This document shows, in pieces, positions 1 to 64,000 of a stretch of DNA of 64,000 nt. The DNA lies in assembly GCA_026874595.1 (NCBI GenBank), contig CM049320.1:42046714-42110713 (forward strand), read 5' to 3'. Origin of the DNA: Sipunculus nudus. Its lineage: Eukaryota > Annelida > Sipuncula > Golfingiida > Sipunculidae. A program made the translations under genes and the position numbers. How positions within the stretch are numbered: the stretch's first letter is position 1; every line of letters starts with the position of its first letter. Below the pieces are notes generated by a model that made no database searches, had not been told where the DNA came from, and saw only the letters and a program-made list of their open reading frames with translations.

Positions 1-1475
1 TTACGCACGGTTTGGGACGACACGACAATCCGTACGGTGGTATCGGAAATCCACAGAAAATTTTGAGATACGGAAAATCACACAAATCGCATTACGAAAT
101 TAATATATAAATCCATTATAAGTATGGTGTTGTGGATAAATATCTTTCGGAACAGCGTTCGGTCTCCCGAACCCAGTGCTTATGATGTGTTCGGGGTCTT
201 TGACAAATAGTCACCTACACATGTATACCCTTTGACACGAGGACCTGATCAACAGGATTACATATAAATACAAAAGGAACCGTTCATGGAAGAGACCTAA
301 GAGGAAAATGCAAAAATACCAGTTTTAGTTGTGAAAATAGTAACAATGATGGCCATGACTTATACGCAATAAGCATACATACTGAATTAAAGAATTAAAA
401 GTCTTTAAAAACAAAGAATATTACATAATCATTATTGAAAATAAGATGGCACATGCATGTAAAAGAAACAAATACCAGTACAAACGTGTTAAATATACAT
501 TTTTACACGAGTTACACATTTGTAACTGCAGTAATGAGAAAAAATCTCGATTTGCAAAACATTTAAAGTCTATATTATGTGTTTACAACTTTGGTGGTGC
601 CACTCCAACGTGTACTCATCACACTGAACCAACCACGATGTGAATTTGGTTAACATTTACTTTAAATCTGTTACATAGTAGGCCTACATGTGTTGGTGAA
701 TATTTGTCAAGGACATCAATCACATGCAAGGCCCTAGACTTCGTGCGACCAAGTGCGACAGTATATGACAAAAAAAATTAAAGGTATGGTTCTCAGGCAC
801 CGCCCGCGTCAATTGTACTCCCCCTCCCGCATAAAAAAATCATTTTGATTTTCATCTTTCAAGAAGATAAAATGATACAATTTTGATCAGATTTCCTTTG
901 TTATGTGCTTTTGCGTGTATAACAAAACAATTCTGTTATTTTCATGCTTTCCCTGATCATATGAATTTTTTTTATCGAAATGAACAAAACAAAGGTAAAA
1001 TATCGCCCGGCCTCACAGGTTTCTGATATAAAGTGTCTGAGAACCATACCTTTTTTTTGCCTATTCATCACGATTTCCTGCGGCCCGGTAGATGTGCACT
1101 CAAGCATATCAGGCCACGAATAGGGCTCCTACAAAACAAGTCTTTCAAAGATCCCCCTTTTTAGAAGGGATCGCCGATGGGGATTATTTCGGGCCAGTCA
1201 CTGTGAAATGTAAGAAAACCCCAGTTAGGGCCCCCGCCATCACACACTCTATGGCCATTGTGTTACCGGGCCCGAAGACACAAAGAAAAGAGGCGCCCAC
1301 GGGGATGCAAATATTTAAATTATTAATTATACACGTAATACGCAAATATTGCAAATAAAAGTGGGTGGAATCTCTTCGGACAAACCCGGAGCATATGTAT
1401 GTCGAAAATCACGGCAATCCGTACGGTGGTATCAGAGGAGATACGGAAAATTACAAAAATCTCCTTACGCTATTT
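1..1475. repeat. Direct repeat pair bracketing 1.4 kb
   Basis: CAATCCGTACGGTGGTATC occurs exactly at 26-44 and 1415-1433. Similarity continues for about 60 bp (GATACGGAAAAT.., TTACG..). The interval between holds a small inverted-repeat element and no convincing gene. These could be ends of one inserted element or two copies of a short repeat. Confidence 0.5.
780..1052. mobile_element. MITE-like element with ~20 bp inverted ends
   Basis: AAGGTATGGTTCTCAGGCAC (780-799) is the reverse complement, with one mismatch, of 1033-1052. The ends enclose about 230 bp with no coding potential. Flanks are A-rich on the left and T-rich on the right. No clear target duplication is visible. Confidence 0.5.
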
Positions 1476-1921
1476 ATATATAGATATGCAGGATACCGGC
1501 AAACTATGTAAGCAGGCATCACGTGAGATGACTGAAAATTTCAAGCATTACACGAAATGACTAATTCACAAAGGCATTTCATGAAATGGCTAAAATATCC
1601 AGGTATTAAGTGTCATGACTGAAATTTAGTGATCATTAGTACAATATTTACCTAAAGTGTTTAAAGGCAAATAGTGATAAAAACTATTCTCAATTCCATG
1701 TGCTCTATTTTGCAAAACAGTCAGCTTGGATTTTGCAGAAGACTTATCTTTTCATATTTATTTCATGATGGTTCTGGGTCTTGAAAGGTATTAATGACAA
1801 ACATAGGCCATGTATTTTGTCAATAATAAATTACTGATCTACTAAGATTGAGCAACCAACACAACGGGGTACCACGAGTAATGAATTACTACTGATCTGC
1901 TCACACCCTCTTCTGATTTAC

Positions 1922-1963
1922 TGTGTGTGTCTGTGTGTGTGTGTGTGTGGGGGGGGGGGGGGG
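1922..1963 (+). repeat. (TG)n followed by a G15 tract
   Basis: TG dinucleotides run directly into an uninterrupted G15 run at 1949-1963. It is one of twelve poly(G/C) tracts of 12 bp or more in the window. Confidence 0.9.
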
Positions 1964-2130
1964 TGTCTGTGTTGACCATTCTATATCCATCATTTGTCAC
2001 TAGTTGTTGCTTGTCCTTCAGGGTCCATACGTGTTTTGCAAGCTCTGTTTCGTTTAGATGTAAAACATAGATCGATATCGAGCGCTGTGTGACCGAGAAG
2101 GAACGACAATATTGCCATAGATCATTTCTA

Positions 2131-2132
<2 letters not shown>

Positions 2133-2170
<38 letters not shown>
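2133..2170 (+). repeat. (TA)n microsatellite
   Basis: A pure TA run of about 19 units. The isoleucine/tyrosine ORF across it is an artefact. Confidence 0.9.
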
Positions 2171-2171
<1 letters not shown>

Positions 2172-2515
2172 GATGATTCAGGAAAAAAAAGTAAACCGAA
2201 ATTTCGGGGTAAATAATTTTACAATTAGCGTATGCAAGTTGTTGGAATCTGATGTGTGGAAAGATGCACATATTTTTAATATGTCTTTAAAATTTCATTG
2301 GACAAGGAGCTCAACTTGTTATTTTATGACAAGAATGTATTTACATAGTGAAATTTGCTATACCCATTGCTTGGTAATGCATGTTCCCTTTGGCGGTCGG
2401 TGAAAGTGTCATCTGGGTACAGGACATCAAGTACAGGTGTGATGGCTTTTTGATCCATGGTCACTAGACCTATAAAGCCTTTTTATGCCAAAACAAAATA
2501 TTATTCTATTCAGTT

Positions 2516-3201
2516 TGTTACGGACCCTAATATTAACAGATCACGTAGTCGTGACGAGCCTAAATTTTGTTATGGAGATAAAAAATAATCAGATTCTGCT
2601 ACACTAGGCAGCGTAAAATGTCTAGTGGAATGAATAAAGAAGTTATTGTTTTTTTGTTAACAAATAACTATAATTTATTCTTAAAACAACCCTTACAGTA
2701 AAATACACTTAAACAATACAATTACACAGTAAAACAACAGAATAACAGCAAATCCATACAATCACACAGTAAAATAAACAAAGTGCACAGTATCTAGAAA
2801 CCACCACTGTCACAGCGATAAGTCCTTTAAAATGTATAAGCCGGATGAACAGTTCACACAAATCTTCTCAGAGAATAACAGTCCAATGGAATCACAAAAT
2901 CAATGTACTGTAATCCAAATGTGAAATCCTGGCAGTGATCCGAAAGGCAAACTGACTATATAAAATCCGTCATAATTTCCGAAGAAGACCTATAACTGCT
3001 GCATGTATCGGAAAAGGTCCAACAAACTGACACACACTCTTCCGTGCCCGCTGGAATATTTTCTCACCTCTCTCCCGGCTCTAAAACACAGCCCCTATTT
3101 ATAGCTTCTCATCTCAAGCCGAGAACTTTCCATTTCACGAACAATCTGAACAACAATACATAATACACAGTACACACGCGTTACAGGAAACATCTAGAAC
3201 A
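2516..3201 (-). mobile_element. LTR-like block, possibly a solo LTR
   Basis: On the minus strand the block has a TATA box (CTATAAATA, + coordinates 3096-3104) and a downstream AATAAA (2674-2679), in the order and spacing expected for an LTR. Two alternative end pairs are visible: TGTAACGCG at 3185 with CCGTAACA at 2516, or TGTTCTAG at 3201 with CTAGACA at 2619. No primer-binding site or internal coding region follows and no target duplication is clear, so the exact ends and the call are uncertain. Confidence 0.4.
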
Positions 3202-4690
3202 AAACGCTGTGTTTCTACATATCAGGGTTTCCGCGTGGGCCGGCCAGGCAAGAAAGCCCCAGACTAGCATGACTGCTGTGTACACGTCAGACCCTACACG
3301 TGGGCCGGGCTACACATACAATAAAAGAGATATCTGTATCAAGTTGAGTTCGATTTATATATACCTTGCTGTGTACAGACTGTTTTTTAGCTCTGCTGAT
3401 AAGGATTCGATCAAGTGTTGCATCACGGAAAAGGGATTGAGAGGAGCACGCATCGTAAGTGATTTTCAGGGACGGATGGAATCTACGTTCTGTGAACAGG
3501 GTAATCAAACTTTTTGAATCAACTTGTTCAGTTGATCGGTAAGCTAGAAGTGGCAGCCAGAGGACTGCAACAACTGAGGCGAACAGAAATTACATCTCAA
3601 GAGGGCAATCCGGGTACCCATGAGTCACAAAGAAAACGTGCCAATAACATGAGGATAAGTCAAATATCAGTGCACGTTTTCGCAAGTCATTTAAATATTC
3701 CTATTGCCTTACATAAATAAAACATCAAGGGCCGTATATTCAGCAAAATAAAGCCTAATACGTGTTTTGGATTGTCATATCTTCGAGAGAGCTTACATAA
3801 AAAACAATTTGACTGAATAAAGTTCATTTTTGCAAACAATTTTTATGCAAAAATATGTAATATGGATGCTAGATGAAAACTACCAAAATGAATCGAAGTA
3901 TGACGTGTTCTTTTTGTTTAAATATTAATAAATCTGTTCATGTTTGTATCTCCCTGATTAATGTTTCTTTGTCTCATTTCCTTTCTTCTTGCCTGTCTGT
4001 CTCTCCCTTTCTCACGCATACCCATGTCCTTTCGGAACCATAGATAGGGTGTTTTTTTTTTCTCACAAATACCTTAACCCTGAAGGCAACTCGTGTTAAT
4101 TCTATTCAGGGGCAATGAAAGGTGCTGAATCCAAATCTGTTGTATGCCCATCCTCAACATTGTTGGTTTCCATGGTAACCTGTGTTTATAATTGTTTAGC
4201 AGTGTAACCGTACACAGTAGGTTTACGTTCTCAGTAATAAAAGAGAGAAGTTAATACAGATTTTAAAATGTGAAATTTCAATATATTCATGCAAATTTTG
4301 ACAAGATGTCTGTAAGAAGGGGAACACATATGTCCAAACAAAACCAGTCTTCTCTGCTACAAGTGTTATTAGGTTCTATATATAAATATTACCCGGAACT
4401 GTTATAACTGAGAAAAATGATTTATTCTGCCACCGGCTTGGTTATTTAAACTTATTGACTTTATAAATACAGAGGAAACAAATTCCTAGTTGCCAGACGA
4501 ACGATAGAGGTTGCCTACCACCCGTTTTAGATTGTGAACTCCCGGACAGGTCTTCACGTAGATTAAACTGCATCTTGGTTCTTCATTTTGTACTAACAAA
4601 TCCAAGATACAAATATGCTATGTTTTTATTAAATTTGATTTTATTAAAAAAGATAATTGTGTGTATTTTCTTGAAACCGATTTTACGTTA
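3202..4690. other. No feature recognised
   Basis: AT-rich sequence with only short open frames lacking domain features. Nothing supported. Confidence 0.5.
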
Positions 4691-4699
4691 TAAAAACTT

Positions 4700-5100
4700 T
4701 ATTGCTTTATTTGTGTATGTAAGTGAATGAGCTGGCTGTGGGTCTGTTTTTTTCCGGCCAACATTCCATTTACACAGCTTACTGGTGCATGACACTGGCT
4801 CATGGCCAAACTGGATTGTGTAGTCCTCCAGTGCAAACAACAGTCCAGCAGTATGACTGCATCTCCCCATGGCTGAGGCTTTACACTCGCATGATGAACT
4901 GCAATCTTTCCATCCTTCTGCAGAGTTACACTAGTATGATAGTTTGTACAAGCAAATGAAGCACGTACCAGGGCTTTGGCAAAATAATGTTCAGTGCTGC
5001 TGGAAACTTGAAGTTCAGTGACATGACCAATGACAAAGTACTGCCTCCCTTTCTTCAATGTTTTTGCAGTGCTATATTCATCTGCATCCTATCAACAGCT
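4700..5100 (-). pseudogene. Decayed SWIM zinc-finger protein fragment
   Basis: Reading the minus strand, about 5088-4899 encodes DEYSTAKTLKKGRQYFVIGH and then LQKDGKIA. One frame over, 4891-4700 encodes CECKASAMGRCSHTAGLLFA, then CTSKLCKWN. CxC...CSH is the SWIM zinc-binding signature, and the ALLF..LE and C..W sequence after it fits the large animal family of SWIM-domain, often transposon-derived, proteins. A one-base loss near 4895-4900 puts the halves in different frames, and a second frame change lies near 5080. A related exon-like stretch sits upstream at 5170-5373. No start codon or catalytic domain was found. Confidence 0.6.
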
Positions 5101-5169
5101 TCATTCACATTCACCAACTTTGCAGATGAGATGATATGCTCATAAATACTGCCATATAGCAGAAGTCAT

Positions 5170-5373
5170 CAGGAATCCTGGTGGATGGAAACTACTGGCA
5201 ATACAGGTGGGGGTGGTGGACATCTTGAGGCTCCAGCTTTGCTGGGAGAGCTTGTCCGGGCTGAAGCTCTCTGCACCTTTAAGGTTTCTTGGACCTTCTT
5301 TTCATACCACTTTCCCCCATCAATAGATATGATGATGTCACCTTGGCTCCCTGCAGCTATGCAGCTGTTGCAT
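5170..5373 (-). pseudogene. Exon-like stretch upstream of the SWIM fragment
   Basis: On the minus strand a pyrimidine tract and TTTTGCAG (5374 onward) precede a 67-codon open stretch starting CNSCIAAGSQGDIIISIDGG and ending in a proline run. It is on the same strand and 80 bp from the SWIM relic, so it may be a preceding exon of the same dead gene. No donor with a consistent phase is evident. No domain recognised. Confidence 0.3.
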
Positions 5374-5479
5374 CTGCAAAATAAAATGTAAAAAAAAAAT
5401 AAAAGTTTGATACAAATTTCTGAGCTTTTCACTTTATTCTTTTGAGTTGAATTTAAGAATTTATATTGTGACAATATAA

Positions 5480-6370
5480 GCTATGTACGTAGCACTTCTT
5501 GCTGTTGTGAATAATTTGTTACATATAAAAACAAAACAATACATGATTATCTCAAAAGAATTAATCAGGCCCAAAATGGGCTATGTCATGTTGAAAAAAC
5601 AAATGCTGTATGGCCCTGTTATTTACCTTGTGCTTTAATCTGCAATTTTGGTTACAAGACAGTTAAATAAGAGTTAATAACTATATATCATAGGTGTGCA
5701 GATCTAATTTTTGAACTGGGAGATATATAATTATCCCTCTATACTTGGATTGATAACAGAATGGGGGGGGGGGGTCATTTTACTGATTTATCATTGTAAA
5801 AATATTATTGATTCTTTTATAAATTTTCATTATATACATTAATAACGGTTCTTCATGTTTATGACTTGAATGAAAATTATAAAATAAACTACCTTACAGT
5901 AATAGTAACAACATCTTCACTACCAAATTATTTTAAAAGCCTTTGTAGGCTTTGACTTTGTGACTTACGCTATGACAATGACATGATACTACATTGTAAT
6001 GAAGATTTGATCCCTGCCTTGCCAAATAATTTGTGACAAAATTTTTTACATAATCTAGGAATTAATTAATTTAATTTAATTGATTTAATTAAAGGGTTGA
6101 TTCATGCATTCATAATGTAGCTGGCAAGCAGCTGTCATGCTGACATTACCACTGATTACACGCTAGCAATGCCTATATGGCTCGAGGTCTCACCTGTAAA
6201 CAAGTGTCGGCTTCTTTCTCGTGACCGGCAACCCTCTGCATTCCAGCCATCTCTTCTTGACACACAGAATGTGGACAAACCTTGCTCCTGAACCATCACT
6301 TTCAGTCAGCGTTATGTTAAAAACTCGCAAGAACTTGCCATGATTGACGCTACTAATATCAACACCATGC
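5480..6370. other. Non-coding, AT-rich, one G12 tract
   Basis: Holds a G12 tract (5763-5774) and TTAATTAA-type low complexity near 6060-6090. No gene seen. Confidence 0.5.
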
Positions 6371-6372
6371 AC

Positions 6373-6489
6373 AGTAGGACATAGACTGGTACCCCGCTCT
6401 ATTTTGGTACCGCTGCTCCAGGCCAATCATAGATCTATGCTTGGCTGCGGGCTATAATAACTAGAGCAGGGTACCAGTCTAAGTGGGAC
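6373..6489. mobile_element. Imperfect 117 bp palindrome
   Basis: TAGACTGGTACC (6382-6393) pairs with GGTACCAGTCTA (6470-6481), and GCTCT with AGAGC. The centre is the perfect palindrome CATAGATCTATG (6428-6439), flanked by GCCAA/TTGGC. The whole segment can fold on itself, as expected for a small foldback MITE or a replication-error palindrome. Confidence 0.55.
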
Positions 6490-7470
6490 AGCTTGTGTTT
6501 GTACTACTCGGCTTTGTGTGTGTAATACGTAGCACAAAGCGCAGAAAGTGATAACGTGTAACCGATCAGCGCTATTATCTGTTGGGTTGACGGAATATGA
6601 GCAAACGCCTTATTAAATGGCACACAAAACTCCTTAATATTTACAATATACAATATTTATTGTGCCCGTCGTTAGTTATAGCTCTACATGTATTTTATTC
6701 ATGTCACATCGATTCTATGCATTGAAGTAAATGTTTATGCAAGGTTATCACAATAAATTGAATAATATGACTATGTTTAAATTAATATATATACAAGATT
6801 CCACAATTACTGGTGTTTATATACAAAACTGTAAAAATATTCTCAAATGTTATATAAATGATGGATATCATCCAATACACAATCACACTCCCCAAACAAA
6901 TAGTGAACCCCACAGCTGTGATCAATATATATATTGCACTTTCCCTCATTGTGCAAGAGCCCTGTATGTCACCCGAATGTTTTCTGGCTGCCGCAGTATC
7001 TTATCTCCACTCCAGCCCTGGGCCGGTTAAGTGAGCTCAGCTTCCATCGCTGTAGCCTGTCGTATGCAAACACGTTGTTATGACCACATGATGATGCCTC
7101 TGTTGCATGTGGTTTTATATTACGAGGTCTGTTCCTACAATTTGCGGCAGCGGTCAGAAAGGAAAGAGTTTACCCAGCAAAACCTCAACATAGAGTTCAC
7201 CGTTCTGTCAGTCTAGATAAAATACACTGTCAGTAAATGAAGAGATACATTAAAGTGATAAGATGTGAGTATCTCTGACCGAAACGTACAGCATCATATT
7301 ATCAGCGGGTCTCCTGGTATAACAACAGGGCTGTCACTCGGCTGAACACAGCTGCGTGTCGCATGTCACACGAGAAGTAAGCAAATCTGTGTTTACAGAG
7401 ATTTAAAAAGAGAAAATGCTAATTTGACCCATGTAATGAAATATCGTCAATTTGCTGGACGTCACATTGG
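6490..7470. other. Upstream region of the P450, no gene seen
   Basis: Short frames at 6731-7030 and 7031-7216 have no recognisable domains and AT-driven composition. Confidence 0.45.
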
Positions 7471-7473
7471 CTG

Positions 7474-7484
7474 GCTATATATGA
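7474..7484 (+). promoter_or_regulatory. TATA-like motif upstream of the P450
   Basis: GCTATATATG lies about 400 bp before the P450 start codon. If used, it implies a 5' UTR of roughly 380 nt or an unseen leader exon. No transcript evidence is available, and AT-rich DNA makes chance TATA motifs common. Confidence 0.2.
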
Positions 7485-7887
7485 ACTTTTTTATTCCTTT
7501 CCGCCACCGTGATGAGGAGAAGAATGAGATGACGTTCAACAACAGGTGCCCGGACATCAACGCTTGGACAAGAGCAACACTTTAGCGACTACATAAAAAA
7601 TAACTACATAGGGAATTCCTAAAAATCGGTACTGACTTGTCCGTGATATATCACGTTCACAGGGAAGCCATATTCTAAGTAGATTCATCAGCTGGTGGTC
7701 AGCATATAGGCCTATGTTGTACCACTGAGTTTTTGAAGGTTTACCTTGTAGGAGAATAACTGCTGGAATTTTAATAGTGACCGTCTTTGTTACTAAATTT
7801 CTTTAATTATGTATACAGGATATAGTTTAACATCAGAGGTTAAGCTTTGAAGAAATTCTCTCGAAGTTTTACTGCACAGATCTAGGC

Positions 7888-8242
7888 ATGTCTGAGGAAC
7901 CTGAGTCGTTGGTTGGTGCAGTTATTCGAGCATCATTTATTGTACTGGGGGTTATTCTCGTGCTTGATCTGTTACACAGGTCGTGGAGGAGAATGCATTT
8001 ACCCCCCGGACCCCTGAGTCTGCCGATTGTTGGCAGTCTACCTTTCATAACAGGAGATCTACTGGAGGTATTTGCTGAACTGAGGAAGAAACACGGCGAT
8101 GTTTTCACCGTGGATATAGGTGGCGACACTACAGTGGTTCTGAACGGATATGACGTTATTAAGACATGTTTTGTCACTCATGGTCAAGTCACTAAGGACA
8201 GACCGCCGTCGTTTCTGAGTAAAGAACTGCTGAAAAATAAAG
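7888..8242 (+). CDS. P450 exon 1: membrane anchor and proline hinge
   Basis: Encodes residues 1-118 plus one base (phase 1). The hydrophobic stretch at 8-30 followed by basic residues (HRSWRR) is the N-terminal ER signal anchor, and PPGPLSLPIVGSLP is the hinge that orients the catalytic domain. The donor GTGAGA follows at 8243. The frame stays open for another 10 codons into the intron, but the P450 alignment ends at the donor and resumes in exon 2. Confidence 0.92.
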
Positions 8243-11200
8243 GTGAGATTAACCCAATACTTTTGTTAAAATGATGAAGAATGCAGGGCCCTTATATCCC
8301 CTTCGATTATTGTTCGATTTAACGGACTCTTCAGTATAAAGGGGGTTATGAATACATAACATGGAATATGAAATTTAAATTAACGTATAATACCCTTTAT
8401 TCCGACATGCGACGTGCGACATTTGGACTATTACGAACGATGGCGGCACAGGAACGGTTTCAAAATGTTTGAGAGGATTGAATCAGTCAAAGATTGATAA
8501 AGCACGAAAATACCACATGGAAATCATGTGAGGTTAGTCTCAACGCGGGAAACTAACTTCGGGAAGACAGATGGGCTGAGAAGCTTGAATATCGCTCTTG
8601 GACGAACACGCCCGTGTTCCATTGCAGGATGAAAAATGATAACTTTAAATGTTAGTTTTATTAAGTTTACCTCGTTCTCTCCCAGACATCAGAATCCTCC
8701 GGTTTATTGGCGATAAGCGAGGGTACCTAATGACCAACTTTTTCAAATGGGGAGAGGTAATGTTAATAAGGATTAAAATGTCGGTATATGCCTCTATATA
8801 TTGTTGCAAAAAGTTGACCTTATAAAAATGATTCCATTTATGGCGTGTATTCTGTAATTGATGAACAAATCCATAAAAAATGAAGGATGTTAAAACACCA
8901 AGTTTAACAAATGGAATTTGTGATCTTTGTTCGAACGTATCGTTAATAAACTCAAAACAAGTATATGCAGGTCTAATGATAAACGATTGAAAGAGTGCAT
9001 TTTCGATTCTCATTTGTGATTATCCAATAAATGAACATTAAAATCAGTACCTAGACGAATAGTAACCCCAATGAGATTTGTTATTCTCCATGACGGGTCA
9101 AATATATATCATTTATTATTATAAGGATAGTAAAGTGAATTTTATTTGGAAAAAAATGTTTAAAAAAATCTAAATTTATTTAAGAAACTTTTCATGTTAC
9201 CCTTTATGTTTGTATAGGTAAATATACTATTATATGACAAATTCATCCTTAAATGTACAGTTAGAAACCCGTAACACTAAACTGGGTGTTTCTATCGTTT
9301 TACTGCATGGGTCAGGACTTTATTTCATCTGGCAGCTTATGTTAGGAATAAATTTAAGCCTGTCCTTTTAATAAGTACAGGTTAATAGTGTTAAGTTGTA
9401 CATATCTGATGAAAGTACATTCTTAAATATTAAATAACGGTTATATCAAATTTGTAATTGTGTAAGTCGCTAAATTTATATTTTCCGTCCACTGCAATTA
9501 AAAATGGGACATTCTAGGTTGATGATATATTGTTTTTGAGATGGAAACGTGGTGGCAATAATTACATGTAAACTTATTATTTATTTTACTGAACCTCTTA
9601 AATTCTGATAAATTTAATATCAATATCTGCCCCAAGTTAATATGTATATGTGAATGAACACAGCCTCAGCAAAGCCTGTCATGACTGAATCAATAATAAT
9701 TACTTGACGATATGTCAATAAACTTACTAATATTACCAGCTGAAAACCTGAGTTATATTCCCAGATGATCCTTTTGTATGCTCCATGTCTCTCTTGAGCA
9801 TAATTAAGGATATATTAGCGGTTGCACAAAATGTACTATTATTTGTTAGCAAGAGCTCCCGAACACAAAATGTCTTCATCAGCAGTGTCATGCTAAGCTT
9901 GGTTACCAAATCAAAGAAAAAGAATTTTTTTTCCTGTTAACATTGAAATACACTATCATGTGCAGATTTGGTTGGATTTGCCTATTGAGTAATTCTATTA
10001 TGATAATTTATTATAATTAATTTTTCTCCCAGGTATCCTGAGTCGCAACGGCAGAGAATGGAAAGACGTTAGATCCTTCATGTTCAAGGTATTACGGAAT
10101 TTCGGTCTCGGCTCTTCAAAGATGGAGGAAAGAATCAAACAGGAAATAGATTGCTTATCTGAAGAAATAATGAAGACAAACGGCGCTTCGTTTGATCCTT
10201 GGCGTATTCTCCAATGGTCGGTAGGCAACGTCGTAAGAAAGATGGCGACTGGTCAACGAGAAGACCTTACGGAGAAAAAAAGTTCCTCATTAGCTGATCT
10301 GTTTGACAGAATGCTGCTCCATGCTGCCCCTGAAAGTCTCTTGTCACTCTTTCCGTTTTTGTCGTATTTCCCAGGTGACATGTTTGGGTATCAGTCCTTG
10401 AAGGTGAGTTTTAGAAATGTGCTTCTCATATTATCAGTAATTATGTCAGCAGTTACAGAGGAAACCCCATAAAAATTCCAGAAGAAACCTCCATAAAAAA
10501 AACTACAGAGGAACCTCTTATAAAAAAACTACTATGACGTAAACCCAGCTAAAGCTGCAAAGGGAACCCTTCAGTAAAAGATTCAATTCAACAATTCTGT
10601 AGTGATCATCAAAGATTTTATTGTCTGAATATGGGCAATTATTTTGAAATAGCATTATATTAGATATGAGAAAAAAAGTTGTAGATGTTAATGCAAGCTG
10701 ATGAAAATGCAATTTAAAGAGTTAGAAGCTGCACAAGGATAAAGGCGATTATTTATTGAGTACGAAAAAAACAGTTAATGACATAGTTGGGTGAGGGAGG
10801 GTCATGCTTATTGTGTACCATCGAAATTTGCTGGCTTTATTTTGAGGTATATCATTTGTTTCTCTGATGACTCAGCTGCTGTGAAAAGTATTGATCTCGC
10901 AAAACCTGACGATCATGAGGTTTGTTTTATTTGCATCAACTCAGCTCTAATCGGATGTAAAGGTACCAGGTTCCGTGACATTAACTTGGTTTCTGCTATC
11001 GTTAATAACATCACGAATGAATTGTTTTTGAAGCATCACGTTGTTTTTTTTATTTCTTCAAAGTCGATGCCATAATCTTACATGAAAATAAAATGACAGC
11101 GTTATATGTTCTCAATAAGAGTTTCTCAATTGGAGATAAACCCATCCATTTTCTGTGCAAATTATATTAAATTTACATGACAGATTTTTCTGCCTTTTTT

Positions 11201-14200
11201 TTGGCTCCATTTCGGCTTTCGGCTGTTTATGGGTGATGAGATTTCATTGTCATTTAAGATGAAGTCTAATCGTAAATTACTTGTATGTTTCAGGAGGTCG
11301 TCGATGACATTACAAGAATCCTTCAGGGTCACATTGACAGACACAAAGAGACCATGTGTGACGACAACGTCACGGATCTAATCGATGCTTTTCTGGTACA
11401 GATCAAGCTGGAGGAGAACAAGGCTGACTCTGTCTTTACCGGTAAATCATCCACAGGCTTTTTAAAAAGGAAATATGGTCTAAAAATAAAAACAAGAGCA
11501 CCATAAACGTGCATAACACGCCCCTCGTGTATCTCGTGACCTCTGACTTCATTAAATATGCGTGAATTTTGATTAGAATGTAATTCAGGTGATACACTAT
11601 TGGTAAATAATTTTCATGAAAATCCGTAGGATTTTTGTAAGTCACTAAGGTGCCCCCAAAGTGCGAAGACCTCTGACCTCATTAAATATGCATGGATTTC
11701 GCTTGAATTCGAAATAAGGCGAAATATTTTATTGATTAACATTTCTGGTGAGTTTTTATCCAAATCAATCATATACCTTCTAAGTTATCGCGGCGACACC
11801 ACAAAGTAGCCATGACCTGTTTAAATGTGCGTGGACTTCGCCCAATATCGAACTCAGGCGAGACAATCTGTTGATAAGTTATTATGGTGAGTTTTGCCAA
11901 AAAATCAATTATAGCCCCGATACGTTATCGCGGCGACACTGAAAGTTTAACGGACGGACGGGTATCCCATAATACTCCCGTCATATGACGGGCGTATAAA
12001 AAGAAGCTTTTGATGAAATTATTACATTGCTACCTGAAGGGGCATGATATAGGCTTCAAAGTCTACCTTTTAATTTTAATTTTTGCTTGTAAGCAAGGCG
12101 GCGTACCTCGAGAAATATACTCCACACTTCGAGCTTTAATATTGTGATTTGGAGAGTATCAGTCAGTCTTTAAGTACCACGTTGATGATTTATTTTATAT
12201 AAATTATGTCTTTAATTTAGATGATATCGGGTATAATAATGATTATAATAATAATAATAATAATAATAAAAATAATAATAATATAAATAAAATAATTATA
12301 ATAATTATAATACAACTATTATTGTCATTATCATTAATGTAATAAATGTTGAGAGCTATAAAATTCATATTTTTACGTTAAGTAGTGCGAAAATGTATCA
12401 CTGTCAGGAAAGTGTTTTTGCATGAATAAGTATGCAGGGAGAGTGCATTTTTACCCTCTCCAGCCCAAGATGCCCGATGGCGCGTAGTTCCCATGTCTGA
12501 AACTTAATGGTAGTATAAGTGCAAAAATAACGCGGAGCCAGACGGGTTTTTATTATTGGTGATCAGTTGTGACAACTTGACTATTAAACACTCTACACCT
12601 CGACATTAATGATGATCTTTACGTATAACTTTGCTCTATCAAACCAACGATTTTCATCAATATGTTAAGCATATGTCTTTTTACATTGTTCATATATCGA
12701 CAGAGGACGAGCTGGTCAGTGTCCTCATAGATTTTTTGGTTGCTGGTACGGAGACAACAGCTGCTACCATCTACTGGGCATGTCTTGTACTAGGCAAGTC
12801 CCCGGATGTCCAGAATCGTCTGGCCAGGGAGCTTGAAGACGCTGCCGGGCCCAGAGGGATAATTCCTTATAGCGACCGACAGTACTTGCCCTACACGATG
12901 GCCTTCATACAGGTATTTTATACAGTACAACATGTTTTCATTCGAATAGAATGTTATGTTAAATATTTTACATATGTCAAATATTTTGTGTACCTTACAA
13001 GAAATACATGTAATGCATTAAGAAAGCGAGCGAAATTGACAAGTGTCCCACTTTTCCTTTATGTTCATTTTTTCCATCTGACAGTCTACGCTATAGTTCC
13101 ACTACCCCTGTCCACCTGATTTTTAGCGATTATCTAAACATAGGACAAACTTGCCAAACAAAATTTGCGCCAGTTATAAAAGAGGCAAATGCGTAATTTT
13201 TTGTACCTTACCTGCTCACGATATAAATATTATTTACTTTACGGCCTGGTAGGCTTGTCTCGTATATATCTGTTGTTCATTGCGTTCCTAATAAGTGGCC
13301 ATTGATATTTTTTATCCTCCTGAGATATAGATATAAATGTGAGGTGACGTAACAGTGAAGCGCGTGCACGAGGAGAATACAAGTCTCACTGTAAACAGAG
13401 GTCGGCTGCTCTTGATCATTGATCCCATGAATGTTGGTGCCTCTTTAGTACGACACGTCCATTATGACATCATCACTGTTCCCTGATATGTCTATTTCAA
13501 AGATTAGTGGCAAGATGTCTAGAATAGACTAGTCTCTCATAAAATGGTTTTAAATTGTTCACAGGAAAATGCCATAATGTAGGCTATTATTTCCACAATA
13601 GTTTATTACGCATTTTCCTCTTTCTGCTCTAAGGACAAAACGTTTTGGCGTTCTTTTACTCACAAAAATTATCACAAAAACAAGTGGATAGGGGTGATGG
13701 AACGGACCTGTCGCATATTTAAAGGCTTCGAAACATAGGGTCACTTTGACGTAAGGCTCTTATATTATGAATGCATACCGTGATGTGTTATGCTGAAACT
13801 CTGGTCATTCTATTAATGTTCGGACTTCATTGGTAATAACCATATGTAAGGTCTAGCGATTTCGAATTCGATTAACCATGAAGGCCTCACATATCCGGGC
13901 CTCTGAACAATTGGATAACGTTTTGGTTTAGCACCAAAATTCAGTTAAGACATTCTTGATTACCTATTATGGTTGATCACAAGATCAAGCCGGGCATACA
14001 TATATCAAAACTGACGATGGACGCCTTCAACCGTTGTCACGCAACTCCTCTGTGGCCACCTTTTGGAAATGGCCGTTGTTCGGTCTTAAATGGCGGTACC
14101 TTTAATGCCAAGTGTGTCCTAATGGGGTGCATTTTTAACATATTTTGTGAAGGGGCAGCCCTATTTATAGGTGCACGCCTATAGTATCTGTAATGAAACT

Positions 14201-16176
14201 AAACTGATCTTCAAGTACAGCCGTCATTCATGGATAATTAAATTGTTTTACCTATATTTTACCAGAACTAGGAGCAGCAAGCACACTTATAGATTTTGAG
14301 GAAAAGGTGAAACTTGTGTTTTTGATATAAATGTGTGAAAATAAATGTTATCCCTCTTTTTATAAGTTTACTACTGAAATCTTAAAAGTGCATGATAATA
14401 TCCTGCAATATGGATATTTTGCCTTTGCACAAAATATTGATGGTACTGATCACCACGTTCAGATAATAAAAGAGGTTACCACATAAATAGTCTTAAGGTT
14501 TAAGGCAACGGTCAGAGGCGATTTTATAAACACAACTATCCTGGTATCTTATTGAATAAAGATATTCTGAACTACTTATTTGGGTTCTCGGGCACTCCTT
14601 CCCCAATCTGCATACAAACCTACCTGCAACATAATTGACCTATCCATGAACTCTATGTGACCTTAATCGCATATTCATTCAATGAATAATCATAAGAATT
14701 GAACTAACGAGCAATCAGTCAGGTAACCGTTGGCATTGTAAACCGTCAATCATCTGACAAGCACAAAATTTGCATAATTTGGCAGAGCTCTTCCAAAGAG
14801 AACACGTTTAGTCTGAACTAGTACCCACGTCGGGATATTTTCGGGATTTTTTTACAAAGGAGACAGTATGAATTAAAAGTTCTTGGCAAAAGGTTACAGG
14901 AGCCATTCCTCGAACTTCCGAGTGAATAATAATGTCTTACCTGGCACGTAATTTGTATGAGACAAATAATCTAAAATATGGCAAGACAATTTACAATGAC
15001 CGAAACATATTCAACAATGGAGAACAGTAATTCCAGTTGATGACGTCAGTCAATGCGACGCCATGCGTCATCAACCTTTTGTGACGTCATTATTGTCTTA
15101 TAAACAGCTCTTGCAACCATGGGCAATGAAGACCTTCTTTGTAGGAGCGTTTTAGGGGCTCATTATAATACCTATAGGTTAAACGGGCGGAGCATATCGG
15201 CTTTAGTGGATAGGTCAATTAGCAACTTGCCCCTGTGTTTAACCTCTTTGTCGGCCAGTTCGACTTAAGTATCACTTGGTTTTCACAGCATATATAACAG
15301 CGCTTTGGTTATGGTTCCTTAGTGGCATTCTATTATTCGGCTGTTACAACAGGAGCTACAACGCCTGAGTGACGTCGACCCTGTTGCGTCGCCTCATGTA
15401 ACGTCTGGTGACGTCACAGTGAGCGGTTACGTCATCCCGGCCGGCGTGACGCTGATTCCGAACATCCATAGTGTCCAACATGACGAAACATTGTGGCCCG
15501 ACCCGGAAGTGTTTGATCCTCAGCGCCACCTGGACGTCAACGGTGTATTTACAAAACGAGACGAAGTCATCAGCTTTTCTCTAGGTGCTTAAAAACGGAT
15601 ATCCCACAATGGTATTGTTATATTTATGGATATATGCGAAAGAGCGGGAGTCAGTCAGGCAAAAAGAAAGAAAAGGAGACAAAGAGACATAATCGAGAAA
15701 AAGGATGCAAATATAAACAGATTAATTCAGATTTAAACCAAAAACAAATGCACATCCCACTTAGATTCAGATAAGGCTTTATTCATTTTGTAGTTTTCAT
15801 TAAGCATGCATATTGTAAGCATGGTATATTGATTTGCATAGATATGATTTGGAAAAATAATATAGGTTTAAATAGTCAAATTAGTAATAAAATTATTTTT
15901 TCTAAACGTGATCTGTCCTGAAGATATGAACATCCTATTTGGTTAATTGGTAAGAATCAATAATGACAGATATTTTATATGTTTGCAGGACCCCGCGCAT
16001 GCGTAGGAGAGGGTCTCGCACGTATGGAAATATTTTTGTTCCTGACCATTTTGGTAAGACAGTTCAGAATCCAACCTGCAGATGGCGCTTCACTCCCTTC
16101 TTTTAAAGCCAAATCAGGTCTTCCACGGAAGCCATCCCCGTTTCAGATTGCTTTCATTCCACGCAAACATGACTGA
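7888..16176 (+). CDS. Cytochrome P450, CYP2 clan, complete six-exon gene
   Basis: Seen: six exons (7888-8242, 10033-10403, 11294-11441, 12704-12912, 15353-15584, 15989-16176) total 1503 bp and join in frame with phases 1,0,1,0,1 to give 500 residues, normal for a microsomal P450. All five introns are GT..AG. Features in order: hydrophobic anchor (about 8-30), proline hinge PPGP (39-42), helix-C WKDVR (128-132), I-helix AGTETT (305-310), K-helix ELQR (362-365), PERF-like PQRH (417-420) and heme loop FSLGPRACVG (436-445) with Cys443 as the iron ligand. Known: such enzymes are ER-bound heme monooxygenases that take electrons from NADPH-P450 reductase and oxidise lipids, steroids or xenobiotics. 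Inferred: CYP2 clan, from the I-helix, the ELQR context and the C-terminal LARMEIFLF motif. Subfamily and substrate cannot be read from the sequence. The ATG at 7888 is the first in frame before the anchor and has G at -3. No disabling change is visible, so the gene is probably functional. Confidence 0.93.
8645..9013 (-). pseudogene. Antisense LINE reverse-transcriptase C-terminal-like fragment in P450 intron 1
   Basis: A 122-codon open stretch opposite to the P450. Its first half has the spacing of the thumb region of L2/CR1/RTX-type LINE ORF2 proteins: an FINDTF stretch (F/YVNDL-like), then LTSFIFYGFVHQL (xxFxYxGLIxAI-like), then KWN. No catalytic YADD region is present, so this would be only the 3' part of an element. 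The call rests on remembered family patterns and is weak. Plain chance is possible, but the stretch is long for such AT-rich intronic DNA. Confidence 0.35.
10033..10403 (+). CDS. P450 exon 2: helices C to F
   Basis: The acceptor is TTTTTCTCCCAG. Encodes residues 119-242, starting with GILSRNGREWKDVR, the usual CYP2-clan entry to helix C, whose Trp128 and Arg132 contact a heme propionate. Later FGLGSSKMEERI matches the conserved FGxGKxxxExRI region. The exon ends exactly on a codon (phase 0) at the donor GTGAGT. Confidence 0.92.
11294..11441 (+). CDS. P450 exon 3: helix G/H region
   Basis: The acceptor is TTGTATGTTTCAG. Encodes residues 243-291 plus one base. It holds the conserved DLIDAFLVQIK stretch (CYP2-clan DFIDAFLLEM) just before the I helix. 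The donor is GTAAAT at 11442. It is the shortest exon. The intron after it carries the 11500-11992 tandem repeat. Confidence 0.9.
11500..11992 (+). repeat. Three-unit tandem repeat element ending in a palindrome, P450 intron 3
   Basis: About 130-140 bp units begin near 11537, 11666 and 11808. Each starts with a form of GACCTCTGACCTCATTAAAT and later carries TTCGxxxxAATTCGAA, AGGCGA and GGTGAGTTTT. The last two units end ATCGCGGCGACAC. The element closes with AAGTTTAACGGACGGACGGG and the perfect palindrome CCCGTCATATGACGGG (11977-11992). I recognise this layout as a kind of dispersed repeat in marine invertebrate genomes but cannot name it. Confidence 0.6.
12236..12320 (+). repeat. (ATA)n-rich microsatellite in P450 intron 3
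   Basis: Interrupted AAT/ATA trinucleotide run 380-470 bp upstream of exon 4. Confidence 0.8.
12704..12912 (+). CDS. P450 exon 4: I helix
   Basis: The acceptor is CATATATCGACAG. Encodes residues 292-361. AGTETT at 305-310 is the oxygen-activation motif of the I helix, and YLPYTMAFIQ leads into helix K. The exon ends on a codon (phase 0). The frame continues open into intron 4 for about 69 codons, but that extension has no P450 similarity. Confidence 0.92.
15036..15089. promoter_or_regulatory. CRE-like TGACGTCA pair with a 10 bp inverted repeat, P450 intron 4
   Basis: Perfect TGACGTCA octamers occur at 15041-15048 and 15082-15089. The first overlaps the left arm of an inverted repeat, GTTGATGACG (15036-15045) with CGTCATCAAC (15066-15075). 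A third TGACGTCA lies inside exon 5 (15409-15416). These match the CREB/ATF site consensus. Function is inferred only. Confidence 0.3.
15353..15584 (+). CDS. P450 exon 5: ExxR motif to heme-loop Phe
   Basis: Too poorly delimited for a simple ORF scan, because stops lie close upstream and downstream. Identified by extending the P450 alignment from exon 4. Acceptor ...GTTACAACAG, donor GTGCTT at 15585. Encodes residues 362-438, starting directly with ELQR (the ExxR motif), then the beta region VSGYVIPAGVTLIPN, FDPQRH (PERF analogue) and FSL of the heme loop. The final G is the first base of the heme-loop Gly439 codon. Confidence 0.9.
15989..16176 (+). CDS. P450 exon 6: heme-binding cysteine and C-terminus
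   Basis: The acceptor is TATGTTTGCAG. With the preceding phase-1 base the exon reads GPRACVGEGLARMEIFLF, completing FxxGxRxCxG with Cys443. A normal C-terminal tail of about 50 residues follows, ending PRKHD and TGA at 16174-16176. Confidence 0.93.
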
Positions 16177-16613
16177 GGCTATACTTTACCAATTAATGTT
16201 TTTGTTTTCCTAGGCAAAACGAATATTTAAATGACTCGCGAAAATAATACATTTATAAGATTTATTATATATCACACTATTGCCAGTTTTAATACAACTG
16301 TAATGTATCTTTGTATCTATGTAGAAAAAAATGAACCCAGCTAAAGTTTACATTGATATGACTGTACATTACATGATCTCGGAATGATTAAACTTTGTAG
16401 TAATTACATATATTTATATACTGGCACAGGACAAACCCATAATTACATGGCCGAACGTTAATTCATGCATTGTCACAACCGTCATGTTTTCGAAAGCTCA
16501 TTTTGGATCAATGAATCGAATAATCTTATCCAAGGAGACGTGGTTGAGAGTTTTCCAGGTCAGATTTTCACATATATTCAGAGACAAAAGTCGACCATCT
16601 TGACCGTATCCAC

Positions 16614-16619
16614 AATAAA
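16614..16619 (+). terminator. Candidate poly(A) signal of the P450 gene
   Basis: AATAAA lies 438 bp after the stop codon and is followed at 16640-16681 by a T-run and a GT-rich stretch, the usual downstream element. A second AATAAA lies at 16726-16731. The implied 3' UTR is about 450-570 nt. Confidence 0.5.
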
Positions 16620-16639
16620 ATTGCTTACCAAACCACGTT

Positions 16640-18460
16640 TTTGTCTCGTTTTTTTTTTTTTTTGTGTCTCGCGTCACTTGTGTATACTCCAATGATATTA
16701 CTTAAGTTTTCTCACGTGGCCCGAAAATAAAAACGATTGTTTTAACTGAATTTTAGAAACCCACGGAAGCTCCATCCTGTGACCCTTTAGTGTAAAATGT
16801 TCTCCGTACGGACTATCAATTACCTGTATAAAACTGATGACGTTTAAAATATGGGTTTTAAGCATCAGAACGACTCGAACGACTGAAAACGCGTCATGCG
16901 CTACAGAAAGCCATTTTTGTTCGATCCGTCAGTGTTGCGAAATGCCGAGCGAAGCGATGCATTTATAAAACAGCAACAAAGGAGACTTAGATAAAGACGT
17001 TCGAAGAGTAAAAGGGCTACACAGAAATACCTCCCCGCCGGCCGTCGGACCTCTTTTTCATTCCACGACACAGGATCGTTATAAGTGCGCATTTTCACGA
17101 AACTATAAATATTAAGGACAGAGGCATTTTAAAATACAACAGACATGGCTTCCCTGATATTCATTCACTGTTGATTTTTAGAGCTGACTACCACCTTTTG
17201 GCAAAGATATTTTGAAGTACGACTCACACCTGATGTTTAACCGTAATTTAATGTCTTAATGGTTACACTTAATTAAATAAAAATAAATGGAGAGCGGCTG
17301 GCCAATCAGAACCCTCTTAACCGGGGGGGGGGGGGGTGAATTTGTCATGGGAACCAGACCTCCTCACGGTGTTTGTATTGTGTTTGGTGAAGACAGTTTT
17401 CCCAGCATGTATCGAGAGGCATACACCTAGTGGCATGCCTGACAATTATTATGCATATCCTGCAAAAGTGGAGCTATCTCAGATATACTGTGCAGCGACC
17501 ATGTATGATCGGCCTACATCCGTACCCTCATAGACAACACAGTACCTTCATCCGGGAGCTTGTAGGCCTTTTTTGTTAGGGTTGGGGTTCACAACAAAGG
17601 AAAATTCATCATATTTAAGCGGATATTACAATGGGATCTTGCAGCTGTTGTTGATGTGCATTATTCGTTTGCAGGAATCAGGAATATTTGTTAATTAATT
17701 ATCCTGTTGAGTCATATCTTCATGTAGTATATATCTATTTTCTGTAGGCATATAAACCTAAACTAGACCACCTATTAAAACGTCTGACATGTGTACTTTC
17801 TAAAAGCACCCACCATGTGCAAAAAAGATTCCGCAAAATAAAATATATCTCTGCAAATTAGTTGAACTGTTGGTCGCATACAAGACTGTGTATCCACGGG
17901 TCTTGTAAGTGACAGCAAAGTCGTGACGGGCGCAGAAAATGACGGTAGTTTCCGTGGTGGAATTTACGCTTGAATTATCTATTCACCGGTACTTTCATGT
18001 TATGATTCCTGGCTTTATTAGAGCGATACTGCCGCAGCTGGAATTTAGTGCAGCTTTCCTTGTGACTGGCTTCATGACGTTTTATAGGCGCTATCAGTCC
18101 ACGTTAATGCTTACTGAATCTTCTATACTGAACCCTATGAAGACGAATGCATTCTTCTGTCTTTGTCTTGTTTAATATATTTGTTTCATTTCAACTCCCT
18201 GTATTTTTTATTTATTTGTAATTGCTCCCAGTGCACGTCTTTTCATTATTTCGTAAAATAATGAAAAAAAACCGGCATCCCTGTCTGTCATATAATTATA
18301 GTATATCGTCCTGTAATAGACACATTCCCCATTCATTCAGCCGGTGAAAAAGTAATTTTTAATTTTTTAAAAATTTTTAGATATTTATCTGGTGATAAAC
18401 ACACAGCTGTATAATATATACATCGATAGATTTTCTGCGTGCCTTCCGCTGTCACTTAGG
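16640..18460. other. Intergenic or first intron of the glycosyltransferase
   Basis: Contains a G14 tract at 17323-17336 and no convincing exon. The missing 5' exon of the downstream gene may lie here. The frame at 17939-18175 has no signal anchor or domain. Confidence 0.4.
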
Positions 18461-19156
18461 GAAAAATACCTTCCATACCATGTCCGTTACACCGCTCAGG
18501 CAATAACTAGGGTTTCTACGCCGCAGTTTTGCCTCTTCGGGTACCCCCCCTCTTTGCACTGAGGTCGCCAGAACTGACACGCCAGCCAGCCAGGTCCGGC
18601 CCGCCCTCGCTGACCGACCACCACCGGGGAATCCCCCAAGTAAAACCGGGAGCCTGAGCCTAGCAACCAGCCAGTAATGTCCGAGCGTCACCGGCCTACC
18701 CCTGGACTACCGTGAGTCCTGCCCTGAGCCTTGTCCCTTTCGACCAGGTACGGTGTTCGTTCGATCTGAGCCTTTTCCGGAGCCTTTCCTGGTTCTCGTG
18801 CCATCATGCTTGAGCCTTGTCCCTGCTGATCCTGACCGGACCCCCGGTTTTTACGTCTCGGAGCCTTGTCCCTGATCCTTTCGGGATCCCCTCAACTTTT
18901 ATCCACCAAACGGCTGGCTCTTTAGGGCCTGGTTCCATACTGTCGGCAACGGACTGGCCTACTCTTCTATCGAAAAACAGTATGGGATCTTTTACGTGCC
19001 CATCCCCTTCTGGACACGGGACCGCCATTTTACGTCCTCATCCGATGGACGGCCCGTATTTTGCTTTTGCAGTCGGGCGCTGCAGAGCCCGGAGCCTTTC
19101 TACCCCTCCCCCACTTTTTCTAGTGGGGTGATGATACTGGGGTGAAAAATACCTTC
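18461..19156. mobile_element. GC-rich insert flanked by 13 bp target-site-like duplications
   Basis: GAAAAATACCTTC occurs exactly at 18461-18473 and 19144-19156 and brackets about 670 bp of conspicuously GC-rich, CpG-containing DNA in AT-rich surroundings. Inside, GAGCCTTGTCCCT-type phrases recur near 18727, 18811 and 18860. Text such as GGGATCTTTTACGTGCCC (about 18981) resembles a dispersed repeat I associate with marine invertebrates. Near the right end a hairpin CCCCACT-TTTTCT-AGTGGGG lies at 19109-19128. A 13 bp duplication fits LINE-mediated insertion. The element class is not identified. Confidence 0.6.
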
Positions 19157-19602
19157 ACTGCTCATACTATTTGTCACATACCTACCATATCAATATTTGA
19201 GGTGTGCATTAGGCTGATTAAAAATTCCAAGCTCTTCCCTCACAAATTTACAATTCAGTTTCGTAGAACGCTTATTTGTTGCGTGAGTGAATATACCTTT
19301 ACTGCTGATCAAACACACCGACAAGCACTCTCAATAATTCACACCGGGAAATCCATTACCACTCAATTACTACAAACTCTTTCTAGGGATAGTTCAGTTA
19401 GGCTGACGACAGGCGCACGTCAGGTGGCCAGTAGGACAAAGCCGTAACGACAGATCATGTATGGAATAGAAGGTCAATGGCGAAAATCACCCTACAAGTT
19501 CATTGCCTTTTTTTATACTCACACTCTTAATATGTTTTATTATTTACAACTCAAATACTGATGAATAGCGAAAGCATGATTTCATTGATACCCGTCTCCC
19601 AG

Positions 19603-20054
19603 CTTGTTTGTCGTCACTGCGAGATTATCCTACACATGAAACTGCGTTCAGTAAAAATGGTATTTGCTACAAAGCAAAGCTTGGTGAAGTTCTCTTCAAA
19701 GTTAATAAGGTATCGTCGAAGATGAATTCAGGAATTCTATCCAACAGAGATGTTCAAGGCGATATGGCTACACAGTATGTTGTACCAAATGTAGTGCACT
19801 ATGTTTGGTTCGGTGCGAATAGAACATTCACCTTTTTAAATTATTTATCTTTTCTCGGGGTGACGAACTTATCAAACCAGAGCAGATCCTGGTTCACGGA
19901 GATGCCGAGCCCGTGGGTAAATGGAGGAGGTCCGCACTCAGTAAGATTCCTGATATCTACTTTGTGAACCGCCAGAGGCCGACACAAGTCATGGGAAAGA
20001 AAATCAAACTGGTTCAACACAGTGCGGATATCGCCAGATATGAAACAATATTAG
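19603..20054 (+). CDS. Glycosyltransferase exon with frame break at 19857-19864
   Basis: The acceptor CCCGTCTCCCAG ends at 19602. The nearest in-frame upstream stop is at 19566 and there is no ATG, so this is an internal exon. The first frame is used to about 19859 and a second frame from about 19862. Both halves carry family motifs (PNVVHYVWFG, then HGDAEPVGKW and HSADIARYE), so the break is a one-base deletion and not an exon boundary. The donor GTAAGA follows at 20055, phase 1. Confidence 0.75.
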
Positions 20055-21495
20055 GTAAGATACCTACATATGTCATTATGTTGCAGGAATTTTATTATGT
20101 TATATTTTAATATAACACCACCGTTTTCCTCATATTAATGGCGAACCTATAATTTGGGGATGACTACACGGTCACAGATAGAGCGTTCTGCCTAATATCA
20201 TAGGTTTACTGGTCAACTTGCCACCAAACCTTTTCTGTAGATTGGTTCCCCCTACAGACTGTCGTCGGAGCAATTTTCTGTCATATTGCCCCCATTACAC
20301 CAGACGTCGGAATTAAGGGTTTCACGCTAGTGTAAAAGAATTCTAACAATAAGCCGAAAAAAAAAAAACATTCACATAGTCAAATATACATGTGCCAATT
20401 TATTATACCTGCATTCACTCTCTCTCCATACAAAAACCGACGTGAGACTGGTATATATGTATATTTATATATTTCAGGTATATCGAACCCGGAACTTCAT
20501 GTATAGTGGGATGTGCTCTGACGACTGAAAAATTGGAACGCCCGTGTTCACACATTTAGAAAAGTATATTTATACATGTAAAGACTGAATACGTGCTCCG
20601 ACTACCGTGATAAACAAAGTTGGAGCTAGGTATACAAAGACAAACCCTTTTGAAGTTCCATTATGCATTATGGTGGTATTTAACTGGAAACTGGTGTGTA
20701 TATATTTCCAGATTATGTTGGCATTTACCTGAATACAATATGTGTATATACATTTATTTCCATATTATGGTGGAATTTACCTGAATACTGATGTATATGC
20801 ATTTCCAGATAATATTGGCATTTACCTGGATACTGATGTGTATATATTTCCAGATTAATGTTGGAATTTACCTGAAGACTGATGTGTATATATTTCCAGA
20901 TTATGTTGACATTTATCTGAATACTGATGTGTATATATTTCCAGAATATGTTGATTTTACCTGAATACTGATGTGTATATATTTTCAGATTATGTTGGCA
21001 TTTATCTTAATATTGATATGTATATTTCCAGATTATGGTGGCATTTACCTGGATACGGACGTCCTGGTACTAAAATCATTCGATGCCCTGAGGGGATACA
21101 ACTTGACCTTGGGAAGACAGTCCAAGTACAGAATAGCCAACGGCATCATTATAGGTCAAATGTTCTCGCCCTTGCTTCGAATGTGGCTGGAGTCGTATTC
21201 AACGTTCAACAGTGATGAATGGGCAATCCACTCAACATTAATACCACACAAACTAGCAGATATATTTCCTAACCTGGTGCATATTGAGGAAGGCACCCTT
21301 ATTAGTCCCGGTTACCGTATAGGTCGCAAATTATACAAACCCCATGCTTATAACTGGACTAACAACTATGCAGTGCATGTATGGAAATCGCTTGGAAAGG
21401 TGCCCCGTGACCCCCAAGAAATCCAAAAAATAGATACTATCTTAGGGGAAATCATGAGATATATCTTTTTTAGTTCGAAGAAAATCAACTTCTAA
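19603..21495 (+). CDS. GT32-like DXD sugar transferase, 5'-incomplete, with apparent frameshift
   Basis: Seen: two exons, 19603-20054 and 21032-21495. The first reads VVPNVVHYVWFG (about 19779-19814), the N-terminal Rossmann motif of Gly_transf_sug proteins. After a break it reads HGDAEPVGKW, then HSADIARYETIL. Exon two starts DYGGIYLDTDV, whose Asp-Thr-Asp at 21052-21060 is the DXD metal and nucleotide-sugar motif, then IANGIIIGQ and a C-terminal domain to the stop at 21493-21495. Known: such enzymes are Golgi type II membrane glycosyltransferases. Odd: at the G4 run 19857-19860 the frame shifts, so one base appears missing between YLSFLG and DELIKPEQ. That is either a lesion or an assembly error. 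No ATG or membrane anchor lies in frame upstream, so at least one 5' exon is missing. Donor sugar and acceptor are unknown. Confidence 0.75.
20712..21031 (+). repeat. Tandem array of ~45 bp units copying splice acceptor plus start of the DXD exon
   Basis: Units begin at 20712, 20764, 20809, 20854, 20900, 20945 and 20989. The real exon at 21032 is the eighth member, and a more worn copy precedes at about 20666. Each unit is a degenerate version of exon start ATTATGxTGGxATTTACCTG, then AATACTGATGTGTATATATT, then TCCAG. The copies therefore carry coding text for DYxGIYLNTD followed by a new acceptor. Spacings are 52, 45, 45, 46, 45, 44 and 43 bp. The later units are not multiples of three and several contain in-frame TGA, so upstream acceptor use would usually break the protein. 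The copies most likely arose by tandem duplication across the intron-exon boundary. Confidence 0.85.
21032..21495 (+). CDS. Glycosyltransferase terminal exon with DXD motif
   Basis: The acceptor TATATTTCCAG ends at 21031. The phase-1 G from the previous exon completes GAT, giving DYGGIYLDTDVLVLKSF. The exon then reads ANGIIIG (second nucleotide-sugar contact region) and WAIHSTLIPHKLADIFP to a lysine-rich C-terminus. AATAAA at 21912-21917 is a possible poly(A) signal. Confidence 0.82.
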
Positions 21496-21499
21496 TCAT

Positions 21500-23750
21500 C
21501 ACATACAGGAAAAGTGAATTTTTAGTAAATGGCTTTTATGGATCCCTTTTCAGAATACTATATCACCTTTGATCCGTATGGCGGCCATTTTGACGGCTAT
21601 ATTAGGTTTTTGATAGATGAAATGAATACATTCATGTATGTTATGTCTAAGAGTTTTCAATGATGAGAATAAGTAAGATCTAAAAATGGTTATTATTGAA
21701 AAGAAATCTTAGTTGGAATGGATATGAAACGATTTTTGTCGATGCTAGAGTGGAAATACGATAAGTTAAATAATTTCCTGGGGGGGGGGGGGGGTTAAAT
21801 ACTGAGCGATATTACCAAACATGAAAACTGGAGGGGATGTGACTGAGACGCAGTAGGCCTAACATCACCAGAAGGAATAACAAAACGGTTTAATGGTCAA
21901 AAAGCAGTACTAATAAATATTTTAAGTGGAGGTAACGCCTCCATTTTTTAAATAATTTAACTACGTATATATGTATATCTGCAGAGTTCCATTCCGGTTT
22001 CGGACTACGTGACAGAGCAGTATCACACGCTTCCTCTCATTTTATATCTGGCGTCAACCAGGCCCGGCGACTGCTGTTTATGCTATCGCCAAAAGATGGC
22101 GCCACAGACTGGTCCTCAAATTAAATTGTCTATATAATACAACAACTCCGTGGATAAATCATAGCCAAGAAAAAGCAAAATATTTGAAAATTCACGCATA
22201 TGTTGGTTGCTGCATGAGTTCAGAGTGTCTGATTATCAGAATATAGGTTTATTTACATATTCTACAATGACTTACTGCAAAATAAATTAAATATATAATT
22301 GCTATTTCTTTCATCTAATCAAACATTATGTGTTCCTTGTTCCAATTACATTTAAACAGTGGTTCATATTTAAATTCAATTCAGGACCAAACGTACGTCC
22401 TTTCATTTACAGGAAAAATGATGTAAAATTACATTTGTAAGCAATATAACAGCCACAGAATCAAATCTAATCCAACATATTCCGATGGCCTGTATAATAT
22501 ATCTGCTGCGTTTATACCTGCACCATTGCTGGATTTAGAAGCCACAGTGCATTTTGGAGAAAAGGACTGCTTTGCCCATAATCTCTAGAGTCGTTATTTT
22601 ATGGGTGTATCCTGCATAGTGTGCGAGGATCATCCCCTCTCAGTTTGCAAAGTTACCTCTGAAGATATTATATCCACTTTCAACTCGTTGTCCTTTTGCA
22701 GCTGTCATGTCAACTGACAACATATAAACTATTTCGCGTGAAAAACGTGCCTCGGGGAAAAATGTCATTTTCTGAATGGTCAAGAACATGTAGCGACGTT
22801 TAAAAAGGAGATAGCTGGCCGAAGTAAAAAGAACAGTACAGGATCCAAGTAAACATAATACATGAATCTGTATAATGAATACATGAACATAACAAGAGGA
22901 ACCCCCCCCCCCCCCACCGGAACATGATGTTATAGTAATAGTCTCTGTTGATAGAGGGAAGCACCATTAAATCCACGTGTTTAGATTTCTGAATTGGTCA
23001 ACTCAATTAATTCTCACTTACTAACATAAGCATGTATTCGTGTACACTAGTATAATCAATACTCCCTAACTTCAAAAAGAAGCAAAACAAGAAAACTAAA
23101 CAAACAAACAAATAATTTGTCAATTTAATTTATACCCCAGATGTGTCTGGACATGTCCCTGTTTTTAAATTACTTGCAAGCTTACATAAAAAAAATAATT
23201 AAAACCACATATTGGCACAGGTTTATTGTACATAAAAAAGCAAAATTTAAGCACAAGGTTGATCTTAAGTCTCAGTAGATCTCAACAATACAGTTAAAAA
23301 TAAACATGACCATCATACACTTATTGCTTACCTCATATATGGTTTAACTGTCGCAGTCTCCTAAATTAAAAAGAAGCGAAAAAAAGCACCCCCTGAACCC
23401 GTAAAGTGGTTTTATCCTTAAATGGTGAATAGCATTTGGCTAGAGGTCACTCACTTATCACATTAGGGAGGGATTTCTATATGGAAAATTTTAAAAATCA
23501 GTCCAGGAGTTGTTTGTATAGTTCGTATATGTAATCCTCGTGCTTTCTCCAGTATTCTTAACGTCAGAACTTCAGTGACAGTCTATTTTTCTACTTGACT
23601 CGGTATGGACCAGGCCTGATTTCTCGAATTCTATAGCCTCCAAGTCCGAGTACAAGACTGAGTCCCTGAAAAACGTAAACTCCTGTCTGGACGCGAGTCC
23701 GCACTCAACTTCTCATGAGACAGAGTAACAGCACTCACTCTCCGCCATGA
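21500..23750. other. No gene seen; G15 and C14 tracts
   Basis: G15 at 21780-21794 and C14 at 22902-22915. The rest is AT-rich without coding signals. Confidence 0.5.
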
Positions 23751-24030
23751 GGGCATGCGCTCATGCTGGTTTGTGTGTGTGTCTGTACGTGGGTTTGTGT
23801 GTGCGTGGGTCTGGGTTTTTTTCACAACATAACTCGCCGCATCATGTACGGAATCTCATGAAATTATAAGAGCATTTCGGGAATAGGCCTAGGAAGAACC
23901 GATTAGATTTTTGTGCGCATCCATTATCTCCGGTTTTTGGAGCGTCATTAAGGAATATTCACAAATGTACGGTCACTTATGCACGAATGAACCTGGGAAT
24001 ATGGGCAAAAAAATAAGTGAATGTAAACAA
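23750..24030 (-). repeat. Inverted, diverged fragment of repeat family A (A3)
   Basis: The reverse complement of about 29920-30165 (and of the matching part of A2) aligns here: GT-rich start, TTCACAACATAACTC, GGAATCTCATGAAAT, AAGGAATATTCxCAA, GTCACTTATxxACGAATG, then ACCTGGxAATATGGGC. Identity is moderate. It shows that family A is dispersed in both orientations. Confidence 0.7.
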
Positions 24031-25374
24031 GATCTAGCCCCTTGTGCCGCGCAATGAGGCCTTTTGCCACCTGTTCACGTCACTGTCGAGCGCCGACATC
24101 CTCATGATGACGGTGTCAAATGTGTTCGCAGAGCGTTTATGAAACTAGTGATCTTAGGTGTGCTCATAGGTTCTGAGGTGATTTGATGCACTTCCGCTTA
24201 GTGAGGATTCCGCGTAAACCCATGTATCCATTACAGGCGGAGGCATGTATCCATTATAATGCAGATTTCTAGATATGGTCATGTTTTTGTCCTTCATTCT
24301 CCATCTTAATATATATCTTATCCTGGGCAAGAGGACAATATAATAGGGAGAAATATACTTAACTTCAGGAAGCAAGTTTGAGTAACAGTAAATCTAAAGT
24401 AACCATGCTGAAAGTAATATACTGGACTATAAAAAATTCAGATTAAAAACAATACTAAAAACGAAAACTGCGTAGATAAGATACTTCTTCATACAAAAGA
24501 TCACCTAATTAACTAACACTGCATAATACAGTCTAGGATATATGTTAACGTGTAGTTGACCCCTATTTGTGCAGTAGTAAATGGAAATATGCATTTTTAA
24601 ACTGCATTTGTATAGTTTTAAATGTTAACGTTTTGTTTTGGTCACAGAATGAAAAACCACTTTTATGCCTCGATGGGTAAATATTTGAATTTTATCGATC
24701 ACTGACATGAAGGCTTTATATTAACTTGCTGTTGAGTGAGTTTTTTAACAATGCTCTGTTTCGGTAATCATTTTATACTAGCTGCACCCGTGGAAATCCC
24801 CAAAAATATCGACATTGAAAGAAAAATTATTCTATTCCAGAAATCTCACCCAAAAAAATGGGAAGAGACGTGAGGTATATACAAGATGTACGAATTTTTA
24901 AGTGAGAAGTTTTTTTCCGATAAACAACATAGGTCCGACAGCTTCATTGCTTTGGAAATATCGTAGATTTAACGATTGTATACAGAAGCACTCTACCGTA
25001 AAATTATGTGAAAGATGTTTTGTATTATTTAAAACCCAGGCGACATCGTGAAACACGATGTTTATTCAGTGTAGTCAGTTGATGGTAGTCTAAGGCATGT
25101 TAAGGCGTGTTATCAGACACATGCGTTATTTATATACACATGCATATGTCGTTGAAGTCTCTTGTACGTGAAACGTATAGCTGCCAATATGGAAAAGATA
25201 AGCCCAGAAAAATATATTCCAACAGTATTAAATTTTTTGTTTAAGTACTGTAAATTGTCATGGAATAAGCAGGTCTGATGCAGGTTGATATATTTCGATG
25301 AAGCATTTAGCAAAGAAACCACTTCAGCCTTGGTTCGTTGCATCGTCTTTCAGCAAACTAACGCAAAATGTAAT

Positions 25375-26700
25375 ATACGATTTTGCTGAAAATATGTAGA
25401 GGAGTAGAGTAAAACTGCATACTAATCCATAACATTTTTTTGAGGTTATCGGAATCACCGTAATATATTTTTTCTTTAGTGCCATCATCACAATTCCTTA
25501 AAGAAAGAATTTTTCCCTGAGCATGCAGTTTTTATGCAGTTGTTCTGCCACTCGTGAATCCGTGCTTCTGAACCCTGACAATGTTTTACACGAAACGTGC
25601 ACGTATGACAAACGACTGATTACTAGATTATGGCGGGGATTCAAAGTCCCCAAGAGACTGAGGACCCTAAGAAGTGCAATCCCCCCCCCCTCCCAGGCTT
25701 CCTTTTGAAAAAACCATAAATCGACCGAACCTTTAAAAACATGGTTATCATGGAAAGATACTTCTTAATGTATAAAAATAAACATACCTGTTAACCTATA
25801 TATAAAACGGTGATCGTGTAAAGGGTTTTAGCTCTTGTGTCCACTCAGCGGAAAAGTGCTCCCTATTAAAAGATTCACGTCGACTTGTGTTCCGCGCTTG
25901 AATCTGGAATCTTTGCTTCCTTTTGACAGACTAACATTCCTTAAACGGCGATATAATGGAAAGGGCGTTCAGTGGGGATAACGGGTCGCCTCCTAAAAAA
26001 AGCGTGACAGGCGAAAAATATTTTGCTGAACATTTGTAGAGGTTTTGGGTAAAGACATATCAATAGTCCATTTAATTTTGGAGGTAATACGAAATACCAC
26101 AATATATATTTTCTTATAAACCATTATGACAAAGGGCCAATCTTTTGTTCCCGTATGGAAGCCACCCATTCGTATTTATTTGTTCTGCCACTCGCAAGGT
26201 GAACAAATATATGTGAACCCTTCCCCCCATCCCCAACCCATCCCTAGACCCCCACCCCCACCCTACCCGAATGATAATTAAGTTGTGGGGCTTTTTTTAA
26301 ATTTCATAAAACACATGACTTGGCCGAACTTTTAAGACTATGGTGATCATGGAAAGATATTTTTGAATGTATAAAAATCAACATACCTGCAACCCATAAA
26401 AAAATTGTCAAACGGTGGTCCCATCACTGGACTCAGTGCCCAGTGCTGACCAAACTGAAAAGCCCTCGCATTGAAAGCGGAGTCATGTGGTCTTTGGATT
26501 AAAAACCTTTACTTCCTTTGAGAGAGAAAATTCCGTTATATGGGGGATCAATGGGGATTATAGTTGACCCGCGTGATCGCGTATTGCACAGAAATGCCTG
26601 TTGGGCAGGACATGCGCGCTGGCCACGGTCTTAACAGGCTAGTGAAAATCCCCGTGGGGCCTCGTGAAAAAGCGTCACAGGCGTGGAGGACCTTGCAGCA
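25375..26700 (+). repeat. Diverged tandem duplication, ~640 bp unit
   Basis: Shared landmarks in order: TTTTGCTGAA (25381/26021), TTGTTCTGCCACTCG (25539/26179), an ATGGAAAGATA phrase (25750/26348), ACATACCTG (25782/26380), and AAAAGCGTxACAGGCG (about 25998/26669). Two old copies lie side by side. No coding content recognised. Confidence 0.65.
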
Positions 26701-27424
26701 CAAAAGAAATAAGGGCAAATAGGAGAAATATTAAAATTATTAATTGATCAGCTTAATAGGCATAATACCGCAAAATAAAACTAACTTGATCTGTAAGAGC
26801 ACACCACCGTTACGTATGCCGAATTTGAAAAGTCAAATCAGAACGGAAGCAGGTGAAGTGGTCTAGAAAAAACAACTCCGTATTAATTATATAGAGCTAC
26901 GTTGTCATATTGTCATTAATAATTCAATGATAATATGAATATTACATTAATCAATAAAAACAAAGAGAAAATTGACTTCAATTTAGAATTTGACTGAAAG
27001 ATTATAGTCAGAGGCATATGTCCCACTGTGATAACCTGCTACATAATTACAGGCAAACACATTCAGCTTATGATTTACTTTACTACATCAAAATTTTTGG
27101 TAACAGTGACCTACATGTCAGTGTTCCTTAAAATACATCCTGTAACACACGATGAAAGGTAAGTCCGTGAGTAAAAGGCCACCAAATAAAGTGATATATA
27201 GAAGGAACAGGATATTAAGTTATAACAGACCTCCCCCGGGTAACGGCATCGACTATTTACTAGGTCTTCTCACGCTAAGATATGCGGTGATTTACCAATT
27301 AACGTCGTACAGAGTATGAGTAAATTGCAAATTGGGTATTGATCGGGCTACGTCCTTACACAATGCGATATTTCCCGTGACTGCATGCAACTAGTTTCTT
27401 CAGGTTATTGCTAGTTATATAATT

Positions 27425-27468
<44 letters not shown>

Positions 27469-28670
27469 GAGAGAGTGAAAGAAGAGGGATGGAGAATACG
27501 GCCTATGTGATTAAGAAAAAGAGGCATTGAAATAAGAACTGAAAGATGATATATTAACTGACAGATTCTGATTTGATAATCATTTTTTGTTCAAATAAAA
27601 CATGGAGACATAATTTTTGGAGCTTTGAAATAAGGATCATAAATGACCCATAACTAAAGAGCTTTAAAAGCACATATTTCCTTGCATATAATACCAAAGC
27701 AGGATAATTACCTTTCATTTTCTACTTTTATAGCTAAATAATATGTATTTATCTATGTATTACAGGACCCTTCTGTAAACAGAATTTTATCCTGATAAAG
27801 GCTACCCTGAAAGATGTTGTAATGAAACTTCCTTTAGGCACTTATGTATGGACTTGATCAAAGCTAAAAAGCAAAACATTTGTGAAAATGTCATCTGTGC
27901 GTCACCAAGCAGTGCTAGTTAACATAACTTTCTCGGCCACAATATTTGTAACTTGATTAAAACCGAGGCTGAAATTCTACCCTAAAATTCAACCTCAGCG
28001 TCCCATGACAATTTAATATTATTACAGTGTGGAACTGAAATGAATGAATAAGGACGAAATCAGATTGTCACTTTATCTTGTTTCAGGTCATTAGAGAGCC
28101 CACGTTCTCTTGCATCGCTATATTTGTTAGAAAGCAATCTCTGTGCAAAAGGTCTGGAGCTGGAGATTGGTCTAGAGATTGGGACTCAAGGGATACAAAA
28201 ATTACTTTTTATCAATCAGGATACTTCACGTTTACACTATAACTATCTCTAGCAGGTTTTCCTTTTCTGGATCTGCATGAATGTGTTCCAGTGAACATTA
28301 TCAGCCACGGTGCATGCATTCCAATGTGGACAGGGGATGGATCTCCCGGCTTAACCAATGAGAGACGGATTGTACGACGTATTGTACGACGACTCCCCCC
28401 GCCCTACCCACCCACCCAACACACACTTTAAAGCAAGGGGAATGGTCCATGTAATCACCCCTCCCCTCGATACTGTTAGAATAATATTAATATATTGAAC
28501 ATATTAATATTTAGAAAAACAGATTTTGGTCCCATTTCTGAATTTACTATGAAAATCATATATCTAAACCTGGTTTAAAATTAACATATACTTGAAACAT
28601 AATACCTTATTTTTTTAATGTTATACTTAATTGATATATATTTGAAATGTGTCACACAGACAATGAAAGT

Positions 28671-28701
<31 letters not shown>

Positions 28702-29290
28702 TTCAGTCCCAACTTTGATTACTCTACCATACCTTCGAGTCATCCCCCGAACCTTAATGATAAATTGACGGCATTGCTCGTTTCTACTATATTCCCGCAA
28801 GAAAAACTGCAGAACGTATTATATGCCTAACTTATGACTCAGACCTGGAATAATTCGAATGTTTGTATATATAGTCAATATTTGTGGTCATGAGTTGACA
28901 TTTCTACACAAGTTACTGTCATACTGCCGGTGTCCGTCTAAGCCATGGAACATGACAAAGTCAAAAGGTACCGAGGAAGCTCAAATTCATGAATGAAAGT
29001 TAACATCCGCTGAGTGGAGTATTTAGATGGCTAAAATCTGGAATTTACCCAGTTTTAGTTTTCTTAATTGTGCCATATACGAGTTGTTTTATAGCAAGAT
29101 TCCTCATTGGCAATAAGTTATATTTTACCTTATTTTATCTCTTTCTAGATCTTATTATTTGGCAAAAACGTAAATATATATTTATCGGACGCTCTAACCA
29201 TTTATCACTTTCAGATATATGAAATATTTTTTTTGACAAAAAGTGCCTCCTGAATTCAACTAACCGGCATCTGACTATATAACCTTACAT
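26700..29290. other. No gene seen; GA and TA microsatellites
   Basis: (GA)n lies at 27427-27475 and (TA)n at 28672-28700. Nothing else supported. Confidence 0.5.
27427..27475 (+). repeat. (GA)n microsatellite
   Basis: Nearly pure GA run with a single GG interruption. Confidence 0.9.
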
Positions 29291-29295
29291 AACAG

Positions 29296-29520
29296 AGAGC
29301 TCGCAGATGACGTATCGGCGTACTCCGTGACACCTATGACAAACATCGAGCACTCCTCTGACAGAGTTGAGAAAGAAACAGAGAGACTGATGGGGAAGCG
29401 GCAGTTGACTCCGCGTGACTGCACACACCCCAGGTTTATCCCGGTACAGTGTTGACAGACGTCGGACGCTTGTTGTTTCGCCAACTCCACGACGCTGATC
29501 TCCGAGTATGACCTGAATCA
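29296..29520 (+). pseudogene. Degenerate exon resembling a thyroglobulin type-1 domain
   Basis: After an acceptor-like CCTTACATAACAG the frame reads HSSDRVEKETERLMGKRQLT, PRDC, FIPVQC, then TGA at 29453-29455, then QTSDACCFANSTTLISEYDL. The pattern (polar helix, xPxC, F/YxPVQC, about 7 residues, C-W-C-V, then a short strand) is that of a thyroglobulin type-1 repeat, but the CWCV core is damaged and a stop interrupts it. The 3' part of the exon (from 29489) is also the first part of repeat A1, and A2 begins at the same base. The identification is tentative. Confidence 0.35.
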
Positions 29521-30276
29521 ATTAAGCCCCATTCATTATGAGTTATTACTATCTGTTTCTGTTTATTATACATTGAATCAATAATCATTACTCATGCTAT
29601 CAGTTCAGCGAACAGAAGGGATACAGACAAGGTTCCACGGTTCAGACAAACAATGAGTTCGACCCTAGGTTTATATATACATCGTCAAAATACTGCACTG
29701 AAACACCGCATCATACTAATTAGATTTATTTGTTTCTGAAGAAAACGGTAGATGGATATTATGCATTTCAGGTAGAATACCGGGGGTTGTGCTTCTCGAG
29801 CATTTCTCTGTTATATGCTGAAAATTCCACAATGCTTTTACATCTATAAAACTAGGAATCAGCACTCTATGAAATGCAAGCTTCCACCATGCTACCTAAA
29901 ATGTGTTTTCCTTCACTTATTCGGCCCATATTTCCAGGTCCATTCGTAAATAAGTGACTATACACTTGCGAATATTCCTTATGAAGTTCCTGATTGCGGA
30001 TGTACCAGAACCACATCACAATTTAATCGATCCTTCATTGGCCCATTCATGAAACGACCTAAATATTTCATAAGATTCCGTTCAAGATTACGTGAGTTAT
30101 GTTGTGAACAAATACACACTCAAACGCACACACACACGCACTGGGATGAACGCATACTCTCCAGCCAATAACTGTAAAACCTAGATACTTGTATTTAACA
30201 ACAGTTGGCATCGCAAGTCCGAATCCTTGACGGATAAAAGTCTTACGACATATTTGTAACACATTTTTATTTCAAA

Positions 30277-30442
30277 ATATTTTACAATATTTGCAGGCCA
30301 AATACCTGGTAACTAATTTTTCTGAACTTTTATCGTTGGTGAGGGAGGCGATTTGGAACCCTGCTTGCTGGAAATCAACGTCATCGGCTCGAGCACCGAC
30401 TCAACTTTTTCGTATCGTTTCGTAAATCTGTATATATATATA

Positions 30443-30515
<73 letters not shown>
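30277..30515 (+). mobile_element. Microsatellite-bearing B fragment inserted in A1
   Basis: GCAGGCCAAATACCTGGTAA to TTTCGTAAATCTGTATA, followed by a long (TA)n run with one TTT interruption. It is absent from A2 at this place. About 50 bp of A sequence (from TCCTTGACGGATAAAAGTC) occurs on both sides, at 30223-30276 and 30522-30578, so the insertion came with a duplication of the flank. Confidence 0.7.
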
Positions 30516-30516
<1 letters not shown>

Positions 30517-33500
30517 TCAGAATCCTTGACGGATAAAAGTCTTACGACATATTTGTGTCACACTTTATTTCAAATACGGAAGTAAATCAGTATCAGGTAA
30601 TGCAGTCAGTATAATACTAGATGAATGATTTTATTGTATACTAGCTGATATACTCGGAAACCGGGGGTTTTACGCCTTTGGGGGGGGGGGGGGGGTCAGT
30701 GTAGGGACGAGGTAAGGAATAAAAGATTTCATAAACGTTATACGAAGAGAAGTATTGTAAACTGGTTGGTGGGTAAATCGTCAATATCAGATCCAGAGGG
30801 ATACAGATGTCCAGATTTTGTTTGATAGCAATGTATGAAGTGCAACTGAAAAATATATAGTGTAGAGGGAAGGAGAGCCTATAGTTAAAGCGCTGTGTAA
30901 AGAGCGTACTGTTTGTTATGACCTCGTATCCTGAATTGCAACACCAGAGGGGAGCACTGTATTTTTGTCCAATCAGATGAGACCTAGCTTGCGCTGGAAG
31001 ACACGGCCAAGCGAGGAATACACGGAGCCTAGCATGTTCATTTCGTTTTGAGTGACAGCTCATCGTCTCGGTAATGGTCTGAACAGGCCACAGGCTCGGA
31101 GAGAATTTCCGCAGACATAGTTTGCTTAGGGCCTTGGGCACATAGGATGCCCGGTCGGTGAGCTGTAATTCAAACGAAACGTAACAACAAAGGCTGCGTG
31201 CACACCTCGCTGGCTGGTTTCAGTTCTGCAGACAACAGATACATGACTACGCTAACACAGTCATACTGTCAGAATCGAATCGGTCGATGATGCGAGAATG
31301 CAGAGGAAGCAATTAAAATTCGACCGTTAACTTTATTCAAACGGTGCTTGAAGCGCAGCTATGGGCGGAGCCAGGATGCCTGTCGATTGTTTGTTTATTG
31401 GCATCTGGTTGGCTGCTTGTCACATCATACGCACGTGTTTTTCAGCGGACAACGAACCGCCGTCTGGTGTCTAAATATATCATAAACGGTCAAAGCTGGC
31501 AGCGTGAAAATCAGTTGCTTCTTTAGAAGCGTAAGATTTCCGCTGCCTCGGGAAAGTAGGTGATAGCAGACACGTAATTTAGAAACCACTCAAAAATCAC
31601 TCCAAATGATGTGTTTATTAAAATGAACCAAAACTAGTGGCGGATCCAGATGTCCCCTGCTATATAGAGAATATTTTAAGTATGTAAAGTAATGAAGGAA
31701 TTTTGAAACATCCTTCTAAAAAATATGAGGAAATTCTGTTCTCTTAAATATATTTGCATAACGTAGTCAAACTTTACGTGTGGCGTGCTAAAATATTTCT
31801 AGTTCTCGTTAATTTGGATATTAACTTGAAAGTCCAAACATTGAATAATTTATAACATGTTGATATCTATACGGTGCAAATGTCCACTTACATTTATAAC
31901 TTGCAAAATATCATACTTTAAATGCAATGCTTTTGGTAGCATAATTGATATGTTCAAGTCGCATTTTAAATCTGCGTTAAACAGAGTGTAAAACCGGCTT
32001 CTGTGGTCTAAGCAGCCCCCCTGGACTCAACAGAGTACAGGTGGTGAGAGATCTAGTATTAGCCGAGGTGCCGTGAAATTTTCCACAGCCCCAGCTGAGC
32101 TCTGTAGGCTAATGGGAAGGCGAAATGGGGGGGGGGGGGGGAGGCGAAATGGGGGGGGGGGGGGGGGGTTCTCAGTGTTTTGACCAAACAGAGTGTAATA
32201 ACGGAAAGACTCCCTATCTAAATCACAGGGCTGATCATTAGTTAACTCAACTTATGAAATATATTGTTATCAATTGTGGGTAAATTAATAATTTAATTGC
32301 TAGGGAATAAAATAATAAAAATAAAAATGAAAAATTATTAATAATAACTGCGAAAAGAAATGGATAAAATGAGAGATGTTAGAGCTCAACCGGGGCCCCC
32401 TCTGGATCAGTGGTTTCAGGGCCACAGGTCTAGAAAACGGGGGGGGGGGGGGGTAGCTAAGTCCATTAAAAACGTTTGCGGGGCCTGAAAGGATGCCCCC
32501 GCCCCCGCCCGGATCCGCTTCTACGATTGTTGTTGCTGACATTTTCGGCGGTAAGCTCTCCACTTTGGTCGGAAAACACGCAACATGATGTGTACATTAA
32601 GAATTATTTATTCTCATATCGACCTTGTCACTGTGGGGACGATAAACTTAAAAATGAGGTATGGCAAAGTGTCATACGCAATGCGGTTACAGAATACATT
32701 GAGGACAAAGGTAGAGCGAATTCCTTTTATAAGTTTTAGATAATCTGCAGTCTTGTCGGTGACTGAGAGCTTTGTCATTTTGATCTATTAGCGAATTTGA
32801 CGGTATGTAGAGAGAACCCCAACTCCAAGCTTATCGCTGCTTGAACTATTTACTTTTTGTTCATATATTTTCACAAACGCAGATACCATCATGATGATCA
32901 TTGATGCCTATATAACATCTGTGTTCAATTAACATGTGTGTCGCTATGAAGGCGAGTATGTCTGATTAACCAAAACGTAATGAGAACGATCAGAAATGAA
33001 AATGCTAAACGGCTTACGTAAATGTCATGCCTTTATACATGTCAGCAATTTAATGTGGGCGTCCATCATGTTATCGGTGAGATCAGTCACTGTCTTGTTA
33101 AACCGGTTCCCCTGTATCTGGACACAGTGTAGACAAATGTACTAGTTATTCACGGGATCAGTTATAACCATAGATGGGATACACATCATGACTTCACGTG
33201 TTACAGTTTTAACCTATACTTACACACTAACCATGAAACCGGCCTTTAAAAAATAAAATGATGGGGCCTGCGAGTCATGACACCAGTCATAACTGAACAG
33301 TCGCTTTAAGGATGGAATCAAAATTTTGACGGAGTGGTATTATTTCAAATCTTTTCTTTTGCGCAGCACCAGTTTTCTTGAGCTAGTTTCAACAGCTGCC
33401 ATGGCGCTATCCAAGACTATTTCTCAAAGGGCGTTTTTTTAATGTGATATTTGAGTATTTATATGGAAGAAAGCCTAAACTAAAAACCGATCACAATCTC

Positions 33501-33767
33501 ATGGGTTGTTCTGTCACACCAACTTCTACAGCAGTTAAATAACGACATTTGGGTGGTAATTTACTGCTACCTAAAGACCCATCCACCAAAAATGTTTCGT
33601 TCTGTGCATATATTTAGGGTTCTTTAGTTAGTGTTTTCGATACGTGTTCATGTCACATAACATGCAGTTAAACCACTTCACGTCCGCCGACATATATGTT
33701 CACATATATACTTTTAAACATCATAGACGTGTACTTTGATGTTCCTCTGAAATATGTATTTAATGTT

Positions 33768-33892
33768 ACATTAATCCCTTGGCGGGTCTGCAGGGTGACC
33801 GTTTCTGCACGGCCTGGAATATTTGCTGTCCCGTGGGATATAAATGTTTGATGAATGTCACAGCTTTGCCGGCCAGCATATTCCACTTGCCT
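33768..33892 (-). other. Conserved open segment within A1
   Basis: The minus strand reads KWNMLAGKAVTFIKHLYPTG and continues QQIFQ..QKRSPC. The matching part of A2 (about 43900-44012) keeps the same frame open with few residue changes. It could be a remnant of a transposon protein. HLYPxGxxxFQ..xxPC loosely recalls the region near the second aspartate of Tc1/mariner transposases, but that aspartate is absent. Confidence 0.25.
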
Positions 33893-33949
33893 TTATTTTA
33901 TTAGCATATTGTTAATACTGTACAATTTATTGTTATACAGCGGATCATA

Positions 33950-35010
33950 AAACCTTCATGTTCTGATGAAACAGGATGATCTCATTGAAAAGAGACTCCA
34001 TATGACCGAATTAGATAAATTGTGCCGTTTCTATATAATATTCCGTTTATTATCTAATCCTCGGATTGGAGGGGGCGCAGACCCTTACAATTGTACTTAG
34101 GTGCACTAAATGTGGCATCACGACCAAACCTCTAAAGGAGCGGGGCCGGTTATCTCCGGGGAAGAAAAAAATAATCACAGGACAGATTTTAAATATATCA
34201 AGAGAGTAATAAAGTGGAGTTTTACACTTATGTTCGGTGTTTCACAAAACCGTGCGGTTCATACGAACAATCTGCCAGCATAACTCTTTCTAATCTTTTG
34301 CCATGAAAAAAGCGAATGTTTGTTTTTTTAAGATGTAACTCGCATCTGTTGTCGAACCTGATCATCTATAGACTGGTCCCTTCTCTATTCCTCGAAATCG
34401 CAGGAAGAATCAACTCCTCAGATTCATAAGTCACATGTTTCCCTGGTGCAACATTAAACTAGGAAACAAGAAAAGTGGAACGATCCAGGCAGTAGCGAGT
34501 ACTCCCGGAGTATGTTCTTTTCTCACTTTGATTTTATAACATTACTATTTATCTTTTATTCCTTTCTTTCGAAACATGAGGAGTGACCATGTACAGCTAG
34601 CTCCACCTGCAGGACGGGATTGGTGATTGTTGGATGAATAATAAAAAGTTTACCTGTAGTAATAGAAGGCATCACCATAATATCGTGCGACAGCCGGGAG
34701 TTTATCAGGAATAACTACACACACCGAAAAGGCCAGGAGAATATAGATATCACTCCACGATTTTATCAGATAGAGGATAATAATCTATTCGTATATATTT
34801 CAAAATTCATACTTTAAAATCCATACTGGAGAAGACTGACTTTATGATGCAGTGTAGAATAGTTTGACCTAATATTTGATGCTCAGTTTTCGAGAAATTT
34901 GCATTTTCGACGGTCTCGAAGGGCATGAAGTATAAAACACGTCATAACCTGTATAAGGACGTCACGCATCCCGCTGACTGTCACCTGTGACAACTATTAA
35001 TACAGTTATT
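33950..35010. other. No feature recognised
   Basis: AT-rich, short frames only. Confidence 0.5.
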
Positions 35011-37104
35011 ATATCCAGTGGCGGATCAAGAGGGGAAGCTATCGGGGCTGAAGCCCCCCTCCCCCCCCCCCCCCCCCCCTTCCAGGAGCGAAACATTGTT
35101 ATCATTTCTTATCAGAGAAGATTTTCTTAACATTATTTCAGTTGCCGTCATACAAATATCGCCCTTTCAACAAAAAACAAAAGTTGTAAAACTCAAGGAA
35201 TCGTTCGGAGAAAAGCATGTCTACACAAGGATCAGGCATCTTGTTATTCCCCCGCCGTTAAGTGAGAGGACTACTTAAATGGTCCTTTCGTCCGTCTGTC
35301 CTTCCATCTGTCCGACCCGCACCATCACTGATGCCACACTCTCAAGGTTAGCATATGGCCGGGCACCATTGTGGCCCTAGGTCCTTATGTATTTTAAAAT
35401 AATTAGTTGGGCATTCTCCAACATTGGTTACAGACGTTTAAAAATTCGAATTACAGGATCTATCAACCATGACTCACTCAACCATTTCTCATGCAATGCT
35501 CCAGCTGTCCTTGGGCACCTTGCTTGTGAACATGATAAGGCATTTAAATAGAAAGAAGCCTTTTTCAACTCTTTTTTCTCATAGAAATAAAAATCATTTA
35601 CTCTTTTACTCTTTTAAACAAAACGTCAATATATTATCATTCAAATAAAAAATAATAAACAATGTCTGAATATAGATACATCATAGCATTTAATTTTTAT
35701 GATCGGCAGTGGAAATTTACTGTTCCGTCATAAATAACATGTATGGGGGACTTGGATTTGGCTGTATATATCAGTTGGAATTCTCAATGGGGAACCTGTT
35801 TGGAAATTATTTGTCCTTGTCGCTCTTTAAAAGAAAAAGGTGTAAAACGGTACAAGACATTTTAGTAAACTGGCAATGATTAATACCTAAAGCATCGTTT
35901 TATGGAAGATTTATTATCGATTACAAATATATATGTAAACGATAATGCATAAATATGCGAACGAAAGAAATGCATTTTATACTTCGGACGTATATATAAA
36001 CGAGATCTGACGTTTGAACGTATAAAAGCAAGTTATAGATTAAAGAAGCAACTGCATACATGGAAAAGAAATTTAAGCTTTACCAGTTATTCAAAATAAA
36101 CGCTGATGCGTAATATCTTAAAAGTAGAGAATAATGTTCAGTCATGAGTTATTTGTTAGCCTTTTTAATGATGTTTAATGTACTTAAATGTTTATATGTA
36201 GATGTGTCTTTATGACTGATCAATTATTTGAGATTAAATAATGAATGAAATGTTCACATCGTTTGGCACTTGTGCTCATTTCTCATGTCCATCTCTATAC
36301 GATATAACTTTAAAAAAGAGTATTTATATACCCAAGTCTTATTTTTATTTATAAATCGGTTAATAGAAAAAATAATATCCAGATCATTTATTCTTTTGCT
36401 ATGAATTTCATATTCTTACTGCTTGCTCCAGAGAAATCTTTATTTGCTGAGTAAATTAATCCTCTGCCAAGCAAGATTTATCACGTAATTATCGACGTTG
36501 GTTGATTCCTCTGTTAGCATCTGTACTCAACAGTTATGACGGACTTATGAGGAGACCGAGAAAAAAAAAACAATCCAAAATAATTTAAAGTTTACCTTGA
36601 TCACAATAATATTTTTTATTTAAAAGAGGCTTAACTGTTGTGAAAAAAGGCGATAAACAGATTTTGGTTTTCTTGAGTTGAATATAAATTTCCGAAAGAG
36701 AAGAGAAGACCGGTTATACAAAATCGAGTTGATGAACTTGCCACACATTCCTCATGATTAGATATAATTATCGCGCTACATAATGTAAATTAAAACAATA
36801 CATATAATATGAATTGTCTGACAAAGTGTGCATTTACGTTTGTCTCAACTTTGAATTGTTCATCAACTTCATGAGTTTCCAGTTGGAAACTGTGTCTCGG
36901 GAAAATATAATAAATTGCACATCTGTACCCATTAACAACAATTTAAAAATTTACATATTGTCAGATCGTATATGAAGTGAAAAATGCAAAAGGTATATTT
37001 AATATTTATAGCCGTTGAGTCATCTTTTGTTAGTTTCTAGTCTTCAAATTATTTATATTGGATTGAAACTATACTACTACATGTTTACAAGAGATTGAAT
37101 GTGG

Positions 37105-37536
37105 TGTTACGACCCATAATGTAATAACCGGCCCATAATGTAATAACGGCCCATATTGCAATAAAAACGACCCATAATGTAATAATGGCCCATCATGTAA
37201 TAAAAACGGCCCATATTGTAATAACCATACCCTGCCCATATTGTAATAAAATCGCATGTGGGTAAAACGGCCCATATTGTAACAAAATCGCAGGTATGTA
37301 AAACGGCCAATAATTTTATAATTCAAATTTCATGCAAATTAACTAAGACAATTCAAATATTGACTTCTCGTGACACGAATGTGTAAGTGAACATACAAGT
37401 ATGAAAAACCACTGGATTACATAATGACTATCTGTTTAAAACGGTGACCAAGCTAATATGAGCGACATATGGCTTTGATTCATGTTTATCCTTTTGTTGA
37501 ATCAGTGTTTAAATAGGATGATAAAGTATTTAAACA

Positions 37537-37600
<64 letters not shown>

Positions 37601-38139
37601 CTGCAATATTTTGGCTTCTGAATAAAACCCAACAAAACAGGTATTGAATGAATTTTGGTTTGCTGAAAAAACCTTAATATTTCTTCTCGGTACATTTCTA
37701 GGATTTATTTAAGCGCCTGGGTCCATTAAAGCTAATACACTTGTGTGTGTGTGTATATATATATATCGCCAAAATGTAAATATTTTGTCAATTTTAACAG
37801 ATAAAATGTACAAAACTCATTATCAATACATTTTAATGTATTTTAATTCTTTTTTAAAATATAAATTAAACTTTAAATTTCAGTGCGCTTTGCTCAAAGT
37901 ATCATAGAGAATATTTTATATGATCTCTTGAAACCTCCCGAGATATTGTCTTAGGTCAATATGTATAACACGTCGCATAGATTAAGAGCTTTCAGCACAT
38001 GTATTTGAAGTTAAAACCTGGATGCGTCAATCGTGCGATTCATGAGTGACTCTTATACAATTTAGTTTTTAAAAAAAAAGAACATTACCACCAAACAACA
38101 AAACAACAAATGAAAATGCCGCTTTCTGTGTTTTAGAGG

Positions 38140-38203
<64 letters not shown>

Positions 38204-39083
38204 TGGTATTAGATTAAGTGAAATTCCGAAAGGACGGCGAGTACTGGATGCGACCGGGGCCCAGCCGAGGAGCGGTGAGGATTTTCATGGTCGGCCTCCA
38301 TTCAGAGTGGGCGCTCTGCATAATCGGAAGGCTGTGCCCCACAAACAGTATCACGTTTGTATCACAAAAAGGAATGCAAATTGGCGAGTTCTTCCATGTT
38401 ATGACTCAGTAATGGGGATGATTTCACACCCAAGCCTCTCTCAGCCTTCTTCACCCTACCCGCCACCCCAGCCAACCCCCACCCCTCACGGTAAAACACC
38501 CCCCCCCGGTTACCCGCAAATGATCCGTAATAGTAAATGCGTGGAAAAAGTGAAGACTTTACCTCACCTATACTGTAATCAGCATGGTGGGGGCTAAAAT
38601 GGGCAAAAAGGCCAATATTGTAAAAAAATGCAGTTTAGAAGATTATGATTAAATTCGTGTCAAATTTACGTAGCATAAATGTTGACTGTTTCACTTGATT
38701 TCCATTATGACTGCATCTCTTATACCAATGAGGAACCAAAATGGCTATCATTTCAGAAGGTATTCTCAAACGACATATCGCCTTTTAGATTTGGGATTCA
38801 TTCTTGAGCTTAAACATATGTTATTACAATATGGGCCATTTTTCCCACTTCTAGTTTTATTACAATATGGGTAGGGTATGATTATTACATTATGGGTCGT
38901 TTTTATTACAATATGGGCTGTTATAACAATATGGGCCGTTTTTTTATTACATTATGGGTCGTTATTACAGTATGGGCCAGTTTTATTACAATATGGGCAG
39001 GGTATGATTATTACATTATGGGTCGTTTTTATTACAATATGGGCCGTTATTATGGGCCGGTTATTACATTATGGGTCGTAACA
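37105..39083. mobile_element. Foldback-like element with long, internally repetitive inverted ends
   Basis: The left arm (37105-37315) and right arm (38817-39083) are inverted copies made of many 17-25 bp subunits, variants of ATTACAATATGGGCCGTTTT and ATTACATTATGGGTCG. The outermost 33 bp are perfect inverted repeats, and further pairing follows after an 8 bp indel. The middle has two long TA runs (37540-37597, 38141-38201) and no credible ORF. This architecture matches foldback or long-TIR non-autonomous DNA transposons. Confidence 0.8.
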
Positions 39084-39312
39084 TGTTGTACTGGCCATCT
39101 AATACCTCTTTCTCACATCCATCAATAACAGTTAATCTTTTTGTAAAATCACTATTCTGAAGTCTAAGAAAAAAAAGGGCAGATTTTCGGGGTTTTTTTT
39201 AAAAAGGCAAAGAATTATTTTTTATAGGTATAAAATGACTTAAATTCAAATAACGTATATATCTAGCGATTCACCCATTATAATCTTTTGAACATCAGAA
39301 GTTTACACTGCA

Positions 39313-39314
39313 AT

Positions 39315-39382
<68 letters not shown>
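39313..39382 (+). repeat. (CA)n(TA)n compound microsatellite
   Basis: A CA run merges into a TA run about 50 bp inside the right terminus of the 35016-39433 element. Confidence 0.85.
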
Positions 39383-39385
<3 letters not shown>

Positions 39386-39559
39386 TATGCAAAGTCTAGC
39401 CTCCCCACTTGAAAAATCTTGGATCCGCCCCTGATATCACCGTATGTCTTCTTTTCCTTCGTGAGTTGCACGTTTGGTGTGACGTTATCATTCCTGCAGA
39501 ATAAGTTATTAAATACAGAACTTGCTAGAGGGAAATTATGAATACGCGGGGTAGAGAAT

Positions 39560-39612
39560 ACAGCCCTGTGGTAAAGGCGTTGAACTTCTCTAAGTTTCCG
39601 GTTCGATGTCTC
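39560..39612 (+). ncRNA. Possible tRNA-derived SINE head
   Basis: TGTGGTAAAGG (box A-like, 39568-39578) and GGTTCGATGTC (box B-like, 39600-39610) are 21 bp apart. It does not fold into a good tRNA, so it would be a decayed SINE promoter at most. Confidence 0.25.
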
Positions 39613-39638
39613 ATCGAAAAAAAAGTTAAGGTCGTAAG

Positions 39639-41261
<1,623 letters not shown>

Positions 41262-41274
41262 GGCGGGAACGTGG

Positions 41275-42947
41275 ACGACGCTGATCTCCGAGTATGACCT
41301 GAATAAGCCCCTTTCGTTATGATTACTTATTATCTGTTTCTGTCTATAATACATTAAATCAATAATCATTAATCATGCTATCCATTCAGCGAACAGAAGG
41401 GATACAGACAAGGTTCCACGGTTCAGACAAACAATGAGTTCGACTCTAGGTTTATATATACATCGTCAAAATACTGCACTGAAACACCGTATCATACTTA
41501 TTGGCATTATTTGTTTCTGAATTAACCGGTAGATGGATATTATGCATTTCAGGTAGAATACCGGGGGTTGTGCTTCTCGAGCATTTCTCTGTAATATGCT
41601 GAAAATTCCACAATGCTTTTACATCTACAAAACTAGAAAACAGCATTCTATGAAATGCAAGCTTCCACCATGCTACCAAAAATGTTTTTGCATTCACTTA
41701 TTCGGCCCACATTTCCAGGTCCCTTCGTTAATAAGTGACTATACATTTGTGAATATTTCTTATGACGTTCCTGATACGGATTATGTACCAGAACCACATC
41801 ACAATTTAATCGATCTTTCATTGGCCCATTCCCGAAACGCCCTGAATATTTCATAAGATTCCGTTCAAGATTACGTGAATTATCTTGTGAACAAATACAC
41901 ACTAAAACGCACACACACACGCACGGGGATGAACGCATACTGTCCTGGCAATAACTGTAAAACCTTAAACCTGAATGATTACACCACCTATCATCACTGT
42001 GGAAACATACTTCTTTTTAACAACATGCAGTTTGCATTGCGATCAGAATCCTTGACGGATAAAAGTCTTACGACATATTTGTAACACACTTTTTATTTCA
42101 AATACGGCAATAACTTTAGTATTAGGTAATGCAGTCAGTATAATATTAGATAGCCAAGGAATATTTATTGTATATTAGCCGATATACCCAGTAAAAAAGG
42201 GGTTTTACGCCTTGGGGGGGGGGGGGGCAGTGTAGGAATGAAATAAGGAATTCCGTGTAATGAGAGGAGATTTCATTTACGTTATACGAAGAGAATTATT
42301 GTAAACTGGTTGGTGGGTAAATCATCAATATCAGATCCAGAGGGATACAGATGTCCAGATTTTGTTTGATAGTAATGTATGAATAGCAACTGGAAAATAT
42401 CTAGTGTAGGTAGATTGAAGGAAAGCCATCGTTTGTAGATTTTTTAGGGATTTACGTAAACACGCGGTCCTTATCATAGTCATTATTTCGATCTTTGCCG
42501 AAATCAGTTGGGCTGTGTCCGGTGATAGCATATACATGTAATTTAGAAACCACTCAAAAATCACTCCAAATGATGTGTTCATTAAAATGATTTATCTTCA
42601 TATCGGTGAAGTAACTGCGGGAACCAGTAGGGGATCCAGATGTCCCCTGCATATAGAGAACATTTTAAGTATGCAAAGTAATGAAGGAAATTTGAAACTT
42701 TTTTCACAAAAATATGAGGAAGTTCTGTTCTCTTAAATTTCTTTGCATAACGTATTCTTTATGTGTGGCGTGCTAAAATATTTCTAGTTCTCGTTGATTT
42801 GGATATTAACTTGAAAGTCCAAACATTGAATAATATATAATATGTTGATATCTATATGGTGAAAACGCCCACCTACGTTTATAACTTGCAAAATATCATA
42901 CTTTAAATGCAATCCTTGTGGTAGTTAATTGTTATAATATAATTTAT

Positions 42948-42990
<43 letters not shown>

Positions 42991-44065
42991 TATTATTATT
43001 ATAATAAAATATATGTTATATATATTTCAGAAATGAAAATGCTAAACGGCTTACATAAATGTCATGCCTTTATACATGTCAGCAATTTAATGTGGGCGTC
43101 CATCATGTTATCGGCAGGATCAGTCACTGTCTTGTTAAGCCGGTTCCCCCATATCTGGACAAAGTGTAAACAATGTCCGCAAAACGTCCTAGTTATTCAC
43201 GAGATTCATAATAACCATTGATGGAATACACATCATGACGTCCCGTGTTAGAGTTTTTACCTATACTTACACTAACCATGAAACCGGCCTTTTAAAATAA
43301 AATGATGGGGCCTGCGAGTCATGACACCATTCATAACTGGGCAGCCGCTTAAAGGGTCGAATCAAAATATTGACGGAGTGGTATTATTTCAAATGAAAAC
43401 TAAAAAAGTTGCGTTTTACTCTCACCACGATTAAATGTATAATGAAAAACTAAGTTTAATGGTCCCAAATACCTCTCACTTGAGTAGGACCAGTTTATCG
43501 TGAGCTAGTTCAAACAGCTGCCATGGCGCTATCCAAGACTTATTATCAAGGGCGTTTTTTATGTGATATTTGAGTATTTATATGGAAGAAAGCCTAAACT
43601 AAAAACCGATCACAATCTCATGGGTAGTTCTGTCACACCAACAACTTCTACAGCAGTTAAATAACGACATTTGGGTGGTAATTTACCGCTACCTAAACAC
43701 CCATCCACCAAAAATGTTTCGTTCTGTGCATATATTTAGGGTTCTTTAGTTATGTTCTCGATACATGTTCATGTCACAAATCATGCAGTAAAACCATTTC
43801 ACGTCCGCCGGTATATGTTCAAACATATACGTTCAAACATCATAGACATGTACTTTGATGTTCCTCTGAAATATTTATTTGATTATATACATTAATCCCT
43901 TGGCGGGTATGCAGGGTGACCGTTTCTGCGCGGCCTGGAATATTTGCTGTCCCGTGGGATATAAATGTTTGATTAATGTCACGGCTTTTCCGGCCAGCAT
44001 ATTCCACTTGGCTTTATTTTATTAGCATCGTTAATGCTATACAAGTTATTGTTATACTGCGGATC
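41275..44065 (+). repeat. Repeat family A, copy A2
   Basis: Starts ACGACGCTGATCTCCGAG, as A1 does, and ends TGCGGATC. More compact than A1: it lacks the three A1-specific inserts and has its own (TAA)n run at 42955-43000 and a G14 tract at 42214-42227. It lies between B1 and B2, so B-A-B looks like a partial tandem duplication. Confidence 0.85.
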
Positions 44066-44070
44066 TTAAC

Positions 44071-44372
44071 AGAACTTAGGCCATTCACTCTGACATTTGA
44101 ATTATGAAAAGTGAAACTTCTCGTCTAGATCTCGATACCGTGTGTTCTCGAATCAACCTTGGGGTCTTCTTGGCTTTTTTTTGTGCGTGGCTGGATGTGG
44201 TATCTAAAACAACCTCCAAAAACAACGCTTCTATTTCTCCCTAAAATATTTGCAGGCCAAATACCTGGAAACTTATTTTTCGTTGGGAGGCGATGTGGAC
44301 ACCGGCTTGCTGGAGTCAACGTCATCGGCTTGAGCCACGACTCAACTTTTTCGTATCGTTTCGTAAATCTGT

Positions 44373-44426
<54 letters not shown>

Positions 44427-46608
44427 CATATACATACATTGGAAAGTTCATTCATTGTAGCACATTTTGGCACTCGTTCAAATCAAGCAAAAGGACATAA
44501 TTTAAAATCAAATACCTATTGTAGCTGTCAAGTTTTTTTTTAAATATGACCGGATAGTCAGTTGTTAAGTCTTCCCCAATGTCAATACCAGAAAGATAAG
44601 TAAATATGAAGACGCAAATGACCAAAATGGGCGGAGAACTCCGGGGATGTGCTGTGTACACGCTCTGTTGAAATTCGGGCTTGCACAAGTTACTTGCAGA
44701 TGTTTCCGGTCGACAAAATTAAACTGGCCAACAAGAACAAATAGGCAGATGGGAGGCCGACTTAAAGATGAAAAATTAACATATTTTCACCTGCCTTTTG
44801 CAAGTTAAGCAAAATGGAGACATTTCCACCACACTTAATCTGTTTCGCTGAACTAAATATCATCACACTGTAATCATAGTGTGTCGGTTCACCACGTAAA
44901 TACACGGCCAAATTACTTGTATTTATATCAATGTTACACAGTCTGAATTATCCTTGTCAAAGTTGCCCGTTATATTTTTACCATTTCCTAGTGTAAATAT
45001 TATTTTTACATTTTTTTTTAATATTTGTAACAATGACAAAAAGGGGGGCAATGCCGTAAAAGCAATCTACAGATGTACCAAATGCGAGTGTCCGTGGAGC
45101 ATCGTAATAGCTGTTTAAATGGTGCTGAAATATCTGAATCGACTGTGGCTTATGTTACAGGATCTGTGAATGACTCGAGTGTCGTCGTTTAGAATGATAT
45201 GTTTGGAACCAGATACTCCGAAGGAGCTCTCCAGTTTCATGTTTACGGTAAGCTTTGAGTAGCACGTTTTGAGAGAAAAGACAGAGAAAATGGAGCCGTA
45301 CCTGACCGGCGGCGATAAGGGCGTAAGTTAAATTATCAGTTCATGAAATAACAAGATTTTTTGACAATTCTTTCAGTATGTTTTATACTGTAGAGTCTGA
45401 AGGGCATGTTGAGCATGTTGAGCAAATCATTTTGCAGGAGCTTATCCTGAAAGAACTTCAGCCTAAATGCTTCTGAATGATTCCATGAAAATTGCATATT
45501 GTACCTCATTTTTAAAATACTAGTCCCTTCATCCGAAACAAGCCACCATTTTCGGCAAAAAAATCATAATCTTTCCTTTCTCTGAAAGATTTTTGGAAAT
45601 GTGGTCGCCAATCAGCTTCAATCAACGATCAACAAACTAATCGATGCTAAGCAATTACACCACAAACAATACCAAACATCCTCACTTTATGTCCAGAATA
45701 TTCTTTTTTGTGCACTTGGTGATCAGATATGAAATATACTCTTTCTGTCTGCCATCATGGCTACCACTGACCGCAAAGATTCACACAGTCGAATTTTGGT
45801 ATTAACGGAACGGTTCTATAGAACAGTTTTCACCTTATATTTCAACGTCTGTCACAGTCTTCCACAGTACAACACATATTGATAATACAAGCACCAAGTG
45901 AAACGCCTATGATCTTATCTTCAGGGTGCCCTATATGGCCTTGGGAGTCATAATTGTATCATATAAGTTTTACAAGTCGTAATTAATGGGTTAATACGAA
46001 GCTCTGCGTAACTGCCATAATGTCTTGGTAATTTAAATGTCCTCGAGTTAAATAAGGATAAAACTCACGTACTGTTTGATAGTTGAAAAACACTACATTA
46101 CATTTTCGTTCGTTATTTCGGTGTTTTAACCAGATCTTAGTATGGTATTTCGTTATTTTCTTTGATGTCACTTTTGTCTTTAGACTTAAATGTTAATTAT
46201 AAAAGCGCATATTACTTATCTACATTGCAACTATATGGCATTACCTTTCATCTCTTCATCAAGCGGCAATAACGTCACATCTGGGCAGGCGCAGTTTATT
46301 ATTTTCTGTTATAGCTATTATGTATTTTAGATAAATTGGAGTTTCGTAAATATAGGCGCAGCCGACTTATTTATATGATTAAAGGGATTAAATAATATGA
46401 ATATTTATCAATGAACTGGATTAAGAGGAGTTTAATATAACAAACGTTTACTTAATACATCAGCTGTACACAGGATACCCTGTACACGTCACACAGTAAG
46501 CGTCATAACGAACATGACGTAGACATGCGCCTTGCGAATCACCAGCAGCAGTTACACCAGCATCTCCTCCGCTTCGGCGCTTTACATAGCCGCACATTCA
46601 CCTGAAAT
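44071..46608 (+). repeat. Repeat family B, copy B2
   Basis: Second full-length B copy. At the position of the B1 TA tract it has a (CA)n tract (44376-44419) and then a short TATATA. It carries a 0.9 kb segment (44957-45880) missing from B1. Confidence 0.85.
44376..44419 (+). repeat. (CA)n microsatellite inside B2
   Basis: Occupies the position held by (TA)n in B1 and in the fragment inside A1. The flanking sequence is the same in all three. Confidence 0.9.
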
Positions 46609-46609
46609 C

Positions 46610-49600
46610 ATTTGATGGCAAGAACACGGACGGATGTCAAGAGATCGTCGGCTCCCACAATGGAAAGGGCCTGCATGCCCAGTGCGCTTGTGCTTCCATC
46701 TTGTGATACGATGCAGGGTTGTATCAGCCCTGGCTATAGCAGTTTTTAATTGTGTCATAAACAGGTAAACCATAACGTACAAACCAGCAGTGCGAGCGAG
46801 TTTAGCGTTCAGTGCTGAAAGCTCATTTAAGTTTATGCAGGTAGTTCGCGGAAGAAGTGCTACTTCGGAAATATACCATCTGATCAGCGTGCCATTTTTC
46901 TATAATCTACCTGGGTCCATTAATACTCAACCACTCATGGTATATTAATTGCCAAAGAGACATAAATGGGACGTCTAAGGAAGGAAGGACAAAAGTGAAT
47001 GTCTCGAAGGTTATTCAGTGCAGTCTTTAGTCACGTGATGCAATGGGCACGTCCACGGCAAACAGACCAGTCTATATTAAAACGGATACCTACGGAGAGA
47101 TGATACGAGCTGCTAGGAGAAATCTCGCAGATTTAATTACATGGTCTGAATTTTGGCTGTGACAAACACTGAAGGTAAGCTGATATTCATCAAGTTCAAC
47201 CCCTTTAATATAACCTACAATCAAAGTTTTGAAAAAGTTTAATTTTAACTCATACATTATTTTTATAATTAACCCTTCATTTATTTTAGAGTGTGTTCTA
47301 TGCTGAATTTAGGTTAATCGTATAACCTTCTGGTGAGTTTGATGTGTCTGATTTACTTATACATTGTTTATTAGAGGCACAGGAATATATTTTGATAATT
47401 TATGATCATATGCAATACTCGATAACCTTTTTTTCTCTGTCTAACCATTTAATTAGATTCCCATTTTCCTGAAATTGTTGACGCGTGTCCTCTTTGTACA
47501 ATCTATAAGCAAACATTTAGTTTTATTATATTTGATCAAATTAACACAATTATATAGAATAACTCCACTCAATGTAACTGGATTTCTTGGTTTAAGTTAG
47601 GACCCTGACGTGTAGATGGTATTCACCGTTACTCTATGACAAAGAGACACAACTGGTGACCCTATTTTAAGGTTTCGGAGGAACGTGTATGAGAGATATT
47701 CAAATTCATGGAGGTGAATAAAAAGTTAAGAACGAAACTTAGTATATACTGAAATTTTTAGTATTTGTAGCAGTTTCCGCCGTACGCGCTTGTGCCCTCA
47801 CTTTTGGGGTCTAGCGCTGACAACAGTTCGGGGATACATCCACCAACGATTTAGACAGCACGATTGCAGCTAGAATAAGCAACCGTGTGATAAATTGGAC
47901 GTGTTATCCTCAAGCCTTAAATTTTCCGTTCTAAAGTGTACTTCACAATGGCAGCGGCTTGGCTGCCCCAAGGTACTTCTAGTACTGTTTGTACTAAAAA
48001 ACAGATGATTACATAGTAAACACGGAATGGGTAGGCACTCCACACAGATAAATGATTGGTACTTTTAAACTATGAGCTCTGGTTCATTCATCAATGAACT
48101 AACGATGCAGACATGGGGAGAAGTCCCATGAAGATACTTCACTTGTAATCTAATCCTTTACATCAATGTGACATAAAGAGTAGGTTTTTAAAGCCATTAT
48201 ATTAATGAAACCACATTGTTTTGTGGATTTCACCGTAGCTGATGCTTACTTAAAGGAAAAGATCCTGTTTGCTGGGTTCACGTTTTCCTATTATGTCAAA
48301 CGATGGCGTTATCAAGTATTATGCAGGACTATTCATCAGTGAAGCTGCGCGGGGAAATCAATAGCGAAAGGGTTAATTTGGAATTCAAGTTATCTGTCAA
48401 AGTGAGTAACGAAACATTTTCGTCATTCGTGGCAGGAATGTTTAATTATCAGGTGAGGGTACTTCATATAAGTCGTGTTTTAAATTTATTTAGTAAAGTG
48501 TACTGTCCATTTATATTCAAGTTCTCAAGCGTTATTGAAAGTGCAAAATAAATGACACCGCTATATTTTTTTTAGAAATGACAAAACATCAAATAATACT
48601 TAATAATTTCAGATAATGATTGATAATTTGAATTTTAGCAACGACATCCAAAGTCATGTCAATTTAATGAATCGCAATTTTAGACTACACGATAAATGGT
48701 ATTTAGTACCGGTATTCAAAATGATTTGAACAGATCATTGAATGCGTGTTCGTAAACACAACGCCGAAAATATAATTTTCCTAAGTTCATAGTTCAAATC
48801 GAATATTTAATCAACAACAGAGTGTTATTTACACTTCCACTGATATGATCTATCATCTAAATATGAATCAAAGGGAAAAGCGTAAGACAGCCGCTCTTGA
48901 TCTGAGATAAAGTCCGCCAAATAGCACGTTAGAAACCTAAATCAATGTAAAGTCACCTTTCGACAGCTACTGTACCCCCCATAATTATACCTGTATTAAG
49001 AGGCTTGCTAATTGTTTGTCTTTTGCTAATTCTTTAAATAATGATAAATTCTGTAGAAGAATAAACATGTAATAATTTCCTGTATTCAATGAAAAAGACA
49101 CAATAAAAGGTATCAAACAAAGTTAAGTGCTAGAAGTGCGCACCGTAAATGCAGCATCCAATTTTTACAGTTTACGCAATGCCCTGGTAAAACTGCTTTA
49201 GTTAACAGAAGTCTGATAGAGAAATAATCTTTGCTAAATTTGCACTGCAAATCATCACTAGATCCCTAAACACACAAAAATCTTATTCACATAAGTTTGA
49301 ATTCGATATATTGCCTAACATTAGTTAGGTTACATCATACTGTGTCGTCGCTTGTCATCTATAATTTTTTTTTAATTCACAACTTTGGCCATTTGTTCCA
49401 TAATCACTCTGAATCTAATATGATCTTGTTAAACAGAACACGCTTTTTTTTAATGTCAATAATGTTGATTTAACGCATACATAGTTGGATTATTTTAAGT
49501 TTGATTCGGATAATAATGGCGGGAGGAATGTCGTAAAACAGCGCAGACAGACCAGACGTCGTAAACTGAGCAGACGACAGTGTCTGTGTATTCATAATCA

Positions 49601-49800
49601 ATAAACAAGCGCATCAATCACGCAGGCCCGTGCCTCCTCGGTTCGTTAAACATTTGTCCTGTATCCTCTTGTTAACACTAAAACGGTTACCATTATTTAC
49701 GACATGCACGTTTTACGGCATCTCTGGAGCCGAACATGTCGTAAACAAAAGAAATGAATTAATAAATATGTAGTTTACTAGCACCTGTATCGGGTTCATC
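46610..49800. other. No recognised gene; one exon-like ORF
   Basis: AT-rich. The only notable frame starts at 48303 (listed separately). Confidence 0.45.
48303..48452 (+). CDS. Orphan candidate first exon
   Basis: ATG with A at -3 and G at +4 opens 50 codons starting MALSSIMQDYSSVKLRGEIN and ends at CAG|GTGAGG, a strong donor in phase 0. There is no domain, signal peptide or partner exon that I can find in the following 10 kb. It may be chance. Confidence 0.2.
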
Positions 49801-49801
49801 A

Positions 49802-49805
<4 letters not shown>

Positions 49806-49886
<81 letters not shown>

Positions 49887-49894
49887 AGAGAGAG
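49806..49894 (+). repeat. (TA)n(GA)n compound microsatellite
   Basis: A TA run of about 45 bp is followed by GA repeats. Confidence 0.9.
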
Positions 49895-49899
49895 TGAGA

Positions 49900-51242
49900 T
49901 TCGTCTATCGAAATCACTCACACCATAAAAGTTAAGTATATATATACATATAAAAGAATTTAAAATGTGTACCGAAGTGAAGTTCTAAGAGTTTAAAGAT
50001 ATGAAGATATTGTTCTAAATAGACTCTGCAATTCTCTCCAAAATATGGTTTATCACAGTGGTGTTGTACCCGGTTTTCGCTTGTATTTTTTTTATCAATT
50101 TCTACTGTCATACCTGTGTGAGTACAGTAATAATCCAGCAATGATAATTGGATGAGAATGACTGGGTTTGCCCGAGGGCTGTTATAATGGTGCGCGGGGA
50201 ACTTTTGGCCCTTGACCTTTGGCCCCTGGCGCATCCTTGAATGTAAATATTCATGAATTTGTAGGTAACGCGTACTAAACAGACAGGTAATTACTGGGCG
50301 TTAGAGCGGTTAGAGTGGGCTTCTGGTGTATTATAACCTTACTACGCATGCAGACTGAAGGGGTTTAGGACCAGTGATATAAACAACATTATATCATCCC
50401 ATCTCCTATTCCTAACACACTTGTGATCCTCAATTTTCTGGTTACGGATGAAAATAATTCTCCGAACATGAAGTGGATATGTCTGCAGGTGAAACAAACT
50501 TATCCAGAAACTCATTTGTATTGATTATACAAACACACTTGTCCATACAAAATGTTATGCATAAATTTGCATGAAATGAGCCTTTTTGCAGGCAGACAAT
50601 ATATATTTGTTATATTTACTTTTCCAAGGAAAAAAAGCCCAAGGTTGACACGTTTTGTTAATCAGCTGATGGTACTACTTTACAATAACGTCAGCAAAAT
50701 GTAAAATAAAGAATTCTATCACTAAATGAAAGCTTAGTATTGCTGACTCTCTCAGAATCAAATTTATTTTAAGGGAAGAAAAAAAATAAAGTTTTGCCTA
50801 ATTTAAGCCATTTCTGAATGAATGAAGCCATGGCTGGGGCCCAGTCTTTTCTGGGTGCAGTGTAAGAGGCATACAACACTGAACCACGTTGAAATGTACA
50901 TTTCCCTGAAAAGCACGCCCCTTGCCAAGCCTCTCTGATCCAAAGCTGTTATTGATAAACAAGTTTTGAACCTTTTTAACAAAAGGTTTACTGTAATCAT
51001 GCCTGAAATGTTAACATATGAAATACCAATGCACGTAAATGTAAGCACAGTTATCTTTATGGCTTAGTAATTCACTTAACAAAGCCTTAAAGGCAATTCG
51101 GGAAAATGTTATATTAAATGTAAGCTGAATTTTTTTAATGATTTCTGATCATTTAATATTCCGAGTTTGACAAGTAATTAATCAGATTTCATTTAATTAA
51201 AATACCTACAGCCGAAGAGCGTTCCAATTTAAAGTATATAAT

Positions 51243-51292
<50 letters not shown>

Positions 51293-54200
51293 TTATATGG
51301 ATGCAGTTGTTGACATATGTTCATGTGTATAGTCGTTGTCTGTCAGTATGATTATCACGGATCAGGTTCTGGCTAACAAGTGCTAACAAAAAGAGAAGAG
51401 AAGGTGTTCATGAAACAAATCTGAGGATAGGTTATAACTGGTCGCCGGGAAGTCGTAACAACAATGGCCTTTATGTGTTTGAGCAATTCTCGTCCTGTTT
51501 AATTTAACATTAAATCCAATGAACCCACGTAATAATCTAACCATCGTGATGAAGTGGCCCGCCGTACATCAATACCAATCCAAGTTCTACAAAGTGCTCG
51601 TCAGGCCCCGGCTCTTGTCTCAATATCGATCGTATTAATCAACCGCCAGGTGGTGGCTTCTGTTACGTCCCGGCATGGTCCCGTGGGTTCCGGTAAAGCC
51701 GTGGCCATTCTGCACACAGATTCCAGCTCACAGAAACCCGTGGACGCGCGGCTCATCACAGTCCTTATTGATCTTATTATTATTCATTAGCGTGCTTTAT
51801 GGTTACAGAGCTGCTGGACTAACCATCATCCATCGTTTCGTAATTGAAACGGTCATATCAGTGACCACAGAGACACGCGGAGTGAAAGGTCGTCCTATTA
51901 TCAACATCATATAACGGTCCACTGTGGCTCCCTTTATGGATTGTTTATTCCGTTGCGGCATCTTGCATTAGAGCCATGTACAGGTTAGGCCTTTGACAAA
52001 GGAAGCGGAACTAAAGTCGCTTCGTTTGTTTCACATAAGCTTGTCTATATAGCGGTAGTTATACCATCACAAAACCGTTACCTAAAATTGAATGTCATGG
52101 TATTTTAAGGTGTACGAGGAAATATGATGAAAAGCTATAGAACAAAATGTTCACATTCTCATTTAACTTATGTTAATTATATGGTGTTGCCATGGGAAAA
52201 ATATTTTATATTAATTTGCATGAATATTTGCCAAAAAAATCTAAAAGTAAACACCTCCCCGCAAATCTCTATGCAAACCACATTAGAAATGAAGAAATAT
52301 TTTAATCAGTATCTTCAAACATAGAAGACACAAAAAGGTTCAAAATATAATATTCTCCACTATGTTTTCTAATAAAAGTGATATTCATAAATTCATAGTC
52401 CCATTATACTAGGACTTGAAACACAGATGAAACAAAAAAAGTTTAAAATATTTTTCTTCCAACTAATTAATTAAAAGATAAATGAACAATTTCTTCGATT
52501 ATTCCTGAAAAAATTTACCATTTACCTTCACTTACCCTACATCCATACCACCCTACCTCACCTAAACTCACCAAAACACTCTGAATACTGCCATCTTATA
52601 TTGTTAGTCGAAAAATTTGGGAGAGAGTCAACGTAAGCTTTAAGTAGCTTGCATTCGATCCCATGGATGCCTGTATTATGTGATATAGACGTGCATATTC
52701 AGAATCAATAAAATATCTCAAACAAACAAACACTGGAAAATGAAGCGAATTCAAAAGCAGATGAATGTTGTCTATGTACACTTTAGAGAGAGTATCATTT
52801 GCAATTTTAAACAGATCCTCGCCCGGAGTGACGAATGGACCCTGATTAGATATTACTTTTACTCTGAGAATTCTAAAATCCGGATTATATAATCAGACTA
52901 TTTTTAAGAAGAACGAATATATTGTGGAGCCTTAGGTTGTGCAAACCTTTCAAGTGGAAATATTCTGTAACAAGTCTGGTCAGACATTTATATAGGCAGG
53001 CACGATTGTAATAATCTAACAACCGGTTGTAAATTCGGTTCAAGACGCATTATACCTACTTTTCGTTCTAACATGTAACTTCAAAATGCCGAGAATGGCT
53101 GTGAAAATGTGTTTGTGTTATAACTATGAAATTATTATGGAAAATTTGGTGCACCCTATGATCCCAACACCATTAAATAGAACAAAGAAAGAAAAACAGA
53201 CTCTTTGCGGCTATAGTTTCTTATCTTCATGATATCCTTTTACATGAACATGCCTGATACCACAAAATTATACATTTGTGGTTTCAGTCCTACGTTTGTC
53301 CTACTTTTTCTTGCTAATTCTTCTTTGTAATACTTTTTCATAAAGTTCTGCCGGTCAACCTATGTCTTAATGGAAGCTTAGAAAAAGCAGTTATGTTGGA
53401 AATTTAAACTCGCTTAAATCGTGTTCGTAAAAGTGAAATAGTGTCAAAGTGAAATATTCTTTCTCTTTGGAAACCGTTAAACTATGCCTTGATATATATA
53501 TTTTTACAGAAAGAAATAATATGACCTTCTGCATGATATGAGCAGCGATACCCTGCGTGCTAGAGAAGCAACTCCGCATGTGCTCCTGGCGTCTTAAGGA
53601 ACAGAACACACAGCGATAATGGTTAATACTCGCTCATCTTGGCAAACTTCACGCCAGATAAATGAATGATTTTTTCCGTTCTAGTCTTAGAGAATTTCAT
53701 CCCTGCTGATAGTTGACTATCGTTTCTTCATTCTCTGTTGTTTGTCTAGCTGTAATAGCCCAACTCTGTTTGACAGCCATACAGCGGGAGGTTTTTACGC
53801 CGCAAATCTTAATTTAGGAAGCTTTCTAAGAAGGCTGAAAAGCAGTCAGAACACGTTAAGTCCCTTACCTCTCTCTGGTAGCCGAGGGTTTTATGATAAA
53901 TTAACCCGGCGTCTGAGTGTATATAAACCTACCCTCAGAAAACGAGCATATACTTTATCGTTTGATTGACATTATATAACAAATAGCGACTAAATACATG
54001 TATTACCATTTTTCATTTGAATATGCTGATCTATATAAGTATGTATATGATGAAAATATCCAACATAACTGGGATCTAGAGGGTTAATAAAAATGAAAGG
54101 TTGTTTTCAGGCATATTTCCAGCTTTCAGCGCGGGCATTTTTGCTTTTTTATAATATTTAGGTTTTCGGGAAAAAAAAACATTTGATCAGTGCACAACGT

Positions 54201-55426
54201 TATAAAGCAGAAAAGCTTTGCCAAACAAGTACAGACCAGCATCATTTTATCTTAATTTTACCAAAATTGTACTACTTTATTTTTTTTTCAAAGAAATGTC
54301 CGAGCATATACACTCCAAATTGGCAAATTTCTATTGAACGTAAAAATTAATTTTGTTATGCGAGGGGTTACAACTGACGGTCAAGGTGCCTGAGAAAAAA
54401 AAATTATTTACTTTTGCCTAATATCATTCTTTCATTATTCTGTATAATTCAATCATGATGTGCATGGATTATTGGTAGCCTTTATTTTTTGTTGTTTATT
54501 CACGGTACCTATCTTTTATCGGCCAAGTTATTTTGTATTCCTGTCCCGCTAAAGACAAAAATGTCTTAAAAAATACATGGTCGCGGTACCCCGCACGACG
54601 CCAGTGTATATTTTGTAATGACATATAATAAGCAGAAAAGACTGACGGCCCTGTTTGATCAGCTGTAACTTCTCGATTAACTCAAAATATCACAGGTTGC
54701 AATCCACAAAGCGACGTATATCAGCTACTTTACCAGTAATTTCCTTGTATATCATAGAATTAATGACAGACATGATAGGTGATTATTGTCCAACACGTAG
54801 GAATCGCAGCCTACTGGCTGTCTGCACATAACTTTTCATAGACTCACGTATCCCAACAGGTAAAGCTGTTTACTATTAGCATACGATGATTTGTTTGGAT
54901 TGTGGGAAAAAAATCATGGTTTTACGTTCCAAGATCAGAAAACAGGATAATATAACATCCCGTTTATTTCCGAACAGATAGGACATTACGTTCTAATGCA
55001 TATACATTTTGCATGATAACTTTGTCAAATATATTTTATAAGAATATTTTAACATTTGTACATAAACTATACTATACCATAATAAGCATACTTCAACAAA
55101 TTTATTCCATAAATTCCGACGTTTTCAAAGTTTTCAACATAGTCTATGTAAAAGGATTGACCAGGAGCTCAAACCTGCTGCAAATCGAGAAATATTTTTA
55201 CACAATATTTATAGTATATTTGTGCAAGACTTAATAGCAAGACTGTCAATTTGACATGAGCAAGATTGGTTTGATTGACGCCATAGCCATTTATACTGGA
55301 TCTACAACATCATTTATTCTTTTATTTTTAAAAATGAAGAAATCCATAGACCATATTTTTTTTACATTTCACGACATTTTTTATTGCCGAAAAATCATAC
55401 AATACACATTTCACACATAATTGTAC

Positions 55427-55478
<52 letters not shown>

Positions 55479-57000
55479 TTTTGGTCTTTACAGAATACTA
55501 TAGTATCCCCTTGCTTTTCTTTCACTACTATAACAGAAAAGTTACTGTAGGTTATAAATTTTTCTTATTTTCCCCCATTTTTCTAAATGTGCAGTAATCT
55601 TATATTTCTGTTTTGCTATTATATATTTAATTTTCTCTATATATTTCAATCTCCTAAAAAAACCTGGCATTAAATTGCTTGTGTTCTTATAATATTCCAT
55701 TCTACTTTGATATACGCACATTTTGAATGTAAGGAGCACCTGATTTATTAAAAGTTTATTTATTAATTGGAAACATTCCATACAATACTGTGTTTAAGGT
55801 TAATGATGACATTATCAATGCATTTAATCCAATCACATCAGTTCTAAGAAAAAACAGACTTTGTCACAAAACATTCATAAAAATATGTTCTTTGGTCTCT
55901 AATTTACTACTTCATATAGTAAATAATATATCTTTATAGATGTAAATTTACATTCCACCAAAAGACGAGAAATTAACGTTTTAAGGAATACGTTTATACG
56001 CGCATCAAATCTTTGAGTACGAACCTACTATATGAAATGTGCTTGCATTAAAAATTGAATAAAAACATATTATCACTCACCCGGTTTCAATTAACCGCGT
56101 TGACAACATAATGTTTTGAGGAAAAATGATCGACCACGGAGTCGAGGACGAATTATCAGCCGACAAGAACAACTTATGCATAAGCTTCTTTCCGCGGAAA
56201 AAAAATATTGTATTTGACTGTTTGTAGTATATAAGCTGTGTACAAGGTTGCAGACCAGAAACATTACATGTTTTTACTTGATACCCTTTTTATATTACTG
56301 GCTGGGGATTTCAGTTTAGCAGTAGGACTTATTGGTCTATGTGTGTGTGTGTGTGTGTTTGTGCGTAAGCCTATTTTTTCAGGGCAACCATTTGGGAAAA
56401 TGTAGGAAAAGTGTAGAAGAAATTTACACATTACACAGGTAGGTTTAATTAACATCCAAAATTACGTCAGATTAGTTTTATCCATATCCTAAGATATATA
56501 TATAAAATATTTGGGTTCCATTTTCATCTAATAGGACTCCACGTAGTCTAAAGCTGTCAGAATTACTGGGTTAAACTGGGTTACTATGATACGCTGTTAA
56601 ACGCGGGGAAATCTGTTACTGACGAAAATGTTGAACAGACTGTTCTCACTTTCCACTTAATTTTATACATTGGGAACCATGCATGTAACTTGTAAGGAGA
56701 GCCGCTGGAAGCCATTCCGGCTGCACAAACCTTGTCCACGCTGCCCCCGGGGACTGGGTAAGAAGTCAACAGCAGACCATCGTCTGGATGACTTCATTAA
56801 ACAGCCCTGCAGCAGCCTGTTGCATTGCTGTTGCGCCTGGGTAGAATTAAACCCTTCTCTCCGGTAACAAGATAACCTTTGGCCCGGGGCATACCGAACA
56901 GATACGGGCGGTATCTACGTACGGGAGATCACAGCTGCTTCAAAATCAGCTGTTTAAGAAAGACCAAGTGCCGTGACAGACACTGATAGCTAACACTCTG
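49900..57000. other. No recognised gene; TA and GT microsatellites
   Basis: TA runs lie at 51251-51285 and 55433-55476, and a GT run at 56338-56358. The moderately GC-rich stretch 51540-51920 has overlapping open frames but no recognisable domain or splice pattern. Confidence 0.45.
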
Positions 57001-57019
57001 CAATAAATAGGTGATTAAC

Positions 57020-59370
57020 AAGCTAATTTGAAGAGTACATGCCTAGAGCTGACAAGATAAAGAATGTAACAGATGACAAGGTTCAGGCACGCGTTCAGAG
57101 CTAACACGAAAAGAGAAGAATACGCGTGCGGTGTTGACAGGTTACAGAGAAAAGTGAATGTCCAAAGCTAAGTAGTTAAAAAAAGAGGACATGTCCAAAG
57201 CGAAGTAGTAAAAACAAGAAGAGAACACGTCCAAAGCCAAGTATTGAAAAAAGAAGAGTACACGTCTAGTGCAGACAGGTTATATAGTAGAGTTCACGTT
57301 CACATTCAAGTTGTAAAAAAAAAAAAAGAGTACATGTCCAGAGCTAAGCAGTTAAACTACAAGAGACGAGTTTTAATTGGAGAAGTTTTTATTGAAATTC
57401 GTAACTCATGTTTCAAAATAAAATTTTAGTACTTTTGTTTAGCACCACTTATTATGTATGTTTAAATGTAGGCGCTAAATTAAATGAATAAAATTTAAAT
57501 ATATCCCCAACTGATTAGATATTGAAAAGAGTACAGGTTGATAACACAGAAGACAAAAAGTACACGCCAAGAGATAATAAGTTACAGAAAAGAGGACACA
57601 TCCAAAGCTAAGAAGACGCACAGCCCAGAGCTATCATGATGAAAATAGTGACCAGATCAAAGAAGTGATTACGAAGAGTTACACGATAAAAATGATAAAG
57701 AGAGAAGGTCACGTTCTGAACTAAATTTAAATGTAGTACACGTCTGTAGGTAACGAAATAAGTAGAAGAGTAAACGTCCAGGGCTCAAAAGAGAAACAGA
57801 GGATTTCACGTCTAGAGCATGGAGGATAACAAGAAGAGTAGACCAATATGTTCAGAGTTATAGAGGATAATACACGTCAAAAATGTAAACAGAAGAGGGC
57901 ACATCCACGCTAGGAAGATAAAGTGAGTACAGATCCAGGGGAAAGAATATAGAGAGAAGAATTCATGTCCAGAGTCGATAAGTTAATTCGAGAGTACATG
58001 TCCAGAGGCCAGGATATAAACAGATGAGTACATGTCCAGAGGCTAGGATATAAACAGATGAGTACATGTCCAGAGGCCAGAATATAAACAGATGAGTACA
58101 TGTCCAGAGGCCAGAATATAAACAGATGAGTACATGTCCAGAAGCCAGGATACAAACAGATGAGTACATGTCCAGAGGCAAGGATATAAACAGATGAGTA
58201 CATGTCCAGAGGCCAGAATATAAACAGATGAGTACATGTCCAGAGGCCAGGATATAAACAGATGAGTACATGTCCAGAGACCAGAATATAAATAGATGAG
58301 TACATATCCAGAGGCATGAATATAAACAGATGAGTACATGTTCAGAGGCCAGGATATAAGCAGATGAGTACATGTCCAGAGGCCAGAATATAAACAGATG
58401 AGTACATGTCCAGGGGCAAGGATAAAAACAGATGAGTACATGTCCAGGGACCAGAATGTAAACAGATGAGTACATGTCCAGAGGCAAGGATATAAACAGA
58501 TGAGTACATGTCCACAGGCCAGGATATAAACAGATGAGTACATGTCCAGAGGCAAGAATATAAATAGATGAGTACATGTCCAGAGGCCAGGATATAAACA
58601 GATGAGTAACTGTCCAGAGGCCAGAATATAAACAGATGAGTACATGTCCAGAGGCCAGGATATAAACAGAGTAGTACATGTCCAGAGGCAAGAATATAAA
58701 CAGATGAGTACATGTCCAGATGCAAGGATTATACCGATGAGTACATGTCCAGAGGCAAGGATATAAACAGATGGGTACATGTCCAGAGGCAAGGATATAA
58801 GCAGATGAGTACATGTCCAGAGGCAAGAATATAAACAGATGGGTACATGTCCAGAGGCAAGGATATAAGCAGATGAGTACATGTCCAGAGGCAAGAATAT
58901 AAACAGATGAGTACATGTCCAGAGGCAAGGATATAAACCGATGAGTACATGTCCAGAGGCAAGAATATAAACAGAAATGTACATTTCGAGAATCAATGTA
59001 GAAGCGTAGAGTACATGTCCAGAGTGAATGAGTTAAACGGAAGTGTGCAAGAATAGAAACAGAAGTGTACATGTCCAGAGGCAAGAATATGGACAGAAGA
59101 GTACATTTTCCAGGGCAGGAATATAAACAGAAATATACATGTCAAGAGTCAATACGTTAAATCGAAGAGTACATTTCCAGAGGCACGAATATAAACAGAA
59201 GAGTGCATTCCCAGCAGCAAGAATATAAACAAAGAGTTCACGTCCAGAGGAAAGAATATGAACAGAAGAGGACACCTCCATGCTCAGGAGATAACATGAA
59301 GAATTGAGGTGTCAAAGCTAAGAATACACGTCCAGAGGCAAGAATAGAAAGAAGACTTAACATATCAAGC
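57020..59370 (+). repeat. 34 bp minisatellite with homogeneous core and decayed edges
   Basis: The core (about 57985-58980, near 30 units) repeats every 34 bp. The unit starts with GATGAGTACATGTCCAGAGG and continues CCAGAATATAAACA or CAAGGATATAAACA. Outward on both sides the units drift in length and sequence but keep TACATGTCCAGAG (e.g. GGACATGTCCAAAG at 57187, GTACACGTCTAGTG at 57260, AGTACATTTCCAGAGG at 59168). A 68 bp higher-order dimer is repeated at about 58769-58905. On the minus strand all three frames are free of stops for long stretches because 34 is not a multiple of three. The resulting 373-codon frame is not considered a gene. Confidence 0.9.
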
Positions 59371-60950
59371 AGGTAGAGGAGAACTTTATGGCTTCAGAGA
59401 ATGGAGGCGGGTACCTCCACGAGAAACAGCAGATAATGCACATTTATGAACGACGAAAGGGGTTTGTGACTTCCAAGAGAGACACAGCTGCGGTTACAAT
59501 TAATTTGCTGACAGTTTCCCCACATCTGTCAATGTCTGGCAGTCACTGGGTGTTTAGTCCTCCGAGATCTGCAAACTCAGCACTTATGCTGACCGCCGAG
59601 TGTGCGCCAAAACACAGGATGTCAATTATCATATTTTTCTTAAGTACTACCCTTCTTACTCGGGCTTTCTAAATTAAATTAATTCCATCGCAATATGGAA
59701 TACATTCCGGCAGTGTTTTTTTCTGCTTATTGATCATCAGGCTATTTTGACAGACTGGTTTTAGGACCCTGGGAATCAGGGACCTCGTGGAATGTGATTA
59801 CAGTGACTATACCTGGCGAATAAATCTTTATCAAGTGATGAATGTCATTATAACCATGTCTGCGGTACATTGGGAAAGCTGTCAGAATTCAGTAATAAAG
59901 CAGGCCAATACAAAACGAGTCATCTACTTCAATAACACCTCCACAATGGTGAACTCGTCGACAGGTTAACTCTCCATTTCCTAAATCGATACTAATGTTT
60001 AATTTGAATTCTCTTCTGAACAGGTTTGTTATTATCGTATTACGAAATAGAGAATAATTGCTACAGCGTTAACAGGGACTCTATCTCCTTTTTGAAAGCA
60101 GTGATCAATGCGAATTCCTGTTGTTGCGCGTGGCAAAATTCGAAGTAATTACGAATTATTGTTCACCTACGGACGTTGATGAACCCCGCTGGTGGTGGCA
60201 AACATGCTTGCTTCGTAAGACTTCAAAACTTGGATCAATTACATTGACTCATGCAGCGTAACCAATTTACAGTTTCTTTTTTAATGTTTATCAGACAGAA
60301 GGACTGGTTAAAAGAAAAAATGAACGACGTTCAATTATTCCTCATCACACAGTGCAAAGTGGTTACTAAACATCATAAAAGTCAGTCCTGTAACTGTGAT
60401 GTTAATGTACCACCTCCCATCATAGCTTGCTAAAACTCAAAAGTGTATTCGATGGTTTTATATGTGATGTATATAAAATAGAAGGGCCTATATATTTATT
60501 AATTCTTTTGAATGAGGATGAAAGGCAACTGCATATTAGGAATGATATATTATTTTTCATCTTTTTGGATTTTAGGGTTAACACGCATAGGGCTCTGCCT
60601 TTTTTTAAATTATCGGTCGAGATACAGTTCGTGGAATTTTGCAAGATTGTCAAAGTAATTACTAAAGTCCTTTCAATGGCGTAAATAAGCAACAAAATAA
60701 ATGGTCCATTCTCTATAAATTTGAGTATTTTCACAAATAAGGCACTTCTCGAGGACCCGGTCTTGATATCGACATAAAACGGGAGCAGCGAATCTGTATA
60801 ACAATTAGTTTTTGTTGTGTGGCCTAACCTGCAGTTATAAACTAAAAGAGTGAACCTTTGAGGTGCTACAGAAATATCACGTTTTTTTCATTCGAGGCAC
60901 TTAAGGAGGAGGAACCAAGGAAATTGGAGCCTTCCCACCAACGCCTTAGC
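59371..60950. other. No gene recognised
   Basis: Short frames at 59388-59672, 59787-59969 and 60427-60684 show no domain or splice support. Confidence 0.45.
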
Positions 60951-60959
60951 CTATAACCA

Positions 60960-61022
60960 ATATAAGGCCAGATCAATAAAAGGCCATATCAATATAATGC
61001 CATATCAATATAAGGCCATGTC
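60960..61022 (+). repeat. Short tandem repeat, ~18 bp unit
   Basis: Four degenerate units of AAGGCCATATCAATAT lie in a row. Confidence 0.7.
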
Positions 61023-61632
61023 TTAGTTCGTATAAAGCTATGTGTGTATGTGTGAGGGGTGAGAGGCGTTGATCGTCGTGTATTTCGTCCCCTTATAGCC
61101 AGCCATATCTTTGACTGCCTTCAAATACCAAGTTTAACTATTTCCTTGAACTTACCAGATATCGTTTAGCCTTTTGATCTACTGGCAGAAACGCCTATTC
61201 TATTCCGGTTCAACAATGACTTATTTTTCCTACACGTATTTCTAAGTTTATATACAGACCCGGTGACTTATTACAACAATATGTTGGTGATGTTTATCTC
61301 TTGGCCTTAGTACATGCTTTAGGAGTCAGTAAGACCTCTGGAGCTGGACAGACCATTAGATCAACTAGTGTAATTTGTCCCCTTTTACATCTGAGACTTT
61401 GAACAGCATATCAGATGTTGTCATCTTTATTTTCAAATACAAACACGAAACTCCGGAAGGAATATCCCCATCACAAATATAAGGCGCGTTTGTTATAATG
61501 AATCACCAAACATATAACAAAGCACGGAGTTTGGGTCGAAATAAAGAACAAAAAACATATCAGATGCCGCAGGTGTGATGGGGAAGGTGTATTTATTATC
61601 ATGTTTGGTATTTCGCAAGAGTTTTTTTTTTT

Positions 61633-61900
61633 GTGGAGCGTGGTGCGTTGGACTAATGACCGCTAGGTTGTAGGTTCGCGTCCCGATCTGACCGCTTTCC
61701 TTGCTAAGTCTCCTAGCCAAAGTCTTTACCACAAGGGTGCGCTCTCTTCACCCAGGAGTGAATGGTACTGGTCAAAATGGGTGTCAGACAATTGTGGAAC
61801 TAATAACCTTCTAGCGCCGTGTGTAGCTCTGTAGTGTATGCTCCCCAGGGAGCCGAGAAAAGCTAAAAGAATGAACAGGCCCGAAAGACCAGGAATTTAA
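61633..61900 (+). mobile_element. tRNA-derived SINE
   Basis: Box A-like TGGTGCGTTGG (61641-61651) and box B GGTTCGCGTCC (61673-61683) have tRNA-like spacing and begin just after a T11 run. The body follows with CTCTTCACCCAGGAGTGAAT (about 61743) and CTTCTAGCGCCGTGTGTAGC. The central motif resembles the conserved core of a widespread marine-invertebrate SINE group (I think MetaSINE, unverified). The 3' end is set approximately. The T-run at the 5' side may belong to the target site. Confidence 0.65.
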
Positions 61901-64000
61901 GGCAAAGGGGAAAAATACTCTCGGATGAGACTGACATGGTCGGTGATATCAGACCATAAACCCCAACTACCTAATTTTACCTTTTTTCGCGACCCCATAA
62001 TGCAGAAATATTTACTTTGAGTAACACAGTAATATATATATATATATATGTTTGGTGTAATATATTATGCATTGAGCGCTGCTGTGACTACACGAACTTA
62101 GATGAATCAGGTTCTTTACATCACATCTTCAGCCAACCACGTCCCTACTTCACCCAGACTGTAAACTCAATTGTTTTACGGCGCCCCGGTCAATACTTTT
62201 TAATGCTCTGTAAAGTATTGGTGGATCTGGTTTTGCTCTCCAGGTTAAATTGTCAATATCCATTGTTTAAACAAAAGGCATCGCAAAAGGCCGAGATGAT
62301 CGATATCTAGTCTAATGTTCGTCTTTTATTACATTTTCTCTGGTACAATGAAAATCTTTAGACATTCACAATTTCTAGAGGGGAAACCAACGTTATCGCG
62401 ACCAAAACAAATATTTTAAAGATAATTTAAGGTTCTAACAATTATTTTTATCCGTTTGATGTTAAATATCAAGAGGTATTTTTTTTTTTAATTTTCCAAG
62501 TTCATTCGATTTCATCAAAGAATATATATATTCGCAACAAAAAGAAATTTTCTTGTTCAGCATACGAATATAACCTTTTAAACAAAAAAGGCCTCGCTTC
62601 TCACAGCTTAAGGTATATTGATTCAGTGGTGGCTGATAATGTTTGAGTTTCATGCATTCCTGAACTAGGTAATACTCGATTATAGCCCTTGTGATGAGCT
62701 TGATAATGGTAGCACGATTGGCAAAAAGCCATTTGTGTAAAATCAGTCAAAAAGTTTTTTTTAAATTCATATTAACCCCGTAAAGTATATATTGTTTTAT
62801 ACCCGTGACAATGTCCTTTCTGATGGTAAACATATATTCCATTCATTTTAGTCTGTTTTTGCAACATTAAAAAAATAAAAGGTGTACTATTTTAAGCACT
62901 CAGTAAGACAATTTTAAATTGACAAATATTAAAATATAACAATATCTCGTAAGTGAATTTTCCCACAGTGTGTGTCTTCATTTATGTAAGGAGAAATTGA
63001 TTTTTTTTATAGAATCAAAATTTATAATGCCATTTTTACGATAGATAGAGACATGATAGAGGAAAAGCAAACGGCTTTAATGTCATTTAGTTTAATAAAA
63101 GCCAACTGAAGAGGCTTGTTATTACTGGGTGTTGCGGTTTGAATAATATGTAAAAATAGCGTACTGTTTAACAATTAAAATTAAAAATCAAATGTAAAAA
63201 TATTACATGAAAATGAATGTTAATTTAAAAATATATATATATATATATCACATAAGCAAGAACACTGTTACAGGTTTTAAATAATGTATACTTAATGATT
63301 CTAATATGGTTTAAAACAACTTTTTGATCGCTTTAAGATATTGGCATTTTTTTTCAATTGTGCTACCTTAAGTCACGAACTCCTGAACATTAATTGCGTC
63401 AGTCTGGACACGCACCTGTACAGGAGAGGAGGTCCCTGGTACCGGCGGTGTGTGCGCCTGTTTTCCCGCCCTGACCATCCTGTTGTAGCCGACCCTTGTA
63501 TCACGGACAGATGGTACTTCTGACCCCTGCTCTAACCTAAGCTGAAATAACACTTTATTTGATATAACCTGCGGTTAACAAGGTATTTACCCGGGCAAAA
63601 ATATACATGGTTTACACTAATAATACGTGGCATCTGCAATTGTTTCATTTATAGCGGACACCGCGGGGTCAGGTATTTAACTCTTACGGCAATCCAGCAG
63701 GCGTTAAAAAGTAGTTGGCGGAGGACATGAAAAAAAAAATGTATGAGGTAGGTTGTATTTGTTAGGGGTCGGGCTAAAAAGGGCATGTGTGTGAGTGTTC
63801 ATGAGCATTATGAACAAAAATGGACGGATAGACTTAGTGTGGAGTTAACAAGTGGAATGTCCAGCAAAGACCATATAGTATAAGACATAAAAAAATTGTT
63901 ATAAATAAAACTGTAAATTAGTCCGAGACAACATGTATATATTCATCATGTTTTTGCTACACCGGAAATAGCCTAGCCCAGCGCAATGAGTGTCGTGGTT
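61901..64000. other. No gene recognised; TA microsatellites
   Basis: TA runs lie at 62034-62050 and 63226-63248. A slightly GC-rich patch at 63395-63540 has open frames on both strands but no recognisable protein features. Confidence 0.45.

Follow-up and report, generated by a model that had tools for sequence, protein, structure and literature searches.

The 64,000-nucleotide stretch of Sipunculus nudus DNA analysed here (the window) carries on its + strand the downstream part of a glycosyltransferase gene. An open stretch at 19569–20054 (19569 being the start of the open frame) ends in ...ARYETIL at a phase-1 donor, and is followed by a predicted phase-1 intron at 20055–21031 (GTAAGA...TTTCCAG; donor GT 20055–20056, acceptor AG 21030–21031) and by a last exon at 21032–21495 whose stop codon lies at 21493–21495. 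The exon, which codes for DYGGIYLDTD..., holds 154 open codons, the first of them split by the intron, and with the split codon included its product reads DYGGIYLDTDVLVLKSFD...KKINF*. This product matched PF04488 (Gly_transf_sug, the sugar-binding region with the DXD motif; Pfam, E=6.4e-05) over residues 2–22, with DTD present, the match passing only narrowly (24 bits vs. a gathering cut-off of 23). No Pfam family matched the pieces of the upstream open stretch (E 0.1), and no sequence relatives of the gene product were found in the PDB at E 0.1. We take the PF04488 family to be GT32. The upstream stretch contains a single frame change (frame 3 to frame 2) near 19862–19865, which may reflect an error in sequencing, a variant or incipient decay. 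Elsewhere the window holds a cytochrome P450 gene (7831–13119, + strand), three open stretches of which match PF00067 and which, taken together with the intron structure, points to animal DNA; ARAGORN, run in its bacterial setting, reported no tRNAs in the window.

Directly 5′ of the exon with the DXD motif, eight diverged tandem copies occupy 20656–21031, each made up of a near-copy of the first ~30 exon bases followed by an acceptor-like intron tail (reading GATGTGTATATATTTCCAG in U3, U4 and U5). TRF reported a 45-bp unit repeated 6.8 times at 20755–21056 (score 413) and, over the same stretch, a 91-bp double unit repeated 3.4 times (score 434), the longer period suggesting that some of the growth was by double units; a separate repeat search extended the array back to 20651. 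Cut at their acceptors, the copies U0–U7 measure 56, 52, 45, 45, 46, 45, 44 and 43 bp. All lie on the + strand. The outermost, U0 (20656–20711), is degenerate, with a short extra stretch before its exon-like part, and ends in AG at 20711; U1 (20712–20763) ends in CCAT and has no acceptor AG; U2 (20764–20808), U3 (20809–20853) and U5 (20900–20944) end in AG at 20808, 20853 and 20944, respectively; U4 (20854–20899) ends in AG at 20899 and contains a further AG at 20877 that is out of register with the ladder; U6 (20945–20988) carries a 1-base deletion and ends in AG at 20988; and the tail of U7 (20989–21031) is the putative authentic acceptor. We take the exon to be the source of the unit because it is the exon copy that carries the family motif.

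The array is real and far beyond chance. When the first 32 exon bases were scanned against both strands of the whole window (threshold ≥22/32 identity), seven matches fell in the intron, whereas 1000 dinucleotide shuffles of the intron averaged 0.001 matches and never gave more than 1, and no match at this threshold occurred elsewhere in the window on either strand besides the exon itself; U6, with its deletion, was missed at 22/32. The exon-derived parts of the eight copies agree with the exon at 22–26 of 30–31 columns, and with one another, in pairwise comparison, at 21–28 of 30–31 columns (70–90%). Blastn of 19401–22600 at E 1e-4 found no other copy of the gene or array within the window, and tblastn of the window at E 1 found no second copy of either, returning only the array itself and a weak, chance-like opposite-strand match (E 0.11). 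TRF and the scan against shuffles thus confirm the tandem array that a first-pass annotation of this DNA had noticed upstream of the DXD exon, and its proposal that the minisatellite may have originated over an intron-exon boundary is supported. The acceptor coordinates that it had listed (20711, 20808, 20853, 20899, 20944, 20988 and 21031) are exactly the AGs that we found, and its picture of a ladder of acceptor-like sites, most of them leading into a near-copy of the codons for DYGGIYLDTD, is borne out. Its claim that each copy carries a TTCCAG-type acceptor holds in part: an intact acceptor AG precedes six of the eight copies (all of the listed sites except 21031), whereas U0 and U2 have none in front (TTCCATT before U0, where the AG at 20655 is out of register, and CCAT before U2), and the 20988 site has TTTTCAG as its acceptor.

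Other tandem repeats occur in the window. A 26-bp repeat lies at 10454–10532 in an intron of the P450 gene, shortly after the donor; since it seemed at first to overlap a P450 exon, we considered it as a second boundary repeat, but rejected it because the P450 frame runs into a donor, GTGAGT, at 10404, which places the array ~50 bp inside the intron. A large minisatellite at 57924–59274 is built of a 34-bp unit (~30 copies at 57992–59024) with higher-order periods of 68 and 102 bp, and its − strand contains a long, repetitive open frame. A possible inverted pair is formed by two sets of tandem arrays ~1.5 kb apart, at 37109–37312 and 38855–39066, whose consensus units, GGCCCATAATGTAATA and TATTACATTATGGGCC, are apparent reverse complements.

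The seven acceptors of the ladder are alike, each with C at −3 and 9/16 pyrimidines from −20 to −5, and 25 other intron AGs (20080–20655) have between 4 and 12 pyrimidines (mean 8.2); since the seven resemble one another and are no stronger than many other intron AGs, 21031 does not stand out by these motifs. A YTNAY motif with no intervening AG also lies 15–35 nt upstream of every acceptor in the ladder, and each of the six decoys has at least one at 17–29 nt. In U2–U6 the motif at −17 is CTGAT, which lies within the copied stretch of DTD codons (ACTGAT, where the exon reads ACGGAC), and acceptors 20808, 20853 and 20988 have a further one, TTTAC at −29, derived from the copied IYL codons. This motif is loose, however, with 35 occurrences in the 977-nt intron, 16 of them in the 601 nt that precede the array, or about one per 40-nt gap by background, so that its presence alone is no evidence. 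The argument for a branch point rests instead on spacing: from AG 20988 to AG 21031 there are 43 nt, all of them repeat copy U7. Splicing usually uses the nearest AG downstream of the branch point, and if this rule holds here, the branch point for 21031 would lie within U7, where YTNAY-type motif matches with no AG between them and the acceptor mark candidate adenosines at 21004, 21010 and 21016, all within the exon-derived part. The branch point of the authentic acceptor is therefore probably in duplicated, mainly exon-derived sequence. A bolder extension, which we regard as speculative and unlikely, is that copied coding sequence has taken over part of the splice signal: the branch point would sit in worn copies of the IYL/DTD codons, every unit would form a complete 3′ splice site in itself, duplicated along with the array, and the productive fraction of the mRNA would be set by copy number. 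RNA of 20640–21070 folds somewhat better than shuffled sequence (z = −2.04; 3/100 shuffles as good); we rejected a structure that hides the decoys, taking this excess to reflect self-complementary TATATA repeats.

The decoys lie 320 (20711), 223 (20808), 178 (20853), 132 (20899), 87 (20944) and 43 bp (20988) from 21031, and their phase is broken by the unit lengths of 52, 46, 44 and 43 bp. Continued from the upstream frame, translation stops at 20789 from acceptor 20711, at 20856 from both 20808 and 20853, and at 20962 from both 20899 and 20944, the only two decoys in the right phase; from 20988, which is out of frame, it stops at 21213. Premature stops thus follow from all six decoys and fall within the array for five of them. 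Among the 33 intron AGs from 20061 to 21031, only 21031 attains the natural stop at 21493, the out-of-register AG at 20877 running into a stop at 20880, and intron retention leads to an early stop as well. On our best reading of these frames, productive mRNA comes from 21031, the site that we infer to be used, and use of a decoy would be unproductive.

We propose that the array is a minisatellite that arose by a ~45-bp tandem duplication spanning an intron's 3′ border in a GT32-like animal glycosyltransferase gene, of the kind known as a ‘mirage’, in which 21031 is the productive acceptor and the decoys are tolerated, and we consider this account quite probable. The first duplication would have fused the opening ~30 bases of the exon with the final ~15 of the intron; the unit would afterwards have multiplied to eight copies through slippage or unequal exchange, in part as 91-bp double units, and these copies would then have decayed through substitutions and small indels. 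The full protein end would require splicing at 21031, the upstream copies being tolerated decoys whose use, if any, would yield mRNA with a premature stop.

Two alternatives would give the ladder a function. The first-pass annotation had suggested that alternative acceptors switch between extended and truncated proteins, and two of the six decoys (20899 and 20944) are indeed in the right phase. Both of these, however, stop at 20962, the other decoys stop too, and among the 33 AGs only 21031 reads through; because neither the six decoys nor the other upstream AGs reach the natural stop, the extended-product idea fails for this sequence, and while it could be revived by a haplotype that lacks the 20962 stop, we give such a switch next to no credence. 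The same premature stops would suit a regulatory brake, in which frequent use of decoys sends early-stop mRNAs to degradation and copy number tunes glycosyltransferase output. This reading gains from the six intact acceptor AGs, each with C at −3, at least one YTNAY 17–29 nt upstream and as many pyrimidines as the authentic acceptor, and from the premature stop that every decoy brings. Against it, one acceptor motif has been lost and those in the array are not significantly conserved. Copies U1–U7 have a mean divergence from one another of 0.18 substitutions per site (JC). In U0–U7 the acceptor heptamer is changed in 2/56 cells vs. 34/304 in the other columns (Fisher p=0.09); with eight copies, the heptamer is not significantly better conserved than the rest of the unit and gives no clear sign that selection has kept the acceptors. 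The published lancelet cases (PMC3087553, PMC3902484) suggest undisturbed splicing, and we judge a brake to be rather improbable.

The whole locus might also be a pseudogene, in which case the array and its acceptors would be immaterial. The shift of frame within the upstream stretch, the lack of a delimited start exon and decoys that yield stops only are in keeping with this, whereas a sequencing error may account for the shift and the last exon keeps its 154 open codons and the family motif. To gauge what that open frame is worth, we set it against a neutral expectation for a 462-bp stretch at the array's mean depth of 0.091 substitutions per site, with an indel rate taken from 4 indels counted by eye in U1–U7. 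A neutral last exon would be expected to have gained 2.2 stops (P0 = 0.11) at the array's depth and 5.8 frameshifts (P0 = 0.003) if indels had come as often as in the array; halving the depth raises P0 to 0.33 (stops) and 0.056 (frameshifts), and with a tenfold lower indel rate P0 for frameshifts is 0.56. The argument from frame preservation is weak because P0 is 0.11 for stops alone and rises at half the depth or at a lower indel rate, and the numbers hint, without proving, that the gene remained under constraint while the array decayed. Against constraint stands the change near 19862–19865, which could mark a young pseudogene or a wrong base call. We think a pseudogene unlikely, if deserving of some weight; it is compatible with a minisatellite origin, so that its odds overlap with those of the account that we favour. 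A false duplication in the assembly has a precedent in a mirage that was aberrantly assembled in a draft genome (PMC3087553), but the copies here differ by many substitutions and indels, unlike duplicated reads, and we regard such an artefact as very improbable.

This intron offers a natural test of acceptor choice, with seven nearly identical acceptors one after another from which the splicing machinery has to select. Undisturbed splicing would reveal how many duplicated acceptors a gene can accommodate; disturbed splicing would turn copy number into a simple dial for expression. In either case the array adds an example of a splice-boundary-copying repeat to the genes named in PMC3087553 and PMC3902484.

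The first-pass annotation had regarded the structure as not previously described, yet the lancelet ‘mirages’ are such structures: they are minisatellite-like tandem duplications of an intron/exon boundary in the globins BflGb6 and BflGb9, Adh3 and troponin C (PMC3087553, PMC3902484), and imperfect tandem repeats also lie over splice sites in lancelet PGBD5 (PMC3902484). The BflGb6 units comprise the 3′ end of an intron and the 5′ part of the next exon, measure 150–160 bp, are 81–100% identical and number 6 and 3 in two haplotypes, whereas the Adh3 mirage has units of 10–72 bp and reported somatic instability (PMC3087553). Many, not all, of the lancelet units hold AG/GT signals, RT-PCR suggested that regular splicing continues, and mirages were proposed as a step to intron gain (PMC3087553); the Adh and troponin C mirages are named as being without aberrant mRNAs (PMC3902484). 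In the literature searched we found no case of a boundary-spanning mirage outside lancelets, which is weak evidence, and the cases that we read of in PMC3087553 and PMC3902484 are all from lancelets, although host group stands outside the anatomical definition.

The abalone TSSK1-like gene, with a 27-bp minisatellite unit in its intron 3, offers a likeness in that an invertebrate gene there too carries an intronic tandem repeat, but inclusion of exon sequence is not stated in the available text (PMC6905558), whereas the array here includes it. Where introns are gained through duplicated AG/GT proto-splice sites, splice signals are similarly doubled inside a gene; here, in contrast, no new intron is proposed and the donor of the intron lies outside the unit. 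With the lancelet mirages the correspondence is closer, since the unit alignment and the exon-start matches show tandem units that join an intron end to the adjoining exon start, and splice signals occur in many, not all, units (here six of eight copies are preceded by an intact AG). Compared with BflGb6, the unit here is shorter (~45 bp, within the span given for Adh3) and the copies are more diverged (70–90% alike in the exon-derived part), and whereas splicing and length variation were examined in lancelets, the array here is known from the sequence of one haplotype. On anatomical grounds, as the letters themselves present it, the array is a mirage, with a short unit and worn copies.
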